Part shown: piece after piece, positions 1 through 64,000 of the stretch | Position numbering within the stretch: the stretch's first letter is position 1 | Layout of the letters: each line of letters starts with the position of its first letter | NCBI GenBank assembly: GCA_938084675.1 | Contig: CALKGM010000006.1 | Span: forward strand, 1-64,000 | Source of the DNA: Candidatus Poseidoniaceae archaeon | GTDB lineage: Archaea; Thermoplasmatota; Poseidoniia; Poseidoniales; Poseidoniaceae | Reading direction: 5' to 3' | Length of the DNA stretch: 64,000 nt | Notes under the pieces: generated by a model | Told to the model about the DNA's origin: nothing | The model's input: the letters and a program-made list of their open reading frames with translations, nothing else | The model's database searches: none | Translations under genes and position numbers: made by a program

Positions 1-174
1 ACCGCAACCGTAACTCACATCGAAGGCGCTGAGGTCCATGCAATGAATGACCGAGATTACTCCATGATGATTCTCCCTCTTCCAGATTCTGAAGAAGGAA
101 TGAATGTTGAATCAGGGAACAAAATCATGTGGCAAGAAGCCCTTGGCCGTTACATCATCATTCGTGACCATTGA
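1..174 (+). CDS. C-terminal fragment of an unrecognised protein
   Basis: The window opens inside a reading frame that runs in frame 1 from base 1 to a TGA ending at 174, giving the last 57 residues of a protein. The fragment is soluble-looking and mixed in charge. It contains the stretch YSMMILPLPDSEEG and ends LGRYIIIRDH. I do not recognise a family from this tail. The next gene starts about 85 bases downstream on the same strand, beyond an inverted repeat, so the two need not be cotranscribed. Partial because of the window edge. Confidence 0.6.
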   Translation, partial: TATVTHIEGAEVHAMNDRDYSMMILPLPDSEEGMNVESGNKIMWQEALGRYIIIRDH

Positions 175-206
175 TGGTAAACGCAAACCCCATCCTAAAA
201 GACTAA

Positions 207-227
207 ATTTCCGATTTCGTCGGAAAT
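207..227. repeat. Perfect 8-bp inverted repeat, operator- or hairpin-like
   Basis: ATTTCCGA (207-214) and TCGGAAAT (220-227) are perfect inverted copies separated by 5 bases. The repeat lies 33 bases before the likely ATG at 260, just after an A/T-rich ACTAAAT stretch that could be a TATA box. It could be an operator for the transporter gene or an RNA hairpin at the end of the previous transcript. The symmetry is directly visible; the role is inference. Confidence 0.4.
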
Positions 228-259
228 GAGTTCATATGCTATGTCGTTGCTCCGGTGTT

Positions 260-2056
260 ATGGAGAACGAAATTGCACCATCGAATACTGACCAACGCGT
301 CCGAGGCTATTGCGCCTATGACTGGGGGAAAAGTGCCTTTGAGACCTCAGTCACAACAGCCATCTTCCCTGCTTGGTTCGCCTATCTGTTTATGGAAGCG
401 AACGGAATCTCGATGAAGATCCTCGGTTCCGAATGGACTGCTGACGCCATGTTTTCAGCTGCAGTCATGTTCGGTGCTCTTTTCGTAGCAATTTGTGCAC
501 CTTCGCTTGGTGTTATCGCGGACCGACGAATGATCAAAATGTGGTGGTTACGAGTTCTAACCATCCTGGGTTCAGTTTCTTGTATCCTTCTTGCTTTATC
601 TCCTTACCTTGGAGTCTCTATAGGTTGGATATGGGCCATGATTATGTTCATGGCTGCCAACGTCGGTTTGAACGGAGCCGGTGTATTTTACAATGCTTTG
701 CTGCCTCACATGGGCGATGAGTCTGAAATGGATTCAATCTCGAACAAAGCATTTGCGGCAGGTTATCTCGGAGGAGGAATTCTCCTTCTCGTTCACTTGC
801 TCATGGTCACCTTCATCACCAACGAAAGCGGTTCAGTTCAAAGTTGGGTTATTCCTTTCGCTATGGCGAGTTCTGGTATCTGGTGGCTCGGGTTCGCACA
901 AATGACCTTCAAGATGGTTCCAGAACCGCATATTGCGAATGAAATGGAACCAATGGGTCTCATCGCATCAACAATGATGGCTCTAGGAGAAGTCAAGAAG
1001 ACGCTCATGGGTATCAAGGAATTTAGAACTCTTTTCATCTACATGATTGCTTATTTTTGCTTTATTGACGGAATCAACTCAGTAACTGCTCTTTCTGGTG
1101 TATTCGGAATTGTTGTCCTTGGACTTACGGTTTCGGGCCTTATTGCTACCATCCTTATTATTCAGTTCGTTGCAGCACCTGCAGCGATTGGATTTACCAA
1201 ATTAGCAGAAAGATGGGGCACGAAAGCTGCCCTTCAATTCTCATTAGTATGCTGGTGTTTCGTTATCGTTGGAGCGCTTTCATTCGCCCCTCTTGAACTC
1301 GAAAACCACGATGAGTATGATATCCAATATACCTGGGATGCTGAGAACAGTACCTACATTGCAACTGCTCGAGAAGGCGTGAACAATATCGCAGCTCTCC
1401 CCGACGACAATGAACAACAGTGGGCACTTGATTACGAAGATATCCTTCCTGTGACTCAAAACGAGGACTATGACCGGGGATATGCGGTAAAGTGGGCATA
1501 TGAGGATGATGGAACTGCTACAGCAGTTGCAGTGAACCTCAATGCTACATCTCTTGCTGCTCTTGAAGCAACGATGGCTGAATCACGGTTCTCCTACAGT
1601 GTTGAAAATGGCTCCCTTGGTAATGTGACCAGCGTAGGTGTTGACCATCCGACAAGTCTTGGAGACGGTAAATTGGACTTTATCCCTAAGACTGCTCGTT
1701 CTCTTGTTTGGGAACCACTTGGCCTTTCGGTCTTCTTCCAGTTCCTTCTCTTGGGTGTCTTTGGCGGTGCTCTTTTGGGCGGCTCACAAGGACTTGCCCG
1801 TTCTATGTTCGGACAAATGGTTCCAGAAACACGTTCTGCTGAATTCTTTGGTTTCTTCGGCTTCTTCGGCAAGGTCGCAGCCCTTTTGGGACCACTTATC
1901 TATTCGTTGATGACCGTTTGGTTTGATTCCCGTGTTGGTATCTTCGCAATCTCGTTATTGATCGTCGCTGGTGCAATCATCCTCCGCATGGTCGATGTCG
2001 AAGACGGTATCGCCGTCGCTAAGGCAGAAGATGCTCGCAACCGTGCATCAGCTTGA
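260..2056 (+). CDS. UMF1/Atg22-like MFS transporter with a large soluble insert
   Basis: Membrane transporter of about 598 residues. The N-terminus reads YCAYDWGKSAFETSVTTAIF, the signature of the UMF1/Atg22-like branch of the major facilitator superfamily (vacuole or cell-surface efflux, often of amino acids; substrate here unknown). About twelve hydrophobic segments are visible, with GLARSMFGQMVPETRSAEFF in the second half, typical of the family. Between the first eight or so helices and the last four sits a polar insert (about residues 345-480), rich in Asp, Glu, Asn and Thr, which is not usual for the family and is probably exposed on the outer face. An upstream ATG at 236 would add eight residues (MLCRCSGV); I prefer 260 because the family motif follows closely. 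A preceding inverted repeat may regulate it. Confidence 0.85.
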   Translation: MENEIAPSNTDQRVRGYCAYDWGKSAFETSVTTAIFPAWFAYLFMEANGISMKILGSEWTADAMFSAAVMFGALFVAICAPSLGVIADRRMIKMWWLRVLTILGSVSCILLALSPYLGVSIGWIWAMIMFMAANVGLNGAGVFYNALLPHMGDESEMDSISNKAFAAGYLGGGILLLVHLLMVTFITNESGSVQSWVIPFAMASSGIWWLGFAQMTFKMVPEPHIANEMEPMGLIASTMMALGEVKKTLMGIKEFRTLFIYMIAYFCFIDGINSVTALSGVFGIVVLGLTVSGLIATILIIQFVAAPAAIGFTKLAERWGTKAALQFSLVCWCFVIVGALSFAPLELENHDEYDIQYTWDAENSTYIATAREGVNNIAALPDDNEQQWALDYEDILPVTQNEDYDRGYAVKWAYEDDGTATAVAVNLNATSLAALEATMAESRFSYSVENGSLGNVTSVGVDHPTSLGDGKLDFIPKTARSLVWEPLGLSVFFQFLLLGVFGGALLGGSQGLARSMFGQMVPETRSAEFFGFFGFFGKVAALLGPLIYSLMTVWFDSRVGIFAISLLIVAGAIILRMVDVEDGIAVAKAEDARNRASA

Positions 2057-2156
2057 GCATCAAAATGGGCTTCTGTCCAGAACTTGGTAGCGTAAGCGTC
2101 ATGAAGTGGGTTCACACCCTTCACACCAAGCGCTGAAGCGTTGGACGGTGAATGTC

Positions 2157-4550
2157 ATGGAAGAAAAGAAACCATCCTCCGCCAAAACAGTGACAAAATC
2201 AGCGTACAGGCAGCCTGTGACCTCAGAAGGTCTCAAGGCGATAGAGGCGGGAACGTTAACATGGCTTGACGATGAGATGTACAACAATCTCAACACCGGT
2301 GTCTTGGAACAATACCTTGAGGAAAAGAACCTTCAAGAGTCCTTTGAAGTGTCACATTGGAGTACGCCAAAGGTTCTCATTGGTATTGGAATTGGTGCAA
2401 TTTTCTCTGGTGTTACGGCCTATATCGGGCTTAAACTCGGTCTTGCCATCTCTGCGGCATGGTATATTGCTTACCTTCTTGGAATGGCCCTCAAATGGTC
2501 TCCTTCTGAAGTCAACATTGCGACCTCGGCTACCACTGGTGCAACCCACGCATCAACTGGGTTCATCTTCACGTTCCCTGCGATTTTCCTGTTGGCCAGT
2601 CAACCGGATTATGCATTAGCATCGGGTCCATTGGTGACGTTAGGTGAAGGAGACACGTTCCGACTTGCCTTTGTTGGAATTGTAGCATCGATGTTTGCAG
2701 GGTTCCTTGGCGTGATGTATTTCATTATTTTTAGAAGGGTCTGGCTGGTTGAAGATCCACTCCCACTTCCAGGTTTTGAAGCAACCCTCAAGATGCTAGA
2801 TATCTCATCAGACGTGAGCACGGGCGCTGTAGAGCATGCGCGTGATTCGTTGAAAACAATTGGAATTTGGACTGTAGTGACAATGGTTGGACTGTTCTTG
2901 ATTGAGTATCCATTGATTTGGATGAATGATCGAAAAATCGCTCTGATGGATTTCATTGCAGAAAGCATTCATTACGGTGACATTGGCCTAGCAAGTTTTT
3001 ACTCACGTGGTAAAATTCACCAACCCTCAGGTACTGATGACGGGATCTCGTTGGGTCAAACCCACTGGTCTGCGGAAACTGCTTGGAATCCATTTGCCTA
3101 CACCTACATCGGTGTAGCCCTAACTCCGTCGATGTTTGCTATTGGATGGTTTATGAAAACCCGAGTTGCGTTCCTCGTCAACCTTGGTACAATTGTTGGA
3201 TGGTTTTTCCTCGTCCCACTTGCAGTCTTCTTGAACGTGCCCATTTACGACGCCGCACAACAAGCTAATATCCCAATTCAGTCCTATGCCGACGGTGGTT
3301 CTGAAGCGCTTCAGATGATCGCTTTTGGGAAAACCGTACGAACCATTGCTATCGGCTCAATCGTCGGTGGTGGAATGTTTGGTTTGGCTAAGATGTGGCG
3401 TACATTTGCTAACATCTTCACTGATATTGGTGCTGCATTTACTGGCGAAGGCAGTCAAGAATACATGGAAGGAAAAGGTTGGTATGAGTGGCCTTTGAAA
3501 CACATTCCAATTTTCATGGGTGTCACGTTCTTTGCTATGATTTTGATTTTCACCGTTGGTGGATTTTCTCCACTCGCCTCGCTCGTCTTTGCTCTCGTTC
3601 TCATACTCACCACCTTCATGCTCGGTGCAATTGCAGTCCGTGTTATGGGGGAAACAGGAATTGAACCTGTTTCAGGTACTTCGTTTATCGTCCTCCTCAT
3701 GCTTCTTGGTGTGTTTTTGAACGCACAGGAACTGTTGGACCTCAACACTCAAGACGCTGTTTTGTTGGGACTTGTCGGAACAACGGTATTTGGCTCTGCA
3801 ATCTCAATGTCAGGTACTGTGATTGGAGATTACAAGAACAGTCTCTACATCGGAAACCGTCCGTATCACATCTCGAAAGGGAATATTATGGGCGTTGTTC
3901 CAGGAGCAATCATTGGAGCAGGTGTTGCGATTTTCCTTTCCATTCAACTTGCAGAAGGTCGAATCCAACTCATTGCGCCTCAAGCCAATGCATTTGCAAC
4001 ATTCTCCGTCATCTTCGCAGAAGGCCAAGGAGACTTGGTTCTCCTTGGACTTGGATTCCTTCTCGGAATGTTTGTGGAATGGGCTACAGGAATGGGTACC
4101 TCCTTTGGATTGGGAATGTATCTCGACGTTCCGCACACGCTTCCAATGCTCATTGGTGGTGTTGCTCGTGACAACTGGGAAGACAAGAAATTGGCTCCAA
4201 GAATTGATGCACTCAAAGAAAGCGAAGGAACGACTGCGGCAGAAAAGCAACGGGCACTGATTCTCCTCAGTACATTCATGGTAGCGGCCGGTTTGCTTAC
4301 TGGCGAAGCCTTCTTTGGAACAGAGTCGAGTATCCTATCCTTCATTGATTCCATATGGTACGATGAAGCCGGTGATCCGAGGACGATTATGGGCATCAAT
4401 GATTTCCCAGATTCAGGTGCTTGGTATGCCATCAGAATGTTTGGTCTGATTACCATTAACGTCGTAGTTGGTGCTGGTATTTACTACCTGTTCAAGAGGG
4501 CTGGCGTTATTGGTGGCGACAGCAAGGACGCAGTCTTGCAAGATTCATGA
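2157..4550 (+). CDS. OPT-family oligopeptide/metal-chelate transporter
   Basis: A protein of about 797 residues with some 15 hydrophobic segments, matching the oligopeptide transporter (OPT) family. Visible family features are the early TAYIGLKLGLAISAAWYIAY and ATSATTGATHASTGFIFTFPA segments, GLPGF-like LPLPGFEATLKML, and GETGIEPVSGTSFIV later on. OPT proteins import small peptides or metal chelates by proton symport; the substrate cannot be told from sequence. The start at ATG 2157 (MEEKKPSSAKT) gives a short cytoplasmic lead-in before the first helix; an upstream ATG at 2106 is in frame but would read through a short gene-free gap. It is followed 10 bases later by an EamA transporter, so the two are likely cotranscribed. 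In a marine heterotroph this suits peptide scavenging (inference). Confidence 0.88.
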   Translation: MEEKKPSSAKTVTKSAYRQPVTSEGLKAIEAGTLTWLDDEMYNNLNTGVLEQYLEEKNLQESFEVSHWSTPKVLIGIGIGAIFSGVTAYIGLKLGLAISAAWYIAYLLGMALKWSPSEVNIATSATTGATHASTGFIFTFPAIFLLASQPDYALASGPLVTLGEGDTFRLAFVGIVASMFAGFLGVMYFIIFRRVWLVEDPLPLPGFEATLKMLDISSDVSTGAVEHARDSLKTIGIWTVVTMVGLFLIEYPLIWMNDRKIALMDFIAESIHYGDIGLASFYSRGKIHQPSGTDDGISLGQTHWSAETAWNPFAYTYIGVALTPSMFAIGWFMKTRVAFLVNLGTIVGWFFLVPLAVFLNVPIYDAAQQANIPIQSYADGGSEALQMIAFGKTVRTIAIGSIVGGGMFGLAKMWRTFANIFTDIGAAFTGEGSQEYMEGKGWYEWPLKHIPIFMGVTFFAMILIFTVGGFSPLASLVFALVLILTTFMLGAIAVRVMGETGIEPVSGTSFIVLLMLLGVFLNAQELLDLNTQDAVLLGLVGTTVFGSAISMSGTVIGDYKNSLYIGNRPYHISKGNIMGVVPGAIIGAGVAIFLSIQLAEGRIQLIAPQANAFATFSVIFAEGQGDLVLLGLGFLLGMFVEWATGMGTSFGLGMYLDVPHTLPMLIGGVARDNWEDKKLAPRIDALKESEGTTAAEKQRALILLSTFMVAAGLLTGEAFFGTESSILSFIDSIWYDEAGDPRTIMGINDFPDSGAWYAIRMFGLITINVVVGAGIYYLFKRAGVIGGDSKDAVLQDS

Positions 4551-4560
4551 GCGTGACATC

Positions 4561-5556
4561 ATGGCACATGAGGGTCCAGTGCCGACCTGGGTTTGGGGTC
4601 TTCTCGTTGCCGCAGTATGTGGTGTCTCAAGTGCAGGGGCCCTTTTCCAACATGTCCAGGAGATACCTCCTCTGCTCCGAGCATCATGGCGACTTCAATT
4701 GACAGCAATTGTCCTTGCACCACTTGCATTGATTCAATGGAGGGGGACATCAGATGAGGTCAAATCACAATTTTGGACGAAACGAAGTTGGATGCTACTC
4801 GTGGGGAGTGGTCTTGCACTTGCTGCGCATTTTGGGGCTTGGGTAGCAAGTTTGGACGAGACTTCCTTGACCCATTCGTTGCTTTTCGTGACCGCCCACC
4901 CGTTGGTGATCGTGGTGGGTATGATCGCACTGTCTAGGTTCCTTCCAAGTGTGAGGTATCCCCATCATACAGAGATGTATGGGGCCTTCATTTGCTTTGT
5001 TGGGGCTGGAATCACCCTCCTTGATAACGGAGCATCTCAAGGAGACCAAACGGTTACAGTATTCGGGGACAGTCTTGCATTCCTCGGAGCAGTATTCGTG
5101 GTAGGTTACATTGTCGTCGGTAGGATTTTGCGAACATGGATGCCAATTTTTCTTTATGCCTTCCCTGTGACCCTCATCGGTGCAATTGTACTTTTGCCGT
5201 TTTCTTACATTTTTGAATCAGGTATCACTGAATTTGGAGCAGCAGGATGGGTGGCTTCCGAATATTTCATTTGGTTCTTCCTTCTTGCATTGATTGCAGG
5301 TCTTCTTGGTCACACAGGGTTGAACACATGTCTTCGCTACATTTCACCACTTGTTGTCTCTACCGCAGTGACCTTTGAACCCGTTTTAGGTTCCCTCATT
5401 GGATGGCTCTTCTTTGATACAGGAATCCCAGGAACTTGGACATGGATTGGAGGATTGATCCTCATGTCAGGCCTTATCTTGGTGGTTTACACCTCCGAGC
5501 GTGTTGCTCTTGAAAAAGCGAACAATCAAAGCACTGATGCTGCGGCTTTGGGTTAA
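4561..5556 (+). CDS. EamA/DMT-superfamily membrane transporter
   Basis: About 331 residues with ten hydrophobic segments arranged as two repeats of five, as in the EamA (RhaT/DUF6) group of drug/metabolite transporters. The second repeat contains LAGLLGHTGLNTCLRYISPL followed by the typical TAVTFEPVLGSLIGWLFF loop-helix, where EamA proteins carry a conserved Pro after a Glu. The start at ATG 4561 lies 10 bases after the OPT gene's stop; a longer frame opening at 4468 would overlap that gene heavily and is rejected. Substrate unknown; the family moves amino acids, nucleotide derivatives and sugars. It is 9 bases upstream of surE, which suggests a transporter-surE transcript. Confidence 0.85.
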   Translation: MAHEGPVPTWVWGLLVAAVCGVSSAGALFQHVQEIPPLLRASWRLQLTAIVLAPLALIQWRGTSDEVKSQFWTKRSWMLLVGSGLALAAHFGAWVASLDETSLTHSLLFVTAHPLVIVVGMIALSRFLPSVRYPHHTEMYGAFICFVGAGITLLDNGASQGDQTVTVFGDSLAFLGAVFVVGYIVVGRILRTWMPIFLYAFPVTLIGAIVLLPFSYIFESGITEFGAAGWVASEYFIWFFLLALIAGLLGHTGLNTCLRYISPLVVSTAVTFEPVLGSLIGWLFFDTGIPGTWTWIGGLILMSGLILVVYTSERVALEKANNQSTDAAALG

Positions 5557-5565
5557 GGTGGAACG

Positions 5566-6552
5566 ATGTCGAACGATAGAGGATGGTTGTTGCTTACTAA
5601 TGACGATGGCATTGAGGCCGAAGGTTTCCGACTTTTGGTACAAGCCCTGCATCGAGAGGGTCACAATATCGTAGTTCTCGCTCCGAGTGAGAATCACTCA
5701 GCAGCAGGAATGCGCATCAATCTCATGAAACCCATGGGGCTTCGTGAACGCTCGGACCTCGTTCAAGCATGGGACCTCAATCCAGAAGACGCTCCAGTCC
5801 ATTTGTTTGAACTCGATGGAACTCCTTGCGACACTGTCATCGTTGCTATGGATGGTGGATTGGAACATCTGGTCCCTTCTCTCAAACCGCAACTCGTTGT
5901 ATCTGGTGTAAATCTTGGTCCAAACCTATCCCAAGACTCCTATCACAGCGGAACGATGGGGGCTGCTCGGGAAGCTGGCCTCTATGGAATGCCCGCTATC
6001 GCATCATCATTCACATCATTTGACCCAGAGGGTATGGCTCGTTCTATTGAGGCGACCGTCATACTGGTCGAGCGTGCCATGGAAGTTCTTCCTCGAGTTG
6101 CAGCAAATGCAGGACGTCCTCACGATGCAATGGACACGAATTACTTCACTTCATGGCCCACTACTGGAAATGATGAACCTTGGGCTCAAGATCCCAACAA
6201 GGCTTTGCTTACAGCGTTTAAGAACGGCGACCTGATGCTCAACCTGAATGTTCCACCAACTTGGGATGGTACATGGGCATGCACCCGATTGGGTGTCCGG
6301 TGGTATCGTAATGCCGTACGTTTTGAGGGTGCAGGAAAAGACGAAGTCGCGACCTTCACCATTGGCGCAGCATCCGTTGACCACAGTGAAGTTCTGTACG
6401 GTGATTGTGATGCAGTGGAAGAAGACAAAGCCAGTCTTTCATGCCTTGCAGTTTGGCCCCAAAGCCATCCGTTCGCTATGGATGAGGACCTGCTTGCAAG
6501 TGTATTGATGAATTCAGCAGATGGTTGGCCACATTGGCTCAGTCCAAATTAA
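5566..6552 (+). CDS. surE: SurE-type 5'/3'-nucleotidase
   Basis: Acid phosphatase of the SurE family, hydrolysing nucleoside 5'- and 3'-monophosphates (EC 3.1.3.5). The N-terminus LLLTNDDGIEAEGFRLLVQA carries the metal-binding Asp-Asp pair, and SENHSAAGMRI and SGVNLGPNLSQDSYHSGTMG give the other two family signatures, including the Asn and Ser ligands. At 328 residues it is longer than the usual 250 or so; the extra length is after the metal site (residues about 185-260) and looks like a surface extension. ATG at 5566 follows the EamA gene by 9 bases. The last 14 bases overlap the convergent trmY gene. Confidence 0.93.
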   Translation: MSNDRGWLLLTNDDGIEAEGFRLLVQALHREGHNIVVLAPSENHSAAGMRINLMKPMGLRERSDLVQAWDLNPEDAPVHLFELDGTPCDTVIVAMDGGLEHLVPSLKPQLVVSGVNLGPNLSQDSYHSGTMGAAREAGLYGMPAIASSFTSFDPEGMARSIEATVILVERAMEVLPRVAANAGRPHDAMDTNYFTSWPTTGNDEPWAQDPNKALLTAFKNGDLMLNLNVPPTWDGTWACTRLGVRWYRNAVRFEGAGKDEVATFTIGAASVDHSEVLYGDCDAVEEDKASLSCLAVWPQSHPFAMDEDLLASVLMNSADGWPHWLSPN

Positions 6553-7162
6553 GGGCAACGCCTTCGTCAAGAAGGAAATGAACTACTCCAATAGCCATAT
6601 GCCCTTGAAGCCACAGTTCTCCAAGAGAACGCTTCATCACTCCATCAAGGACCTCTTCGTCAAGCGGCTGGTCGTCACTGAGAACAAAACCGATGTCAAC
6701 TTCAGTATGCTTGCTCTGTTCAGGCAAGGATGCTTCCGGACTCCAAAGACGAGGAGCGTCTGCATCAAGGGCAACAACCGGAAGTTCACCCCATTGACTC
6801 AGAGTTGTGTTCAGGTTTCCTCCGCTATGTTCAATTCCCCGTGTGATGGGCTGCCAGTGTCCAATCGGTGGGAGCGGGGTGGCAATGACTTTACCAATTT
6901 GACCGGCTATAGAACGTTCCTCAGCATGGACACCGACGAGTTCACTACCATCGAACCGGATTCGCCTTGGAGGTCCTGGGCCTCCACCGAGATGGAGAAT
7001 GATTTCAGTATCCTTTCGCAAGCCATGACTGGTCAGTAATGCAGCCATGAGCGCCCTGACGAGGACGTCCATCCGGCCAGCGCCTCCTGCTAGATCATTT
7101 AGCGGCAACTTGCCCTTGGACATTGCACGGTGCCCAATGATGGCGAACCTTCGCATGTTCAT
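6539..7162 (-). CDS. trmY: tRNA pseudouridine(54)-N1-methyltransferase TrmY
   Basis: SPOUT-class methyltransferase (DUF358/COG1901) that uses S-adenosylmethionine to make N1-methylpseudouridine at position 54 of the tRNA T-loop, an archaeal replacement for ribothymidine. The 207-residue length is normal. Family motifs are visible near the N-terminus (RRFAIIGHRA, DLAGGAGRMDVLVRALMAAL) and in the middle (PRRIRFDGSEL, HAEERSIAGQIGK). The start codon at 7162 overlaps the stop of the upstream coaBC-like gene in an ATGA arrangement, so the pair is translationally coupled. Its 3' end overlaps surE on the other strand by 14 bases. Confidence 0.9.
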   Translation of the reverse strand: MNMRRFAIIGHRAMSKGKLPLNDLAGGAGRMDVLVRALMAALLTSHGLRKDTEIILHLGGGPGPPRRIRFDGSELVGVHAEERSIAGQIGKVIATPLPPIGHWQPITRGIEHSGGNLNTTLSQWGELPVVALDADAPRLWSPEASLPEQSKHTEVDIGFVLSDDQPLDEEVLDGVMKRSLGELWLQGHMAIGVVHFLLDEGVALNLD

Positions 7163-8361
7163 GCCTCCGGGCCACGCTCAACGAGCGTCATAATGGCGTC
7201 ATGGAGGTCTGATGAGGTTTGTAAAACAAAATGGGCACCGAGTGAATCCACAAGATATCCCCGTGGCTTGTTTGCATCTTCGAGGTCTTCCAAACGGTTT
7301 GCAATAACCGCTGTCATCCCTGAAGTCTCAATTTGAGCGATCGCCCGGTAAATCAGGTCTTTCTGCTTTATGCCGGATTCGAGTTTGAAACCAATACGTA
7401 CAGTTCCCAAACAATCTTCCCTGAGTTCTTGAATGTGTTTTGGACTTTCAACGAGGTCAAGAGAAAGGCTACCTTGCTGACTCGCAATTTTCCCTTGGGC
7501 CGGTGAATCTACGATATAATCCAATACCGCAGCAGCATGTATCCACGCATCGATGCCGTCGTTTGAGAGTGCCTTGCATTCTTTGAGCATTTCATCCGGT
7601 GTCGGGGTGCGGATAATGAGTGGAAGCCAGTCTGGGGACTGAGATGTCGTCAATCCAGCCACGCAGGTAACATCATGCCCGTGGCGGAAGAGATGGTCAG
7701 CAAGGGCCCAACCCGTTGCCCCCGAACTCATATTCTGCACGTGTCGTATATCATCAATAGGAGAGGATGTAGCGCCAAGGGTGATGACTACAGAACGGCG
7801 GTTGACTTTTCTCCGGTTCATGACATGGCCCAGATTTGCACATATTGAACGATAGGAAGGTGTTTTTTGCTTTCCTTCTTCATTTGGACCCCATTCCACA
7901 AAGACTCCTTTATTTCGAAGTTCAACAACGATATCCTCAGTTACTGGGTCTTTTGCAAGGTCTTCGTGCATACTTGGAATCATCATAATTGGGGTCCCCC
8001 GACTTCTTGCAACTGAAAGGGCCATCATTAACGGCCCGTGCTGCAATCCATGAAGGTGACTTGCCATCACATCTCGGGTGGCTGGTGCTACCAATACTGC
8101 GTCGACTTCGTCCAGTGCAGAGAGGTCACCGTCCCAGTCGGTAATGACATCTGCTTGGGACGCCCAACGGACTGCGAGTGGTGTGATGATTCTCTGTGCC
8201 GATGGTGTCATGATGACCGTAAGTTCTGCTCCATGGCGCCTTAATTCCCTTGCAAGTTTGACGGTTTCAACGGCTGCAATACCTCCGGTGACACCGAGAA
8301 CAATACGTGACCCCTGAAGGGAAGTTCCCGACATAATGACATCGGTATCACGGGTGGCCAT
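7159..8361 (-). CDS. coaBC: CoaBC-like phosphopantothenoylcysteine synthetase/decarboxylase, decarboxylase half degenerate
   Basis: A 400-residue protein with the two-domain layout of CoaBC: a flavoprotein (CoaC) domain (about 15-185) and a ligase (CoaB) domain (about 190-395). The CoaB half looks intact: VITLGATSSPIDDIRHVQNM, SSGATGWALADHL, AAAVLDY, the KI motif, IGFKLE and VIANR. The CoaC half keeps the FMN-binding GVTGGIAAVETVKLARELRR and VLVAPAT, but the usual catalytic His of the 'HI' motif before APAT is replaced (DLSALDEVDAVLVAPAT), PAMN has become PSMH, and the Cys-containing flap is not recognisable. So ligase activity (CTP-dependent addition of Cys to phosphopantothenate) is well supported and decarboxylation is doubtful. 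It drives trmY by an ATGA overlap. A second ATG 27 bases in is possible. Confidence 0.82.
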   Translation of the reverse strand: MATRDTDVIMSGTSLQGSRIVLGVTGGIAAVETVKLARELRRHGAELTVIMTPSAQRIITPLAVRWASQADVITDWDGDLSALDEVDAVLVAPATRDVMASHLHGLQHGPLMMALSVARSRGTPIMMIPSMHEDLAKDPVTEDIVVELRNKGVFVEWGPNEEGKQKTPSYRSICANLGHVMNRRKVNRRSVVITLGATSSPIDDIRHVQNMSSGATGWALADHLFRHGHDVTCVAGLTTSQSPDWLPLIIRTPTPDEMLKECKALSNDGIDAWIHAAAVLDYIVDSPAQGKIASQQGSLSLDLVESPKHIQELREDCLGTVRIGFKLESGIKQKDLIYRAIAQIETSGMTAVIANRLEDLEDANKPRGYLVDSLGAHFVLQTSSDLHDAIMTLVERGPEA

Positions 8362-8457
8362 AGCCCTCCCACTGAGCGGTGCATCATGACTTCTTCGCTC
8401 CTAACCATCTTCGTGATGGGCCACATGTTTCAAGAAGGTCCCACGTTAGGGGAACAC

Positions 8458-9156
8458 ATGAGCAACACCAGAGCGGATGATCTCGTTTTGGCGGGTTCGG
8501 CTCCTTCAGCATCAACTGCTCGGGACCCGATTGCTCACGTTCACCGTGGCACTTCGTTCATAGTTTTGGTTGATGCAGGAATTGTGGTCTACTTGCTCGC
8601 AACGATGCTACTTGCGACGAACCTTGTATCCCAATCCACATCAACAACCATAATCATCGCAGGTGCAATTGTAGCCCTTAGCATCTACTCGAGTTACCGC
8701 CAGCGTCGTCAGTGGGCATATTGGCCCGCAGTTGGACTCTTAGTCACGGCAAGTGTAATGTTCGGATTTCTGGCGTTCCTGAACCTTCTTTCAGTTCTCA
8801 TCGGCGGGAGTTTAAGCGGCCTGCTGTTCGTATTTCTCATGGGGTGGGCGGCCTTTGGCTCCGGACGAAGAGCTTTATTTCACTGGCATCCTGTTTACCG
8901 CTCAGGTTACAGTAGCGATTCCTTCAACCCTCTGGCTGACCTAGAGGAAGGAGAAATGCTTGCAGCATGCCCTTCCTGTCTTGCAGTTCTCGCCATTCGC
9001 CCACTAATGCTTGGGAATAACGACCGTTGTCCTCACTGTTCCAGTCTGCTCGTGAATGAGCGGCTATATGGGAAATATCAAATCGCAGACGATTTGAACC
9101 TGTCATCTGAACCCCAATTGAACGAACATGTCAATGAAATGCATGAAGAAGAGTGA
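8458..9156 (+). CDS. Membrane protein with C-terminal zinc ribbon, unknown function
   Basis: About 232 residues. A polar N-terminus of 30 residues is followed by four hydrophobic segments (about 32-57, 63-79, 88-112, 114-134) and a cytoplasmic-type tail that holds a zinc ribbon: CPSC at 171-174 and CPHC at 191-194. I do not recognise the family. Zinc-ribbon tails on small multi-pass proteins recur in this window. The ATG at 8458 follows a purine-rich AGGGGAA; an in-frame ATG at 8386 would put the gene within 25 bases of the divergent coaBC-like start and adds an unremarkable segment. The next gene begins within 90 bases on the same strand. Confidence 0.65.
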   Translation: MSNTRADDLVLAGSAPSASTARDPIAHVHRGTSFIVLVDAGIVVYLLATMLLATNLVSQSTSTTIIIAGAIVALSIYSSYRQRRQWAYWPAVGLLVTASVMFGFLAFLNLLSVLIGGSLSGLLFVFLMGWAAFGSGRRALFHWHPVYRSGYSSDSFNPLADLEEGEMLAACPSCLAVLAIRPLMLGNNDRCPHCSSLLVNERLYGKYQIADDLNLSSEPQLNEHVNEMHEEE

Positions 9157-9243
9157 ATGAATCTTCTCTACAACTGGGAAGGATTTCTCAAAAGGAGGCT
9201 TCTTGAAGGGAAGCGTTCACGCAGATACAACGGAGGCGGGATA

Positions 9244-9801
9244 ATGGCAACGACAAGCGAACGGCTTCAACAACTCCTCGATGGAGAACTTGACCCGGCT
9301 GATATTGCTGATGACCCTACTCTTGTCAGCCTTGCTGACCGTATCTATGGCATTAAAATCGCACCCGTTCAACCCGTGAAGGCACGAGACCTGCAGCCTT
9401 CACATGCTTCAGGCATTACCGAAGTCGCACCCCCTACAAACATGTTGATTGAAGTCATTGAGTCAGATGTCTCCGCCATCCAGGCACCTCTGCCGGTTCT
9501 CGACATGCCACCAGTTGCTGAGGTTGAAACAACCCGTCGGCCGTTGATTCCACTGGCCCTATTGGGCACAAGCATCTTGAATCTCTTTGGTGCATTTGGA
9601 TACTTACTTGGAAGTTTGTGTGAGCCGAGCGACCTCTGTCCAAGTGACGGTTACAACAGAATTAACTGGGCCTCAATCCACGAAATTACCAATGGAAACG
9701 GTTGGAGCCTCACTGCTCTTGATGGTAGTTTTGGAATTCCAGATTTGGTTGCGGTGATCGGTTCCTTAATTCTCGTCGTCTACTTTAGCCGTCGGAAGTG
9801 A
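9244..9801 (+). CDS. Small membrane protein, two C-terminal helices, unknown function
   Basis: About 185 residues. The first hundred are soluble and acidic, opening with a helix-forming ATTSERLQQLLDGELDPADI, then a Pro/Val-rich linker. Hydrophobic segments lie at about 101-125 and 166-182, joined by an outer loop with two Cys (CEPSDLC) that may form a disulfide. ATG 9244 is preceded six bases upstream by GGAGGC, one of the better Shine-Dalgarno matches in the window, so I prefer it to an in-frame ATG at 9157 that directly follows the previous stop. No family recognised. It sits in a run of three small membrane genes ahead of proS. Confidence 0.6.
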   Translation: MATTSERLQQLLDGELDPADIADDPTLVSLADRIYGIKIAPVQPVKARDLQPSHASGITEVAPPTNMLIEVIESDVSAIQAPLPVLDMPPVAEVETTRRPLIPLALLGTSILNLFGAFGYLLGSLCEPSDLCPSDGYNRINWASIHEITNGNGWSLTALDGSFGIPDLVAVIGSLILVVYFSRRK

Positions 9802-9805
9802 CCGT

Positions 9806-10078
9806 TTGCTTACGCTGTTGAGTGAGGTCATTGCATACGTGGGTATGGCAAGCATTCTTCTTGCATTTCTATTGGAAACTCGAAATGTGCTTCACAGTAA
9901 GCAACCCGTCTATCTATGGCTGATGGCGTTTGGTTCTGGACTTCTTGCCATCAGAGCATTTCTAATTGATGAATGGGCGTTTCTTGTTCTTGAGGTCGTT
10001 TGGTGTGGAGCAGCAGTTGCAGTTCTTCTAAGGGGCGAAAAGACCTCAACGCAGAAGCCTCTTGAGCCGTCATCTTGA
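9806..10078 (+). CDS. Small three-helix membrane protein, CBU_0592-like
   Basis: A 90-residue hydrophobic protein with three predicted helices (about 4-22, 31-50, 54-74) and a basic tail. The pattern of a first helix followed by a turn, then 'YLWLMAFGSGLLAIRAFL', resembles small CBU_0592-type membrane domains, though this is a weak resemblance. The start is TTG at 9806, five bases after the previous stop, with a GGAAGTGA in the preceding gene's end; an internal ATG at 9845 would remove the first helix. No function can be assigned. Confidence 0.5.
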   Translation: MLTLLSEVIAYVGMASILLAFLLETRNVLHSKQPVYLWLMAFGSGLLAIRAFLIDEWAFLVLEVVWCGAAVAVLLRGEKTSTQKPLEPSS

Positions 10079-10103
10079 TGTGAGTTAAGCCAGCCCACGA
10101 ACC

Positions 10104-11627
10104 ATGGGCCACGGTAAAGCAAAGCGAGGGATTCCTTCGAAAAGCGAAAATTTCAACGAATGGTATCCATTTATCGTAGAAGCAGCAGAGCTGGTCGATA
10201 AGCGCTATCCAATCAAAGGAATGGACGTATGGAGGCCTTATGGCTGGAAAACCATGAAACTCATAGATTCGTTGACGCATGCAGAGATGGAGCGCACAGG
10301 CCATGAAGAAGTCAATTTTCCACTCTTGATTCCAGAAGTCCTTTTGGAAAAAGAAAACGCATTGGTCGCTCGTCTCAAGCGTGCACGTGAAGAAGGCGTG
10401 GACCCCGATGATTTGCGAGATGAAGATGAAGACGGTGGTTTCAAGAAAGAAGTCTACTGGGTCAAACATGCTGGTGAAAATGAACTCGATATCCCGATGT
10501 TCCTTCGTCCAACCTCTGAAACAGCAATGTACACCATGTTTCCGCTGTGGATTCGTTCTCACAAGGACTTACCACTCAAAGTCTATCAAATGGTGAATAC
10601 GTTCCGATACGAAACAAAGCAAACACGTTCGTTCATTCGGGTTCGGGAAATCCACTTCTTTGAGGCACATACTGCCCATGCTGATGAAGAAGATGCATCA
10701 AACCAAATCAAACAGGATTTGGAAATAGTTGACAAGATTATGAACGATCTTTGCCTGCCTATTATCAAAGCAAAGCGTCCTTTATGGGATACCTTCCCAG
10801 GTGCTTGGTACACGATTGGAATTGACGCCGTTATGCCGAACGGTCGAACCTTGCAAGTCGCTTCATGCCATCATTATCAAGACCAATGGGCGAAAGCATT
10901 TGACTTGAAGTACGAAAACAAAGAAGCAAAACAATCCTATTGCCACCAAACTACCTACGGTATGTCCGAACGATTGCTAGGGGCAGTCGTTGGGATGCAC
11001 GGCGACGAGAACGGCCTCATTATGCCGCCAGCAGTCGCTCCGTTCCAAGTCGTCATTTGTCCAATGATTCGTAAAAATGCAGAAGTTGACACGGTGGCGG
11101 TGGCCCACGAAATTGCAGGTACACTTCGCTCTCGTGGTTTGAGAGTCAAGGTTGACGACCGAGACATTCATCCAGGTCAGAAGTACTACGATTGGGAAAT
11201 CAAAGGAGTCCCTCTACGCCTTGATATTGGACCACGGGATATCGCTCAAGGAACCGCATTTGCAGCCCGCAGGACTGGAGGTAAGGAACCACTTGCTATG
11301 GAGAATATCGTTGATGAATGCTACCGTGTGCTTGGGGAGATTAGCGATGAACTTCGCTCAAGAGCATCTCAGCACATGGGTGATGTGGTACAACCCCTTC
11401 CTGAATTTATCAACGCTAACGGCGAATGGACAATGAACGGGGAAGTCAAGGACGGCCATATTTACGAACTTGCTTTTGATGGAACCGATGCTCACGCCGA
11501 GATTATTGAACGAACCACTGGATTTGCATTCCTTGGCGATGCAACGGAGCCTTATGATGAACCACAGCCTTGTCACATGACTGGTGAGCCAACTGTTCGC
11601 CGTGTCTTGCTTGCAAAGACGTACTGA
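10104..11627 (+). CDS. proS: Prolyl-tRNA synthetase, archaeal/eukaryal type
   Basis: Class II aminoacyl-tRNA synthetase that charges tRNA-Pro (EC 6.1.1.15). Length 507 is normal for the archaeal/eukaryal form, which lacks the bacterial editing insertion. Visible landmarks are the N-terminal FNEWYPFIVEAAELVDKRYP, motif 2 region RPTSETAMYTMFPLWIRSH and NTFRYETKQTRSFIRVREIH, then motif 3 near GMSERLLGAVVGMHGDENGL. The anticodon-binding domain follows (KVDDRDIHPGQKYYDWEIKG) and the protein ends in Tyr, as is typical for this type. ATG 10104 begins 25 bases after the small membrane gene. Confidence 0.95.
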   Translation: MGHGKAKRGIPSKSENFNEWYPFIVEAAELVDKRYPIKGMDVWRPYGWKTMKLIDSLTHAEMERTGHEEVNFPLLIPEVLLEKENALVARLKRAREEGVDPDDLRDEDEDGGFKKEVYWVKHAGENELDIPMFLRPTSETAMYTMFPLWIRSHKDLPLKVYQMVNTFRYETKQTRSFIRVREIHFFEAHTAHADEEDASNQIKQDLEIVDKIMNDLCLPIIKAKRPLWDTFPGAWYTIGIDAVMPNGRTLQVASCHHYQDQWAKAFDLKYENKEAKQSYCHQTTYGMSERLLGAVVGMHGDENGLIMPPAVAPFQVVICPMIRKNAEVDTVAVAHEIAGTLRSRGLRVKVDDRDIHPGQKYYDWEIKGVPLRLDIGPRDIAQGTAFAARRTGGKEPLAMENIVDECYRVLGEISDELRSRASQHMGDVVQPLPEFINANGEWTMNGEVKDGHIYELAFDGTDAHAEIIERTTGFAFLGDATEPYDEPQPCHMTGEPTVRRVLLAKTY

Positions 11628-11692
11628 TTAAACCTGATTTCAACACCAACAATGGTGAGAGATTGATAAAGAACTGTGGTTTACGCTATGTT

Positions 11693-12562
11693 ATGTCACT
11701 GAATGATGGAACCGGAGTAAACCTCACGGATTCAGTTCAGGTTGGTCATAACGCCATTGGACCAACAACCGGTGATATCATCATCAATTCGGGCTCGAAT
11801 CATGAAATCTGTAGTATGTGTAAAACTCCGATTGATGCGGTCAATAATCCTGGATTGTTCTGCTTCAAAGATAATTGTGGTACACTGTTTTGCACCAATT
11901 GCGAATCGTTCTTCCGGGAATCAAGAAAGGCTGGTGAAAAACCATACTGTGCAGACCACATCGGTGAAGCGAATAATGCGACTGAAATACCTCCACCCCC
12001 TTCAGTAGGTGCAATTGTAAATGCAGTTCTTCGAGACACGAATACAACCTCCTCGCAAGTACAACCACCGCAACCACAGATCATTGGTTCAGTACGTCAA
12101 CAGGTACCGTTTCATACGGGTGCCCAAGTGTTTGTTGACCCTCAAAATCCAATGGGCTTGGGGCAAATGAACGGGTACAACCCATATCTGAACCAGAGAA
12201 TGATAAATCCAATACAAGCTTTTGTCAATACCATTTCGAATTGGTCCGGTAGAGGAAGAGCACAACGCAGTGAATTTTGGTTCGGTATGTTATCCTTCTA
12301 CCTGCTATTTGGGCTATCTTTTGGTGCGAGTATGGTGCTTTTTCAGAACGGAACTAATGAGGATATATTGATTTCAATTGGTTGTGGAATGTTTGTATTT
12401 TTGATACCTCTCATCAGCCTCATGGTTCGTCGCATCCAGGATACCGGCAATTCCGGATGGTGGATCTTACTTGCGATTATCCCGTACATTGGGTCGCTGG
12501 TATTGTTTATTTTTGCCGTGTTACCGTCACAAGCACATCCGAATCAATACGACCAGAGATGA
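11693..12562 (+). CDS. DUF805 membrane protein with an N-terminal multi-Cys zinc domain
   Basis: About 289 residues in two parts. Residues 40-90 hold a cross-brace-like zinc domain with Cys pairs at 40/43, 57/62 and 67/70 and a Cys-His near 86/89, resembling B-box/RING-type folds. After a Pro/Gln-rich linker, residues from about 175 form a DUF805 module (NWSGRGRAQRSEFWFGMLSF, then VRRIQDTGNSGWW), with four hydrophobic segments. DUF805 proteins are small inner-membrane proteins of unknown function. I start at ATG 11693; an in-frame TTG at 11663 adds ten residues. The gene stands between proS and the convergent srp54, with its own probable promoter in the 65-base gap after proS. Confidence 0.75.
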   Translation: MSLNDGTGVNLTDSVQVGHNAIGPTTGDIIINSGSNHEICSMCKTPIDAVNNPGLFCFKDNCGTLFCTNCESFFRESRKAGEKPYCADHIGEANNATEIPPPPSVGAIVNAVLRDTNTTSSQVQPPQPQIIGSVRQQVPFHTGAQVFVDPQNPMGLGQMNGYNPYLNQRMINPIQAFVNTISNWSGRGRAQRSEFWFGMLSFYLLFGLSFGASMVLFQNGTNEDILISIGCGMFVFLIPLISLMVRRIQDTGNSGWWILLAIIPYIGSLVLFIFAVLPSQAHPNQYDQR

Positions 12563-12591
12563 TGAATCCCCACATTCAATCTGTGGTTGTC

Positions 12592-13962
12592 TCACATTCC
12601 GAATGAAGAAGGGTCAATATCCATCTCACCGTCTTTCATCATCTTTCGCATCTGCTTGTTGAGTTTGCGATTGCCACCCATTCCTTTCATCATCTTACGG
12701 GAACGATTCCACTGGCCAATCAGTTCACGAACATCCTTTTCCCGAACCCCCGAGCCACGTGCAATTCTTCGAATCCGGTCAGATTTTATTTTCGCAGGTT
12801 CGTTCTTTTCCCAAGCGGTCATGGAATCCATGATTGTTCTATAGCGGTCAAGATTCCCCTGCATGGCTTCCTTTTGACCTTTTGACATAGCACCCATTCC
12901 GCCAAGCATACTCCCTGGAAGGAACGACATTAATTTGTCAATAGTTCCAACTTTTGACATCATCTCCATCTGCTTGTACATGTCATTGAGTGTGAAACGT
13001 CCGCTCATCAATCGTTGAGTGAGACGCATGGCTTCTTCCTGGTCCATATCTTCTGGAGCTAGGTCAATCAATCCCTGAATGTCACCCATCCCAAGCAAGC
13101 GAGAAATGAAACGGTCGGACTCAAACTTCTCCAAATCTTGAATTCGTTCACCTACACCAATATGGACAATGGGTGCGCCTGTTGCAGCGACTGCAGAAAG
13201 CGCGCCACCGCCACGGGCAGTACCGTCAAGTTTGGTAATGACAATACCTGTGACTCCGGCAAGATTGTGAAACGATGCAGCAACAGGACCTGCTGCTTGA
13301 CCAACTTGTGCATCAATGACAAGCCAACGGTCTGTAGCCCTTGTGAGTGATGCAATGTTTTCCAGTTCGACTACCAATTCGTCATCGAGTTGGTGACGAC
13401 CCGCAGTGTCAACGATGACGAGGTCTGCAGAAGCACATTCCTTCAATCCATTGCGTACAATAGTAACCGCATCTTTTGTGTCGGGCTCTCCGTACACCTG
13501 AACCGTTGAGTCCTCAAGGAGTTGTGAGAGTTGAGCATATGCTCCTGGGCGGTGAACGTCCGCTTCAATTACAGCAACCCGAAGGCCGTGTTTTTTGCGG
13601 TACCACTCTGCAAGTTTAGCAGTAGTTGTTGTTTTTCCTTGCCCGTAGAGGCCGACCAAAAGCAGTGTTGCCCCTCTTGGTTGGAATTCTGGTGCAGGGC
13701 CTAGGATTCTTACAAGTTCAGTATAAAGAATATTCATGGCGTGGGTTTGCATGGTCAACCCTACGCGTGGTTCTTCTTCCCTTAGGCGAGACTCAAGCCT
13801 GTCCACGATCTCTTTGGTCTGCCGAATGTTGAAATCTGCTTCTTGCAAAGCCCTTCGTAAACTACGTGTCATTTCACGCAATTCTTCCTCATCGAGTTTT
13901 CTTTTATTCTTGAGGAAACCTAAGGAGCGGAAGATGCCTCGGGATAAGCCTTCAAGAGCCAT
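12592..13962 (-). CDS. srp54: Signal recognition particle 54 kDa protein
   Basis: GTPase of the signal recognition particle, which binds signal sequences and 7S RNA and delivers ribosomes to the FtsY receptor at the membrane. N domain at 1-90, G domain with P-loop [39 protein letters not shown] and TKLDG, then the Met-rich M domain ([30 protein letters not shown] and the RNA-binding [13 protein letters not shown]). At 456 residues it is full length. The P-loop begins GLYGQGKTT, the form found in archaeal SRP54. It is downstream of get3 on the minus strand, with 38 bases between, so two different membrane-insertion pathways may share a transcript. Confidence 0.95.
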
Positions 13963-14000
13963 GTTTGGGCGTTGAGGTTACCCCATTTCAACCCACTGCT

Positions 14001-15254
14001 TCAGGCGGGTGAATCTGAACGAGGAATGTTAAGAGAAAGGACATCATCCTTGAGTGATGCTTTCACTTGACTTGATTTGACATAACTTTGGGTTGGAATC
14101 TCCTGCTCACGCCCATTAAGGCCAACAAAGAGTGTTCCTTGTTCGCTTCGTAGGCTCATCTCTTCACGGTTGAGTCCTGGGAAGTGAAGGTGTACTTTCT
14201 CAATGTCATCCTCAAGTTCTGAAATCATTCCCCGATGCACTTTGTGTTTGAGGACTGAGCCTATGTGGTGAGGACCAATTGTTTCTGGTATCGAGTGTGT
14301 TTCCCCATAGAGCAAGGTTCCAATGCGACGAAGTGATTCAATACCAACCACTTCTTGGTCAGCGAGTTCAATCGAACCAACGTTCACATCCTTGAGCGTA
14401 GTTTTCAATTCCTCAATTCGTTCAAGTTCCTGTCCACGGCGCTTGGCAAGGAATGGATGTTCAAATTCCGGTGTTACTCTGTTGACCAAACAGCCCCCAA
14501 CAGGGAGTTGAAATTCCATGAGTGAGTCATATGCGCGAACCGTCTCATTGACGCCCATACGCTCAGGGATGGTGACGAGAGTGAACGATGTGGTGGCGGG
14601 GTCACTCATTACCCTGCGAACATGAAGTACACGACGACGAAAGCGTTCTAATTCTTCTTTCATAGAATCGCTTTCTTTCCTGCCAAATAGCATTGAGCGT
14701 ATACCGCCGGAGACTCGCATGAGGCGAAGAAGTCGGCCCGACCATGATTCAATCAGTTCTGGAAGGGATAGGAAACGAAGTGTATGTCCGGTTGGTGCAG
14801 TATCAAAAACAACGACATCCCAAGTTGGATTTTCCATGTGTTTCAATAATTCATCAAAAGCGAGCGCTTCATCAAGACCTGGTAAAATCATGTCTGAGGT
14901 CTTTACATCGGATTTAATGTCATCAAATTCATCTTTTGCACCGGTGTCAAACATCATGCTCATTCCACCAAGTCCAGAACCTCCCATATTGTTCATGGCT
15001 TCACCGAATTTTGGAAGAAGTGTTGATAATTTTGCTTCGGGGTCCATTTCCAATCCATAGAGACCAGGGACGCCTTCTACTTCTGTTGGCACGGGGCCGA
15101 GTTTGACTCCAAGCGAATCAGATGTGGAGTGGGCGGGGTCACTTGAAACAAGAAGAACTCGTAAGCCTGCATCTGCGAGCCATATTGCTGTGGAGGCAGA
15201 AGTCGTTGTTTTTCCAACTCCACCCTTTCCGCCGAACAAAAGAAGTCTGGCCAT
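14001..15254 (-). CDS. Get3/ArsA-family ATPase with a C-terminal HSP20-like domain
   Basis: P-loop ATPase of the ArsA/Get3 group; in archaea and eukaryotes these target tail-anchored membrane proteins, in bacteria they drive arsenite export. The deviant Walker A is GGKGGVGKTT near the start, followed by SSDPAHSTSDSLG (switch I) and VFDTAPTGHTLRFL (switch II). No CxxC zinc pair of the kind used for Get3 dimerisation is seen. After about residue 335 comes a beta-rich tail (VHLHFPGLNREEM, LFVGLNGREQEIP, VLSLNIPRSDS) like the ArsA_HSP20 module. 417 residues. No arsenic genes are nearby; adjacency to srp54 favours a protein-targeting role (inference). Confidence 0.87.
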   Translation of the reverse strand: MARLLLFGGKGGVGKTTTSASTAIWLADAGLRVLLVSSDPAHSTSDSLGVKLGPVPTEVEGVPGLYGLEMDPEAKLSTLLPKFGEAMNNMGGSGLGGMSMMFDTGAKDEFDDIKSDVKTSDMILPGLDEALAFDELLKHMENPTWDVVVFDTAPTGHTLRFLSLPELIESWSGRLLRLMRVSGGIRSMLFGRKESDSMKEELERFRRRVLHVRRVMSDPATTSFTLVTIPERMGVNETVRAYDSLMEFQLPVGGCLVNRVTPEFEHPFLAKRRGQELERIEELKTTLKDVNVGSIELADQEVVGIESLRRIGTLLYGETHSIPETIGPHHIGSVLKHKVHRGMISELEDDIEKVHLHFPGLNREEMSLRSEQGTLFVGLNGREQEIPTQSYVKSSQVKASLKDDVLSLNIPRSDSPA

Positions 15255-15343
15255 AATCCGCTGAGACGCTAGGGGTGTTTGAATGCCTCGCCCCGCTCCT
15301 GAAGGAACAACGCTTTGATGAAGGGGGAGGTGAACCGCTGAAC

Positions 15344-16141
15344 ATGGTTTCTGAACTCATCTTGTTTCAGTTGTCCAGTTTTTGCGCTCTCATGGGCATG
15401 ACCTTGGGGTGGAGAGGTGTCATGACTCGCTTCTCGGGTTTTTACGACCTTCCTACGGCTTGGAGTCAAGTCTTTTGGGGAATTGTCCTTGGAGGACTCT
15501 ATGCTGTTGCGGCAGACGGAGCCTTGTTTGTTCCCTACTACAATCAAGCAACAAATGATGACGTCTACACTGGGCTCAACATTGTCTCATTGGTTTTAGT
15601 GACGCTCCTAGCATCGATTGGAAGCCATTTTCTCTTGCGCAGGAAACGGGTTCGAAAGGGTGGTTCACAGCCGACGAGTGGCTGGGCTCTTGGACTGGCA
15701 GTTGGTGGGATGATCGCTATGGTTCTCATGTATCGTATGTTTGAGTTTGAAGGCATTTTCTCACCTTTGGGACTTCTCAACATAGCTTTGATTTCCGTGT
15801 TCACGCCACGGGCTGAAGCATTAATTACGGCAAAACACGGTTACATGATGCTTCAAGACAAGCGATGGGGTGCAATTCTGAGGTCTACTTTTTGGCGCTC
15901 AGCACTACTTGTTTCAGTCTATTCTGCGGCATTCATTCCTCTCATTTGGGTGTTTATCCTCCCGTTCATTTTCCTCGCCACGCCAGCATCTGAAACGTGG
16001 ATTTGGGAATCCATACCTCGGGAAGGACGTCGCCGTTTGCGAAGGATTTGGGCCGACCAAGCCCGTGAGAAAACTTCTGGCTCAGTCAATACGGGCGGGC
16101 AAGAAGAAGTTGTTGAATCAGTCGGTAATAGTGAAGAGTAA
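15344..16141 (+). CDS. Multi-pass membrane protein, unknown function
   Basis: About 265 residues with six or seven hydrophobic segments, a basic loop (RRKRVRKGG) in the middle and a charged, acidic C-terminal tail of about 45 residues. I do not recognise the family. ATG 15344 is preceded by GGGGGAGGTGAAC, which holds a Shine-Dalgarno-like GGAGGT; a GTG at 15275 would extend the protein upstream by 23 residues without adding a helix. It diverges from get3, with about 90 bases between. The next gene, a transglutaminase-fold protein, is 122 bases downstream with its own promoter-like sequence. Confidence 0.65.
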   Translation: MVSELILFQLSSFCALMGMTLGWRGVMTRFSGFYDLPTAWSQVFWGIVLGGLYAVAADGALFVPYYNQATNDDVYTGLNIVSLVLVTLLASIGSHFLLRRKRVRKGGSQPTSGWALGLAVGGMIAMVLMYRMFEFEGIFSPLGLLNIALISVFTPRAEALITAKHGYMMLQDKRWGAILRSTFWRSALLVSVYSAAFIPLIWVFILPFIFLATPASETWIWESIPREGRRRLRRIWADQAREKTSGSVNTGGQEEVVESVGNSEE

Positions 16142-16223
16142 TTACTTGCTTACTCAGCAACTCATGTTTGATTTTGTGTTCTTGAAATCACTATTTCTTA
16201 TCAAAAATCAGGTTTGGGTCCTT

Positions 16224-16240
16224 AGGAGGAATCGTTATAC
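16224..16240 (+). promoter_or_regulatory. Candidate BRE/TATA for a leaderless transcript
   Basis: AGGAGGAATCG (purine-rich, BRE-like) is followed by TTATAC, centred about 27 bases before ATG 16264. This is the distance expected between an archaeal TATA box and the transcription start, so the message may begin at or near the ATG. The AGGAGGA could be mistaken for a Shine-Dalgarno but lies more than 30 bases from any start in frame. Confidence 0.4.
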
Positions 16241-16263
16241 GGCGTCAGCGAAGCCAAAACATC

Positions 16264-17844
16264 ATGGGTAGTTGCCCTTATTGCCGCAGCACTACGCTGC
16301 CCAGCGACACGATTTGCTATTCGTGTGGAAGAGTCCTGCCGAAAGGTGACCGCTCTTCGTACCGTCTTGAGCAGCAATTTTCTCGTGGTTCCAAAGACAC
16401 AACGTACAAGATGGCGAAAAAACCGTCAAAGCGTGGTCAAGTTCAAACTCACACAGGGCGAAAGCGAAACATCATGAAACGTCGTAAGAATAGATTTAGA
16501 AGCGTGATCATGCTTTTCTTAGTTGCGTTTGTCATGCTTTCACCACAAGCAAGAGAACATGTGCTGGGAGAATTTAGCGGGATTGACGAAATGATTCAGG
16601 CTGCGATGGCTGGGTACCACATTTACCCGGTTGAGGCCTCCTACACCCTATCGAAGGTTGCAGAAGTGCAAAATAACGGTGTTGAAGGCTACATTGTTGA
16701 AAATATTCTTATTCCCCCTACAATAACTTCTGCGATGGGAAGTATAAGTCAATTTGATTACACCAATGGAGACGCATCTATGGAACCAATGACGATTCAG
16801 AAAACCGAATTGATCACTGTCAATTTAGGTTCACAATCGGTGAATGTTCCCGTTGACGGTATGCCCTCCAAAGAGCATGGGGATCGCATTACAACATCGG
16901 AGGGGAATGAAATTTGGTGGCCAAGCGTCGGTTCTGATGATAATCAGTGTCCTATAGCCAAGTGCGTCAAAGTGAAGATGAATCTTGACCCAAATGAGGC
17001 GAGTTCCTATTCGTTTGATGTCCAGGTGACCTCATATTCATACTCCTGGTGGAACGATGCTCGGGTAAAATCAATCGTTCCGGGTAAATCCGATGGAATC
17101 AATATGGAGAATTCAGGAAACTTTGAGGATTATCAACTTCGAAACAGTCAGAAGGCAACTGATTTTGGAGCAAAACTTTGGTATGACCGTGGTGGTTCTG
17201 CAAGTTATGCGATTAACGGACAAGATGCGATTGTAAAAAGTGCAGCAGATCAAATTTCATCATCGCTTCCAGAGGGTAAATCAGACAATGCATATGCATT
17301 TTCAAGGGCAGCATTCGATTACCTACACGCCTATGTGGAATACGATAGAGAAGCTCCAAATACGGCAAGGAGCGGACCCGCATGTTTGTCTGGTAATTTA
17401 GGTGATTGTGATGAACAGACCAACGCCTATTTTAGTATCTTAAGGACAAAGGGGGTGCCCGGTTGGTATGCGTTTGGAATTCTCGGTGACCCCCACTTTA
17501 CTAACGAGGGGTGGGAAGCTCACGCATGGGGCTACATCCAATTACCTCTCAAAGATTCTTGGTGTGAGGACCGTTCCATTTCACTTGAAACCTGCTTTGT
17601 TGAAGCACCTGTGGATGTAGTGAACAACAAATGGTTGCTTTCTACACCTACTGCATACATGGATTGGGTTGAAACTGCTGATCCATCGGGTGAACTTATT
17701 TACGATTATTATCATCCTGTAAAGACGCTTCACACAGGACTAGGCGGGCAAATTGACCGGGAACGAAGTTACCTTACAACCGATGATGTAAGCATTGCTG
17801 GTGGTTCATATCAAGTAAAGAAGTACGCTGAATCCTTTGAGTGA
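16264..17844 (+). CDS. Membrane-anchored transglutaminase-fold protein with N-terminal zinc ribbon
   Basis: A 526-residue protein. Residues 1-25 form a zinc ribbon (CPYC at 4-7, CYSC at 18-21), then a very basic linker and a single hydrophobic segment at about 79-94; the rest is probably outside the cell. The transglutaminase/protease-like core lies at about 330-460: the Cys of LGDCDEQTNAYFSILRTKG (about 382), the His of WEAHAWGYIQLP (about 420) and a following Asp (about 449) would form the triad. Such domains act as cysteine peptidases or amidases, or are inactive scaffolds; here the triad residues are present. Substrate unknown. It ends 15 bases before trkA and may be cotranscribed with the potassium genes. 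Confidence 0.8.
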   Translation: MGSCPYCRSTTLPSDTICYSCGRVLPKGDRSSYRLEQQFSRGSKDTTYKMAKKPSKRGQVQTHTGRKRNIMKRRKNRFRSVIMLFLVAFVMLSPQAREHVLGEFSGIDEMIQAAMAGYHIYPVEASYTLSKVAEVQNNGVEGYIVENILIPPTITSAMGSISQFDYTNGDASMEPMTIQKTELITVNLGSQSVNVPVDGMPSKEHGDRITTSEGNEIWWPSVGSDDNQCPIAKCVKVKMNLDPNEASSYSFDVQVTSYSYSWWNDARVKSIVPGKSDGINMENSGNFEDYQLRNSQKATDFGAKLWYDRGGSASYAINGQDAIVKSAADQISSSLPEGKSDNAYAFSRAAFDYLHAYVEYDREAPNTARSGPACLSGNLGDCDEQTNAYFSILRTKGVPGWYAFGILGDPHFTNEGWEAHAWGYIQLPLKDSWCEDRSISLETCFVEAPVDVVNNKWLLSTPTAYMDWVETADPSGELIYDYYHPVKTLHTGLGGQIDRERSYLTTDDVSIAGGSYQVKKYAESFE

Positions 17845-17859
17845 GGGGTGGTGAGTAAT

Positions 17860-19272
17860 ATGAGGATTATCATTGGTGGAGCAGGTCGGGTGGGTATTGA
17901 GCTTGCTCGAGCCCTTAGGGATGAAGAATATGACGTAGTCATCATGGACCAAGATTCTCGGGCTGTATCCAACGCTCAGGGCCTTGACTGTCTTGTCATA
18001 CATGGCGACATGACCTCGCGGGAAAAACTGATTGAGGCAGGTATTGTTGAAGCCTCTGTATTCGTTGCTGCAACGCCATCTGACGAGCACAATCTCATCG
18101 CCTGTTCTCTTGCTTCACATGCACATTCTTCGGGCGAATCAAAGCACCCAATCACAAGCATTTGTCGTCTGCGAAATCCGGATTACATCAATGAATACAA
18201 ATCTGGGAATTTGAAAGCTTGGTCCAAGGTGGATTATGTTGTTAATCCTCTTGCTGGGGCCATTGAGCGGTTGAATGCAGGGTTGCGCTCAACCGATATT
18301 GAGGAAGTCATTCCCTTTGGTGATGATGCGTATGTCATTGAATTGGAAATCGGGGAAACCGCCCACACTGCAACAAATCGAACACTAGCAGAACTTACTG
18401 AGGATATGGTCCATGGAATGCCTGCGGTTGTTGGATTGAAACGAAACTCAGTACGCAGCATTATTCCAACAGGTGAAACTACGCTTGAGAAAGGTGATAA
18501 AATCGCCGTTGCTACAATTGGCCTTGAAAGTTTCAACCCTGCATTGATCATGTTTGGTCATGAAATTACCTACTTCCCTGAAGTTCCCAAGGTTGCAGTC
18601 ATCGGTGCAACAGCGATTGGGACAAAAATGGCCGAGGAATGGTTGAATTTTGGCGGTCGAGTTACTGTATTGGAGCGTGATTTAAGTTTAGCAAACGAAA
18701 TTGCAGGGTCTCGTATTGGTGCACATCCAATGTTGGAAATCATTCATGGAGATCATCTTGACAGAGAGATTCTTACCGAGATCGGTATTGAGACTCATGA
18801 TGTTGCGGTGAGTGCATTGGATAACGACCATGAAAATATTGCTGCAGTTCTCCTCGCAAGTGATATGGGTGTCTCAAGAACGGGATTAATGTTGTACGAT
18901 GCCGATTTGGTCAAGGTTACACAGCGAATGGGTATCTCATTTGCAGTTGACCGCCGTCGGGTCGCCGTCGATAATATGTTGACGCACATTCACGATAAAC
19001 TGTCAGGGCACTTCGCGCTTCTTTCGGGCATTCCAAACATTGTCGGAATGACCTTTGAAGTGACGGAGAAAGCCAAATTTGCCGGGAAAACTGTTGGAGA
19101 AGCACAGTTCCCGGATTTTCTAAAATTAGCATTTATCAAACGACAGAACCTCTCCGGTACTTGGGATACAACAAAACCAACGGACGACCACTTGCTCCTA
19201 GAAAACGACCTTGTGATTCTATTCTGTCATCACGATAAGATCTCAGACGCAGAGAAGCGCTTTAGGGTGTAG
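17860..19272 (+). CDS. trkA: TrkA-type potassium uptake regulator (tandem RCK domains)
   Basis: Cytoplasmic NAD(H)-binding gating subunit of a Trk/Ktr potassium transporter. Two RCK units are visible: the first opens RIIIGGAGRVGIELARAL (Rossmann GxGxxG, with the acidic VVIMDQD end of strand 2) and the second opens KVAVIGATAIGTKMAEEW with TVLERD. Each is followed by a small TrkA_C-type lobe. About 470 residues, full length for the tandem form. I take ATG 17860; GTG codons at 17848 and 17851 are in frame but overlap the GAGGGGTGG that serves as ribosome site. It ends 2 bases before trkH, so the two are made together. Confidence 0.92.
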   Translation: MRIIIGGAGRVGIELARALRDEEYDVVIMDQDSRAVSNAQGLDCLVIHGDMTSREKLIEAGIVEASVFVAATPSDEHNLIACSLASHAHSSGESKHPITSICRLRNPDYINEYKSGNLKAWSKVDYVVNPLAGAIERLNAGLRSTDIEEVIPFGDDAYVIELEIGETAHTATNRTLAELTEDMVHGMPAVVGLKRNSVRSIIPTGETTLEKGDKIAVATIGLESFNPALIMFGHEITYFPEVPKVAVIGATAIGTKMAEEWLNFGGRVTVLERDLSLANEIAGSRIGAHPMLEIIHGDHLDREILTEIGIETHDVAVSALDNDHENIAAVLLASDMGVSRTGLMLYDADLVKVTQRMGISFAVDRRRVAVDNMLTHIHDKLSGHFALLSGIPNIVGMTFEVTEKAKFAGKTVGEAQFPDFLKLAFIKRQNLSGTWDTTKPTDDHLLLENDLVILFCHHDKISDAEKRFRV

Positions 19273-19274
19273 TC

Positions 19275-20900
19275 ATGCGAGGCGATGTGCTCAACCTGAT
19301 TCTTGGTTGGACGTTGATTGCGTTCACCATTCCTCTCGTTATATGTGGAATCATCACATGTATCTTGGATGATGTATCCATAGGTCTTCGGGCCTTTGGA
19401 CCAGCCGCTCTCATTAGCTTGAGTCTTGGTGGGGCCATGGTTTTCTTCTTCACCCGTACAGACTCCAGTGAGCGTTTACGAGACGTTGAGGCATTTGTTG
19501 GTGTAGGGTTGGTTTGGCCTATTTCAGTACTGATAGGCTCCCTTCCCTTTTGGTTGGGTGGAGTATTTGTTGGCCCGTTTACATCGGGTGCAGAACTCTC
19601 CGACATGTTGACAGGTTTCGTACATTCTTGGTTTGAATCAATGTCAGGTTTTACGACCACGGGGGCTACTGTAATTCATGCGTCTTCAAGTCCGATGTGT
19701 GATTCAACGACATTGGATTGTATTAACGCTCAACATCGTGGGCTCCTTATTTGGAGGTCGCTAACTCAGTGGTTTGGTGGAATGGGTATCATCATGTTGG
19801 GGATGATGATTCTTTCTCGCGTTCTCGGTGGTGGAATGGCTCTGGCTCGTGCCGAACTTACAGGCCCTTCATTATCCCGTTTGAAACCAAAGCTTCGTGA
19901 AACTGCAACCGCCCTGTGGGGTCTTTACGTGACTCTTACGGTTTTGGAGTTCCTTCTCTTGTTCTTTGTTGGTCAAATTGGGTGGTTTGATGCCTTCAAC
20001 CATGCCTTGACGACATTGCCATCCGGTGGTTTTTCAACTCATGATGCAAGTGTAGGGTACTACGATTCAATCAAAGTCGAGGTTATTATCATCGCATTTA
20101 TGTTTCTGGCAGGGGTCAACTTTACATTGCTGTGGTTATGTAGGAAAGGAAATATTTTTCTTCTTTGGAAGGATGAGGAGTTTAGGTATTATGCGTTTTA
20201 CCTCCTCCTCGCCATTACACTAATTTCATTGACGTTGATGAATACAGGCAACGGCTATGGTGAATCTATTCGAGACGGTATTTTCCATGTCATCTCAATT
20301 GCAACATCAACGGGTTATGCCACGGAAGATTACATGGCTTGGCCAGTCGTGACGCATGTTGCCTTGTTCATTCTCATGATCATCGGAGCCTCTGCAGGTT
20401 CAACTGCTGGTGGTTTGAAATTACTACGCGTGAGTCTTGCGTTCAAAATCGCAATGCGCGAGTTGAGAAGAATAGCCCAACCGCGTAAAATTGACAGGAT
20501 TCGGATGAATAATGAAGTTGTTGAGGACCGACAAATCGGCCTTATTGTGGGTATGCTCTTTGTTTGGGTCATCCTTTTTGGTGGAGCAAGTATCCTTCTG
20601 GCGATCATGATGCCTGATGCATCCTTTGAATCAATCGTCAGTCTTGTTGCATCTTCTCTCGGAAATACTGGTCCATCTCTCGGCGAATATGGTCCATCAA
20701 ACACCTGGGTGGGTATGGATAAAAGTGAATTGATTCTCACATCGATTTTAATGTGGTTCGGACGACTTGAACTCCTAACTGCTGTAATTGTTCTCCACCC
20801 ACACACATGGAGGAGAGAAGACAAATCCGATGGTGAAGTGAAAGGTGTAGCTGTCGTAAAACGGATGTTACAAGAAAAAGAGGAATCCGAGTCAAAATAA
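19275..20900 (+). CDS. trkH: TrkH/KtrB-type potassium transporter, membrane subunit
   Basis: Ion-conducting subunit of the Trk potassium uptake system, 541 residues with four repeated membrane-pore-membrane units. The filter-like turns are visible as SMSGFTTTGATVI, TTLPSGGFSTHD, ISIATSTGYATED and ASSLGNTGPSLGEY, each with the conserved Gly of a K+ filter loop. ATG 19275 is 2 bases after trkA's stop. Its last 9 bases overlap the convergent rfcL gene. Paired with trkA, it would take up potassium for osmotic balance, fitting a marine cell. Confidence 0.93.
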   Translation: MRGDVLNLILGWTLIAFTIPLVICGIITCILDDVSIGLRAFGPAALISLSLGGAMVFFFTRTDSSERLRDVEAFVGVGLVWPISVLIGSLPFWLGGVFVGPFTSGAELSDMLTGFVHSWFESMSGFTTTGATVIHASSSPMCDSTTLDCINAQHRGLLIWRSLTQWFGGMGIIMLGMMILSRVLGGGMALARAELTGPSLSRLKPKLRETATALWGLYVTLTVLEFLLLFFVGQIGWFDAFNHALTTLPSGGFSTHDASVGYYDSIKVEVIIIAFMFLAGVNFTLLWLCRKGNIFLLWKDEEFRYYAFYLLLAITLISLTLMNTGNGYGESIRDGIFHVISIATSTGYATEDYMAWPVVTHVALFILMIIGASAGSTAGGLKLLRVSLAFKIAMRELRRIAQPRKIDRIRMNNEVVEDRQIGLIVGMLFVWVILFGGASILLAIMMPDASFESIVSLVASSLGNTGPSLGEYGPSNTWVGMDKSELILTSILMWFGRLELLTAVIVLHPHTWRREDKSDGEVKGVAVVKRMLQEKEESESK

Positions 20901-22460
20901 TTTCATTTGCCCAGGGGCAGGTGAAGCATCATCTTCGTCGTTGGTTGAATCTTGATGATGTTCTTGACGGGGTAATGGAGCAGACGCTGTTATGCTTTCA
21001 GGGATTTGAGTTAATGACATTTCTTCCGCTTTCTTCGCCATATAATTCTCTTGACGCCCCTTGTAAGTTTTTACCAACTCTTTAGTTGACCTCCTTGACG
21101 CCGCAAGACCACACAAGGCTGCATGTTCTTCTCCTGTAAATCCAATTTGAAGTGAGGTGTCGAAATTCTCTGGATCGCCAAGAGGTGAATCTTCTCGGCC
21201 AAGAAGCATGAGAGCAGGGAGGAATTCTTCTCGTGATGTTGCCTTGCTTGTCCCGCTTAAGGCACTTAATTTCTCAATAATTGCTGGACGACTCAACGAA
21301 CCTCCCCGACGAAGAAAATTTGGATAGGAAGGAAATATCCGCCCTTGGATACTTTCAGGATTGGCGATTGAAGCTGCAAGCGATGTAAGATGTTGAGTCC
21401 AATATGTAGAGCGATGTGCGGTGTTTAGATAACGCCCCATCAACATTTTATCTGCTTGTTTCATGCTTTTTGCTCCACGCTGAACTCCACCATTATTTGC
21501 AAAAAGAGAGGCATTATTCCAGTGAATCCAATTTAGGAACTCACTCGGGTCTTTGTCAATGGTCCGTGCGATCGTTAGTGCATCCTCGGCTGAACGTGAG
21601 CGATAAAGGGAGTCAAGACCTGGGAATATTTCAATCGATACATCTCTTTGGCTTGTGTCTGAATGATTCTTGACAATTTTAGATGTAAGTGGTCCGTTGA
21701 GTCCGCTTGACATCACTTGTAAGTCTCGAACGAGAGCACGTAAGTCACCGTGGTTGGATTCAACAAGCGCAGTAATGGCAGCATCATCAAATGGAATGTC
21801 CTCCTCACGGAGTACTCGCCTTGCAATTCTGCGCAAGGCTTCGTTATTTGCACGGTCAAATATGATTTTCTGTAGATGCTTTCCAAACCGGTCACGGGTT
21901 GAACGCCACGATGAATTCTTACCCCAAAGTCCCATTTCTTCATTGCAAGCAAGGATGACTGGTTGCTTGGTTTGCGAAAGGAGATTAAGCAATTCTGCCT
22001 TCCCACCGGAGTCTCCAGACAATACGACTTTTTGCTCGTTAACCTCATTTGATTCCATTGCTTTTGCAATACGTGATTGACTGACTTCGCGTAGTCCACC
22101 GGACAGATGGTCCACTTCATCAAGAAGAATTAGAGTTCGTGAAGGGGGAGCGTTTGGGTCGTGGAAGAGTGAGCGATGAGTCGCACCATTGGTTGCTGCC
22201 TTTCGAATTGCTGCAGCATTTCTCGCATCACTCGCATTGAGTTCAATGACATTCCATCCCATATCTTCTGCAATGGCTCTTGCAACGGTTGTTTTTCCAA
22301 CCCCAGGTGGTCCAACAAGAAGCAATGCTTTCTTCTTTGGGACCCCTGCTTTCCAATCATCAAGCCAAGTTCTGATTTTCCTTCGCTGGACTTCGTTCCC
22401 TTCCAAGTGCTGTTCACTTTTTGGTCGGTAGCGCTCAGTCCAATCGCTTGCGCTACCCAT
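20892..22460 (-). CDS. rfcL: Replication factor C large subunit
   Basis: AAA+ clamp-loader large subunit that opens PCNA onto primed DNA. Near the N-terminus WTERYRPKSEQHLEGNEVQ is the RFC box, followed by Walker A LLVGPPGVGKTTVARA and Walker B LILLDEVDHLSG; the C-terminal collar region is about 250-440. The last residues, GQMKLF, resemble a PCNA-interacting peptide placed at the extreme C-terminus, as in other archaeal large subunits. ATG 22460 (MGSASDWTERYRP) gives about 522 residues; an upstream ATG at 22487 and TTG at 22490 are in frame. The 3' end overlaps trkH by 9 bases. No small subunit is in the window. Confidence 0.92.
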   Translation of the reverse strand: MGSASDWTERYRPKSEQHLEGNEVQRRKIRTWLDDWKAGVPKKKALLLVGPPGVGKTTVARAIAEDMGWNVIELNASDARNAAAIRKAATNGATHRSLFHDPNAPPSRTLILLDEVDHLSGGLREVSQSRIAKAMESNEVNEQKVVLSGDSGGKAELLNLLSQTKQPVILACNEEMGLWGKNSSWRSTRDRFGKHLQKIIFDRANNEALRRIARRVLREEDIPFDDAAITALVESNHGDLRALVRDLQVMSSGLNGPLTSKIVKNHSDTSQRDVSIEIFPGLDSLYRSRSAEDALTIARTIDKDPSEFLNWIHWNNASLFANNGGVQRGAKSMKQADKMLMGRYLNTAHRSTYWTQHLTSLAASIANPESIQGRIFPSYPNFLRRGGSLSRPAIIEKLSALSGTSKATSREEFLPALMLLGREDSPLGDPENFDTSLQIGFTGEEHAALCGLAASRRSTKELVKTYKGRQENYMAKKAEEMSLTQIPESITASAPLPRQEHHQDSTNDEDDASPAPGQMKLF

Positions 22461-22543
22461 GTTTTTGACATGATGGCGAGGGTTCATCAATCTTCACACG
22501 GAGATTCGTTCATCTTCGTTGATTTCAGCGCTATGCCCTCAAT

Positions 22544-24220
22544 CTACTGGAGTAAACTGTCGATACTGACCCGAGTTTGTTCACCGCTATCTCTGTTACG
22601 AACAGTTACAGTTCGGTCCTCCAAGGATTGGTGGTCAATAGTGATGCACTTTGGTACACCAATTTCATCAGCACGGGCATATCTTCTTCCTATAGAGCCG
22701 CTACCGTCGTACATGGAAACGACTCCTGGAGTGGTGCAGAACGAACGATGCAATTCCATTGCTAACTCATCCATTCCATCCTTTTCAAAGAGTGGGAATA
22801 CTGCATAATCTACGGGTACAACTGATTGTTGTAACTTCATTGTCGTGTAAACATCTCCATCCTTATCGCTCTCATGGTATGCATGGTCGATCATATGCCA
22901 GATAATACGGTCAATTCCGAAGGCTGGTTCTATCACATGAGGAATAAACCATTCACCGGTCTCTTTGATGACCATTTGATTCGGCTTGACATGTTGAGGT
23001 TCAACCGTTACAACGTCTCCTGTTGATAGGGTGACTTGTGTTGGGAATTCTGTATCCTTAGGAAGTTCTTCAACTGCAACTTTAACTGCACCGGCTAGGG
23101 CTTTGAATGTTGGTCCAACGGTTGCTCCATTAATGGTCCACGCATCGATGGTTGTCATTCTTGGTTCAGCATATTCCCGGCGAGCATGTAAGGACTTCCC
23201 GGTTGCCTTGTGATGTGATTCAAGGTCATAACATCCCCGATGAGCCACACCAACACACTCAATCCAGCCATATGAACCGAGGATTTCAATATCCCAGCAG
23301 TCTTGTGCATAATGTGCCATTTCATCTTTCTCATGCTGTCGGAATCGAATCTTGGACGTCATAATTCCCATGTTTGCTAAAAAATCATATGTCATTCCTA
23401 GAAATTGAGCGACGGTTGGGTGATGAATGATTCCATCCTCATGTGCCTTGGCTATCGTTGATGTAAATTCAGGAGTATCTTGGGATATAAAGGTAATATT
23501 TTGGTCCTGCCATGGCGATAAATCAACCTGAACGGGTGCTTCAGGGTCGATGAAATACTCCAACTCAGCCATGTTGAATTCTCTCAAACGGATCATACCT
23601 TGTCGAGGAGCAATTTCATTTCTGTATCCCTTTCCTACTTGGACTGCTCCGAAAGGTAAACGTTCCCTAAAGTGGCGGTAGATTGACGGGAATGACGTGA
23701 ACATACCTTGTGCTGTTTCTGGTCGAATGAATCCAGCACGGCCTGAACTTCCAGAACCAATGGTTGTGTTAAACATTAAATTTTGAGCGACAACATCGCT
23801 CCAATCCGATGCATTACAGGCTGGGCATTCGGGATTTAATGAAAGAAGTAGTGTTTGCAATTCATCTCGCTTGAGTGCGTCAGGATTCGGGTGATGGGGC
23901 TCAAGAAGTGTATCTGCCCGGCTCGCCTCTCCGCACGCTTTGCAGGTGGTCATAAAATCGGAAAACTCCCCTACGTGTCCACTCGCTTCCAACACCTCGT
24001 AAGGTGTGACAGTGGGACATGATAACTCTACAATATTGCCAAGTTGGAGCCAATGGTCAAGCCAGGCTTGGTTGACACGAGACCGTAGCCTTCCTCCGAC
24101 TGGACCGAAATCGTACAGACCTTTTGCACCTCCGTAGATTCCAAATGCAGGGAGGAGGAAGCCCCTTCGCTTGAGCATCTCGTTCAAGCGTTCTAAACGG
24201 CCGTCTGCTTCATCAGTCAC
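22544..24220 (-). CDS. glyS: Glycyl-tRNA synthetase (alpha2 type)
   Basis: Class II synthetase that charges tRNA-Gly (EC 6.1.1.14), 558 residues, of the homodimeric archaeal/eukaryal type. The N-terminus has KRRGFLLPAFGIYGGAKGLYDFGPVG; a zinc knuckle is formed by Cys 93/96 (CKAC) and 132/135 (CPAC); FIRPETAQGMFTSF and GYRNEIAPRQGMIRLREFNM are motif 2. The anticodon-binding domain is at the C-terminus (PKCITIDHQSLEDRTVTVRN). The start is GTG at 24220: no ATG lies between it and the conserved N-terminus. Upstream of rfcL on the same strand, 83 bases away. Confidence 0.95.
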   Translation of the reverse strand: MTDEADGRLERLNEMLKRRGFLLPAFGIYGGAKGLYDFGPVGGRLRSRVNQAWLDHWLQLGNIVELSCPTVTPYEVLEASGHVGEFSDFMTTCKACGEASRADTLLEPHHPNPDALKRDELQTLLLSLNPECPACNASDWSDVVAQNLMFNTTIGSGSSGRAGFIRPETAQGMFTSFPSIYRHFRERLPFGAVQVGKGYRNEIAPRQGMIRLREFNMAELEYFIDPEAPVQVDLSPWQDQNITFISQDTPEFTSTIAKAHEDGIIHHPTVAQFLGMTYDFLANMGIMTSKIRFRQHEKDEMAHYAQDCWDIEILGSYGWIECVGVAHRGCYDLESHHKATGKSLHARREYAEPRMTTIDAWTINGATVGPTFKALAGAVKVAVEELPKDTEFPTQVTLSTGDVVTVEPQHVKPNQMVIKETGEWFIPHVIEPAFGIDRIIWHMIDHAYHESDKDGDVYTTMKLQQSVVPVDYAVFPLFEKDGMDELAMELHRSFCTTPGVVSMYDGSGSIGRRYARADEIGVPKCITIDHQSLEDRTVTVRNRDSGEQTRVSIDSLLQ

Positions 24221-24336
24221 GACTTCACCTGTTGTATGCTAAGGAGGGTTGCCTATGAACTTCACCGACTTAAGCAGGTCATGGAAAAAGATTCTGGGAT
24301 ACACATTGTTAAATCGGGCCGTCTACTGCAACATCC

Positions 24337-24651
24337 ATGGGCCAAGCAATGGTTGCCATTGTTCAAGACGACTGCACGGGGTGTGATCTATGCATTACCC
24401 ATTGTCCCTTTGAAGCTCTTTTGCCGCTAAAACATAATCCAGAAGGTCGCAAACGAGCAAAACGGCCAGTAGTCGTCATTGAAGAGAATTGCGTCGGATG
24501 TCTTTCCTGTATTGGCTCTTGTCCAACTGATGCACTTCATGAAGTAATCCTACCACCGATTTCCCTTGAGTCGCCTCTTTTGGACCCCTCTAAGCGACCC
24601 GAAACAGAACCCTTCAACCGTTGGAAGAAGAGAGAGACTCGTTGGGCCTAA
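24337..24651 (+). CDS. Ferredoxin with two [4Fe-4S] clusters
   Basis: A 104-residue electron carrier. Two classic cluster motifs are visible, CTGCDLCITHCP (about 13-24) and CVGCLSCIGSCP (about 54-65), separated by a longer basic loop (GRKRAKRP) than in small clostridial ferredoxins. The C-terminal 35 residues are a charged extension of unknown role. ATG 24337 is used; a second ATG four codons in is equally possible. It diverges from glyS and ends 72 bases before the Lhr helicase gene, whose own TATA-like sequence lies in that gap. Partner enzymes are not evident nearby. Confidence 0.88.
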   Translation: MGQAMVAIVQDDCTGCDLCITHCPFEALLPLKHNPEGRKRAKRPVVVIEENCVGCLSCIGSCPTDALHEVILPPISLESPLLDPSKRPETEPFNRWKKRETRWA

Positions 24652-24674
24652 ATTTACGGGTTTAAGCGATAGTT

Positions 24675-24682
24675 CTTTAAGA
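24675..24682 (+). promoter_or_regulatory. TATA-like CTTTAAGA upstream of the Lhr helicase gene
   Basis: CTTTAAGA ends 41 bases before ATG 24724; a second copy, TTTAAG, lies at 24661-24666. The same type of box at about the same distance precedes rps12, the membrane gene at 52473 and fusA in this window, which supports a common promoter layout with a leader of about 15-20 bases. Confidence 0.4.
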
Positions 24683-24723
24683 CGATTGCGCACGCTTCGC
24701 GACACAAGGGTGCTGAAAATAAA

Positions 24724-27700
24724 ATGGCAGAAATAGTCTACTTGGATTCCCCTATGGAATCCGAACCTCTTTACGAACAGCTCTGTCCACCTGTTCGTCG
24801 ATGGTTTAGAGACAAGTTTCCGGATTTCACTGCCCCTCAAAAACTTGCAATTCCATCTATCATGAACAAGGAACATCTCCTTCTTTGTTCACCAACTGGT
24901 TCGGGTAAGACCTTGACGGCATTTCTTTCAATCATTGATAATTTGGTTCGACTTTCCTTGGACCAGAAGTTGGAGAAAAAGGTTCACGCGATTTATATTT
25001 CCCCAATCAAAGCTCTCGCCAACGATATCCAGCGTAACCTCATAGGTCCTCTCAAGGAAATAACGGAGAATTATCTCCCCGACCGCGCCCAGGAGATTCG
25101 TGTCGGCTTGCGAACCGGAGATACCTCCCAATCGGACCGACAGAAGATGCTTAGAAAACCCCCGCATATTCTTATTACGACACCTGAAAGTTTGGCGATT
25201 GCCATCACCTCTCCGCGCTTCCAGCCCATTGTTAGCGAAGTGGAATACATGATCATTGACGAACTGCATTCGATGGTTTCCACCAAGCGAGGCGTTCATC
25301 TTTCGTTAACACTTTCTTTACTTGATACGCTTTTGAAAAATCCTGTTCAACGCATCGGTATTTCAGCCACCATGGAACCCTTAGAGACCGTCGCTGAATA
25401 TCTTGTGAGCAGTGATGATAGAGAGGCAAGAGGCCAAGTCACCAAAGTATCGATCGCTAAAATTTCAGGTTCCAGAGAACTCGATTTGGATATTCTCATC
25501 ACGCATCCAAAGTTTAGCGATTTACCAGTGATGAAAATTCTTGAATACAATATTGAAGCCATTGCAGACCTCATCAGTGCCCATACGACCACTCTTGTCT
25601 TCGCCAATACGAGGAAAATGACTGAAACAATCGTTCAGCGTCTACGTCCGTTCTTGGGAGATTTAGTAGCAGGGCATCACGGTTCTATGGACAAGAACAT
25701 CCGATTGGATGTTGAACGTAAACTCAAATTGGGACATCTTCGAGCAGTTGTAACTTCATCGTCTCTTGAAATGGGAATAGACATCGGGTCGGTTGACCTC
25801 GTTTTGCAGGTGGGTAGTCCTGGAGATATCGCCACTGCTTTGCAGCGCATTGGACGAGCAGGCCACCATGTTGGGGGAATACCGCGTGCTAGATTCCTTC
25901 CATCAAGTGTTGACGATTTGATTGAACTGGCTGCACTGCAAGCTGCAATCCAAACAGGTGATATGGACCGTCTTGATTTCCCACAAAATTGTCTGGATGT
26001 TGTAGCACAATTCATGATTGGTCTTGTTATTATCAATCAACTTGACATCGATGAGGCCTATGAAATCATTGTGAATTCATGGTCATACCGAAATTTCCAA
26101 TATGACGACTTCATTGAAGTATTGGACATGCTCGAAGAAGAACGAAGGGTTTGGGTTGATTGGGAAGAGAACATTTACGGTAAACGTGGATATTCTCGCA
26201 TGATTTACTATACGAATATCGGAACTATTGCACCTGATAATTCCTATCTCGTATTCAATGCCGAAGGTTCAATTCTTGGACAATTGTCCGGTTCCTTCGT
26301 CTCAAATCTACGAGGTGGTGATGTCATTCTTCTCGGCGGTTCCACCTATAGAGTGACCAACATACAAGGTACGAGAGTCAATGTCACATCAGTCACAGGT
26401 CATCGTCCGACCATTCCATCATGGTCGGGAGAAGCACGTTCTCGGAGTCGCGAATTGTCAAAGGCCCTCCTTGACCTCATCGGACACTGTATCGTTGCAC
26501 TTCGGCGTGAACAAGACCCGCGGGTCTTATTGCGTGATGCCTATGGTCTTTCCAAGGAAGTAGCCAGCGCTATTGCTCGTCATCTTGAAGAGCATTCAAT
26601 CGACTCGTTCCAAGTGCCGGACCCTGATCGAATTCTCGTGGAGCAGGTTATCACTGGAGCCCACCCCACCTACATGATTACCACTTGCCGTGGCCGCGGG
26701 TTCAATACAGCACTTGGATATTTTATGGCCGGATTGGCTGAAGCAAACAACATTTCAGTTATTGAGATGTCCTTTGATGAAAACGGACTGCTGCTCCGAA
26801 CCTCTCAGGAAGTCGACCCCGGTGAGATGTATACTGCATTCCGAAACAACAACCACATTGAAGTCATTGAACGGTACATCATCAATACTCAAATATTTGC
26901 AAAGAGGTTTAGAGAGGTTTCAGGACGGTCGTTGATCATTCCAAAACGAATGGGAGCAGAGGAAATCAGTCCGCAACAATTCCAACAGAGAGCCGAAGCC
27001 TTACTCAACAAACATCGGACAACAGATGGTAGTCTGTTAATGCGTGAGGCAAAGAACGAAATCATGTTTGGCGATATTGACATGATTGGCCTTGAGGCCT
27101 TTTTACAAGCCTGTATGAACGGTGATGCTCGGATTGTCCACACCAAGGTTGTCGTTCCTTCTCGATTGGGTATGTCGCTCTTCATGTCGGCCTTTGAAGA
27201 CTTGATGTCAATGAAAACAAGGGCGTTTTTGGTCAAAGATATCGACCCAGCCATCCTTCAACGCTTACTGGGAACCCGTTCCTTAGCAACGGAGTTAACG
27301 GCCGAGCAATTGACCGAGTTTTATGCTAATAAGGCGCCCGTTCCGACGAATTCAAAGGAACTGTTCCGCCTTATGAGTCACGGTGGCGGCCTTGACCGAG
27401 GATTTCAGAACCCACTTTACAAAGAGAAACTTGCTAACATCGCGAATTCAACCATTGCCGGATGGGTTGAAGAACTGATACAGTCCGGTGAAATTACGAA
27501 AGTAGACGGTACAGGTCAAGAAGAACTTGATGGAAAATGGTTCTCTCCATACATGGCAGAAATTCACGGTACACTCGGATGCTTGGCTGTTAATGGGGGC
27601 AAGGAAGTAGAAGACCTGCGAGAACTTCATACGCGTGGAATTACCTACAAAACTGCAACCGAATTTGATGGTACTACACCAACGGTGTGGGAGGAACAAA

Positions 27701-30006
27701 TCCTAAGCGATCCTCAAGAAGCCATGCGCGTAAAAATCATTGAAATGTTAGGTTCTGAAGGGCCGAAGACTTCCGATGAACTTGACCTCCGTCTCCCCTT
27801 CCCCCTTGCCCTCATTGAGCGAGTTTTACACAACCTTGAAACTCGCAATGTAATTTCAGTTGGCTTCTTCCGTCAAACTGACGATGCTGAATACATTCTC
27901 AAAGTCGATGAGCATCGTTTGACCGGCGGTAAAGAAGAAGTTGTTGAATACCGATGGATTCAGAATATGGTGCTTGAAAAGTCATTCAAACAATATGACG
28001 ATGGATTCTCTGCATTCAATGAACATGTTCTCTTCCAGAAACAGCAAGAACTTCTTTACCGAATTAATGAATTTAAATTCAGTGACTGGAAAGATGTACA
28101 ATTGGATTCGGACGTGATCATGGGACGATTGCTCCACAATCGGATTGGATACACTACAAAGCGCAACATTGGCGTCCTCCTCGGGCTGAAACCAGAGCCG
28201 TGGATTGGGCCTATGGAAGATGAAATTCTGAGTAAAATCCCACCTGGGGAAAATGTAACTCGCCAAGAGATCATGGCCAATTATCCAAAAGGTGATGAAC
28301 ACAAAGCGTTACAACGTGACCTCAAGAATGCTCTTTCAAATCTTGAACGACAAATGCTCGTTGTCAAACAATTTGAAGAGGTCTCCGGTAGAAGGCGTCG
28401 TCTCTCTTTATTCCACAGGGTTCACGGTGTTTACGAACCATTGAGTTTTGAGGATGCATTGGAAGAAATCATTCGACGAATGGGTCCTGTGAAAGCGAAC
28501 ACGCTCCGCTTCTATGTGTCCCGAAGTTACGAAGACCTTACCATTGCTTTGATGAACCTTGAGAAAGAAGGGCGAATATCCAAGATCGTTGCTTTGGTAC
28601 CCGAACCAGAAGCCTTCTTTTGTGCACCCGATGAAGTGGAATTACTCCTTCGCCCAAGAAGAGAAGACCGAACCGTTCGTATTCTCACCCAATCCGACCC
28701 GTATGTCTCTCGGTTTATTTGGGAAGTTCGAAGCGTTCTGGACCGTGGATGGTATCTTCCAATCTTCAAGGGAGTTGACCCCATCGGTAAGGTTCTCATG
28801 TTCAAGGTAAACGATTATCTCGAAATAAAAGACCTCCATGTTCCAACAGCGTACTTGGATGAGTTTTGCCGTGCATTCGAAATTCTCCTCGACAACCACG
28901 CTGCCCAACTCGTGGATGTAGCGGTATTGTCAAACTTCAACAGCGAGCCCATTACTGCTCTTGATGAAACAACTCGAAGCGCATTGGAATCGATTGGCTT
29001 CAAGGTGACTGGGGAACGAATGATTCGGGGTGCTATCGTTGATCCGCAACCACGAGAAATTGCAGAGCGAGCATTGTTCCATAAACACCACCTTCATCAA
29101 GCGACCCGTCATGAAAACGAAATTCTTGCACTAAAGAAAGTCACAGAGATTCGTGATGACTTTGCACTCCGTGGACGTTGTGAATTGTACCGTGTGAATC
29201 TCAAGAGCATGGCGAGTGCCCACCGACTTCATCAAGGAATCAATCTCCGAGGGCATCAAGTGTGGGCATCATACGAACATTTCCAAGACATCCTCGCAAT
29301 TCGTAACGAGCCAGCAGATGATGAGTTATGGGATGTTGTAGAATTCTTCAGTACCAATTCAGACCCGAACCTGTTCAAAGAACGTCACGCACTCAGTCAA
29401 GCTGAATTTAGAAAGTTAGTCCAACCACTGATTCGCAGCGGTCACATCGTCCAAGACTTCCGCGGGGGCTTTAGAACCGTTCAACTCAGGCCGAATGTTG
29501 ACCGAGTTGAGCTACGTCGAGAATTTATTCGTAAACTGGTTGAACAATATCCAGTCATTACCTTGAGGCAACTTACTCAACTTGCGGGTACATCATTCAA
29601 ACCCGAGGAACTCAAGGCCGTGTTGAACGTCTTTGAGGAAGATGAAACACTCATCAAAGGGTTCCTGATAGAAGATTTCCACCAAGTGTGTTGGGGTAGA
29701 AAGGAATTGTTAGAGGAGGCTCGCTCGATTCCCTCAATACGTGACTTTGTCCTACCGCCCTCCGACCCGATAGCACCGTACTTTGCAGATATTATGAAGG
29801 AACGATTTGGCTTTGGCTCTGCATATTTGGTGTTTAGAAATGCTGAGCCAGTGGCCGCTTTCAAAGCGAATACTCGCAACAAAATTATTGATGTCAAGGA
29901 TTACGAAGGTTCAGAAAAAGCATGGCGTATCGTCAAAGAATTCGCTTGGGAGCATCAAATGCCGCTGCAAACCGACTTGAGAATTGGTGGCAAAAAGTTG
30001 CAATGA
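24724..30006 (+). CDS. lhr: Long-form Lhr superfamily 2 helicase
   Basis: A 1760-residue DNA/RNA helicase of the Lhr (large helicase-related) family. RecA1 holds Walker A SPTGSGKTLTAF (about 57), TPESLA, the DELH box (about 178) and ISATMEP (about 213); RecA2 holds VFANTRKMTE, GHHGSMDKNIR (about 317) and QRIGRAGHHVGG (about 373). A winged-helix and Lhr-specific domain follow to about residue 850. The remaining 900 residues are an Lhr-CTD-like extension: repeated small winged helices, then near the C-terminus WGRKELLEEARS and FVLPPSDPIAPYF, like the AlkZ/YcaQ-type fold seen in bacterial Lhr-CTD. Most archaeal Lhr proteins I know consist of the core alone, so this is unusually long. Role in repair of replication or RNA-DNA structures is inferred from the family. 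Confidence 0.88.
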   Translation: MAEIVYLDSPMESEPLYEQLCPPVRRWFRDKFPDFTAPQKLAIPSIMNKEHLLLCSPTGSGKTLTAFLSIIDNLVRLSLDQKLEKKVHAIYISPIKALANDIQRNLIGPLKEITENYLPDRAQEIRVGLRTGDTSQSDRQKMLRKPPHILITTPESLAIAITSPRFQPIVSEVEYMIIDELHSMVSTKRGVHLSLTLSLLDTLLKNPVQRIGISATMEPLETVAEYLVSSDDREARGQVTKVSIAKISGSRELDLDILITHPKFSDLPVMKILEYNIEAIADLISAHTTTLVFANTRKMTETIVQRLRPFLGDLVAGHHGSMDKNIRLDVERKLKLGHLRAVVTSSSLEMGIDIGSVDLVLQVGSPGDIATALQRIGRAGHHVGGIPRARFLPSSVDDLIELAALQAAIQTGDMDRLDFPQNCLDVVAQFMIGLVIINQLDIDEAYEIIVNSWSYRNFQYDDFIEVLDMLEEERRVWVDWEENIYGKRGYSRMIYYTNIGTIAPDNSYLVFNAEGSILGQLSGSFVSNLRGGDVILLGGSTYRVTNIQGTRVNVTSVTGHRPTIPSWSGEARSRSRELSKALLDLIGHCIVALRREQDPRVLLRDAYGLSKEVASAIARHLEEHSIDSFQVPDPDRILVEQVITGAHPTYMITTCRGRGFNTALGYFMAGLAEANNISVIEMSFDENGLLLRTSQEVDPGEMYTAFRNNNHIEVIERYIINTQIFAKRFREVSGRSLIIPKRMGAEEISPQQFQQRAEALLNKHRTTDGSLLMREAKNEIMFGDIDMIGLEAFLQACMNGDARIVHTKVVVPSRLGMSLFMSAFEDLMSMKTRAFLVKDIDPAILQRLLGTRSLATELTAEQLTEFYANKAPVPTNSKELFRLMSHGGGLDRGFQNPLYKEKLANIANSTIAGWVEELIQSGEITKVDGTGQEELDGKWFSPYMAEIHGTLGCLAVNGGKEVEDLRELHTRGITYKTATEFDGTTPTVWEEQILSDPQEAMRVKIIEMLGSEGPKTSDELDLRLPFPLALIERVLHNLETRNVISVGFFRQTDDAEYILKVDEHRLTGGKEEVVEYRWIQNMVLEKSFKQYDDGFSAFNEHVLFQKQQELLYRINEFKFSDWKDVQLDSDVIMGRLLHNRIGYTTKRNIGVLLGLKPEPWIGPMEDEILSKIPPGENVTRQEIMANYPKGDEHKALQRDLKNALSNLERQMLVVKQFEEVSGRRRRLSLFHRVHGVYEPLSFEDALEEIIRRMGPVKANTLRFYVSRSYEDLTIALMNLEKEGRISKIVALVPEPEAFFCAPDEVELLLRPRREDRTVRILTQSDPYVSRFIWEVRSVLDRGWYLPIFKGVDPIGKVLMFKVNDYLEIKDLHVPTAYLDEFCRAFEILLDNHAAQLVDVAVLSNFNSEPITALDETTRSALESIGFKVTGERMIRGAIVDPQPREIAERALFHKHHLHQATRHENEILALKKVTEIRDDFALRGRCELYRVNLKSMASAHRLHQGINLRGHQVWASYEHFQDILAIRNEPADDELWDVVEFFSTNSDPNLFKERHALSQAEFRKLVQPLIRSGHIVQDFRGGFRTVQLRPNVDRVELRREFIRKLVEQYPVITLRQLTQLAGTSFKPEELKAVLNVFEEDETLIKGFLIEDFHQVCWGRKELLEEARSIPSIRDFVLPPSDPIAPYFADIMKERFGFGSAYLVFRNAEPVAAFKANTRNKIIDVKDYEGSEKAWRIVKEFAWEHQMPLQTDLRIGGKKLQ

Positions 30007-30084
30007 TGCGAGCAGCTTGAATCGTAGAATTCATTGTCCCTTCAGCGATGTGTTACCTTTTTTGTCAAAACAGCATACCAATTT

Positions 30085-30109
30085 TTTGATAAGGGATGAA
30101 TGTATCAAA
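30085..30109. repeat. 7-bp inverted repeat just before the surface-protein start
   Basis: TTTGATA (30085-30091) and TATCAAA (30103-30109) are perfect inverted arms with an 11-base spacer containing AGGGATGAA. The second arm ends 6 bases before ATG 30116. It could form a hairpin over the ribosome site or be a regulator site. A T-run at 30056-30063 upstream may terminate the Lhr message. Confidence 0.3.
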
Positions 30110-30115
30110 CAGTTC

Positions 30116-33100
30116 ATGAAGAAGTCTCTTGCACTTGTCATATTGTTCCTCGCCAGTCTGGTAACTCCCATGGTAGGGACCTCACAATCGGAAACACCAG
30201 CGTCCATGGAAGTGTTGCATACAGTGGTTAACCCTGCGAACAACAACACATACCACCTTCTCTCCGCTGCATCTTGGGAGGATTCTGCTTCCTACGCCCA
30301 GTCATTGGGGGGCTTCTTGACGACGGTTGATGATGAAGCAGAAAACACGTGGCTGTTTGACACTTTTGCTTCATGGGGCAATCAATCTCGACACTTGTGG
30401 ACGGGCCTTTCTGATTCCAGCGACGAAGGAAATTACCGCTGGCACGACGGAACACCGTTCCTCTACCGAGATTGGGGCGATTCACAACCTTCAGCTGGCG
30501 GCGACGAAGATTACGTTCACATCGCAAGCACAAACATGGGAAACATCATGCCAGGCACATGGAATGACTTAGAAAACGATCCACAATATTTCCCAGTGTA
30601 TGGCGTTGTTGAAATCGGTCCTGGTGCGGATTTCTCGTTGAGATTCAATGGAGATGGGGATCATGTCGTTGTGAACCATGATGAGGGAATGGATTTTTCA
30701 AATTCAACTAGTTTGTCTCTTGAAGCATGGATTTATCCCTTCACCGATGAGGGATTACAATTCATCATGATGAAAGGCGATTACGGTTGGGGGCTTTATC
30801 TAAATGGGGATACACTTGCCTATTCATCGCAATACAGCCTATCTCAGCATCCTGTTTCAAATCAAACCATTGAGGTTAACCAGTGGAACCATGTCCGGGT
30901 TGATATTCAAGCGGATGTCGGTGGCGAATTTTTCATCAACGATGAATCGGCAGGACTTATTGAACCGGAGAATGCCTTAATTCCACTCGGAGATTTTGGC
31001 TCGAATGATTGTTTTACATCCGGTGAAGACTGTGATGAATTTTACATCGGTCGGATGGGAGCAGGTTGCGATTGTAATTACTTTGAAGGAATGATGGACA
31101 ACCTTTCAATTTCAGCAAATGGAAATGATTCGAACGATTCAATTCTTATCTCTGAATGGTCCTTCCCTGAGGGTGAAGGCAGTCAAACAACAGATGGTAT
31201 GACGTCGGAGCGACAAGGCAGTATTGTTGGAGCTGATTGGGTCATGCCGGATGGAAGCATCGTCGCTCAGGCAGTTGAACTCTTCATTGGAGAAGAGTAC
31301 GAGATTGAAGAGGCAAGTGCTGGCGATACTCTTCTATTCTTCACAGAGGTCGAGGAATACACTCGTTCACTCTCGTGGTTTTCTTCTTCCTTCAAATTTG
31401 ATTACTTTGAAGATCCAGTGAATTATGAGGTTTACATCGGCTATGGAGCAATTCCTGATGCTTGGAACAACAACGGTTCCTTCACTGCTGATTTTGGCTG
31501 GGGGTACGAAGAATGGTCATGGCCAACCGAAGGCGTGGTATGGTTTGTACTCATTCCGGATGATGACCTTGAGGACTTACAGATCACACTTAATGCAGAT
31601 GTAGCAGACCCTCCGCCAACTTTGGATGAGATGACGGAACTTAAGCAAAGCATTGCAGTGACGAACCAAGAGATCGAATCACCTGGGAATTTCGATGATA
31701 TTGGTATGAATTACTACTACATCAATGTCACAGAGCCACTTGCAGATTTGCGCGTACGAACCTACGGCGGTCGTGGAAATGTTGATCTGGGAATGTCGTA
31801 CTACAGCCCTCCTCAACCTGATTATTTCTGGATATGGGAGGATGATTTTTCCGAGCCATCCGATGATGAAAAACCCGGTTCCACCTCGGTTGAACTAAGG
31901 GAGACATGGTCAACAGAACCAGGAAATGATGAAGAAGTTCATCTTTTTGATGTTGAACCTGGACTGTATTACATTACTGCTTACACAACTCGTATGGCTA
32001 GAGGGTACACCATTGTTGCAGACTTTGTATATCCTCCCGAAAATGTAGACCCTGAAGATGCTATCACCTTGACACCTGGAATTGAGTACGGTTTGCTAAG
32101 TGGATACGATGGACTCTCTCAGTATTTCAAGGTCGACGTTCCCCAGGGGACAGAACGACTCATCGTAGATTTGTCTGACGGTGATGGTGAAGCTGGACTC
32201 TATATGCGTCTGGACCAAGCCCCGACATCTTCAACCTATGATTACCATTCAACAAGCGAAGGTGCTGGTGACCGAATTGCGTTTAATGACCCTACTCCAG
32301 GTACTTGGTACATTCTTCTTAATTCCGAATCTGCATTTACCGGTGTGAACATTCTCGCAGAATTCGCAGACCGGTATGTCTGGGATTATGACGGAACGCC
32401 TATTCAAATTTTCAATGACGAACCGTTGGATGGAATCAGCATCCCCAAGGGGCAATCGATTGATTTGTATGCGATTATTGAAGAGCCAGGAGGCGTATTT
32501 GTTGTTGAAACCTATGGTGGTAGCGGAGATGTGCAAGTTGTGATCAATGGGGTTCAATATGAGATAATTTTCGGTGGTGGAGAAGGTCGCCCAGGTGACG
32601 ACTTTGGACTAGAAACTGAGACCGAAGAAGTCACGCTTAGGAGCGGCAAGTCCGGTACGAATCACATGGTTACTTTGTACTTCCCAATGAACGGCAGAAT
32701 GGATGTTGAGCTCATTGGAATTAGCGACGCAGAAGAAGTATCCATCGTTGCCTTCTGGGACGAATCTGATTTCCCGGTTGAGCCCGTAGACCCTGTTGAC
32801 CCTTCGAAACCTGTAAAGGCCACTTCATGTGTAGATCGAGCCAAAGAAGACTTTGCCTCATCAGACGAAGACGGCTCAGGGGTACTTGAACCGGATGAGA
32901 TTGGAATGGGAGACGATGACATGATCACCTCGGTAGGCCCAAGAATTTTGATGATTTATGATGCAAATGGAGATGGAGAAGTTGAGTACCGTGAATATCT
33001 TCAGGTAATGTGTTCTTGCGATAATGAAATGATGGTCCTTTACGACGAGATGTCTCAATTTGGCGGGAAGGTCTCCATAGAAGATCTTGAAAATCAAGAG

Positions 33101-33736
33101 ACCCAAAACGAGTACAATTTCACATCGGTAGATGCAAATAAAGATGGATTCATCGACCCTGATGAACTTGAAATCCTCATAGTATTGTGTGAAACGACAT
33201 TTACCGCCTTTGACAAAGATGGAGATGGCGTCCCCGATGAAGAAGATGCTTTCCCTGAGGACCCTGATGAATCGGTTGATACGGACGGTGACGGAGTGGG
33301 TGATAATGCAGACTTAGCCCCTAGCGTCGCCAACGATGTGATTTATTCTTCAGCCGCATTGATCCTCGTAATTCTCGCAGGATTGCTCTTCGCCTTCATG
33401 AGGAATAATCGTGACCAAACAAGCACCAAGGATTGGGGAGATGAACAACGGATGGATGCCGCTATCTTTGACATGAACCAGGGAGTGAATCCTTCCTTCG
33501 TAGATTCAGCAAGCGAACAGCATGATTCGGTACCTCCAATGACGCTTTCCGGAAGTTCGGGTTCCCCCGAGGTTCCGTCTGCACTTGACCTTCCAATGGA
33601 TTCCTTCGTTGATGCACCGGATGCTACCCTCATGGGTATGGTACTCGACGGGCAAGAAACGATTGAGTATCCTTCTGGTAGTGGTGTTCTATGGATTCGT
33701 GATGAACCTGAGCATGCATGGCAGCAAAAGTCGTGA
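30116..33736 (+). CDS. Secreted, membrane-anchored multi-domain surface protein (lectin, LamG-like, EF-hand)
   Basis: A protein of about 1206 residues. In order: signal peptide (1-25, MKKSLALVILFLASL); C-type lectin-like domain (about 43-167; LTTVDDEAENTWLFDTF, HLWTGLSD, WNDLENDP); LamG/concanavalin-like domain (about 171-361; LSLEAWIYPF); three PPC-like beta modules (about 510-620, 640-735, 755-870); an EF-hand pair plus one (DEDGSGVLEPDE at about 915, DANGDGEVEYRE at about 948, DANKDGFIDPDE at about 1005); thrombospondin type 3-like Asp repeats (DKDGDGVPDEEDAFPEDPDE at about 1032); a membrane helix (about 1076-1099) and a tail of about 107 residues. It likely binds glycans or particles in a calcium-dependent way (inference). 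The tail is long and lacks a PGF-CTERM signal. Upstream in-frame codons from 29984 would overlap lhr and spoil the signal peptide. Confidence 0.85.
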   Translation: MKKSLALVILFLASLVTPMVGTSQSETPASMEVLHTVVNPANNNTYHLLSAASWEDSASYAQSLGGFLTTVDDEAENTWLFDTFASWGNQSRHLWTGLSDSSDEGNYRWHDGTPFLYRDWGDSQPSAGGDEDYVHIASTNMGNIMPGTWNDLENDPQYFPVYGVVEIGPGADFSLRFNGDGDHVVVNHDEGMDFSNSTSLSLEAWIYPFTDEGLQFIMMKGDYGWGLYLNGDTLAYSSQYSLSQHPVSNQTIEVNQWNHVRVDIQADVGGEFFINDESAGLIEPENALIPLGDFGSNDCFTSGEDCDEFYIGRMGAGCDCNYFEGMMDNLSISANGNDSNDSILISEWSFPEGEGSQTTDGMTSERQGSIVGADWVMPDGSIVAQAVELFIGEEYEIEEASAGDTLLFFTEVEEYTRSLSWFSSSFKFDYFEDPVNYEVYIGYGAIPDAWNNNGSFTADFGWGYEEWSWPTEGVVWFVLIPDDDLEDLQITLNADVADPPPTLDEMTELKQSIAVTNQEIESPGNFDDIGMNYYYINVTEPLADLRVRTYGGRGNVDLGMSYYSPPQPDYFWIWEDDFSEPSDDEKPGSTSVELRETWSTEPGNDEEVHLFDVEPGLYYITAYTTRMARGYTIVADFVYPPENVDPEDAITLTPGIEYGLLSGYDGLSQYFKVDVPQGTERLIVDLSDGDGEAGLYMRLDQAPTSSTYDYHSTSEGAGDRIAFNDPTPGTWYILLNSESAFTGVNILAEFADRYVWDYDGTPIQIFNDEPLDGISIPKGQSIDLYAIIEEPGGVFVVETYGGSGDVQVVINGVQYEIIFGGGEGRPGDDFGLETETEEVTLRSGKSGTNHMVTLYFPMNGRMDVELIGISDAEEVSIVAFWDESDFPVEPVDPVDPSKPVKATSCVDRAKEDFASSDEDGSGVLEPDEIGMGDDDMITSVGPRILMIYDANGDGEVEYREYLQVMCSCDNEMMVLYDEMSQFGGKVSIEDLENQETQNEYNFTSVDANKDGFIDPDELEILIVLCETTFTAFDKDGDGVPDEEDAFPEDPDESVDTDGDGVGDNADLAPSVANDVIYSSAALILVILAGLLFAFMRNNRDQTSTKDWGDEQRMDAAIFDMNQGVNPSFVDSASEQHDSVPPMTLSGSSGSPEVPSALDLPMDSFVDAPDATLMGMVLDGQETIEYPSGSGVLWIRDEPEHAWQQKS

Positions 33737-33744
33737 ACTACCAT

Positions 33745-34839
33745 TCACGGAAGGACAAATCCATCCCACCTCGACATGTAGGTCACGAAGGTATCGCTAA
33801 GTCCTGCCTTTTTCAGGTGTTCAACAGAAAATGGAGGCTTCTTTGGAGATGAATTATCTTCCTCTAGTTGGCGTGGCCAATCATAATGGGCGATTCCCGC
33901 TCTTCCAACTCCGACCAAATCTGCCCCTTCTTCAAAAGCAAACCTCACATCCTCGCTATCCCAAATTTTACCGGTGGTGATGATGGGTATTCGTCCTTTT
34001 AGGTGTTGGCTGAACCACTTTGTGAGTGACATTTCTTGTCCGTTTTGGTCGGTTTTCATTTGGTATACATCCCAACAAGAAACGTGAATAAAATCCAGAC
34101 CCCACTCTACACACCATTGAGCAATCTGAAGGGTTTCATGCAGTTCAATACCTAAATCCCGTATGGTGGGAGAAAGTCGCACGCCCACGAGAAAATTCTC
34201 AGAGGTTCGAGCACGAACATTTTGGATGATGTGTTTCAACAACATTGAGCGGCCAAGAAGGTCTCCCCCCCACTGGTCCTTTCTTCGGTTTGTTTTCATT
34301 CCCAGAAATTGAGAGATAAGATAACTGTGCGCACCATGCAATTCGATACCACTAAATCCAGCTTCTTCACAACGGACAGCAGCATCACCAAATGAAATGA
34401 TAATGGATTCAATTTCTGCATGTGTGAGTTCCCTGGACGTCACCCCTTTCATGCTTGAATCGGTATTTTCAGAGGCTGAGACAGGCTGAACTCCTGTAAG
34501 TTCAATCGGTGCTCTCATTCCCCCATGAAACAGTTGTGCTAAGCTCACTGCGCCATGCAATGACAATTCCGATGCGAGGCGAGTAAGACCTGGCAACTGA
34601 TGGTCAGACCATACCCCAAGTTCACCCTCCCAACCACGGCCGTGTTCGGTGACATTGGCCGCCGCCGTAGTAACGATTCCAAAACCACCTTTGCTGCGAA
34701 GGGTGAGCCAATGATGTTCCTCGTTCGATAGAACACCATCCTCATGGCTCTGTTTATTTGTTAGAGCAGCAAGAACGGTCCGGTTTCGAACGGTCAATCC
34801 TGTTCGGGGAAATGTAAACTCAGACAGTACATCGTTCAT
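33745..34839 (-). CDS. Old-yellow-enzyme-family FMN oxidoreductase
   Basis: An FMN-dependent NADH:flavin oxidoreductase/ene-reductase with a TIM-barrel fold, about 364 residues. Seen in the sequence: RNRTVLAALTNKQSHEDG at the start, AQLFHGG for FMN binding, GIELHGAHSYLISQFL with the His pair used for substrate binding, NRRKDQWGG, and TTGKIWDSEDVRFAFEEGAD and VGVGRAGIAH in the phosphate-binding end. No 4Fe-4S cysteines or second domain of the 2,4-dienoyl-CoA reductase type are seen. ATG 34839 gives MNDVLSEFTFP; an in-frame TTG at 34857 overlaps the upstream gene. It lies 14 bases downstream of the archaeosortase gene on the same strand, so they are probably cotranscribed. Substrate unknown. 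Confidence 0.88.
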   Translation of the reverse strand: MNDVLSEFTFPRTGLTVRNRTVLAALTNKQSHEDGVLSNEEHHWLTLRSKGGFGIVTTAAANVTEHGRGWEGELGVWSDHQLPGLTRLASELSLHGAVSLAQLFHGGMRAPIELTGVQPVSASENTDSSMKGVTSRELTHAEIESIIISFGDAAVRCEEAGFSGIELHGAHSYLISQFLGMKTNRRKDQWGGDLLGRSMLLKHIIQNVRARTSENFLVGVRLSPTIRDLGIELHETLQIAQWCVEWGLDFIHVSCWDVYQMKTDQNGQEMSLTKWFSQHLKGRIPIITTGKIWDSEDVRFAFEEGADLVGVGRAGIAHYDWPRQLEEDNSSPKKPPFSVEHLKKAGLSDTFVTYMSRWDGFVLP

Positions 34840-34853
34840 TGCATCACCGTGCG

Positions 34854-35768
34854 TCAACTGTCCTGCTTGGTTCGTGGTTTTGAACGGTTAAAGGGTTCAG
34901 TAAGGGCGAGAATATTTCTGTGCATGCTCGGGAGGATCTCAAACATAATGAGCGCCATGAGGAACATAGCGAATAGACTCACAATTCGGGCAATATAGGT
35001 GTGACCGAACTCAAATACGGAGATGCCCCAAAGGTCCCATTGAGTGTATGTCATGTGCATCCAAATGAGCCCAGCGTTTCGAAATACATTGAGAAGGTGA
35101 ATGAGGGGGACAATGAGGAGCAGGGCCCGAACACGTTGTTTCCAATGGAGGTTGAGTACCGATATTGCTCCAATAAAGAGAACCATCGACTGCAATGCAG
35201 TACATGCGAGGACGAAGTTGATTCCGATTAATCCTCCATCTGCAAGCATCAATTCAGATTGGAACGCGTATTCTCCGGTGAAATCTGTGGAAAACCAACG
35301 GTTTCCATCCCACTCTTCCCAAGATACTCGTCCACTCGGTGCATTGACCCAAGTGGTTCCAATTTCAATCTCCTGACCACCAGCGAATCCGAGGAACCAT
35401 GCAGATTGCGTCGCCACAAACAGAATCGCAAGAACGCTGAGATAGGGGACATAGGCAATGAGGAGGTACGGCCCTCCTGCAAAAGCAACGGTTCCTCTAG
35501 CCCAATCCAAGGCTTCTCGTTGTGGCTTGGTGCAGTTCTGCTCCCAAAGTGCAATTCCAATACATAGGGGGAGGGTGAGGGCACACATCACGGTTAATAC
35601 CATGTCATTGTGGTCAAAATATGACCAAGATTGGTTGAAAAAGAACATTCCAACTGCAATCCAGCCAAATTGTGCAAGTCGAACTCTCTGTTTCTTTCGA
35701 AAGAACCACGAGATGGCCAGGGCAAGCATCCCTGTGGCCCCAACCAATGTCGCAGTGGATGGTTCCAT
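34854..35768 (-). CDS. Archaeosortase/exosortase-family membrane cysteine transpeptidase
   Basis: A multi-pass membrane protein of about 304 residues with eight or so hydrophobic segments. The three residues that define the exosortase/archaeosortase group are present and in order: Cys in VLACTALQSMVLF, Arg in LNVFRNAGLIWMH and His in FEFGHTYIARIVSLF. In haloarchaea the related ArtA removes the C-terminal PGF-CTERM helix of surface proteins and joins a lipid. A polar extracellular loop sits at about 125-165 (WEEWDGNRWFSTDFTGEYAF). I take ATG 35768; GTG 35774 is also in frame. No protein in the window carries a clear PGF-CTERM-like tail, so substrates must be elsewhere. It leads into the OYE gene. 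Confidence 0.85.
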   Translation of the reverse strand: MEPSTATLVGATGMLALAISWFFRKKQRVRLAQFGWIAVGMFFFNQSWSYFDHNDMVLTVMCALTLPLCIGIALWEQNCTKPQREALDWARGTVAFAGGPYLLIAYVPYLSVLAILFVATQSAWFLGFAGGQEIEIGTTWVNAPSGRVSWEEWDGNRWFSTDFTGEYAFQSELMLADGGLIGINFVLACTALQSMVLFIGAISVLNLHWKQRVRALLLIVPLIHLLNVFRNAGLIWMHMTYTQWDLWGISVFEFGHTYIARIVSLFAMFLMALIMFEILPSMHRNILALTEPFNRSKPRTKQDS

Positions 35769-35854
35769 CAGCACATGTTATCCCAAGGGGAGGTTTCCTA
35801 TGAAGGTCACCAAGAATTGGTAAAGGCAATGAGGCTTCGTGATGTGGAAGGGTT

Positions 35855-36517
35855 ATGTCGGGTATGATCGCTCATTGGGGAGTTCATTCGACCGCTGATG
35901 CTGATGCCGCTCGACCGATTGCATTTCTTGACCGTGACGGTGTGCTCAATGTCGGTCGGCAAGGCTACGTCAATCGGCCTTCTGAGGTTGAATTACTGCC
36001 AGGTGTTGCTGACGTCATTGCTCAATTGAAAGAATTGGATTTTTTGATTTGTGTCGTTACGAATCAATCTGCGATAAGCCGTGGTCTGTGGGACGCAGGA
36101 CAACTTGAAGTGATTCATCAGGAACTACAACAACAACTTCTCTCAAGAAATGAACATGCTGGTATTGATTTGTTCCTCACTTGCCCCCACCGGTATGAGG
36201 ATTCCTGTGGATGTAGAAAACCATCACCTGAAATGTTGTATTTGGGTCATCAGCTTCTCAGAATGAGCGGTCAAAAAGAACAGATGTATTTCTCATCGAA
36301 GATTCACCCGGTATCAAACCGAACCGTCAATTGGTGGGGTGAAAAACCAGAGCCGTTTCATCCGCTGGACCTCATGGTTGGCGACCGCCGCTCAGATATG
36401 GGTGCTGGTTGGGCATACGGTGCTCGATTGTTTAGGGTGAGTGCGCATGAAGGCATTCAGTCTGCGATGTCGCGATTGTTGAACGAGAATGATACTGGGG
36501 ATGCATTCCAACCCTGA
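35855..36517 (+). CDS. GmhB/HisB-N-like HAD phosphatase
   Basis: HAD-superfamily phosphatase of 220 residues. Catalytic motif I is FLDRDGVLNVG, motif II CVVTNQSAISRGLW, and motif IV MVGDRRSDMGAG. The zinc loop of the histidinol-phosphate/heptose-bisphosphate phosphatase group is visible as CPHRYEDSCGCRKPSP (Cys, His, Cys, Cys). Between motifs III and IV there is an extra loop with Trp and Pro (VNWWGEKPEPFHP), not seen in short GmhB. Possible substrates are heptose 1,7-bisphosphate in surface glycan synthesis or histidinol phosphate; no other gene of either pathway is near. ATG 35855 is used; ATG 35864 is also possible. Ten bases before tiaS. Confidence 0.85.
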   Translation: MSGMIAHWGVHSTADADAARPIAFLDRDGVLNVGRQGYVNRPSEVELLPGVADVIAQLKELDFLICVVTNQSAISRGLWDAGQLEVIHQELQQQLLSRNEHAGIDLFLTCPHRYEDSCGCRKPSPEMLYLGHQLLRMSGQKEQMYFSSKIHPVSNRTVNWWGEKPEPFHPLDLMVGDRRSDMGAGWAYGARLFRVSAHEGIQSAMSRLLNENDTGDAFQP

Positions 36518-36526
36518 GGTGAATCT

Positions 36527-37714
36527 ATGGGTTGGCTTGGATTGGACGATACGGATTCTCTTGCTGGTGGTTGCACCACAAAAACGATGGAGAAGTTGAT
36601 TCAAAATTTACCCCAAAACGTTCGGGTAGGAACAGTTCGTTTGGTTCGTCTGTGGCCCTTTGCTTCCGGGCGGACAAGGGGCAATGCAGCATTGGCTGTA
36701 GAACTCCAATGTGAAGATGAAGAATTTCTTATTGCACATCTCAACAGTTGGTGGATGAATGAATTGTCGCCCCTCAAAGGCCTCATTTCTCCATCACATC
36801 ATTCGGACCGCCCTCAGGTTCCGTCCGACCCGGGCATGGTGTGGTTTGATTCTCAGCCTGACGAAGTTCATTACTGGTCTGCAGTTCAACATCATGTAGC
36901 CATTGATGACGTTCCACCAGCAACCAAATCGTGGGGTGGGGCAGGAATTATCGGAGCAACAGCAGCGGTTGCGTGGCCAGGACGAACATCAACATGGGAA
37001 GCCATAGCATGGAGGCTTAGCACTGATGTTAGCAAACCAAGAAGTGTATGTTTGGAATCACTCAAAGAGATTGATATGTGGCCGGGTACCTTCATGTCAC
37101 GTGATCCTCGTAGCGGAACTTCTCTTATTGCTCCTCGTGGGCACTCTCCTGTTCTTTGTGGAGTCCGTGCGAAAACCGAATTACAGGCAAGTAAAGCATT
37201 GGCTCATGTTCTTTCTTCCCAACACACAGAGCGTTCAGACGGCTACCGTACGTTCATGACAAATCAAGCCACAGGAGACCATCTTCAACCGGCCACTCAG
37301 GCAACGGTCGAAGAGATTGAGGTTCATCCTCAGCGAAAGCATGCAAGAATCCAGACATCGGATGGTATTTGGATTTCATTTGGAGAAGGCGGGCCTGTTA
37401 ACCAATTATCCCGATGGTTAAACAAAGGAGACATTGTGGAAATGAAGGGCCTTAAGTCTGAAGACGGAACCTTCCACTTAGAGCAACTTCGAGTTATTTC
37501 ATGGAAACCAAGGAACAAACAGCGCCCTCTCTGTTCGGCGTGTAATGTGCGCATGAAAAGTATGGGTCGTGACCAAGGCGTACGATGTCCGAAATGCAAG
37601 CTGAGACAAGACGATACTTGGGAAGATGTCCCTTCCCAACCTCCATTTCTTGATTGGGTAGAACCTCCGGCATCTTTCCGCAGGCACCTTGCGCGGCCTC
37701 TTGATTTTGATTAA
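36527..37714 (+). CDS. tiaS: tRNA(Ile2) 2-agmatinylcytidine synthetase TiaS
   Basis: Modifies C34 of tRNA-Ile(CAU) with agmatine, using ATP, so that it reads AUA; this is an archaeal answer to bacterial TilS. 395 residues. The N-terminal GLDDTDSLAGGCTTKTME is the family signature, followed by LVRLWPFASGRTRGNAALA. The middle holds the ATP-dependent kinase-like domain (GTSLIAPRGHSPVLCGVRA), then an OB-fold (GDIVEMKGLKSEDGTFHLEQ) and a C-terminal zinc ribbon (CSACN ... CPKC). ATG 36527 has GAGGTGAATCT upstream. A T-run at 37733-37739 after the stop may be its terminator. Confidence 0.92.
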   Translation: MGWLGLDDTDSLAGGCTTKTMEKLIQNLPQNVRVGTVRLVRLWPFASGRTRGNAALAVELQCEDEEFLIAHLNSWWMNELSPLKGLISPSHHSDRPQVPSDPGMVWFDSQPDEVHYWSAVQHHVAIDDVPPATKSWGGAGIIGATAAVAWPGRTSTWEAIAWRLSTDVSKPRSVCLESLKEIDMWPGTFMSRDPRSGTSLIAPRGHSPVLCGVRAKTELQASKALAHVLSSQHTERSDGYRTFMTNQATGDHLQPATQATVEEIEVHPQRKHARIQTSDGIWISFGEGGPVNQLSRWLNKGDIVEMKGLKSEDGTFHLEQLRVISWKPRNKQRPLCSACNVRMKSMGRDQGVRCPKCKLRQDDTWEDVPSQPPFLDWVEPPASFRRHLARPLDFD

Positions 37715-37732
37715 AAAAGTAATATTTTGGTC

Positions 37733-37739
37733 TTTTTTT
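37733..37739 (+). terminator. T-tract after tiaS
   Basis: A run of seven T (37733-37739) lies 19 bases after the tiaS stop. Archaeal RNA polymerase terminates at such U-tracts without a hairpin. It also overlaps the upstream region of the next small gene, where TAATATTTT (37719-37728) may be that gene's TATA box. Confidence 0.35.
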
Positions 37740-37749
37740 CTTCGGAAAG

Positions 37750-38037
37750 ATGAAAAGATACAATGAAGTCCGAATTTTTATGGACCCAGATACCAGTCGG
37801 AATATTGCCTACCTACTCGGAGTCTTAACGCTGGCAGTAATGGTGTACTTCATTTCTCGCAGAGCTATGGAAAACCGAACAGAGATGCTCGAGAGCAACG
37901 CCCCTAAAGTGGCGGGCGAAGATGAACTTGAGGGTGGTGCTCGCAATCCACAACAATTTGATGAACCCGATGAAGATGCATTGAATGAGATGGCTGAACT
38001 TTTGGGTGACGACGAAGACTCAGAGATGGAATCCTGA
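37750..38037 (+). CDS. Small single-helix membrane protein with an acidic tail
   Basis: 95 residues: one hydrophobic helix (about 18-36, NIAYLLGVLTLAVMVYFI) followed by a strongly acidic cytoplasmic-type tail with 20 or so Asp/Glu. No family recognised. ATG 37750 is 22 bases after a TAATATTTT box, which suits a leaderless message; ATG 37780 (MDPDTSR) is a reasonable alternative. Its last 18 bases overlap the convergent RadB-like gene. Acidic single-helix proteins of this kind are often partners of larger complexes, but nothing in the sequence names one. Confidence 0.55.
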   Translation: MKRYNEVRIFMDPDTSRNIAYLLGVLTLAVMVYFISRRAMENRTEMLESNAPKVAGEDELEGGARNPQQFDEPDEDALNEMAELLGDDEDSEMES

Positions 38038-38610
38038 ATCCTTAAGTTCAATCTCAAGCCTTTCTTTTCCAGCAATGATTGTTCTGGATCCGCCTTCCTT
38101 CCGCCTCCACATTTTCCAAGTTTCAAATCCTGCTTCAGTCATCGCCTTTTCACCTCTTGCAACAATTGGGTCCTGACCCTTTCCGCTTGCATCAGCACTC
38201 CCCTTTGAGATCAATAAGAGTGTAATGCCCCCTCCAGTTTCTTGAGCCAAACGGCCTACCTCAGCGACCAGGTTTGTAGGTATTTTTCCCGTGTTATCGC
38301 ACCAATCGTCCAGGACAACCAAACCAACGCTGGGTAGGCCGTGTATTGCTTCAATCATAGCATCGATTGCCCGTTCAAATTTCCCTCCGAAATTCATAGC
38401 ATGAAATCGGGATGATTCAACCAACGAGAGGTGGGAGAATAACTGAGAAAATCTTGAACCGTCAGGAAGGTCGCTTGATGCCCATAATACTCGACCGTTG
38501 TTGGAAATCGTATCTGCGGCAAGGTGAAGACCAAAACTCGTGCCTCCTGTACTTCCTTCAACTGCAAAGTGAATGTTTTTTCCTTCCACCCCGAATACAT
38601 AACGCTCCAT
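38020..38610 (-). CDS. RadB-like RecA-fold protein lacking the Walker A lysine
   Basis: About 196 residues with the outline of a small archaeal RecA/KaiC/RadB core. The place of the P-loop reads VEGSTGGTSFGLHLAADT: no Lys is present in any register, so ordinary ATP binding is unlikely. A Walker B-like strand follows (SVGLVVLDDWCD), then a helix and ITLLLISKGSAD. The C-terminal part (KMWRRKEGGSRTIIAGKERL) matches the last strands of RadB-type proteins. A paralogue that keeps the fold but not catalysis could regulate RadA (inference). ATG 38610 is chosen; GTG 38622 is in frame. Alternatively it is an unrelated Rossmann-like protein; the fold assignment is tentative. Confidence 0.6.
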   Translation of the reverse strand: MERYVFGVEGKNIHFAVEGSTGGTSFGLHLAADTISNNGRVLWASSDLPDGSRFSQLFSHLSLVESSRFHAMNFGGKFERAIDAMIEAIHGLPSVGLVVLDDWCDNTGKIPTNLVAEVGRLAQETGGGITLLLISKGSADASGKGQDPIVARGEKAMTEAGFETWKMWRRKEGGSRTIIAGKERLEIELKDSGFHL

Positions 38611-38700
38611 GCATTGGGACACGCGCCAATGGTGAATGAGTCTTGCGTACCGTCAACACGGCTCAGCAAGGGCTATGACCTATGCAGATGAGCGAGGTGC

Positions 38701-38916
38701 ATGGCCGGTGAAGTCCGAGACGGAGAGCGAATCCCCAGAAGACCTCTTCCTGAGTTTGAAGAAGCCGCAAGTTTTGCTGAAGCATTGAATCGCGATGGTT
38801 TCTTGGGAACTGCCCTCGGTGATAAAAACCAATATGGGCCCGTCGCCATGATGGTTCTGTTGCTCATTGTGGCCGCCATTACCGGAACGATTCTCCGATT
38901 GCTCCGTAATCTTTGA
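38701..38916 (+). CDS. Small single-helix membrane protein
   Basis: 71 residues: a charged N-terminal half (residues 1-45) and one hydrophobic helix at about 48-66 (AMMVLLLIVAAITGTIL), ending RLLRNL. No family recognised. ATG 38701 starts 90 bases from the divergent RadB-like gene. Base composition and codon use are like its neighbours, and the next gene follows in 72 bases. Given its size it could be a chance frame, but the helix and charge pattern favour a real protein. Confidence 0.5.
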   Translation: MAGEVRDGERIPRRPLPEFEEAASFAEALNRDGFLGTALGDKNQYGPVAMMVLLLIVAAITGTILRLLRNL

Positions 38917-38988
38917 TGCGTTCAAAAAACGCTGAAAGTTCCCGAATTGTAGGGATAACATCAAACCCTGTATCACCGGACCCAGCGC

Positions 38989-39423
38989 ATGGAAGATAGT
39001 TCTGTAAATGTAGAAGCACGTACGTCTTCACAAGATAAGCGTTGGACCATTATGGCGGCCCTCCTCGGTACAAATACTGCCTTCATGCTCTTCCAAGGAA
39101 TGGAACAAGAAAATCATCCAACCGCTATCCGGGAAGTTGCTTTGACGATCATTGCCGCAGCCTTACCGTTCCAATCGGTTTATTTTTTGATTTACACGTT
39201 TGTTCTAGAGCACGAATCTCAATTGAGTGAGGCTCGTAAAACCCGTCTACAATATGCTTCTGCAGTGTGTCAAATCGTCGCCTACAGTTCCTTAATCGGG
39301 GTGGCTATGATGTGGTATAACATTTCGAATTATGTAGGAGTTTTCTTTGTGATTTCAACAGGATTAGCCATCATCTTGATTCGTTCTGTCATGAGTCCAG
39401 TGGTTGCTGATTCTGCTCAATAG
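38989..39423 (+). CDS. Four-helix membrane protein, unknown function
   Basis: 144 residues with four hydrophobic segments (about 18-34, 45-68, 87-108, 112-134) joined by short loops, and a polar N-terminus. The loop between the second and third helices is charged (EHESQLSEARKTRLQY) and probably cytoplasmic. No family recognised; the layout resembles many small uncharacterised membrane proteins. ATG 38989. It is followed by purB after 74 bases. Confidence 0.6.
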   Translation: MEDSSVNVEARTSSQDKRWTIMAALLGTNTAFMLFQGMEQENHPTAIREVALTIIAAALPFQSVYFLIYTFVLEHESQLSEARKTRLQYASAVCQIVAYSSLIGVAMMWYNISNYVGVFFVISTGLAIILIRSVMSPVVADSAQ

Positions 39424-39497
39424 TTCATGAACTCCCGTCGTGATTCCCATCATGGTGAACGGGAATGTTGATGAATGGAGTCGGTCGGACGATAACC

Positions 39498-40847
39498 ATG
39501 GCATTCTGTCCACTGGATTACCGCTACGGCTGTCAAGAGTTCAAACACATTTGGTCTGAAGTTGGCCGTCATGAACGTCAGCTCGAGGTTGAACGCGCGC
39601 TCATATGGGCACACATGCAACTCGGACGTGTCACGCAGGCCGATTATGACAGAGTTGCCTCTATCGCAAACCCTAAGTCGGTGACCAAAGAACGGGTTTC
39701 TGAAATTGAAGCAGAAACACGACACGACATCATGGCTCTTACAAAAGCCATGGCCGAAGCCGCAGGCGAGGCAGGTTGGTGCATTCATCTCGGCGCTACA
39801 TCGAATGACATTGTTGATACCGCTGTCGCACTTCAACTTCGTGATAGTATCGTTTTGCTTCGAGAGCAACTTTGCCTCCTCATCGGTGTCTGTGCTGATG
39901 TTGCCGAGCGGGAGCGTGACACCGTTATGCTTGGCCGAACACACGGACAAGCCGCTGTCCCCATAACATTTGGTCTGAAAGCTGCCGTTTGGCTTGATGA
40001 ACTGCGTCGTCAACTCATCCGTTTGGATGAAGCCACCCCCCGAATCGCAGTAGGTAAATTCCTTGGCGCAGTTGGAACCGGTGCTGCTCAAGGTGTTAAT
40101 GCACGTGAACTTCAACGACTCATTCTTACACATCTTGGCCTGGGCGTCCCTCTCGCAACCACACAAGTTGTTGGGCGTGACCGATATATCGAATATGTCT
40201 CATGGCTGGCAAATATCGCAGCAACATGTGAGAAAATCCTTCAGGAAATACGCAACCTTCAGCGCTCTGAAATTCAAGAAGCAGGTGAAGGTTTTGATGT
40301 TGAAAAGCAAGTTGGCTCATCAACGATGGCTCACAAAAAGAACCCCATCAAATCCGAGAACGCTTCAGGTCTTGCTCGTATTGTTCGTTCAATGATCATA
40401 CCAACATACGAGAACGCACTGTTGTGGCACGAGCGAGATTTAGCGAATTCAAGCAGTGAACGGTTTACTCTATCCCACGGCTCCGCACTTTGCGAAGACG
40501 TCATCGCAAAAACTCGAGATGTGTTAACCAATATGTGGGTTGACGCTGACCGTTGTCTTGAAAATATCAAGGCTCAACGTGGCCTTGTGATGGCCGAGAA
40601 AGTCATGATTGACCTTGTTGACCATGGCATTGCCCGTGATGAAGCACACGAAATCCTCCGGGAAGCATCCTTCACCGCTGTAGCAAACAAAGAAGAATTG
40701 ATCGATGTTTGTAGCCGAACTCCTGCTATATCTGCTGCATTTTCAGCAGATGAATTGGAAGCAATGTTTGACCCTGCTAATCATATCGGTGTTTCAGGCG
40801 AACTCGTTGACGAATGTGTAGCTCTTGCTCGGGCTGCTATTCAATGA
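39498..40847 (+). CDS. purB: Adenylosuccinate lyase
   Basis: Purine biosynthesis enzyme (EC 4.3.2.2) that removes fumarate from SAICAR and from adenylosuccinate. About 449 residues, normal for the fumarase/aspartase superfamily. The signature loop is SSTMAHKKNPIKSENASG, with the catalytic Ser at its start; the first conserved region is LGRTHGQAAVPITFGLKAA, and HLGATSNDIVDTA gives the region 1 His. ATG 39498 (MAFCPLDYRYG) matches the usual N-terminus 'PLDYRYG'; ATGs at 39465 and 39471 are in frame. Its last 7 bases overlap the convergent dph6 gene. Confidence 0.94.
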   Translation: MAFCPLDYRYGCQEFKHIWSEVGRHERQLEVERALIWAHMQLGRVTQADYDRVASIANPKSVTKERVSEIEAETRHDIMALTKAMAEAAGEAGWCIHLGATSNDIVDTAVALQLRDSIVLLREQLCLLIGVCADVAERERDTVMLGRTHGQAAVPITFGLKAAVWLDELRRQLIRLDEATPRIAVGKFLGAVGTGAAQGVNARELQRLILTHLGLGVPLATTQVVGRDRYIEYVSWLANIAATCEKILQEIRNLQRSEIQEAGEGFDVEKQVGSSTMAHKKNPIKSENASGLARIVRSMIIPTYENALLWHERDLANSSSERFTLSHGSALCEDVIAKTRDVLTNMWVDADRCLENIKAQRGLVMAEKVMIDLVDHGIARDEAHEILREASFTAVANKEELIDVCSRTPAISAAFSADELEAMFDPANHIGVSGELVDECVALARAAIQ

Positions 40848-41488
40848 AATTCAAGATGGCCACGAATACCGTCCCAGTGGGTGGTGTAGTTGACATCGAG
40901 AGAATTGTCCATGTGTGGTCCCGAAATTACTAGGGTTTCGTATTCTCCTCCCTCTCCTTCAATGTGGAAACGGTATTTGTTTGCTAGGTGGCGCAATTCT
41001 GTAAGTTTCGCCTCATCCAACAAAACTCCGAGCCATGATTCATCCAATCCTTCACAACTTACGCCTGTGATCATAATTTCAAATCCGTTGGCCACCATGT
41101 TGGAAAGATGATGGTCGCCATCTTGATGCCACAATGGGGTCCAACTCACGACATGAAGACGCTCCGCCATACGCTCAAGCCTGGATTTTTGATAGTCGGA
41201 CCGGAGTGCTCCACTGACAATTCCATCGATATCTCGTTCTTTTAATGCCGATTCTAAATCTTCAATATCTTGGGGCGTTTCTCCTGATGTGTTGACGTTG
41301 ACCCATTCAACATCGGCAAGTTCTGCTTGTTGCTTCACAAGTTCTGTCCCTGGGATTTGAAACATTGGCGAATCTTCTCCCGTAACAGAAACCGTGACAA
41401 GACAATCGATAGTCCAGCCTTTACAACGAGCCCACCACCATGCGGCCGCAGAATCTTTTCCACCCGATGAAAGGACTGCAACTCGCAT
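40841..41488 (-). CDS. dph6: Diphthine-ammonia ligase Dph6
   Basis: ATP-dependent PP-loop enzyme that amidates diphthine to diphthamide on EF-2, the last step of that modification. About 215 residues. The PP-loop is VLSSGGKDSAAAWWWAR at the N-terminus; GIVSGALRSDYQKSRLERMA and PLWHQDGDHHLSNM are family motifs, and GEGGEYETLV closes the active site. ATG 41488 gives MRVAVLSSGGKDS, the usual N-terminus. The EF-2 substrate is encoded in the same window, at 53509-55716. Overlaps purB by 7 bases; diverges from psmA across a 153-base gap. Confidence 0.9.
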   Translation of the reverse strand: MRVAVLSSGGKDSAAAWWWARCKGWTIDCLVTVSVTGEDSPMFQIPGTELVKQQAELADVEWVNVNTSGETPQDIEDLESALKERDIDGIVSGALRSDYQKSRLERMAERLHVVSWTPLWHQDGDHHLSNMVANGFEIMITGVSCEGLDESWLGVLLDEAKLTELRHLANKYRFHIEGEGGEYETLVISGPHMDNSLDVNYTTHWDGIRGHLEFH

Positions 41489-41606
41489 GACACCCCCACA
41501 CTGTCCACCTTCATGAGTATGGTTCTCAAACTGAGGGTTGATATGGGGGGAGTGTTTGAACGGTCTGTTGATGGAGTTGCGGGTCATCTTAATCCACCCG
41601 CATCCT

Positions 41607-41613
41607 CATAAAG
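41607..41613 (+). promoter_or_regulatory. TATA-like CATAAAG upstream of psmA
   Basis: CATAAAG lies about 30 bases before ATG 41642 in the divergent region between dph6 and psmA (41489-41641). The distance suits a short-leader or leaderless message. The rest of the 153-base gap shows no gene or repeat that I can support. Confidence 0.3.
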
Positions 41614-41641
41614 TGTCAACCGAACGAAAGGAACAGAGGTC

Positions 41642-42370
41642 ATGAATATGCAACCAAGCGGAAGAGGATACGACCATGGAATTACAACGTTTAGCCCAGA
41701 CGGACGGTTGTTCCAAGTAGAATATGCACGAGAATCAGTAAAGCGTGGGACTACCACTGCTGGATTGAAATTCAAAGACGGCGTTGTCCTTGTTTGTGAC
41801 AAGCGTATCATCAGCCGCCTCATCATCCCAGAGTCCATCGAGAAGATGTTCAAAGTTGACAACCATGTTGGAATCGCCACGTCGGGACTTGTCGCAGACG
41901 CTCGTCAACTCGTTGCCCGAGCCCGAGTTGAAGCACAAGTTAACCGAATCACCTACGGCGCAACCGTTCCTGTGGATGTACTTGTCAAGAAAATTTGTGA
42001 CTTTAAGCAATCCTTCACCCAATACGGTGGGTCTCGCCCCTTTGGTACAGCCCTCCTTATCGGCGGAGTTGACGATAACGGCATCCATCTCTATGAGACA
42101 GACCCGTCCGGCGCATACCAATCCTACCATGCAGGTGCGATTGGCAGTGGCCGAAATACTGTGATTGAATTCTTTGAAGACAACTGGAAGGACAACATGA
42201 CGCTCAATGCCGCTATGAAACTTGGTTTGGAAGCCCTGCGCACTGCCAACGACGCTGAATTAAACCGAGAGGCCGTAGAAGTCACTGTTGTTGATTCTGA
42301 AGGTTACCGAGTTCTTGACCGAGCTGCTGTGAACAAGCAAATCGACCGTCTCAAGCCTCTTGATAACTGA
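41642..42370 (+). CDS. psmA: Proteasome alpha subunit
   Basis: Structural subunit of the 20S proteasome outer rings, 242 residues. The N-terminus RGYDHGITTFSPDGRLFQVE is the alpha-type gate signature, followed by YARESVKRGTTTAGLKFKDG. The middle has GIATSGLVADARQLVARARV and the end VEVTVVDSEGYRVLD. There is no N-terminal Thr nucleophile, as expected for alpha. ATG 41642 is used; ATG 41648 (MQPSGRGYD) agrees with many homologues and has AGAGGT at a better distance. The beta subunit is not in the window. It leads the SBDS-exosome cluster, in the order known from other archaea. Confidence 0.95.
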   Translation: MNMQPSGRGYDHGITTFSPDGRLFQVEYARESVKRGTTTAGLKFKDGVVLVCDKRIISRLIIPESIEKMFKVDNHVGIATSGLVADARQLVARARVEAQVNRITYGATVPVDVLVKKICDFKQSFTQYGGSRPFGTALLIGGVDDNGIHLYETDPSGAYQSYHAGAIGSGRNTVIEFFEDNWKDNMTLNAAMKLGLEALRTANDAELNREAVEVTVVDSEGYRVLDRAAVNKQIDRLKPLDN

Positions 42371-42407
42371 AATTAAGTCGGCACATTGATGCCTTCTCAC
42401 GGGTTGT

Positions 42408-42419
42408 CCTCACGTGAGG
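42408..42419. repeat. 12-bp perfect palindrome in the SBDS leader
   Basis: CCTCACGTGAGG is a perfect 12-base palindrome whose right arm (GTGAGGG) is also the purine-rich ribosome site, 7 bases before ATG 42427. As RNA it could fold (CCTC with GAGG, loop ACGT) and cover the ribosome site; as DNA it could bind a dimeric regulator. Symmetry is seen; function is inference. Confidence 0.35.
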
Positions 42420-42426
42420 GAACACT

Positions 42427-43113
42427 ATGGTAAGTCTTGATGCAGCGGTTCTAGCCCGAATGGAAAAAGGCGGTAAGAGATACGAGATTCTTGTTGACCC
42501 CTACCTCGTTGATGATTTCAAGGCGAACCCATCGTCGGTCAATCCAGACGACTTTTTTGCAATGGATGAAGTGTTTCACGATGCTAGAGGAGGGGAACGC
42601 CCCACTGAAGAATCCATTGAGGCTGTTTTTGGAACGCAAGACATTGTCGTGATTGCACAAACAATTTTCCAAAAAGGAAGTCTTCAACTCACAACTGTTC
42701 AACGAAAAGCCATGGTTGAAACAATGCGTCAACAGATTATTCATCAAATTCACACCCAAGCAGTTGACCCAAAGACCAAGTCGCCTCACCCTAAGACCCG
42801 ACTTGAACTCGCTTTAGACGAATCGAGATATTCCGTTGACCCGTTCAAGCGTCTTGATGAGCAAGTTAAGGACGCCATCGCCAAACTCAAACCACTCATT
42901 CCGCTTTCATTCGAATCTGTTCGTCTTGCGATCAAAGTGCCCGGCTCTGCCTATGGTGGCGTCAATCAAATTCTACGTCCATACCAACAGAAGCAAGGAT
43001 GGCTGGAAGATGGTTCTTGGGCGTGCGTCATTGAGTGTCCTGCGGGAATGAAACCGGATTTAATCGGGCAAGTTATGCGTCGCTCTTCCGACGCAGAAGT
43101 CAAAGAATTGTAA
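42427..43113 (+). CDS. sdo1: SBDS/Sdo1 ribosome maturation protein
   Basis: Archaeal orthologue of the Shwachman-Bodian-Diamond protein, which helps release eIF6/aIF6 from the 50S subunit together with an EF-2-like GTPase. 228 residues in three domains: FYSH N-terminal domain (RMEKGGKRYEILVDPYLVDD, with VFHDARGGERPTEES), a helical middle (TTVQRKAMVETMRQQIIHQI) and a ferredoxin-like end (ESVRLAIKVPGSAYGG). ATG 42427 has GAGGGAACACT ahead of it. It lies between psmA and rrp4, the standard archaeal order. Confidence 0.93.
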   Translation: MVSLDAAVLARMEKGGKRYEILVDPYLVDDFKANPSSVNPDDFFAMDEVFHDARGGERPTEESIEAVFGTQDIVVIAQTIFQKGSLQLTTVQRKAMVETMRQQIIHQIHTQAVDPKTKSPHPKTRLELALDESRYSVDPFKRLDEQVKDAIAKLKPLIPLSFESVRLAIKVPGSAYGGVNQILRPYQQKQGWLEDGSWACVIECPAGMKPDLIGQVMRRSSDAEVKEL

Positions 43114-43184
43114 GCGGGCAACCTGTTGGCCATAGGGTGGCCTTTATCATGGGATGTCGTTTCGCCGTGAATGGAGAGAAAAGA

Positions 43185-43874
43185 ATGTCCCAAGGTCAAA
43201 CCGGCGCCGAGCAGCGCCTCGTGACCCCGGGTATGGCCATCGGGCCATCCGCCGGGAAGCGCGCAGGAAGCGGTATTATTACCGAACAAGAAACGATGAT
43301 TGCCACCCAACTCGGATGGCTTCAAGAAAAGAACAACACCATGTCTGTTCATCCCATTCACTCGGCTTACATGCCCCGTTCCGGCGACCTCATCGTAGCC
43401 AATGTTGCAGAAGTTCGTAACAATTTGTGGTTCATGGACATCAACGGAGCCTTCCAAGGTTTGCTCCCGATGTCATTGGCCCCATGGAAGGTTGAATTTG
43501 GTGCTGCTCGTCAACATATGGATGTTGGTAATGTGGTCTTAGCACGTGTTCAAGAAGTGGATGAATGCCACAATGTTGTCCTTACTATGAAAGGCGTCGG
43601 TCTTCGCCGCCTGAACCAAGGTGCTGTGGAAAATATTCCTGTCCAACATGTGGACCGAGTGCGTGGAGATGGCAACATCCTCCTCCAACGTTTGCGAGAT
43701 GCCAGTGACTGCCGCATTATGGTCGGCGAAAATGGTCGTGTATGGATTGACGGCGATTCAAACGGAATCGCATGGGCCCGAAAGGCTCTCAAAATGGTGG
43801 CAAACAAAGGCCACACAACTGAATTCGAAGCGATTCTCGCAGAGATGGAACAAGAAAAGAAAGGTGATGCTTAA
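43185..43874 (+). CDS. rrp4: Exosome RNA-binding subunit Rrp4
   Basis: Cap subunit of the archaeal RNA exosome that binds and feeds RNA to the Rrp41/Rrp42 ring. About 229 residues: N-terminal domain with VTPGMAIGPS, S1 domain (PRSGDLIVANVAEVRNNLWF, DVGNVVLARVQEVD) and a KH domain (RDASDCRIMVGENGRVWIDG). I choose ATG 43185, which follows AGAGAAAAG; ATG 43149 would add twelve residues, and further upstream the frame overlaps sdo1. Its stop overlaps the start of rrp41 in TAATG. Confidence 0.9.
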   Translation: MSQGQTGAEQRLVTPGMAIGPSAGKRAGSGIITEQETMIATQLGWLQEKNNTMSVHPIHSAYMPRSGDLIVANVAEVRNNLWFMDINGAFQGLLPMSLAPWKVEFGAARQHMDVGNVVLARVQEVDECHNVVLTMKGVGLRRLNQGAVENIPVQHVDRVRGDGNILLQRLRDASDCRIMVGENGRVWIDGDSNGIAWARKALKMVANKGHTTEFEAILAEMEQEKKGDA

Positions 43875-44602
43875 TGGGTGGATACGGAGATGTACAACTA
43901 CTACGAGAAGATGGTTCACGCCTAGACGGGCGAAAACTGGATGAAATGCGACCGGTGAAAATCGAAGCAGGTATTCTACCCGCTGCAGATGGCTCAGCCA
44001 TGGTCACTCACGGACTCAATGTTGCTGTTGCAGCCGTTTACGGTCCAATGGAAGCACATCCAAGAAAGATTCAGCGCCAAGATCGAGCAGTAATTGATGT
44101 TCGTTACAACATGGCTCCTTTCTCAACCTCTGACCGAATCCGACCTGGATTCAACCGTCGCTCACGTGAAATCTCTAAGGTCACTGCGGAAGCTCTTGAA
44201 TCGGTAGTTTTGGTAGAACGATATCCTCGGTCAAAGATCCGAGTTGAAATCGAAATTCTCGCTGCAGAAGCAGGCACTCGTTGCGCTGGAATCACTGCGG
44301 CTGCTGTCGCTCTGGCCGACGCTGGAATTCCAATGCGCGATTTGATTGTTGGAGTAGCTTCGGGAAAAATCGAGGACACAGTTGTTCTTGACCTGGACAA
44401 AGCAGAAGACAACTACGGTCAAGCAGACCTACCTGTTGGAATTTTGCCCAACACCGGTGAAATTGCGTTCCTCCAAATGGACGGCGACCTTTCACCTGAT
44501 GAATACAACCTCGCTATGGAATACAACTTCAAGGCTGCAAAGGAAATCCATGAAGTCATGGTTGATGCCTTGCAACGACGGTACCAAGGAGGTGACGTCT
44601 GA
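43874..44602 (+). CDS. rrp41: Exosome catalytic subunit Rrp41
   Basis: RNase PH-fold subunit that does the phosphorolytic 3'-5' RNA cutting in the archaeal exosome. 242 residues. Visible: RLDGRKLDEMRPVKIEAGIL at the N-terminus, VAAVYGPMEAHPRKIQRQDR, the RNA/phosphate-binding RSREISKVTAEALESVVLV and the metal Asp in TGEIAFLQMDGDLSPDE. Its ATG shares an A with the rrp4 stop, and its own TGA overlaps the rrp42 ATG (TGATG), so all three are translated in step at a fixed ratio. Confidence 0.95.
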   Translation: MGGYGDVQLLREDGSRLDGRKLDEMRPVKIEAGILPAADGSAMVTHGLNVAVAAVYGPMEAHPRKIQRQDRAVIDVRYNMAPFSTSDRIRPGFNRRSREISKVTAEALESVVLVERYPRSKIRVEIEILAAEAGTRCAGITAAAVALADAGIPMRDLIVGVASGKIEDTVVLDLDKAEDNYGQADLPVGILPNTGEIAFLQMDGDLSPDEYNLAMEYNFKAAKEIHEVMVDALQRRYQGGDV

Positions 44603-45387
44603 TGCCTGAACTCGTCCCTAGTTTGCTACGACAGGAACTTGCTCGCCTTGCTGAAGAAGATGCTCGTCTTGATGGCCGTGGCCGTTGGGAAGCTCGTGAA
44701 ATCACTCTAGAAACCGATTGCCTCTACAATGCAGAAGGTTCTGCAAAGGTAACCATGGGAGGAACCATCGTTTACGCAGGAGTCAAGTTTGAACTTCGCA
44801 CTCCTTGGCCAGACCGACCCACACAGGGCTCGCTCATGTGTGGAGCAGAACTCCGTCCTGTTGCTGGACGAAAGTACGAACCAGGTCCTCCATCGCCTCA
44901 ATCCATTGAGCTCAGCCGTGTAGTTGACCGAGGAATCCGTGAATCCGGATGTATTGACATGGAAAGTCTGTGCATCGTACCCGGTGAGAAAGTGTGGGGT
45001 GTCATGATCGATATCCACGTCCTTTCCGACCAAGGTAACATCTTCGATGCATGCGGCCTAGCCGCTATCGCTGCTTTGCGCACTGCGGTCGTTCCTGCGG
45101 AACGTTTTGACGTCGGCGAAGATCACAAGCTCCAAGTGAGCAGTACTCCGATTATGGCGTCCTACACACGAGCAGGCGGCCGATTCGTTTACGACCCATC
45201 TGAAGAAGAGGAATTGGGAGGCGACGAGCGCATTCACATTACGCTCGGAGATGAAGGGCACCTCCACTCTTTACAGAAGGGGCTAAAAGGGGTATTCACT
45301 CCCGCTGAGTTTGCTGAGATATTCGATGAGGCTCAGAAGCACTGCGTTGTACTTCGAAAACTTGTAGCAAAAGAGGAGGGGAACTGA
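44602..45387 (+). CDS. rrp42: Exosome subunit Rrp42
   Basis: Non-catalytic RNase PH-fold partner of Rrp41, 261 residues. N-terminal ARLDGRGRWEAREITLETDC matches the family; VTMGGTIVYAGVKFELRTPW follows. The Asp that binds metal in Rrp41 is not conserved in the equivalent place (IHVLSDQGNIFDACGLAAIA is the family's structural counterpart). The last codons hold GAGGAGGGGAAC, which is the ribosome site for the next gene. Directly coupled to rrp41. Confidence 0.93.
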   Translation: MPELVPSLLRQELARLAEEDARLDGRGRWEAREITLETDCLYNAEGSAKVTMGGTIVYAGVKFELRTPWPDRPTQGSLMCGAELRPVAGRKYEPGPPSPQSIELSRVVDRGIRESGCIDMESLCIVPGEKVWGVMIDIHVLSDQGNIFDACGLAAIAALRTAVVPAERFDVGEDHKLQVSSTPIMASYTRAGGRFVYDPSEEEELGGDERIHITLGDEGHLHSLQKGLKGVFTPAEFAEIFDEAQKHCVVLRKLVAKEEGN

Positions 45388-45753
45388 TTGGCAAAGCGAA
45401 CACAGAAAGCCGGAGCAACAGCACGATTTGGTGCACGATATGGTGTCTCAGTACGTCGAAACGCAGGTTCAGCAATGGCAAAGCGTTCCCGTAAATACAC
45501 CTGTCCTGTTTGTCAATATCAGAAGGTTGAGCGTCAATCTGTTGGTATCTGGGTCTGTAAGAAGTGTGACCATACCTTCGCCGGTGGCGCATGGGAACCG
45601 TTCACTCGGGCATCCGAAGCCAACAACAGAATTCTACGACGGTCCGTTGACGGTGCAACCACCGCTGACATGGCCTTCATCGCACAGGAAGCTGCAATGA
45701 ACTACGAGCGAGAGCTCGCAGAAGGCAAGCACGCCAGCGAAGAGGAAGAGTGA
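45388..45753 (+). CDS. rpl37ae: Ribosomal protein L37Ae (eL43), TTG start
   Basis: Large-subunit protein with a zinc ribbon: CPVC (about 35-38) and CKKC (about 54-57) around KVERQSVGIWV. The N-terminal AKRTQKAGATARFGARYGVS is the family signature. 121 residues, longer than the usual 80-95 owing to a C-terminal extension of about 35 residues (ADMAFIAQEAAMNYERELAE, then acidic). Translation starts at TTG 45388, directly after the rrp42 stop; there is no ATG before the conserved N-terminus, and GAGGAGGGGAAC is well placed. Confidence 0.93.
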   Translation: MAKRTQKAGATARFGARYGVSVRRNAGSAMAKRSRKYTCPVCQYQKVERQSVGIWVCKKCDHTFAGGAWEPFTRASEANNRILRRSVDGATTADMAFIAQEAAMNYERELAEGKHASEEEE

Positions 45754-45774
45754 GCATCACTTGGTGGTGTCGAA

Positions 45775-45999
45775 ATGTGGCACCTCTCCTTAATCGTCAC
45801 CTCAAGGTCCAATCTTGATACTCAGTCACTATGTGCAGCACTTGCTACTGATTGTGAAACGAATTGGGTTAACCCTGAATCCTTTGAATTGAACCTCACA
45901 GAATCAAAATGCAAAGACCTTCGCGCTATGTGGAACACAAGGATGAGGGGCCTGATTGCCACTGATGAAGTGTTGAAGGTCTTCGCAAAGCATTCTTGA
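45775..45999 (+). CDS. pcc1: Pcc1-like KEOPS subunit
   Basis: A 74-residue protein in the place that archaeal genomes give to pcc1, between rpl37ae and pfdB. It starts LSLIVTSRSNLDTQSLCAAL and ends LTESKCKDLRAMWNTRMRGL then ATDEVLKVF, which agrees with the Pcc1/CTAG pattern of a two-strand, two-helix dimeric protein with an 'LRA..N..LR' turn. Pcc1 helps the KEOPS complex make threonylcarbamoyl-adenosine in tRNA. The match is by pattern and position; similarity is moderate. No rpoP gene is found between it and rpl37ae (22 bases). Confidence 0.7.
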   Translation: MWHLSLIVTSRSNLDTQSLCAALATDCETNWVNPESFELNLTESKCKDLRAMWNTRMRGLIATDEVLKVFAKHS

Positions 46000-46031
46000 A
46001 CCATCGCACGGTCCAATAAACAGGTGAGAGC

Positions 46032-46349
46032 ATGGAAAACCTAGAACAACTTCAATTGGTCGTCGGAGAGGTTCAGGCTGCTCGTCAACAAGTCAGTAGT
46101 GTTCGTGCCCAAGTTCAAGAGCTTCAAGGAACAATTACTGCGGTTCAAAACCAACCGCCTCACCTTGCACTCCATCGACAACTCGGTGGCGTTTTGGTTG
46201 AAGTTGCTGACCGTGACGTCCTTCTTTCGGAGTTGCAAGAAACTCTTTCTGCATTAAATATTCATTTGGAACGATTCACAGAACGTGAACTTCAATTGGT
46301 TCAAACGTATGATGAACTCAAGAAATCACTTCAAGGGGCCCCGGAATGA
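46032..46349 (+). CDS. pfdB: Prefoldin beta subunit
   Basis: Small chaperone subunit that with prefoldin alpha passes unfolded proteins to the thermosome. 105 residues: two long coiled-coil helices (about 1-40 and 68-102) around a short beta-hairpin (HRQLGGVLVEVADRDVLLSE), the standard prefoldin beta plan. ATG 46032 has GGTGAGAGC upstream. It ends four bases inside the next gene (ATGAG overlap at 46346), so the DHH protein is made from the same message. Confidence 0.88.
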   Translation: MENLEQLQLVVGEVQAARQQVSSVRAQVQELQGTITAVQNQPPHLALHRQLGGVLVEVADRDVLLSELQETLSALNIHLERFTERELQLVQTYDELKKSLQGAPE

Positions 46350-47347
46350 GTTTGCTTGATGAGGGACGTGTTGAGGACCTCAATACTTTCCATGCTTGGC
46401 TCATGAAGGCAGTTGAACGTGGCCCCGTTGCAGTGATTACCGGTAAAAATGGTGATATGGATACGGTTGGCTCAGCAGTTGCTCTTGCTTCTTCTCACCC
46501 TCATCTTATGGCTTGTGGCCTGCATCTAGGCCGTATCGCAAAGAAAATGGTTGAGCACCACAGGGCTCCATTTAGGAAATTGACTCCACACCATCGTGCT
46601 TGGCCATCAGACCTCGCTGGCCTCATCGTCGTTGATGCAGCAGCTGAAAGTCAAACGGGGCTCACGTTGCCCGATGTCCCTAAGTGCATTTTAGATCATC
46701 ATGCAACCAATGATTGGAACCTCGGAGACACTGATCTTGCATTGCGTTGGGAAGTCAAAGCAACAACTGAGTTGGTTGCTGATTACTTGTTCAACCACTC
46801 TCTTGAGACGTTAACACCACAAGTTTGTGAGTTTTTGCTCGCTGGCCTCATCACCGATACTGGACGTTTCCGACACGCAAACCATGGATCTTTTTCAACT
46901 GCAGGAGCCTTGATTCGACATAGCAATATTGACTATCAAACCTTCATTCAATTCATAGAAGAGGAAACCATTTCACCAAGTGAACGGGGTGCGATAATTC
47001 GTGGTATGAACCGGACTGAATTAACAGAAGCTGGTCCATGGTCTCTTGTTCGCACTCGTTGTGGAACACTTGAGGGCAAGGTGGCTTCGCTTCTTTCATC
47101 CATAGGTGCTGACGCAGTTGTGGTCACGCGACAAAGAGATGGACAAACCCGTCTCACAGTTAGAGCGCCTCGCTCCAGCGTCAATCATGGCTTACACCTT
47201 GGGGAAATTATGGCCGAAGTCGCAAGCAATATTGGTGGAGACGGGGGCGGTCATGATGGGGCTGCAGGCTGGTCAGGTTCAGCAGATCCAGTTGCTGCAG
47301 AATCGGCTTTTATCGATGCACTAGCACGAACGAAACGTAAGGAATGA
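46346..47347 (+). CDS. DHH/DHHA1-family phosphoesterase (NrnA/RecJ-like)
   Basis: 333 residues. The DHH motif is CILDHHATNDW, with VVDAA upstream; motif I is VITGKNGDMDTVGSAVALAS, where the usual first His is a Lys. The C-terminal DHHA1 domain has the substrate-binding GGGHDGAAGWSG. Family members cleave nanoRNA, pAp or single-stranded DNA ends. The remaining Asp residues of motif I and the DHH are present, so activity is likely despite the His change, though metal binding may differ. Linked by overlaps to pfdB upstream and to a TPR-like gene downstream; nearness to the exosome genes suits RNA clearance (inference). Confidence 0.85.
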   Translation: MSLLDEGRVEDLNTFHAWLMKAVERGPVAVITGKNGDMDTVGSAVALASSHPHLMACGLHLGRIAKKMVEHHRAPFRKLTPHHRAWPSDLAGLIVVDAAAESQTGLTLPDVPKCILDHHATNDWNLGDTDLALRWEVKATTELVADYLFNHSLETLTPQVCEFLLAGLITDTGRFRHANHGSFSTAGALIRHSNIDYQTFIQFIEEETISPSERGAIIRGMNRTELTEAGPWSLVRTRCGTLEGKVASLLSSIGADAVVVTRQRDGQTRLTVRAPRSSVNHGLHLGEIMAEVASNIGGDGGGHDGAAGWSGSADPVAAESAFIDALARTKRKE

Positions 47348-48423
47348 ATATCATGACGATTATTGAAACACCACAGGGACCTGGTCACTTCGTGTCCAAG
47401 TGGCGGTCTGAGGGACCTGTTGACAGCAACACTTTGGAACTCTGGAAGGATGAGATGGAATGGCCTTCATGGCTCCCGCTTGCAGAGGCAGCCCTCTTTT
47501 TGGACGCTCCGGAATTGCTGGATACAATGGATTCGCTTCTCAGTCCTGCTGAACGGTCGGTTCTGGGGTTGGTTCGCCGAAGGTGGCTTGGTGATACCCA
47601 TCTTCTTGAACCAATTGAAACAGCGTTAGAAATAACACGTAATCCCGAAACTCGGGACCTTGCCCTAGAAGGTCGTCTTCGGATGGAACGTGGTCTTGTT
47701 CGTTATGAAGCAGGAGACATTGAAGGCGCCGATGAAGATTTGACTTGGGCAGAAACTCGGCTAAAATCAGTGGCTCGTGCAAGCCGTGACCACGACCTAT
47801 CCTTGCTGAACAAGGCCGCTTATCATCTTGCACAAGGTGAAAATCTGATGGCTCTACAAGTCTATGGCGACATTTCGAGGACCGGGGGTCATGCTCACGA
47901 AACCGTTGCTATTTCTCGATTAGGTGCAAGTAGGATTCGTTACGCAATCGGACATTTTTTTGATGCGGGCCGCCATGCCTGGAATGCACACAAACACGCA
48001 ATCCTCGCGCACCAACACCATATGGCAATTGAGGGTGGCTCAATGTTCATTGAACTTGCATTGGAACACATCGATGATTCTGCCCCACCCATGAGTGTTC
48101 AAGTTGAAAGCGCTAAACCCGTTGATCTTGATGAAGAACGTCCTCTTTTGGCCGTACAAATGAATGATGTTACAAGCATCTTCGAATGGTGTATTAAACA
48201 CATGGAGGAAGGATACAGCGGTCCAGAGCGCCCAGATGTGAGAGCCATGCTTTTGATTGCTCACAAACTGGATCGCATGGAAGTGTTTGAAGCGTTGATG
48301 ACCAACCCTGAAGTTGTACAGGATCCAATGCTCGCTGCCGTTGCTCAGGCATGCTGTGATGACAATGACGAGACTGCAAGGTTGGCTTGGGCAAGTCGCC
48401 TTTCAGCCTTGACCTTACTTTGA
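47344..48423 (+). CDS. TPR-like helical protein, unknown function
   Basis: 359 residues, nearly all predicted helix. Helix pairs with TPR-like spacing are visible (LALEGRLRMERGLVRYEAGD, IEGADEDLTWAETRLKSVAR, LLNKAAYHLAQGENLMALQV, HFFDAGRHAWNAHKHAILAH). No signal or membrane segment. I do not recognise a named family. ATG 47344 overlaps the DHH gene's stop (ATGA), so it is translationally coupled to it and may be its partner. The last 9 bases overlap a convergent Nudix gene. Confidence 0.65.
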   Translation: MNIMTIIETPQGPGHFVSKWRSEGPVDSNTLELWKDEMEWPSWLPLAEAALFLDAPELLDTMDSLLSPAERSVLGLVRRRWLGDTHLLEPIETALEITRNPETRDLALEGRLRMERGLVRYEAGDIEGADEDLTWAETRLKSVARASRDHDLSLLNKAAYHLAQGENLMALQVYGDISRTGGHAHETVAISRLGASRIRYAIGHFFDAGRHAWNAHKHAILAHQHHMAIEGGSMFIELALEHIDDSAPPMSVQVESAKPVDLDEERPLLAVQMNDVTSIFEWCIKHMEEGYSGPERPDVRAMLLIAHKLDRMEVFEALMTNPEVVQDPMLAAVAQACCDDNDETARLAWASRLSALTLL

Positions 48424-48825
48424 TTTCACAATGGAGAAGTAATTTGCGAGTTCTTCAAATTCTTCTTCCGTCCATTCAATTACTGGTGGTGTTCGTCCCC
48501 ACCACTTAACCGCTGCAACCTTTTCATCACGAACCGTCCATGAACTCTTCTCTGTTGGTGGGACCACAACATGACCAACCCAACCCTTTGGATAGTAGGT
48601 TTTGTTCCAAGAAACGATCCTGCCTATCATTCCGGTTTCTTCTTTCAATTCCCTTAGCAAGGCATCCTCCGGCTGCTCATGTTCTTCCAAATGGCCGCCA
48701 GGTATCTCCCAACCTCTTTGGGGATGTTCTACGAACAGAATCCTTCCGCCTTGACCCATTGGGGTGAGGGGTTCACCCTCACATGTTACCCAAGCCAGGG
48801 CAAAAACTGGTAGGTCGGAATCCAT
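48415..48825 (-). CDS. Nudix hydrolase
   Basis: 136 residues. The Nudix box is complete: GGHLEEHEQPEDALLRELKE followed by ETGMIG, fitting Gx5Ex7REUxEExGU. It would hydrolyse a nucleoside diphosphate linked to another moiety; substrate cannot be told. The C-terminal part has a WTEEEFEELANYF helix. ATG 48825 starts the protein at MDSDLPVFALAWVTCEG. It lies 6 bases after the TPR-protein gene on the same strand and overlaps the convergent TPR-like gene by 9 bases. Confidence 0.85.
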   Translation of the reverse strand: MDSDLPVFALAWVTCEGEPLTPMGQGGRILFVEHPQRGWEIPGGHLEEHEQPEDALLRELKEETGMIGRIVSWNKTYYPKGWVGHVVVPPTEKSSWTVRDEKVAAVKWWGRTPPVIEWTEEEFEELANYFSIVKSK

Positions 48826-48831
48826 TATATC

Positions 48832-49851
48832 TCACATCTTAAGTTGTATTTCCCGGAGAATTTCCTCGGCCCAATTTTCACCATTTGCAACCAATCGCCG
48901 TGCCATAAAGAAGGCCTGTTGATAATCTTCAGCGTCGATTAGAGCATCAAGTCGAACCTTGTCGAGGTGTACGACAACCTCCTCTTCCTCCGCCTTTTCG
49001 TCAACAATAAGGTCCGGAGTTGAAACGCGTTTTGTAAGAGCAACCATGCCCTCCAAAAATGAATTACGATGTGTAACGGATGGTCCCGACCATGGTGTTG
49101 AATCTTCACCATCCATATTCCCTTTCAATCTGGTGAGGAATTGGTCGCGTACTTCCAGATGCGGCCGCAGTTGTTGAACATGGTCATAACAGGACCATGC
49201 ATCATCGATTTCTTCTCTCCGTTCGTGCAACCTCCCCATTTCCATCCAAAGTTCATGGTTATTGGGTCTGTGGGCAAGTAGATGTCGGGCAAGTTCAATG
49301 AACAAATTTTCATCACCGGAATTACGAATACGCTCCAATCTCCTACCAAATACAATATTGGCTCTTTGGTCCCTAAAATCAAGCCGCTTACATCGTTCCG
49401 AGAATTCCGATAGAGTAATTGAAAACGCCGAGGAACCTTCTTGTTGATCTTCACTCTCAGTAATGAGGGACCACCAAGAATCGGGATCCAGTGGGTCACG
49501 AGAAAATGCCGCTTCCAGAAGTTCTCTTCCGACAGCTAAGAAATCAATACCCTTCAACTGATCAAGATGTTCGGGGTCTCTTCCCAAAATTGAGAAGACA
49601 TCCTCCATGACCGCATGCAACCCTTCACCGTCTTTGTTAGCAACTTTAAGTTCTGCAAGACAACGCCAATTGCGTTCATCTGTGAAATCATGAAGAATAG
49701 CCTGCCGTGCATTTTGTTCCGCCCAAGCATAGTTTTCTCGAGCCCGGTCCGGATCTTTCTGGGCAAGATTGGCAAACTTCTGTGCAGATGACCTGTAGCG
49801 ATTTCCAAGGTTTCGTCTTGGATGCTGGAGCAGGTCTTGGCTGTCAACCAT
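48832..49851 (-). CDS. TPR-like soluble protein, unknown function
   Basis: 339 residues, mostly helical, with TPR-like pairs: ENYAWAEQNARQAILHDFTD, NWRCLAELKVANKDGEGLHA, ELARHLLAHRPNNHELWMEM, GRLHERREEIDDAWSCYDHV and YQQAFFMARRLVANGENWAE. An acidic linker (KAEEEEVVVHLDK) separates the last pair. No signal peptide. The second TPR-like protein within 1.5 kb, but with no clear sequence likeness to the first. Start ATG 49851 lies 9 bases after the ubiD-family gene's stop on the same strand, so the two are likely cotranscribed. Confidence 0.65.
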   Translation of the reverse strand: MVDSQDLLQHPRRNLGNRYRSSAQKFANLAQKDPDRARENYAWAEQNARQAILHDFTDERNWRCLAELKVANKDGEGLHAVMEDVFSILGRDPEHLDQLKGIDFLAVGRELLEAAFSRDPLDPDSWWSLITESEDQQEGSSAFSITLSEFSERCKRLDFRDQRANIVFGRRLERIRNSGDENLFIELARHLLAHRPNNHELWMEMGRLHERREEIDDAWSCYDHVQQLRPHLEVRDQFLTRLKGNMDGEDSTPWSGPSVTHRNSFLEGMVALTKRVSTPDLIVDEKAEEEEVVVHLDKVRLDALIDAEDYQQAFFMARRLVANGENWAEEILREIQLKM

Positions 49852-49860
49852 GTCATCACC

Positions 49861-51132
49861 TTATTGGACGGACATGAAACCTTTGCGGTCTACACCAAAA
49901 TCAATGGTTGCGTCGTATCCGATTTTGGATGTATTTCCGTCTTCATAGCGGGACGGGTCAAGGGAACTCCCTCTTTGATTTGAGAGAATTAATGTATCCT
50001 TGTCTGGCTGCCATCGGGTCATCATTGCCCATTCTACCCGGACTGGATCGGTGATGTCTATATCTTCATCAACTACGGTGACAATCTTCATGCTTTTATG
50101 ACCTGCAAAAGCAGCCTCTATCGCTTTCATTCCGTCATCTGCATTGACTTTCTTAATTTTCAACACGGCACCGAGCCAACCACATCCACCTTCGGTCATG
50201 TGTACATCAACACACTCTACGACCTTGTTGACTGCAGCCTTGATGGTTGGGGCTCGTGGAAGACCCATCAATGTCTTGTGTTCAGCTTCTCCTGGTATCA
50301 GTGCATGGAAAATAGGATTGTCTCTGTGACTTACCCCCTCAATTTCAATGACTGGTTCTTGACGAATATCGTCAACTGTTCCTGTAATGTCCACGTACGG
50401 CCCTTCATCGTCATCCTCGGTGGTAATTCTTCCCCACATGACATATTCGGCGTCAGAGGGGGCATGGATTCCGTTTGGAAGCGCAACTAATTTGAGGGGC
50501 TTGTTGTATAATTTTTCATGCAATGTAGCCGCAATTGTCAATTCGTCAATATTCTCGTTAAACGACATAGCAGCAGCAAGCAACACGACCGGGTCAGGTC
50601 CGTTGACAACAGCGATGCTTACTTCGCGTCCCTCTTTCCTCGCATCCATAACCATCGTCCGCAGATGACGTGGAACAAGCCGAACTACGAGGTGAGTTTT
50701 ATCTCTCAAAAATTGACGGTGAAACGATACATTTCGTATTCCGTTGTCTTCAGCAATGATAATACTGGCTGAGGAATAACGCCCACGGTCTGCTGGCCAG
50801 TGATGGGGGATGGGTAACTGTTCAAGGTTAACCTCGGCTTGCTGGTTTTCCATACAAGGGGCCTCCTCGGGTTGAATCATTTCAGGAGTGCCTGGGTTGG
50901 ACATGGCCCAACCTAGCGTGTCGATGTATTCTTCGGGCTCAATTCCAATGGCTTGGCATAATCGGTCCCGCGTCAACATATTTACGGCGGCTCTGTGTCC
51001 GGGGCATTCGGAAATATTGGTGAACACGGTCATGGCATGGCCACTGGCTTGGGAATGATTTAACATGCCGTGGCTAAGGCTTATTTCTTCGTCCTCGATT
51101 GAAGCAGCGCCGAGATGGTCTCTGAATGCCAT
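49861..51132 (-). CDS. UbiD-family decarboxylase, candidate anhydromevalonate phosphate decarboxylase
   Basis: About 423 residues of the prenyl-FMN-dependent UbiD family. Landmarks: MAFRDHLGAASIEDEEI at the start, HHWPADRGRYSSASIIIAED, the Arg of NVSFHRQFLRDKTHLVVRLV (prenyl-FMN/substrate site), VPRHLRTMVMDAR, and the acidic pair in DDDEGPYVDITGTVDDIR, where the second Glu of the E-R-E triad is Asp. SHRDNPIFHALIPGEAEHKT closes the site. This subtype resembles archaeal UbiD homologues that decarboxylate trans-anhydromevalonate 5-phosphate to isopentenyl phosphate. That job would feed the isopentenyl phosphate kinase at 57983. A TTG at 51258 is in frame, but ATG 51132 matches the family's N-terminus. 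No ubiX or aconitase-type dehydratase is in the window. Confidence 0.85.
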   Translation of the reverse strand: MAFRDHLGAASIEDEEISLSHGMLNHSQASGHAMTVFTNISECPGHRAAVNMLTRDRLCQAIGIEPEEYIDTLGWAMSNPGTPEMIQPEEAPCMENQQAEVNLEQLPIPHHWPADRGRYSSASIIIAEDNGIRNVSFHRQFLRDKTHLVVRLVPRHLRTMVMDARKEGREVSIAVVNGPDPVVLLAAAMSFNENIDELTIAATLHEKLYNKPLKLVALPNGIHAPSDAEYVMWGRITTEDDDEGPYVDITGTVDDIRQEPVIEIEGVSHRDNPIFHALIPGEAEHKTLMGLPRAPTIKAAVNKVVECVDVHMTEGGCGWLGAVLKIKKVNADDGMKAIEAAFAGHKSMKIVTVVDEDIDITDPVRVEWAMMTRWQPDKDTLILSNQRGSSLDPSRYEDGNTSKIGYDATIDFGVDRKGFMSVQ

Positions 51133-51240
51133 AGTCCTGCCAGCGGGCGGAGTCGCTTGAATGTTGTTCAAAAAATCAAAGGATTGAGAAGTAAAAAAAC
51201 GAATGACGCCGCCATGAAAGCGTTGTGAATAAGGGATTTG

Positions 51241-51248
51241 ATTAAATA
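51241..51248 (+). promoter_or_regulatory. TATA-like ATTAAATA upstream of rps12
   Basis: ATTAAATA ends 39 bases before ATG 51288, after a purine-rich AAGGGATTTG. With transcription starting some 25 bases on, the leader is short and carries the GGTGAT ribosome site (51278-51283). The divergent 155-base region 51133-51287 also must hold the promoter for the ubiD-family gene, where AAGTAAAAAAACG on the plus strand (51189-51201) is the only A/T-rich candidate. Confidence 0.4.
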
Positions 51249-51287
51249 GGGGCGGCAAGTCGGCGAACTGCTCAATGGGTGATGATT

Positions 51288-51716
51288 ATGGGTAGAGGAC
51301 TCTTTGCAGGTGCCAAAATGGCCAAAGACCGACAAAAATTCCGTTGGTCAGATCGTCGATATAAGAAGCGTATGCTCAAGTCCCGAGCAAAGCACGACCC
51401 GCTTGCTGGGTCCACTCAAGCCAAGGGTATCGTTATCGAAAAGGTTGGTATCGAAGCCAAGCAACCGAACTCAGGTATCCGTAAGGCTGTCAAAATTTCT
51501 TTGATTAAGAACGGAAATAAACTCACTGCTTTCGCTCCCGGCGATGGTGCGATCAACTTTATTGATGAACACGATGAAGTTATGGTTGAAGGTATCGGTG
51601 GACGCATGGGTCGTTCATACGGAGATATTCCTGGTGTCCGCTACAAGGTCATTCAAGTCAACGGTGTTTCCCTTGACGAAATGGTTCGTGGACGAAAGGA
51701 GAAGCCAGTCCGCTGA
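51288..51716 (+). CDS. rps12: Ribosomal protein S12 (uS12)
   Basis: Small-subunit decoding-centre protein, 142 residues. The N-terminus [20 protein letters not shown] and [20 protein letters not shown] match archaeal S12; [20 protein letters not shown] and [20 protein letters not shown] follow, with the KEKPVR end. ATG 51288 is fixed by homology; two earlier ATGs in frame (51279, 51282) are within the GGTGATGATT ribosome site. It leads rps7 by 10 bases. Confidence 0.96.
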
Positions 51717-51726
51717 GGTGATGATG

Positions 51727-52341
51727 ATGAGTGATACAGAATCAGAAGTCGAAGAAGTCGTCAAGCCAATCGCAGGAATCGGAACTCAAGTTTTCGGTAA
51801 GTGGGATGCATCAGAAGTGACCTGCAAGGATCCGGGTCTTGCCCCATACATCAATCTTACAACTGTCGGTGTCCCTCATACTGGTGGACGACACGCTAAT
51901 GCATGGTTTGGAAAAGCCAAGCTTTCCGTAGTTGAGCGATACATCAACAAACTCATGCGAACCGGAAACTACACCGGTAAGAAAATGGGCGCTATGAAAG
52001 CATTCGAAGGTGCTCTTGATACCATTGCGGACAAGTCTGGAAACAACCCTCTTCAAGTCTTTGTAGACGCTATTTGCAACGCTGCTCCTATGGAAGAGAT
52101 TACAAGAATCAAATTCGGTGCAGTTTCTCAGCCTAAGGCTGTAGATTCATCACCTTCCCGTCGCCTGGATGTTGCCCTTGCAAACCTCGCACGTGGTGCA
52201 CAACAAGGTACTCACAAGTCAAAGCGTACCCTCAAGAGTTGCATCATTAACGAGTTGAACAAGGCTTCAGCTGGTGATGTCACTTCCTACGCCGTTGGTA
52301 AGAAGGAAGAACTTGAGCGCATCGCAGCCTCTGCTCGTTGA
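51727..52341 (+). CDS. rps7: Ribosomal protein S7 (uS7)
   Basis: Small-subunit head protein that starts 3'-domain assembly of 16S rRNA, about 204 residues, archaeal type with an acidic N-terminal extension (SDTESEVEEVVKPIAGI). Visible: KLSVVERYINKLMRTGNYTG, NPLQVFVDAICNAAPMEEIT, SSPSRRLDVALANLARGAQQ and the C-terminal NELNKASAGDVTSYAVGKKE ELERIAASAR. Three ATGs in a row (51721, 51724, 51727) are possible starts; I choose the last because GAGGTGAT is then best spaced. Confidence 0.95.
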   Translation: MSDTESEVEEVVKPIAGIGTQVFGKWDASEVTCKDPGLAPYINLTTVGVPHTGGRHANAWFGKAKLSVVERYINKLMRTGNYTGKKMGAMKAFEGALDTIADKSGNNPLQVFVDAICNAAPMEEITRIKFGAVSQPKAVDSSPSRRLDVALANLARGAQQGTHKSKRTLKSCIINELNKASAGDVTSYAVGKKEELERIAASAR

Positions 52342-52424
52342 GTGAGATTCTCTTTGGTTCGCCCCTTCGTGGTTCGGGCAAGTTGATGCACCCACCAATC
52401 TTGATGGTTTTGTTGGGCATTATT

Positions 52425-52432
52425 CTTTAAAC
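52425..52432 (+). promoter_or_regulatory. TATA-like CTTTAAAC upstream of the membrane gene at 52473
   Basis: CTTTAAAC ends 40 bases before the TTG at 52473 and is followed by AGGTGA (52461-52466) six bases before that TTG, the same arrangement as in front of rps12. The 131-base gap 52342-52472 otherwise shows a repeated GTGAGATTCT (52342 and 52463) and no gene. Confidence 0.35.
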
Positions 52433-52472
52433 ACCGGCGCATGTAATGGTTCTTGAGACAAGGTGAGATTCT

Positions 52473-53390
52473 TTGGGTGAAACAGATCATCAAGATTCAT
52501 CAAACATGACAACCTTGTCGCGTCTTCTCATTGCCGGTATGTTTTGTGGTTCCTTCGCATCTCTTATCTTGCTTGACCGTAGTCTCTTTTCGCTTGATGC
52601 AGATCTGATGTATGGCTCCACCGATGTCCAAAAGGGCCTGCGAATTACGTACCGGTTATTGTGCGGTTATCTCGGCTTTCATGCAATAGCGTTTTGGATT
52701 GTTAGGAATCCAGTACCCGGGCAGATGACTCCGCTATTTAGGGAATCAAATCAACTTCAGAACCATCCAACACTTGGTTTCGAACGCTTGGTCCCCTTCA
52801 GTTCTTGGACCCTGATTGCATTTTGCGTGTCCATGCTGGTAAACGGGGTCATCACTCTGTATTCCTGGTTAGGGCAACCTCTTCCAGAATGGTTAGTGGT
52901 TGTAGGGGGTGCTTTGTTTGGTATTGCTTTCAGTTCAGCAGCACTTACCGCAATTATTGTCCGGTATGTGATTTTACCTGATATGCTGAACAAGAAGATG
53001 GACATGGACCATATGTTCCTAAAACACGAACAGATGATGCACAATTTTTCCTTGATTTTCCTTTCGATTGAAATGATCTTTGGTTGGGTTCAATTACCGC
53101 TGGCTATGGTGGCGTTTGGATTTTTATACGGTAGCATATACCTCATTTTTGCAGAAATTTGGGCTACCCGTGGTGGAGGGTATTATGTCTATGAGTTTAT
53201 CGATACCAGACCAACCAATGCCCCGTTTCTATTAACTGGCCTCGTTATTGTTTGTGCGCTTAGTTTTTCGTTGGGGGTTTTTGCACTCCATTTGCGCTTG
53301 GAGAATTTTTTTGTTGGAACGACCTTTATCCTTCTCTTTCTTATTTTTTCCACTCGTTTCACGAATCCCACTCCCATCCAAAGAGATTGA
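52473..53390 (+). CDS. Multi-pass membrane protein between rps7 and EF-2, unknown function
   Basis: 305 residues with seven or so hydrophobic segments and a polar N-terminus. Landmarks without a family match are PLFRESNQLQNHPTLGFERL and FAEIWATRGGGYYVYEFIDT. Two starts are possible: TTG 52473, with AGGTGA six bases upstream and a TATA-like box at the usual distance, or ATG 52506, nearer the first helix. I annotate the TTG. In many archaea S12, S7 and EF-2 follow one another directly or with EF-1A; here this gene stands between them with its own promoter-like sequence. Confidence 0.65.
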   Translation: MGETDHQDSSNMTTLSRLLIAGMFCGSFASLILLDRSLFSLDADLMYGSTDVQKGLRITYRLLCGYLGFHAIAFWIVRNPVPGQMTPLFRESNQLQNHPTLGFERLVPFSSWTLIAFCVSMLVNGVITLYSWLGQPLPEWLVVVGGALFGIAFSSAALTAIIVRYVILPDMLNKKMDMDHMFLKHEQMMHNFSLIFLSIEMIFGWVQLPLAMVAFGFLYGSIYLIFAEIWATRGGGYYVYEFIDTRPTNAPFLLTGLVIVCALSFSLGVFALHLRLENFFVGTTFILLFLIFSTRFTNPTPIQRD

Positions 53391-53428
53391 TGAGAGATAA
53401 TTACATCGAGATCCGAACCACTTCAAAG

Positions 53429-53442
53429 GTCATCTTGATGAC
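53429..53442. repeat. Inverted repeat GTCATC-TT-GATGAC upstream of fusA
   Basis: Six-base arms with a two-base spacer, 66 bases before ATG 53509 and just upstream of the TATA-like CACTTAAGA. Twelve of its 14 bases (GTCATCTTGATG) recur before proS at 10069-10080, where they overlap a stop codon. Possibly a regulator site upstream of translation genes; a chance match is not excluded. Confidence 0.25.
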
Positions 53443-53455
53443 AAACACTGCGAGT

Positions 53456-53464
53456 CACTTAAGA
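53456..53464 (+). promoter_or_regulatory. TATA-like CACTTAAGA upstream of fusA
   Basis: CACTTAAGA ends 44 bases before ATG 53509. The leader would carry GGTGGT (53499-53504), four bases before the ATG. This shows that EF-2 can be transcribed apart from rps12-rps7. Confidence 0.35.
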
Positions 53465-53508
53465 ACCCCTTTTCGGTGGGACGAAGCAACGAGAACACGG
53501 TGGTAACC

Positions 53509-55716
53509 ATGGGACGCAAAGAAGACAACATCAAGAAGGCCACAGAGGTCATGCATATCCTTCCTCAAATTCGAAACTTGTGCATTGCAGCACACATCGA
53601 CCACGGAAAGACCACACTTTCAGACAACCTCATTGCCGGTGCCGGAATGATGTCAAACGAACTCGCTGGCGCAGCCCGTGTTTTGGACTTTGACGAGCAA
53701 GAATCTGCGCGTGGAATTACTATCAACGCAGCTTCCGCTTCAATGGTTCACACCGTAGAAGGGACTGACTTTCTCATCAACCTCATTGACACTCCGGGTC
53801 ACGTTGACTTCGGTGGGGACGTTACCCGTGCTATGCGAGCAGTTGACGGATGTTTCATCCTAGCTTGTGCAGTTGAAGGGCCAATGCCTCAAACAGAAAC
53901 TGTTGTCCGCCAAGCGTTGAAGGAGAAGGTGAAGCCTGTTCTTTTCATTAACAAAGTGGACCGACTTATTAACGAACTAAAGGTGACTCCCGAAGACATG
54001 TTGAAGCGTTTCGAAGAAACGATCATCAAGGTGAACAAACTCATTCGACAATTCGCTCCAGAGGAGAAGAAGAAAGAGTGGCAGGTCAGTGTAATGGACG
54101 GAACTGTTGCGTTCGGTTCCGCTTACCACAACTGGGGTATTACCATTCCATACATGAAGAAATCTGGGGTCTCCATGACTGAAATCTTTGAGTACTGTAA
54201 CAACGAAGATCAGAAAACACTCGCTCAGAAAGCCCCGGTCCACGAAGTTCTTCTGGACATGGCTGTAACAAAACTACCTGGGCCCGTTGAAGCACAACCA
54301 TACCGTATTCCTAACATCTGGAACGGTGACCTTGATTCCGAGATTGGAAAGGCTATGGTCTCATGTGACCCTGATGCAGAACTTGCAATGATGATCACCA
54401 AGATTTGGATGGATCCTCACGCAGGAGAAGTAGCGGTAGGACGAATTTACTCCGGTTCCATTAACCAAGGTGAATCCGTATTCGCTATCGGTGCTGCAAA
54501 GCCTGAACGTGTTCAACAAGTTTCAATGATGGTCGGAGGCGACCGTATTACAGTTCCTAAGGTCGTTGCTGGAAACATTGCAGCGGTTACAGGAATTCGC
54601 TCAGCGGCCGCTGGTGTGACATTGTCCCGAGACAAGGATTTCGTTCCTTTCGAAGCAATCCGCCACTACTCAGACCCTGTTGTCACCGTCGCTGTTGAAC
54701 CTAAGAGCATGAAGGATCTTCCAAAGTTCATTGACGCACTGCGTTCATTAGCCAAGGCTGACGCATCTCTTCAAGTAACAACCAACCAAGAAACCGGTGA
54801 GGCACTTCTCGCTGGAATGGGAGAACTCCACTTGGAAATCACCGTGTACCGTATTGAAGAAGAACAAAACATCAAGGTCAAGGTTAGCCCACCTATTGTT
54901 GTATACCGTGAAGGTATCCAAGGTAGCAACCGTGGACATTCGTTTGAAGGCAAATCACCCAACCGCCACAACCGCTTCTTCTTTGAAATTGAAGCCCTTC
55001 CTGAAGACGTCGTCGCAGCCCTTCGTGCCGGTGACCTCGGAGACGGACCTGTCCGCTCAGGAGATGCTAAGGAAACCGGAAACAAATTCGGTGAACTTGG
55101 AATGGACCGAGATACAATGCGAAAAATTTACGCCATCAAGGGCACGAACGTCCTTGTAAACGATACCAAGGGTATCCAGAACCTTCACGAAACCCGTGAA
55201 CTTATCATTGAAGCATTCAATGAGGTTTGTGTTAAGGGCCCTATTGCTGATGAACCTGTCCAAGGAATGTATGTTCGTTTGGTTGATGCGAAACTCCACG
55301 AAGACGCAATTCACCGTGGCCCAGCTCAAACCATCCCTGCGGTCCGTAACGGAATCAAGGGCGCTATGATGCGAGCTCGTACGGTCATTCTCGAACCTAT
55401 GCAAAAAGCATTCATCTCTGTACCAAACGACTGGCTCGGTCAGGTGACTCGTGAAGTTACAACCCGACGTGGAATCATCGAAGACATGCCTTCTGAAGGT
55501 AACGTAACTACAGTTGTGGGTGTCATCCCGATTGCAGAAACCTTCGGTTTCTCAAACGATATTCGTGCTGCATCTCAAGGACGAGCAGTCTGGAACACAG
55601 AAAATCTAGGATTTGAGATTCTACCGCCACAACTCTTTGACAAGGTCGTCGGAGAAATTCGCCAGCGAAAGGGCCTCAAGCCTGAACCTAACCCTGAATC
55701 TTACTATTCCGACTGA
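53509..55716 (+). CDS. fusA: Elongation factor EF-2
   Basis: Translocation GTPase, about 735 residues, archaeal type. G1 is AAHIDHGKTTLSDNL, switch I region ESARGITINAA, G3 DTPGHVDFGGDVTRAM, G4 INKVDR. Domain IV has the diphthamide loop KLHEDAIHRGPAQTIPAVRN, whose His is the modification site; the amidation enzyme Dph6 is encoded at 40841-41488. ATG 53509 gives MGRKEDNIKKATEVM, the usual archaeal N-terminus; a GTG at 53476 is in frame but leads through non-conserved sequence. Followed by a MOSC gene after 10 bases. Confidence 0.96.
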   Translation: MGRKEDNIKKATEVMHILPQIRNLCIAAHIDHGKTTLSDNLIAGAGMMSNELAGAARVLDFDEQESARGITINAASASMVHTVEGTDFLINLIDTPGHVDFGGDVTRAMRAVDGCFILACAVEGPMPQTETVVRQALKEKVKPVLFINKVDRLINELKVTPEDMLKRFEETIIKVNKLIRQFAPEEKKKEWQVSVMDGTVAFGSAYHNWGITIPYMKKSGVSMTEIFEYCNNEDQKTLAQKAPVHEVLLDMAVTKLPGPVEAQPYRIPNIWNGDLDSEIGKAMVSCDPDAELAMMITKIWMDPHAGEVAVGRIYSGSINQGESVFAIGAAKPERVQQVSMMVGGDRITVPKVVAGNIAAVTGIRSAAAGVTLSRDKDFVPFEAIRHYSDPVVTVAVEPKSMKDLPKFIDALRSLAKADASLQVTTNQETGEALLAGMGELHLEITVYRIEEEQNIKVKVSPPIVVYREGIQGSNRGHSFEGKSPNRHNRFFFEIEALPEDVVAALRAGDLGDGPVRSGDAKETGNKFGELGMDRDTMRKIYAIKGTNVLVNDTKGIQNLHETRELIIEAFNEVCVKGPIADEPVQGMYVRLVDAKLHEDAIHRGPAQTIPAVRNGIKGAMMRARTVILEPMQKAFISVPNDWLGQVTREVTTRRGIIEDMPSEGNVTTVVGVIPIAETFGFSNDIRAASQGRAVWNTENLGFEILPPQLFDKVVGEIRQRKGLKPEPNPESYYSD

Positions 55717-55726
55717 GGTTGACTCC

Positions 55727-56215
55727 ATGAAACCCAGAGTTCTTGGGTTATTTGTCAACCCTAACGGAGGAGTTCCTAAACTTCCAGTGGATACGCTGGT
55801 TGTTACTGATACTGGTTGTGTCGGAGATCGCCAAAATGACCTCAAGCATCATGGTGGGCCTACAAGAGCAGTGTGCTTATTGCTCGACTCTGTGTTGTCA
55901 AGACTAATTTCGGAAGGCCACCCTATTGGTCCTGGTTCTACAGGTGAAAATATTCTGATCGATGGTTTAGAGCCTGATTCATTCACGACCGGTGTGGTTT
56001 TGGATTTTGAAACTGTTACGTTAGAGATTACGGGTCCAGCCCCACCATGCAAGACCATCAAAGCGTCATTTCTCAATGAAGGGTTTACCGCACTCAGCCA
56101 CAAGCGGGATGCTAGCCAAACCCGATGGTACGCATCTGTTGTCAAGGCCGGTACTCTAAATGTTGGACAACCTGTTTCAATTCTCAATGAATCCGAGCAA
56201 GTTGGAAATCTGTAA
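55727..56215 (+). CDS. MOSC-domain protein
   Basis: About 162 residues forming a single MOSC domain (molybdenum cofactor sulfurase C-terminal). Visible pieces are VNPNGGVPKLPVDTLVV, GCVGDRQNDLKHHGGPTRAV, STGENILIDGL and the conserved Cys in ITGPAPPCKTIKASF, which binds Mo or sulfur in the family. Stand-alone MOSC proteins include YiiM, which reduces N-hydroxylated compounds with bound molybdenum cofactor. No molybdenum-cofactor genes are in the window. It follows fusA by 10 bases and its last 32 bases overlap the convergent isoprenoid fusion gene. Confidence 0.85.
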   Translation: MKPRVLGLFVNPNGGVPKLPVDTLVVTDTGCVGDRQNDLKHHGGPTRAVCLLLDSVLSRLISEGHPIGPGSTGENILIDGLEPDSFTTGVVLDFETVTLEITGPAPPCKTIKASFLNEGFTALSHKRDASQTRWYASVVKAGTLNVGQPVSILNESEQVGNL

Positions 56216-57935
56216 GCTCTCTTAGTGCGACCATGGCAGGTCCATCTCCTAAGCGGTCAAGGCATGCGTGTGCCTCAGCATGGTATGCTACCGCTTTTTC
56301 ACGAGCATAGGCAATTGAGCCCAAATCCTCTAGAGCGTTAAGTCCTGCCTGTAAATCCTCAGGAGCCACATCTTCACCTTTACCCAAGACCTTCAGCAAA
56401 ATTTCTTTCGCCTCAGAATCAGGTTGTTGAAGGGCGTGAATCACCATCAGTGTTCGCTTACCTTGAGCAACATCTGAGCCTGCTGGTTTCCCTAATGTGG
56501 CTGAATCGGAGAGTACATCGATTAAGTCATCCATCAATTGGAAACATAATCCCACTGATAGGCCCCATTGTGCCATCAATTGAATGACCTCATCATCAGC
56601 ACCAGAAACACGAGCGCCGATCTCTGCACAGGTGAGGAACATCACAGCTGTTTTCCCTTCTATCATTTCCAAGTAATCTTCTTCTGAAACGTTAAGCCGT
56701 TCTTCAAATTCAATGTCAAGTTGTTGACCCTCGCTTACACGTCGGACCATCCAGGCAATTCTGTTGACGAGTGGAGCAACATCATGTGGGTCCAAATTTT
56801 CTGCTTGTACCAGCCGCTCAAACGCAATAGCAAGCATTGCATCTCCTGCATTGATTGCCGTGGGCATATCATATTCAATGTGAACTGCATTTCGGCCACG
56901 ACGCACCTCGTCATCATCCATGATATCGTCGTGGACAAGGGTAAAGTTGTGGACTGTTTCAATGGCTGCACCAATATCGAGGAGCCCTGAATGAGTGTCT
57001 CCCACTGCCTTTGCAACCAACCATGGCAATGTGGCTCGCATTCTCTTTCCACCGCCTTCAATGAGGTGCATCATTGCATCTGCAAGGCGTGGGTGGCGTG
57101 ACGCACGCAAACTGGACTCTATGCGTTGTTCAACGAGAGGTTTTATTTCTTGAATAGACGTTATGAGGTCAGCTCCAATCGCATTAGGCAGCATGTGGCT
57201 TACATCACCCATGTCATGAATTTCATCGTCGGCCAATGCTTCCAGTTCGGTCATCTTTCCGATTGCGGCCCACCAATTGGGATTCATGACTCGCGCTGCA
57301 ATACAACGGAACCACGGCGCTACTGCTTCTTCGGCAGCACGCTCTTCAAGGAGCATCATTTCAAGCTGGTCTCTGTTCACCCACATCACTTCAGATACCT
57401 CGTTGGTATTGGGGTTAACATCTACATCTGCCTGTATCACCAAGATATGGTCTAATTCTCGCTCAATCCATTCTTGATTCATTCGTGATGAATATCTCAT
57501 CTTCGTCATAAACACAAAATCATCGATTGAGATGGAATCAGGTGAGATGCCTAATTCTTGTTCCAATTTGCGTACTGCTGCACGCTTGACACCCATTGCG
57601 TTTGTTTCGTCAAGTTCCTCTTCGCTGTGAAGAGGGTGAGAACAACATGAATTAGCCCATACTCCTGGAAACGTTACTTTGTCCATAGAACGCCTTTGGA
57701 GCAGCAGTTCGTTGTTTGAGTTGAAGAGAAGAACACTAAATGCACGATGATATTCACCGGCGCCAGAATGTGAATCCAATTTGGATATGGGCCCGATTAC
57801 CTGATCGTTTTCAGAGACTTGAATGACTGCCTCAGCCATCAACTCAGCTTGAGTTTGATCTTCGGACACCAAGTTTTTCCTTTGGCCCTCATCCAAGGTA
57901 AGAGTGGGGACGTCATCAATACCGTAGCCCGCCAT
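56184..57935 (-). CDS. Fusion of type I IPP isomerase and GGPP synthase
   Basis: A 583-residue protein with two isoprenoid enzymes. Residues about 40-225 are a Nudix-type (type I) isopentenyl-diphosphate isomerase: GEYHRAFSVLLFNSNNELLL, the catalytic Cys in WANSCCSHPL and the metal Glu pair in WIERELDHILV. Residues about 250-583 are an E-type prenyl diphosphate synthase: GGGKRMRATLPWL, first Asp-rich motif VHDDIMDDDEVRRGR, GQQLDIEFEERL, GKTAVMFLTCAEIG and second Asp-rich motif FQLMDDLIDVLSD, then AQGKRTLMVI. A Phe five residues before the first Asp motif agrees with archaeal GGPP synthases. It would turn IPP into DMAPP and condense to GGPP in one chain. Downstream of the isopentenyl phosphate kinase gene (47 bases). 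Both active sites look complete. Confidence 0.92.
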   Translation of the reverse strand: MAGYGIDDVPTLTLDEGQRKNLVSEDQTQAELMAEAVIQVSENDQVIGPISKLDSHSGAGEYHRAFSVLLFNSNNELLLQRRSMDKVTFPGVWANSCCSHPLHSEEELDETNAMGVKRAAVRKLEQELGISPDSISIDDFVFMTKMRYSSRMNQEWIERELDHILVIQADVDVNPNTNEVSEVMWVNRDQLEMMLLEERAAEEAVAPWFRCIAARVMNPNWWAAIGKMTELEALADDEIHDMGDVSHMLPNAIGADLITSIQEIKPLVEQRIESSLRASRHPRLADAMMHLIEGGGKRMRATLPWLVAKAVGDTHSGLLDIGAAIETVHNFTLVHDDIMDDDEVRRGRNAVHIEYDMPTAINAGDAMLAIAFERLVQAENLDPHDVAPLVNRIAWMVRRVSEGQQLDIEFEERLNVSEEDYLEMIEGKTAVMFLTCAEIGARVSGADDEVIQLMAQWGLSVGLCFQLMDDLIDVLSDSATLGKPAGSDVAQGKRTLMVIHALQQPDSEAKEILLKVLGKGEDVAPEDLQAGLNALEDLGSIAYAREKAVAYHAEAHACLDRLGDGPAMVALRELTDFQLARIH

Positions 57936-57982
57936 GTTCAGTCCTCATCCATGGTGAGCGCGGTCGCTACATGAAGAGTTCT

Positions 57983-58861
57983 CTACTGATGTTTGGAATT
58001 TGAGTTGGAGGGGGATAATTTCGTACCTCTTACTATACGGCCTGCACAAGCATCCAAAACACGTGACGGGAATCCACCATTGACCATAATGACGTCAATC
58101 CCGTGTTCAGCCACATAGAATCCTCTTTCGACCTTGAGTCCGATTCCGCCTGTTACATCAATTGCAGATTCATGTTCTCCGTCAAACACGTGGTCTGGAG
58201 TAAGCACCTCAATGAGATCTTCTGGTCCGGCAAGCATTGGTGGCACTGCCAAGACTCCATCTACTCCACCTATTGCAAAGATAAGCCGTGAAACATGAGG
58301 CACTTCTATGGCTAGTCGCGCAACTAAGTCATCCCCCGATAAAATTCCAAATTCTTTCTCACCTTCACATGCAACCACATCACCAAAAGTGACCATCGTG
58401 ATTCCTTTTGGTGCCTGAATAAAGTGCTCTAGGGAACCCTTGAATTCGGCACCTGTTCCGTTAGCCCATTGGTGCGGTGGTAGAGACACCGCTGAAATAT
58501 CTCGAAATGTTAGCGCCTCCATGATGTGCTGGTTGAGTTCTAGCATGTCTTTTCGAACCTCCAAAAGAGCTTCATCTTGTGTCATCGGCCCCAAGATGCG
58601 TGCGTCGGGTAAATCGAGTCGTCCATCCGCCAGGCGGTATTTCTTTGCTTTCAGATGGCCAAATGAACCTGCTCCATGGACGAGAATAACATCAATTCCT
58701 AGTAGATTACACTCGAGAATTTGATCTGCCAAACTCCCAATGATTTCCAATTGAGGTTGCTTGAGGACATCTTTCTTTGTGATGAGTCCACCGCCCCACT
58801 TGATGACCACACGCTCTCGCATAGACGGTGGAGGATTGCTTGCGCCATGAGCGTACCGCAT
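57983..58861 (-). CDS. ipk: Isopentenyl phosphate kinase
   Basis: Amino-acid-kinase-fold enzyme that phosphorylates isopentenyl phosphate to IPP (EC 2.7.4.26), the last step of the archaeal mevalonate routes. Visible: VVIKWGGGLITKKDVLKQPQ for ATP binding, the catalytic His in VHGAGSFGHLKAKKYRLADG, FGILSGDDLVARLA and FAIGGVDGVL, then the end VTGGIGLKVERGF. ATG 58861 gives about 292 residues; ATG 58822 (MRERVVIKWGG) begins right at the fold and is equally possible. It precedes the isomerase/GGPP synthase fusion on the same strand and diverges from a small zinc-ribbon gene. Confidence 0.93.
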   Translation of the reverse strand: MRYAHGASNPPPSMRERVVIKWGGGLITKKDVLKQPQLEIIGSLADQILECNLLGIDVILVHGAGSFGHLKAKKYRLADGRLDLPDARILGPMTQDEALLEVRKDMLELNQHIMEALTFRDISAVSLPPHQWANGTGAEFKGSLEHFIQAPKGITMVTFGDVVACEGEKEFGILSGDDLVARLAIEVPHVSRLIFAIGGVDGVLAVPPMLAGPEDLIEVLTPDHVFDGEHESAIDVTGGIGLKVERGFYVAEHGIDVIMVNGGFPSRVLDACAGRIVRGTKLSPSNSNSKHQ

Positions 58862-58912
58862 GTTTGCAGATGATTCCAAGCATTCATGAGGCAAGGCGGA
58901 CGAGCCGTTGAC

Positions 58913-59251
58913 ATGGCGGACGAACCGAATGTTGACGAATTCATGCGACACTTGCAAGTCTGCATTGAAGAGGCTCGCACAATTGCAGATGGAGAGGAGC
59001 GAGAAAATAGGCTCTGGCAGTTGGAATCCGCATTACAAGAAGCAATCATTTACAAAAATAGAGTTGCAGAACTCCATCGTCACGGTATTGATCCTATCCT
59101 TCTTGTTGAGAAGGAAGCAGTGGAGCAAAAAACACCTGCTCCATTCAAGGTTGAGGCATTGATGACAGGCCATTCGCATTGCAGTTCATGCAATACAATC
59201 CTCGAGAACGACCTGGATTTCTGTCCTGCTTGCGGTCAAGAAAAGAAGTGA
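58913..59251 (+). CDS. Small helical protein with C-terminal zinc ribbon
   Basis: About 112 residues: a long helical, charged N-terminal two-thirds (FMRHLQVCIEEARTIADGEE, ENRLWQLESALQEAIIYKNR), then a zinc ribbon with CSSC and CPAC near the end (CPACGQEKK). No family recognised; such a layout suits a nucleic-acid or complex-adapter protein. ATG 58913 or ATG 58886 may be the start. It diverges from ipk with 51 bases or fewer between starts, and ends one base before the convergent kptA stop. Confidence 0.65.
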   Translation: MADEPNVDEFMRHLQVCIEEARTIADGEERENRLWQLESALQEAIIYKNRVAELHRHGIDPILLVEKEAVEQKTPAPFKVEALMTGHSHCSSCNTILENDLDFCPACGQEKK

Positions 59252-59252
59252 T

Positions 59253-59957
59253 TCATTCTTCTTCTGCTTCTTCTTGCTCCCATTGGGCAACAATCTCAAG
59301 GAGCAATGGGTCATCTGCTTCTACCTGGTAAAGGTATTCGCCAGGGACTTCATCGGTTAGGAATACAGTTTTTCCAGCACGGTAAATGGTGTGTCCATCT
59401 GCAATTGCTCGGGAAGTATCAACTTCAAGAATTGCCGGGCGGTGAATATGAACGTGTCCTGCTTCCATTGCATTTGGGATCGTTCGGGACAAATGGACGT
59501 TCTTTCGGTCACCAGCAGTCAGGCCGAACTCTAGCAGGGTTGCAACATCGTCTGGTGAACATGGGAAGTAGAGTCCTTCAGGGATATCATCTGTTGGAAG
59601 GTCAAGGTCAATTTCAATCGAGTGAGCATATGTTGCTCGGATCATTCCGTTTTCAACTTGGTAGCGTCCTTTGTCATCAGCGTTTGAGATTGCTTCAAAA
59701 TGCCAGGCTCGCAGCCAGTGGTAGTGACGTCGTTGTTTACCGATTGCCTCGGAAAGTTCCCGAGCGTTAACCCATCCGTTAATGTCCATCTCAACGTTGA
59801 ATTTTTCAGGGGCATGGCGCAAAACGAGGGCAAGGATCCGGCCGAGTGAGTTGGCTTCTTTGTCGCTCATGATGAATTTGCCCTCATCGTTACAAACGGC
59901 GCAGTTGGTTCCGGAGAAGTGTCCGTGGGTTCGGCATTGGCGTAGCATATTGTACAT
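59253..59957 (-). CDS. kptA: RNA 2'-phosphotransferase KptA/Tpt1 with N-terminal zinc finger
   Basis: Transfers the 2'-phosphate from RNA splice junctions to NAD+. 234 residues. The tetrad residues are present: Arg-His in ALVLRHAPEKFNVEMDING, Arg in NGMIRATYAHSIE and Arg in GDRKNVHLSRT. The LYHGT motif of the family reads LYFPCS here. An N-terminal zinc finger, CRTHGHFSGTNCAVC (about 8-22), precedes the core. ATG 59957 is used; ATG 59948 is also possible. A 115-base gap separates it from the divergent thiolase gene. Confidence 0.87.
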   Translation of the reverse strand: MYNMLRQCRTHGHFSGTNCAVCNDEGKFIMSDKEANSLGRILALVLRHAPEKFNVEMDINGWVNARELSEAIGKQRRHYHWLRAWHFEAISNADDKGRYQVENGMIRATYAHSIEIDLDLPTDDIPEGLYFPCSPDDVATLLEFGLTAGDRKNVHLSRTIPNAMEAGHVHIHRPAILEVDTSRAIADGHTIYRAGKTVFLTDEVPGEYLYQVEADDPLLLEIVAQWEQEEAEEE

Positions 59958-60002
59958 GCGGGCGAGACTTGTTCAAGAACCCTGCGGGCAGGGAACCAAC
60001 TC

Positions 60003-60010
60003 AAATACAT
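60003..60010 (+). promoter_or_regulatory. TATA-like AAATACAT upstream of the thiolase operon
   Basis: AAATACAT lies 33 bases before an in-frame ATG at 60044 and 63 before the homology-supported ATG 60074. It is the only A/T-rich box in the 116-base gap between kptA and the thiolase gene. Confidence 0.3.
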
Positions 60011-60073
60011 AACTTGGAAATCTCGTTAACTTCCAGCGAGTGTATGAAATGCCGCCACCCTTTCCCCTCGTTT

Positions 60074-61246
60074 ATGGTTGATGTAGCGGTAGTCGGTGCA
60101 GGTCAGACAAAATATGGAAATCACGCACTCGGGCTCAAAGGAATGTGGGCTGAGGCTGCATTGAACGCCTTTGAGAGCGTTGACGGAGATTTTTCTCCTT
60201 CACAAATCGATGAGGCCTTTATTGGTAGCATTGCTTTTGGAGGTTCTCAGCTTGGAAATACTGCTGCTTTACTCACCGAGCACTCAGCAATGGACGGTGT
60301 TCCTGTTCGTCGCGTAGAGAACGCTTGCGCCTCATCTGGGTTTGCATTCCGTGACGCTTGGATGGCCATCAAATCTGGCCAAGCCGATGTTGTTGTGGCT
60401 GGTGGAATTGAGAAAATGAATGACTTGACCCCCGAACGAAAGCGATTTTGGTTGGGCGTTTCGGGAGATACCGAATGGGAACGTCTTGCCGGTCTGACAT
60501 TCCCTGGTACGTACGCATTGATGGCACGACGGTATTTCCATGAATTTGATTCAAACCACGATGATTTGGTTCACATCAGTGTGAAAAACCATGCCCATGG
60601 CGCAATGAATCCACTTGCCCACATCCAAAAACAGGTATCGTTCGAAAAGGCTGCAGGCGGATTCATGGTTGCGGACCCATTGACGCTGTACGACTGCTGC
60701 CCTACATCTGATGGGGCATCTTGTGTGATATTGGCTGCAGACCATGTTGTTAAGCAGTTTACAGACACGCCAGTTTGGGTTCGTGGCTCAGGTGCTTCAT
60801 CGGACCGCCTTGCCCTTCATGACCGTCCTTCAATTACGCAACTTAAAGCAACAGCAGAAGCATCAAAGCGAGCGTATCAACAGAGTGGAATCACGCCCAG
60901 AGATATTGACCTCGCAGAGGTTCATGACTGTTTTACTATAGCCGAGCTTATGGCTACGGAAGACTTAGGTTTCGCCCAACGGGGACAAGGTGGTGCATTT
61001 GCAAGAGAAGGTAGAGGCATGCTAAATCAAGGCGATGTGACCATCAATTCTAGCGGTGGTCTGAAATCCAAAGGACATCCTCTGGGGGCTACTGGTACCG
61101 GTCAAATTGTTGAGGTTTTCAAGCAATTGAGAGGGCAAGTGGCCGATGGACGACAAGTTCGAGATGCTGAAACCGCGCTAACGCACAACGTGGGCGGGTC
61201 GGGAGCAACCTGTGCAGTCCATGTTTTGGGGAGGGAGCGACAATGA
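60074..61246 (+). CDS. Thiolase (acetyl-CoA C-acetyltransferase, SCP-x type)
   Basis: Thiolase-fold enzyme of about 390 residues. The nucleophile is Cys 85 in RRVENACASSGFAF; the acid/base residues are in EVHDCFTIAEL, SSGGLKSKGHPLGATGTGQI and HNVGGSGATCAVHVL. The layout is that of archaeal acetyl-CoA acetyltransferases, which supply acetoacetyl-CoA for mevalonate synthesis and are usually encoded next to a DUF35 protein and HMG-CoA synthase. The DUF35-like partner is here, overlapping by 4 bases; no HMG-CoA synthase is in the window. ATG 60074 matches the family N-terminus (VDVAVVGAGQTKYG); ATG 60044 is in frame. Confidence 0.9.
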   Translation: MVDVAVVGAGQTKYGNHALGLKGMWAEAALNAFESVDGDFSPSQIDEAFIGSIAFGGSQLGNTAALLTEHSAMDGVPVRRVENACASSGFAFRDAWMAIKSGQADVVVAGGIEKMNDLTPERKRFWLGVSGDTEWERLAGLTFPGTYALMARRYFHEFDSNHDDLVHISVKNHAHGAMNPLAHIQKQVSFEKAAGGFMVADPLTLYDCCPTSDGASCVILAADHVVKQFTDTPVWVRGSGASSDRLALHDRPSITQLKATAEASKRAYQQSGITPRDIDLAEVHDCFTIAELMATEDLGFAQRGQGGAFAREGRGMLNQGDVTINSSGGLKSKGHPLGATGTGQIVEVFKQLRGQVADGRQVRDAETALTHNVGGSGATCAVHVLGRERQ

Positions 61247-62076
61247 CTTCGGGTACCGACGTATGGAAGGGATATCTCCTTGCCTGGAATGAAACATATA
61301 CGTTGATTCAATCTCCGTTTTCCAAAGGTGATGATCGTGTTTTTGGGGCAGATAGTGATTACACTACACTAGCAATCGCTGCCCTTCAACACCGAGTTTC
61401 ACTCGGTGACACGATTGAATGTATCTCATTGGCCGAAGGCGTAAATGGTTCAATCTTCACCATGGCAACAGATGTGGATGTGGCCGATGAAAGCACGTAT
61501 GATTCTTGTAAATGGGATCTGCTCATTGGAGATGATGCGACGGTTGTTCTTGTCCAACGTGATATTCAAATCGAACTTCCTGAACTCGTAACTTTTGTTG
61601 AGGTGGATGAGGACTTCCACCTTGCCATTGCAAGTGCTTGGGAAAAAGAACTCCAAGACGCCCATGTGAGTCAGGGAGCTTATGTTTCAAGTTCACAGTA
61701 CAACGAAGGCGGAGTTGCTCGGATGGCTTTATCCGGCCAACAATTTGGGGAACTTTTGGTTTGGCCTCCCCGACAGTTGAATGAAAAAGGAGACCGGGAA
61801 GATGGGAGAGTTTCTCTCACGCCAACTGGAAATGTAGCGAGCTGGACCAAACTTTCTGCATCAGGTGCACCTTCGGAATTCTCTCTTAGGGCGCCCTTGC
61901 TCGGTGGTTTGACGACAGTATTTTTGGATCTTGACGATGGTCCTAAAGGTGTTTTTTTGATGGTGGATGATGAAGATAATGACGTCAAAATCGGTGATGC
62001 AGTGGAACTTGTCGTTCGCCGTATATATGCCCAAGAAGGCATGATTCGTTACGGCCTAAGAGGTCGTATCATTTGA
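61243..62076 (+). CDS. DUF35-like OB-fold protein with an extra N-terminal domain
   Basis: 277 residues. The last 90 (VSLTPTGNVASWTKLSASGA, then VFLMVDDEDNDVKIGDAVEL and YGLRGRII) form an OB-fold of the DUF35 type, which in archaea bridges thiolase and HMG-CoA synthase so that acetoacetyl-CoA is passed on. The usual DUF35 zinc ribbon before the OB-fold is absent: there is no CxxC. Instead, about 150 residues of unknown type stand in front (GYLLAWNETYTLIQSPFSKG, TTLAIAALQHRVSLGDTIEC), faintly like a degenerate thiolase-fold half. ATG 61243 overlaps the thiolase stop by 4 bases, so the two proteins are probably made as a complex. Confidence 0.7.
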   Translation: MTSGTDVWKGYLLAWNETYTLIQSPFSKGDDRVFGADSDYTTLAIAALQHRVSLGDTIECISLAEGVNGSIFTMATDVDVADESTYDSCKWDLLIGDDATVVLVQRDIQIELPELVTFVEVDEDFHLAIASAWEKELQDAHVSQGAYVSSSQYNEGGVARMALSGQQFGELLVWPPRQLNEKGDREDGRVSLTPTGNVASWTKLSASGAPSEFSLRAPLLGGLTTVFLDLDDGPKGVFLMVDDEDNDVKIGDAVELVVRRIYAQEGMIRYGLRGRII

Positions 62077-62118
62077 TTACAGCAAAGGCTTCTTAGAAAG
62101 GCAGGTTTACCCAAGGCC

Positions 62119-63135
62119 ATGGCAGGCTTCGGCGGCATGCGGAAAGGAAGGAATGAAGCAGTTGATAACCTCGGCTATAACGAGGACGGAGATTGCCCTC
62201 GGTGTGGTGGTAATGCCCAAGATTCAACCATGAAGGGCTATCTTCAATGCGGTTCTTGTGGACATGAATGGGCTGACCCAGATTATGTTGAAGAAAAAAA
62301 ATCGATTGAACCGCCTTCATACAAAAGAGACGAGGACCTCATTCGACAGTTCCGACAAGACATGGAATCGGGGGAACTTGCAGATGTGTTAGGGGTCAAG
62401 AAGGAACTAACCGGGCAACAAGAGCAATCGCTAAAACGTCTAGAGGATAAGTGGATGACTGGAATGCAAGGCCATTTTAATGCCGCAGTTGAAGAGCGTA
62501 AACCACTTATGATTAGTTTTGATGACGACGATAATATCGTATCCACAGAAGTAGGTTCCATCACATTGGTTGACAATGGGTTTGATGGTGGAGAGGAAAT
62601 TCGTTTGGAATATCCTGGAAAAGGCACCGAATTTTACGCATATAACGAGCGTAGCCCAACCGGATGGAAGCGTGGCCCGTCTGCAGAGGCAACCGCTCGC
62701 TCAATTGCAAATGTTATCAATCGTTCATCAAAATTAGTCTATGCTAATATTACTGGTAATCGCGTAGGTTTTGAACTGCGAGACGATTCTCTAAAGCGTG
62801 CCTCTTTCGTACTTTTTGTTGATGACCCGGGTGGTACTGACATTATTGCAGAAAAAGGCGGAGTTGTTTTGGATTCACGAGACCCCGTTACGCTACAGGA
62901 TTACAGGACCGTAGTGGAATTGGTGTTAGAAGATGGAATCATTTCACCCAGCGAAGATCAACTACTTTGGGCAATGCGTGAGCAATTAAATATTGATGAC
63001 ATGTATCACGTCCAAATGGTCATCGATATTTGTGGGGAAAATGCCGTAAAAGAATGTACAACTTGCGGTTCTATGGCTGATTTACACCAAGAATACGCCG
63101 CATGGTACTGTCAATCTTGTGAAGCGTGGTGCTGA
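62119..63135 (+). CDS. Soluble protein with N- and C-terminal zinc ribbons, unknown function
   Basis: 338 residues. A zinc ribbon lies at about 26-49 (CPRC, CGSC), a coil-forming charged region at about 65-125, a beta-rich middle (SITLVDNGFDGGEEIRLEYP), a helical TerB-like segment (VVELVLEDGIISPSEDQLLW) and a second ribbon at the C-terminus (CTTC, CQSC). The double-ribbon plan hints at nucleic-acid binding or scaffold function. No family recognised. It follows the DUF35-like gene by 42 bases and stands just upstream of the actin-like gene, separated by 133 bases. Confidence 0.65.
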   Translation: MAGFGGMRKGRNEAVDNLGYNEDGDCPRCGGNAQDSTMKGYLQCGSCGHEWADPDYVEEKKSIEPPSYKRDEDLIRQFRQDMESGELADVLGVKKELTGQQEQSLKRLEDKWMTGMQGHFNAAVEERKPLMISFDDDDNIVSTEVGSITLVDNGFDGGEEIRLEYPGKGTEFYAYNERSPTGWKRGPSAEATARSIANVINRSSKLVYANITGNRVGFELRDDSLKRASFVLFVDDPGGTDIIAEKGGVVLDSRDPVTLQDYRTVVELVLEDGIISPSEDQLLWAMREQLNIDDMYHVQMVIDICGENAVKECTTCGSMADLHQEYAAWYCQSCEAWC

Positions 63136-63268
63136 ACAAAAAAACCAGCCCTAGATCCTGTTCTATAGGATGCCTAACTCAAAGATTTCCAGGGTTCTCT
63201 TGAATAATCTCTATTTTAACGGTGGGACTCTTCATAAACTCCGCCGTTATGGATACGCCAGTGAGCCT

Positions 63269-64000
63269 ATGGCGAAAGATGTATTGTATATTGGAATTGA
63301 TTTGGGAACCTTCCGCTCTGTGATGGTCTCCTCGGACAGTCATGAAGTTGAGGAATTGACAGTTATTGGGACACCAAAAGACCCAATCGCTCGAAACTTC
63401 TTGAAGCGAGACGTTCTTTTTGGCGAAGAAGCCCTCAAGAACCGCCTTGCATTGAACCTCTTTCGTCCATTGGAACTCGGTGTTATCAAGGATACTCCTG
63501 AAGACAGGGAATTCATTGCACACTTTATCACTCATCTCATCGGTCTATCCGACCCTGAAGAGTACGACCGTGTCGTCGCCGTCATCGGTGCGCCTGCTGA
63601 AGCAAGCCACGTGGACAAAACAGCGATTTTTGATGCCGCTGCAGGTTCAGTAAACTCAGCAATGATTATCTCTGAACCCTTTGCAGTTGCCTACGCTCTT
63701 GACATGATTAACCATACTCTTGTGATTGACATTGGCGCTGGTACAACTGACCTTTGCCGTGTTTACGGTACAATCCCAGGCCCAGGTGACCAAATGCACA
63801 CAGGATATGCTGGTGACTATGTTGATAATCAAATCATCAAAGAAGTACAATCCAAATATAATGGGGCTCAAATCACCAAGGATATGGCTCGCCGATGGAA
63901 GGAGCAGCACTCATTCGTTTCAACAGGTGCTCCAGAAGAACCTGTTTTGGTTGATTTCTCCATCGATGGGAAAGCCATGACACTCGATATCACTGATTGT
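63269..64000 (+). CDS. MamK/MreB-like actin ATPase (partial, cut by window end)
   Basis: The first 244 residues of a bacterial-type actin; the frame is open to the last base. Phosphate-1 loop: YIGIDLGTFRSVMVSS; phosphate-2 loop: LVIDIGAGTTDLCRVYG; also VIGTPKDPIARNFLKRDVLF, ELGVIKDTPEDREFIAHFIT, AVIGAPAEAS, MIISEPFAVAYALD, GTIPGPGDQM and AGDYVDNQI. The run of motifs, including the PKD, PGP and QHSFVST segments, follows magnetosome MamK more closely than MreB, ParM or Thermoplasma Ta0583 as I remember them. It would form ATP-dependent filaments. ATG 63269 follows GTGAG; ATTTTAAC at 63213-63220 may be its TATA box. No other magnetosome-type gene is in the window. The comparison is from memory. 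Confidence 0.88.
   Translation, partial: MAKDVLYIGIDLGTFRSVMVSSDSHEVEELTVIGTPKDPIARNFLKRDVLFGEEALKNRLALNLFRPLELGVIKDTPEDREFIAHFITHLIGLSDPEEYDRVVAVIGAPAEASHVDKTAIFDAAAGSVNSAMIISEPFAVAYALDMINHTLVIDIGAGTTDLCRVYGTIPGPGDQMHTGYAGDYVDNQIIKEVQSKYNGAQITKDMARRWKEQHSFVSTGAPEEPVLVDFSIDGKAMTLDITDC

Follow-up and report, generated by a model that had tools for sequence, protein, structure and literature searches.

Can coenzyme A be made through a CoaBC protein whose CoaC half lacks the catalytic histidine? Coenzyme A synthesis requires the decarboxylation of phosphopantothenoylcysteine (PPC), and the question is raised by a coaBC gene in a stretch of 64,000 nucleotides (the window) from the draft genome (1.94 Mb, 91.6% complete) of a Candidatus Poseidoniaceae archaeon. 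In AtHAL3a, His90, Asn142 and Met145 are reported to be required for the FMN-dependent oxidation that forms the first step, and Cys175 to be needed for the later reduction; yeast was no longer rescued by Hal3 or Vhs3 once alanine replaced the equivalent histidine (PMC9604783). The bifunctional CoaBC of Archaea has been characterised in Methanocaldococcus jannaschii, and Thermococcus kodakarensis is described as depending on it for CoA (PMC6650551). The histidine presented as required for the chemistry in PMC9604783 is nevertheless missing from all 52 sampled members of Poseidoniales (Marine Group II), an order to which first place in abundance is given among the planktonic archaea of surface waters (PMC6461757). 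Either decarboxylation chemistry runs without this histidine, or the Poseidoniales pathway has a missing enzyme. Among the matches listed from the open-access full-text literature, judged by titles and the starts of abstracts, we found no report on the CoaBC of Poseidoniales, and the histidine-less form is apparently an unreported variant of a protein that is itself already known.

The coaBC gene and its surroundings

The gene, its two domains and its neighbours in the window are as follows.

7159..8361 including stop, minus strand: coaBC gene, 400 aa, with an N-terminal CoaC-like flavoprotein domain and a C-terminal CoaB ligase (ORF, PF02441, PF04127, TIGR00521)
7852..8310, minus strand: CoaC-like domain, residues 18-170 (PF02441; domain profile matches solved relatives)
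7285..7800, minus strand: CoaB ligase domain (PF04127), active-site residues kept (R206, N210, D281 and K291, each in 52/52 Poseidoniales)
6539..7162, minus strand: trmY-like gene on the strand of coaBC, whose end it overlaps by 4 bases (NF002560, 113.9 bits, below the cut-off of 183)
8386..9156, plus strand: divergent neighbour gene, 256 aa, with hydrophobic stretches and CxxC pairs as read from the sequence (similar ORF at other loci)

By architecture and score the product of 7159..8361 is a CoaBC. The whole protein reaches 222.1 bits against TIGR00521, only just over the cut-off of 219.7, and the same chain carries PF02441 at residues 19-130 (63.9 bits) and PF04127 at residues 188-359 (122.4 bits). 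A profile of the CoaC domain matches the CoaBC of structure 6tgv, MrsD, EpiD, 6jls and AtHAL3a (1mvl), and the six nearest named CoaBC loci are 98 to 74% identical to the window protein.

A trmY-like neighbour is also found beside coaBC in both other genomes of the family that were inspected. An ORF similar to the divergent gene lies in or beside coaBC at six of the seven Poseidoniales loci inspected (L142-L146 and L148, not L147), and its product in the window had no Pfam family above cut-off. At the five inspected loci of the second family (L144-L148) a prolyl-tRNA synthetase gene adjoins coaBC, in the place where the window, L142 and L143 have trmY and surE.

Loss of the catalytic histidine

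We aligned the window protein with 51 further Poseidoniales sequences, 27 from its own family and 24 from a second family, and with 48 outgroup sequences from other Thermoplasmatota orders, three of which belong to the same class as Poseidoniales. Of 60 genomes of the order that were searched, 57 had a match, and 52 of these supply the Poseidoniales sequences (L066 being a fragment); the outgroup represents 48 of the 84 genomes outside the order that had a match. The motifs of the CoaC half that are discussed below lie at these positions, all placed by the alignment.

8116..8118, minus strand: Ala82 codon, in the column of the catalytic His
8074..8076, minus strand: Arg96 codon in PATR(N/D), where the others mostly have Ala (PATAN)
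7966..7977, minus strand: PSMH at the PxMN motif, residues 129-132, followed by Leu135 at the position of the second Met
7858..7881, minus strand: flap segment EEGKQKTP, residues 161-168, without Cys and with Lys166 kept

The original prediction, made from the window alone, was that the catalytic His, the Asn of the PAMN motif and the flap Cys had all been lost. For the histidine this holds throughout the order: the column has His in none of the 52 Poseidoniales and in all 48 other Thermoplasmatota, and the Glu that precedes it (E81), present in 47 of 48 sequences outside, is mixed within. No single residue has replaced the histidine, since the column is occupied by Gln in 25, Ala in 14, Val and Gly in six each and Ile in one of the 52 sequences. 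A histidine shifted but still present, which was named in advance as one finding that would overturn the claim, is equally not seen. Residues 70-92 contain no His in 46 of the 52 sequences and one or two scattered ones in the other six, and outgroup sequences whose loop is just as short (e.g., L079) align with Poseidoniales across this segment free of gaps, which argues that the residue was not simply displaced. Other candidate columns were rejected: none of those rich in His (102, 104 and 108) is invariant, and the outgroup shares H132. The loss of the histidine is thus real and, within the sample, confined to Poseidoniales.

The other two predicted losses were seen correctly and proved to be undiagnostic. 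The Asn of PxMN is indeed absent, with H132 in 52/52 sequences; His also stands there in 42 of the 48 outgroup sequences and in the CoaBC of Mycobacterium smegmatis. Likewise, no Poseidoniales sequence has a Cys anywhere in flap columns 158-170 (0/52), and only two of the 48 outgroup sequences have one, the flap of the M. smegmatis protein having none. Because both PxMH and a flap lacking Cys occur widely beyond Poseidoniales, His alone among the three losses marks the lineage. A fourth residue does so as well: the second Met of PxMNxxM (residue 135), present in 48/48 outgroup sequences, is Leu in 51 Poseidoniales and Ile in one, and its loss also marks the lineage within the sample. Column 94 (window 8080-8082) differs too, having Cys in 28 of the 48 outgroup CoaBC (PCTAN) and in none of the 52 Poseidoniales (Ala in 46, Thr in six).

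It had also been predicted that FMN-binding residues stay, and several residues of the flavin motifs are in fact kept, with G26, I28 and A29 each in all 51 Poseidoniales rows that have a residue there and P93 and M131 in 52/52. Lys166 of the flap is found in 52/52 Poseidoniales and 44/48 outgroup sequences.

New invariant residues and slow change in the CoaC half

Calling the CoaC half "ruined" does not describe what the alignment contains. Six residues have become fixed in Poseidoniales that are absent or rare in the outgroup: R96 (52/52 against 0/48, with Ala in 38 of the latter), D138 (52/52 against 0/48), W76 and M113 (each in 51/51 rows with a residue, against 0/48), T141 (52/52 against 3/48) and S130 (52/52 against 7/48). 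R96 lies in the PATAN motif and S130 in PxMN, D138 and T141 follow just after PxMN, and W76 stands six residues before the lost histidine.

The half also changes more slowly than its ligase partner. Mean identity is 0.690 for CoaC and 0.668 for CoaB within family 1, 0.594 and 0.481 within family 2, 0.507 and 0.408 between the two families, and 0.493 and 0.363 among the outgroup. In 13 of 13 hand-picked pairs the dN of CoaC is lower than that of CoaB, and where dS stays below 0.6 (three pairs) dN/dS for CoaC is about 0.03-0.07, dS being saturated in most others. Given this slower change and the invariant residues gained in active-site motifs, the CoaC domain is, as far as such comparisons of sequences can tell, not plainly decaying.

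The alteration of the site is nonetheless broad. In twelve CoaC columns 47 or more of the 48 outgroup sequences agree on the residue; six of these columns are kept or nearly kept in Poseidoniales (R42, G44, A45, P93, P129 and M131), and six vary or switch (G78, E81, H82, K101, D108 and M135, by their outgroup residues), among which K101 and D108 are found in 48/48 outgroup sequences and are variable inside Poseidoniales. These six columns suggest a change of the site that goes beyond one swap, and a dead domain would show the same.

In trees of the CoaC and CoaB domains, each rooted on one arbitrary outgroup tip, Poseidoniales form one clade with support 1.0, on a stem branch of 0.93 substitutions per site for CoaC and 1.02 for CoaB. 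One clade and a long stem in both halves make a single change on the Poseidoniales stem the simplest course of events. Family 2 is non-monophyletic in both trees. The sister of the order in the CoaC tree is a group of five sequences drawn from other parts of the phylum (parent support 0.87), and in the CoaB tree it is one single sequence (support 0.22); in neither is it the other order of class Poseidoniia.

The CoaB half and the rest of the pathway

The ligase half had been predicted to stay entire, and at the four active-site residues that were checked it is intact. R206, N210, D281 and K291 are the alignment equivalents of R207, N211, D281 and a loop Lys in M. smegmatis CoaBC, on the assumption that the chain numbering differs by one, and the arginine aligned with R206 is described as critical in that enzyme for the cysteine-using step (PMC7794376). 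A ligase using cysteamine in place of cysteine was considered and found no support, R206 being kept.

Three further parts of the pathway were sought in 21 genomes, with PPS found in 21/21, PanB in 19/21 and the archaeal DPCK family in 17/21, the genome of the window being included in each count. In this genome a single protein of 339 aa (L151:3963-4982, contig C14) joins PPAT to the archaeal GTP-dependent DPCK family (DUF359), a kind of fusion already published for group II/III euryarchaea (PMC6650551). Since PPS, PanB and the DPCK family are present, phosphopantetheine is presumably made de novo in Poseidoniales. Given the enzymes of the pathway and the retained CoaB residues, R206 included, PPC is presumably made there too and so must be decarboxylated.

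The gene upstream of PPS was considered as a pantoate kinase and rejected, as it matches quinolinate phosphoribosyltransferase. It ends 9 bases before PPS (L150:3408-5108, contig C26 of the same genome), and a second-family genome has, by eye, a similar-looking pair (L152). Such a pairing could possibly be a link of NAD and CoA genes.

Search for a second decarboxylase

We know of no archaeal replacement at the PPC decarboxylation step. It had been proposed to look for a second, stand-alone CoaC elsewhere in the genome. None was found in the draft genome of the window, where a PF02441 search at E<=10 returned the CoaBC and one UbiX only. The latter reaches 205.2 bits against TIGR00421, to which the window CoaBC scores 12.9 bits, the cut-off being 108.9. 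UbiD is the usual partner of UbiX, and as UbiD was found in 21 of 21 genomes searched, UbiX is disfavoured as a substitute decarboxylase. One UbiD-family match lies in the window itself (50287-50871, minus strand) and a second on contig C5 of the same genome; two such matches are present in 16 of the 21 genomes.

Across the order, 189 of 193 genomes searched had a PF02441 match, and a hand count of the number of matches alone gave two in about 151 of the 193, one in 32, three in six and none in four. Three of the six genomes with three matches were inspected: in G041 coaBC is split over two contigs, and in G160 and G179 two matches fall in the score range of UbiX; G062, G093 and G130 lie outside this inspected set. 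Beside coaBC, PPS and PPAT-DPCK no decarboxylase was recognised among ORFs judged mostly by eye from the opening stretch of each sequence, a few being profiled.

What the CoaC half may do

The step is needed, a single candidate domain remains for it, and that domain has lost an essential residue; a decarboxylase with a rebuilt active site is the simplest account. We therefore lean, tentatively and at rather less than an even chance, towards a CoaC half that is a rewired, His-independent flavin decarboxylase. The CoaB half would then join 4'-phosphopantothenate to cysteine as usual, and the CoaC half would most likely still bind FMN at the subunit interface and most likely still decarboxylate PPC, its presumed substrate, the role that the lost His plays elsewhere in the first, oxidising step being taken by other groups. 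The first candidates for such catalytic groups would be Arg96, invariant and next to the flavin motif, together with the retained His132 and Lys166. AlphaFold prediction for the window protein and six relatives gave a mean pLDDT of 46.7, too low to place Arg96 or to search folds.

Several observations count against this rewired decarboxylase. His90 is required in AtHAL3a and the change to Ala kills rescue in yeast, and the Met listed beside it as required is also lost (PMC9604783). Half of the twelve strict columns are altered, and the His column has settled on no one residue. Moreover, the FMN site is described as lying between subunits (PMC7794376), so that conservation there could serve assembly alone.

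These same observations lend substance to a rival that we regard as a real possibility, short of probable, in which the CoaC half is catalytically dead and retained as a scaffold that the ligase needs, PPC in Poseidoniales being decarboxylated by a non-homologous enzyme that has escaped recognition. The uniform loss of His and Met, the mixture of residues in the His column and the variation of K101 and D108 all speak for it, and a flavin site that is also a subunit interface may be conserved without catalysis. That a CoaC part can be needed by its ligase is known from M. smegmatis, whose CoaB alone forms no dimer and is inactive; however, the CoaB of Escherichia coli dimerises and works without its CoaC part, and the contact residues between CoaB and CoaC are reported in the same account as not conserved outside the mycobacterial group (PMC7794376). 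Archaeal CoA synthesis has other non-homologous replacements (PMC6650551), yet no candidate decarboxylase was recognised in a narrow search, covering PF02441 and the ORFs beside coaBC, PPS and PPAT-DPCK, mostly by eye, and scaffolding alone would not lead one to expect new invariant residues in flavin and substrate motifs. That the CoaC half of Poseidoniales is a pseudo-enzyme and an undiscovered non-homologous PPC decarboxylase completes CoA synthesis may be so, and we consider it on the doubtful side.

An improbable course is that the CoaC domain has taken up a new function, such as binding a flavin or a CoA-type ligand that regulates the ligase or carrying out another reaction, with decarboxylation done elsewhere or unneeded. 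New invariant residues in pocket motifs throughout the order would fit, as would the long CoaC stem, but the CoaB stem is equally long; the cysteine-linked R206 is kept in every sequence, and a bypass of decarboxylation would need two novelties. Very unlikely is a second, His-bearing subunit of CoaC fold that completes the site. It has a precedent in the yeast PPCDC, where the catalytic residues are split between subunits and none of Hal3, Vhs3 and Cab3 works alone (PMC9604783); the sole candidate seen here is UbiX, which is clear by profile and accompanied by UbiD in all genomes searched, and the own genome, a draft at the completeness given above, offers no other PF02441 match. An artefact of assembly, annotation or alignment is hardly conceivable, for although the genomes used are drafts assembled from metagenomes, all 52 sequences, each from a different genome and together spanning two families, agree and the segment aligns without gaps to the short-loop outgroup.

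Comparison with known CoaC-fold proteins

Against the canonical CoaC, the Poseidoniales protein lacks the catalytic His, the Asn of PxMN, the second Met and the flap Cys, and only the His and Met losses are specific to the order. The absence of these two is why it fails as a canonical CoaC decarboxylase, and the textbook mechanism does not fit whether the domain is rewired or a scaffold.

UbiX, the flavin prenyltransferase, belongs to the same PF02441 superfamily and is encoded in this genome separately from CoaBC. The yeast proteins Hal3, Vhs3 and Cab3 share the CoaC fold; there a paralogue makes up for the loss, whereas the PF02441 search detected no such paralogue in the genome of the window. 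A closer likeness is that to M. smegmatis CoaBC (PDB 6TGV), a full-length homologue with a PAMH motif and a Cys-less flap segment, which differs in keeping the His (QHV), the Ala of PATA and the Met of PAMHxxM. All five solved relatives compared (6tgv CoaBC; 7cfu; 1p3y and 5h75 mersacidin decarboxylase; 6jls) have a His in the segment and Ala at the position of Arg96.

The likeness to archaeal CoaBC, judged through the 48 Thermoplasmatota sequences, extends to domain order, ligase residues, PxMH and the Cys-less flap. It is set against these same relatives that the Poseidoniales stand apart, lacking the His, the preceding Glu and the second Met of PxMNxxM, and carrying an Arg in PATAN together with the other new invariant residues.

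Follow-up and report, generated by a model that had tools for sequence, protein, structure and literature searches.

MamK-type actins as a conserved paralogue pair in the Poseidoniales, archaea of the surface ocean

MamK is best known as the actin of magnetosomes, the magnetic organelles that it lines up in the cell. The locus studied here carries a gene of this type in the Poseidoniales, the most abundant archaeal group in surface ocean waters and, to our knowledge, a lineage without cultures. No mention of MamK-type actins in the Poseidoniales or Thermoplasmatota was found in the literature searched. Archaeal sequences near the MamK and ParM branches are however not unprecedented, since Yutin et al. 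(2009) mentioned some archaeal proteins in these branches, with Ta0583 as an example.

The actin A gene and its family assignment

The window, that is, the whole stretch of DNA analysed, runs over bases 1-64,000 of contig C6, which has 90,463 bases and belongs to a genome of 1.94 Mb. A forward-strand frame at 63269-64000 stays open up to the edge of the window, and the preliminary description had proposed to look along the contig for the rest of the gene. It comes to its stop at C6:64294, so that the gene, here called actin A, is whole in the genome, and the C-terminal third of its product carries the usual actin core (VLAGGGS, GAMGGLRLA). To judge from the sequences, the start is likely the ATG at 63269, because the orthologues in Poseidoniaceae start at the same residue. 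The features concerned are as follows.

63269..64000 in the window and on to 64294 of the same contig, forward strand: actin A, a MamK-type actin of 341 aa
63299..63310, forward strand: DLGT, the first phosphate loop, residues 11-14 of actin A
63674..63676, forward strand: codon of Glu136, equivalent in the alignment to the catalytic Glu143 of MamK and invariant at 128 of 128 actin A loci, some of which are one genome repeated from two collections
63728..63751, forward strand: DIGAGTTD, the second phosphate loop, whose Asp154 is equivalent to Asp161 of MamK and invariant at all of the same 128 loci

All the motifs that the preliminary description had quoted from this frame are present in it (DLGT, PKD, GAPAEAS, SEPFAVAYALD, DIGAGTTD, TIPGPGDQ, AGDYVDNQ and QHSFVST), and its placing of the host among planktonic euryarchaea is supported. 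Genomes of Ca. Poseidonia contain identical or near-identical proteins, which makes the organism a member of Marine Group IIa. When the equivalents of Glu143 and Asp161 are mutated in other actins, ATPase activity and filament dynamics are abolished (PMC5059902). In the closed single-contig Poseidoniaceae genome G002, actin A (L148:8433-9457, reverse strand) is split over two overlapping frames, which indicates a frameshift, either real or a sequencing error.

The likeness to MamK had been claimed over the whole length of the 244 visible residues, and it is confirmed for the complete protein, far beyond chance. Against the NCBIfam models, actin A scores 363.4 bits with MamK (E 1e-108, residues 6-337), 216 with BeeR, 97 with MreB and 67.7 with salactin, and a sequence search of the PDB gives the same order, with MamK at E 3.5e-76 (residues 2-336), BeeR at 5.9e-45 and MreB at about 6e-15; searching the PDB with a profile of 17 relatives left it unchanged. 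The AlphaFold model (pLDDT 86.5) predicts an intact actin fold, and the top matches in a structural search with it are the MamK structures 5ljw and 5ljv (E about 1e-39, TM 0.88-0.92). In Pfam, the best match is the general MreB_Mbl model. With MamK of Magnetospirillum magneticum AMB-1 (PDB 5jyg, 5ljv, 5ljw) the protein aligns full length at 40% identity and shares Glu143 and Asp161, GTxPGPxDQ, AGxYVD and the C-terminal LRLAxExP. However, it is archaeal, and its score remains below the curated NCBI cut-off for MamK (400), which is exceeded in none of the 195 genomes of the class. Because of this cut-off, actin A is called MamK-type here on its sequence and is not filed as MamK proper, so that the earlier identification stands as to type and not as to membership. 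No magnetosome-type gene was recognised among the neighbours of the actin loci, as had been stated for the vicinity of actin A. The magnetochrome domain was not found in 8 genomes searched, in a search that gave no match in any control genome.

None of the other actin families claims the protein either. BeeR of Opitutus terrae (PDB 8r2n), the next-best family, is likewise related to MamK, comes from organisms that lack magnetosomes and was described as of unknown function (PMC11929497); however, identity to it is 35%, the score falls short of its cut-off of 530, and the disordered N-terminal extension of BeeR (30-50 aa) is absent from actin A, which starts 4 residues before its first strand. 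Salactin and volactin of haloarchaea are archaeal actins too, but the score with salactin is far from the cut-off of 400 and that with the volactin model is 35.2 bits; salactin was itself placed nearest MamK in a study covering haloarchaea and their relatives (PMC10746226). MreB, crenactin and Ta0583 share the actin superfamily fold. The MreB score lies below the cut-off of 293, the Ta0583-type C-terminal domain PF21522 reaches 19.7 bits against a cut-off of 27.8, and the crenactin model gives no match with actin A. These scores, together with a branch of 100/100 support that parts actin A from the distant MreB in the tree, bear out the earlier preference for MamK over these three types.

An ancient paralogue pair, its distribution and its origin

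Actin A is not the only such gene in its genome. A second one scores 338 bits with the NCBIfam MamK model, which ranks first there too, and reaches 12.6 bits with the crenactin model (cut-off 630).

C12:70277: actin B, the second MamK-type actin of the same genome, 334 aa, 48% identical to actin A

In both families of the order, the gene immediately upstream of actin B codes for a subtilase of 1085 aa whose C-terminal part has calcium-repeat-like DGDG segments (L004:4894-8151).

Among the 195 genomes sampled from the class, all 94 Poseidoniaceae have a MamK-type actin match, nearly always in two copies. In the sister family, actins occur only in genera g14, g16, g18 and g21 (15 genomes), the other sampled genera having neither; in the rest of the phylum outside the order, a MamK-type gene was found in a single genome (G259). 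The tree resolves A and B as separate clades, each of which contains both families, so that the split between them predates the two families. One genome of genus g14 in the sister family (G024, 91% complete) lacks both actins and both of the partner genes described below, while it keeps archaellins and its relatives in the genus have actins; either recent loss or missing contigs would account for this.

The depth of the pair bears on the reading that actin A is a recently transferred bacterial MamK gene or an assembly contaminant. Its nearest characterised relative is indeed bacterial. However, the same gene with the same neighbours recurs in dozens of independent Poseidoniales genomes, the closed one included, identity across genera is 73-90%, and the A/B split is older than both families; conserved synteny and the depth of the split rule out contamination or recent transfer, and we give this reading practically no credence. 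The preliminary description had left a choice between transfer and an older role in positioning something else. Of these, an isolated transfer event is not supported, the gene being part of an ancient paralogue pair that sits at conserved loci in all sampled Poseidoniaceae and in several genera of the sister family; positioning of another cargo is plausible. A MamK-type pair among the core genes of abundant ocean archaea means that the type is not tied to magnetosomes.

As to the deeper origin, the A and B clades stand beside a group (support 97/99) made up of bacterial MamK, the actin of G259 and a viral actin, with BeeR and MreB outside. A single clade of A and B is compatible with the data (p-AU 0.17-0.39 across three data sets), and a single clade of all Thermoplasmatota actins is borderline (p-AU 0.03-0.19). 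The branch that parts the MamK-side group from BeeR has support of 51/71. With one bacterial MamK in the tree and with long branches, the ancestor of the order may have acquired its actin by an old transfer from bacteria or viruses, or may have inherited it vertically. Plasmids and phages, searched for a source of close relatives, gave only MreB-like matches (23-29% identity). Outside magnetosomes, the MamK type has a history in archaea and a virus that is either older or parallel.

The two other members of that group are of interest in themselves. G259 belongs to Thermoplasmatota outside the order, and its actin on contig C140 (L138:9128-10225) reaches 435 bits, above the NCBI cut-off; it is 45% identical to actin A and, in its class, the only case in 12 genomes. 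On the sequence of its contig it is a genuine archaeal gene, because the same contig carries the only RpoB of the genome, which is 69-76% identical to those of relatives in the class. A coiled-coil-like gene of 618 aa (L138:10423-12279) follows directly downstream, which recalls one of the Poseidoniales loci, although the actin itself groups apart from the Poseidoniales pair. The viral gene (L151:2989-4032) codes for 347 aa, scores 359 bits with the MamK model and is carried by the tailed-virus contig IMGVR_UViG_3300009370_000045 (49.8 kb). A major head protein gene lies about 1.8 kb upstream of it, and a terminase large subunit gene follows after 3 bp. A canonical MreB (L139:5014-6045, 532 bits) was also met in a Thermoplasmatota bin with 8% contamination (G385), where it is probably bacterial contamination.

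Partner genes and candidate cargo

Both actin loci keep their neighbours across both families, and each actin has a conserved partner. That of actin A lies in the window.

62119..63135, forward strand: partner A, a 338-aa zinc-ribbon protein, directly upstream of actin A
63136..63268, forward strand: 133-bp gap separating actin A from partner A (at other loci, 54-163 bp)

Partner A has a CxxC..CxxC ribbon at its N-terminus, a second one at its C-terminus and a weak TerB-like stretch between them; its predicted structure (pLDDT 67.8) gave no PDB match under E 0.001 in a fold search. It stands directly upstream of actin A on the same strand in 73 of the 74 loci with enough upstream sequence, and at the remaining locus the order is the same, with about 490 bp in between. 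The gap leaves room for a promoter, and co-transcription of the two genes is not certain. Among the Poseidoniales genomes tested, partner A occurs in 28 of 29 that bear actins and in 0 of 20 that do not, the exception (G080) showing one actin only, a type-B match. Partner B, a 426-aa protein encoded directly downstream of actin B, is charged, poor in Pro and Gly and periodic at 3.5 residues, and because of this composition and periodicity it is probably a coiled coil; its full-length form occurs only in genomes that have the actins. We regard the joint loss of actins and partners as the strongest evidence here for a functional link, to which kinship contributes in part, since most of the losses fall in one part of the sister family. 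Two other candidates were dropped: the DUF2071 gene downstream of actin A, ruled out as a partner because it adjoins in 3 of 71 loci only, and kinship of partner B with the coiled-coil-like gene of G259, between which there is no detectable sequence similarity. The conserved system of four genes, two actins and two partners, gives archaeal cell biology a concrete case that can be tested.

One candidate cargo is the archaellum, whose presence and distribution in Poseidoniales have been described (PMC6461757, PMC6336850), and which the filaments might chiefly place, as an organelle of adhesion or motility, at a defined site of the cell. Actin and the archaellum motor gene arlJ are found together in all Poseidoniaceae tested and in g14 and g18, both are absent from g11, g12, g15, g17 and g19, and the association over 20 genera has p = 0.007, uncorrected for kinship. 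However, g16 (4 genomes) and g21 (1 genome) have actins without arlJ or archaellin, g13 (3 genomes) has an archaellum without actin, and the association loses significance (p = 0.5) when the sister family is taken by itself; moreover, there is no linkage between the loci in the closed genome, where actin B lies at 0.18 Mb, actin A at 1.18 Mb and arlJ at 1.65 Mb. An obligatory partnership is ruled out by g16, g21 and g13, and we consider even a chief role in placing the archaellum improbable.

A second candidate is a general role in cell shape or nucleoid segregation, needed by Poseidoniales with larger genomes that are associated with particles or algae and dispensable in streamlined ones. Genomes of actin-bearing genera are mostly of 1.6-2.2 Mb versus mostly 1.2-1.6 Mb in actin-free ones, and the pattern of actins resembles a published split, although the genus numbers used here are not mapped onto its subclades: in that split, degradation of algal oligosaccharides is a trait of MGIIa and of three basal subclades of MGIIb (PMC6336850). 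DNA segregation, moreover, is among the keywords for salactin, the haloarchaeal actin reported to have its closest kin in MamK (PMC10746226). On the other side, genome size, ecology and kinship are confounded, and neither of the conserved neighbourhoods points to DNA partition. Such a role is unlikely in our judgement, though less so than a chief role in placing the archaellum.

The position of MamK Ala278 and a proposal for filaments

Apart from having other partners as an ancient pair, actin A differs from MamK at one position of particular weight. The PDB entry 5ljw is titled as a non-polymerising A278D mutant of MamK, and at the position of actin A that aligns with it, 112 of the 128 loci have Asp and 14 have Asn, i.e. 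126 in all, whereas the residue is Pro, Ser, Thr or Ala at 9 loci of actin B. This contrast, together with the different conserved partners of the two actins, would be accounted for if actin A, despite its actin fold, were no filament protein but an ATP-dependent switch, and actin B alone polymerised. The rest of the MamK-type sequence of actin A, however, is conserved full length with the catalytic residues included, and the effect of one substitution need not hold in another protein; we think it unlikely that actin A is such a switch.

The Poseidoniales probably use an actin filament system to position something besides magnets, and the reading that we favour by a modest degree, from the whole of the comparisons above, is that their actins form ATP-dependent MamK-like filaments which position or segregate a cargo other than a magnetosome, with the partners as tether or regulator and with the assembly of actin A perhaps assisted. 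Actins A and B would assemble with ATP into filaments like those of MamK, for which treadmilling is described (PMC5059902), and the cargo might be cytoplasmic or membranous. Partner B, as a likely coiled coil, may serve as tether or organiser, for which the coiled-coil Mad proteins that act with MamK and Mad28 provide a precedent (PMC12748827), and partner A may regulate actin A or link it to other components. Because Asp or Asn sits where Ala278Asp makes MamK non-polymerising, actin A may need help to assemble, either from actin B in a copolymer or from partner A, or else it may do so by way of an altered contact. A more specific picture, which we hold to be unlikely as a whole, is a two-actin cytoskeleton in which actin B forms filaments organised by the coiled coil, actin A joins and leaves them under its zinc-ribbon, TerB-like partner, and the assembly positions an archaeal structure. 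The natural Asp at the 278 site may be offset elsewhere in the interface, which makes the step of regulated assembly speculative. In the Asp and Asn of actin A, nature has made an experiment on a residue known to control the polymerisation of MamK.
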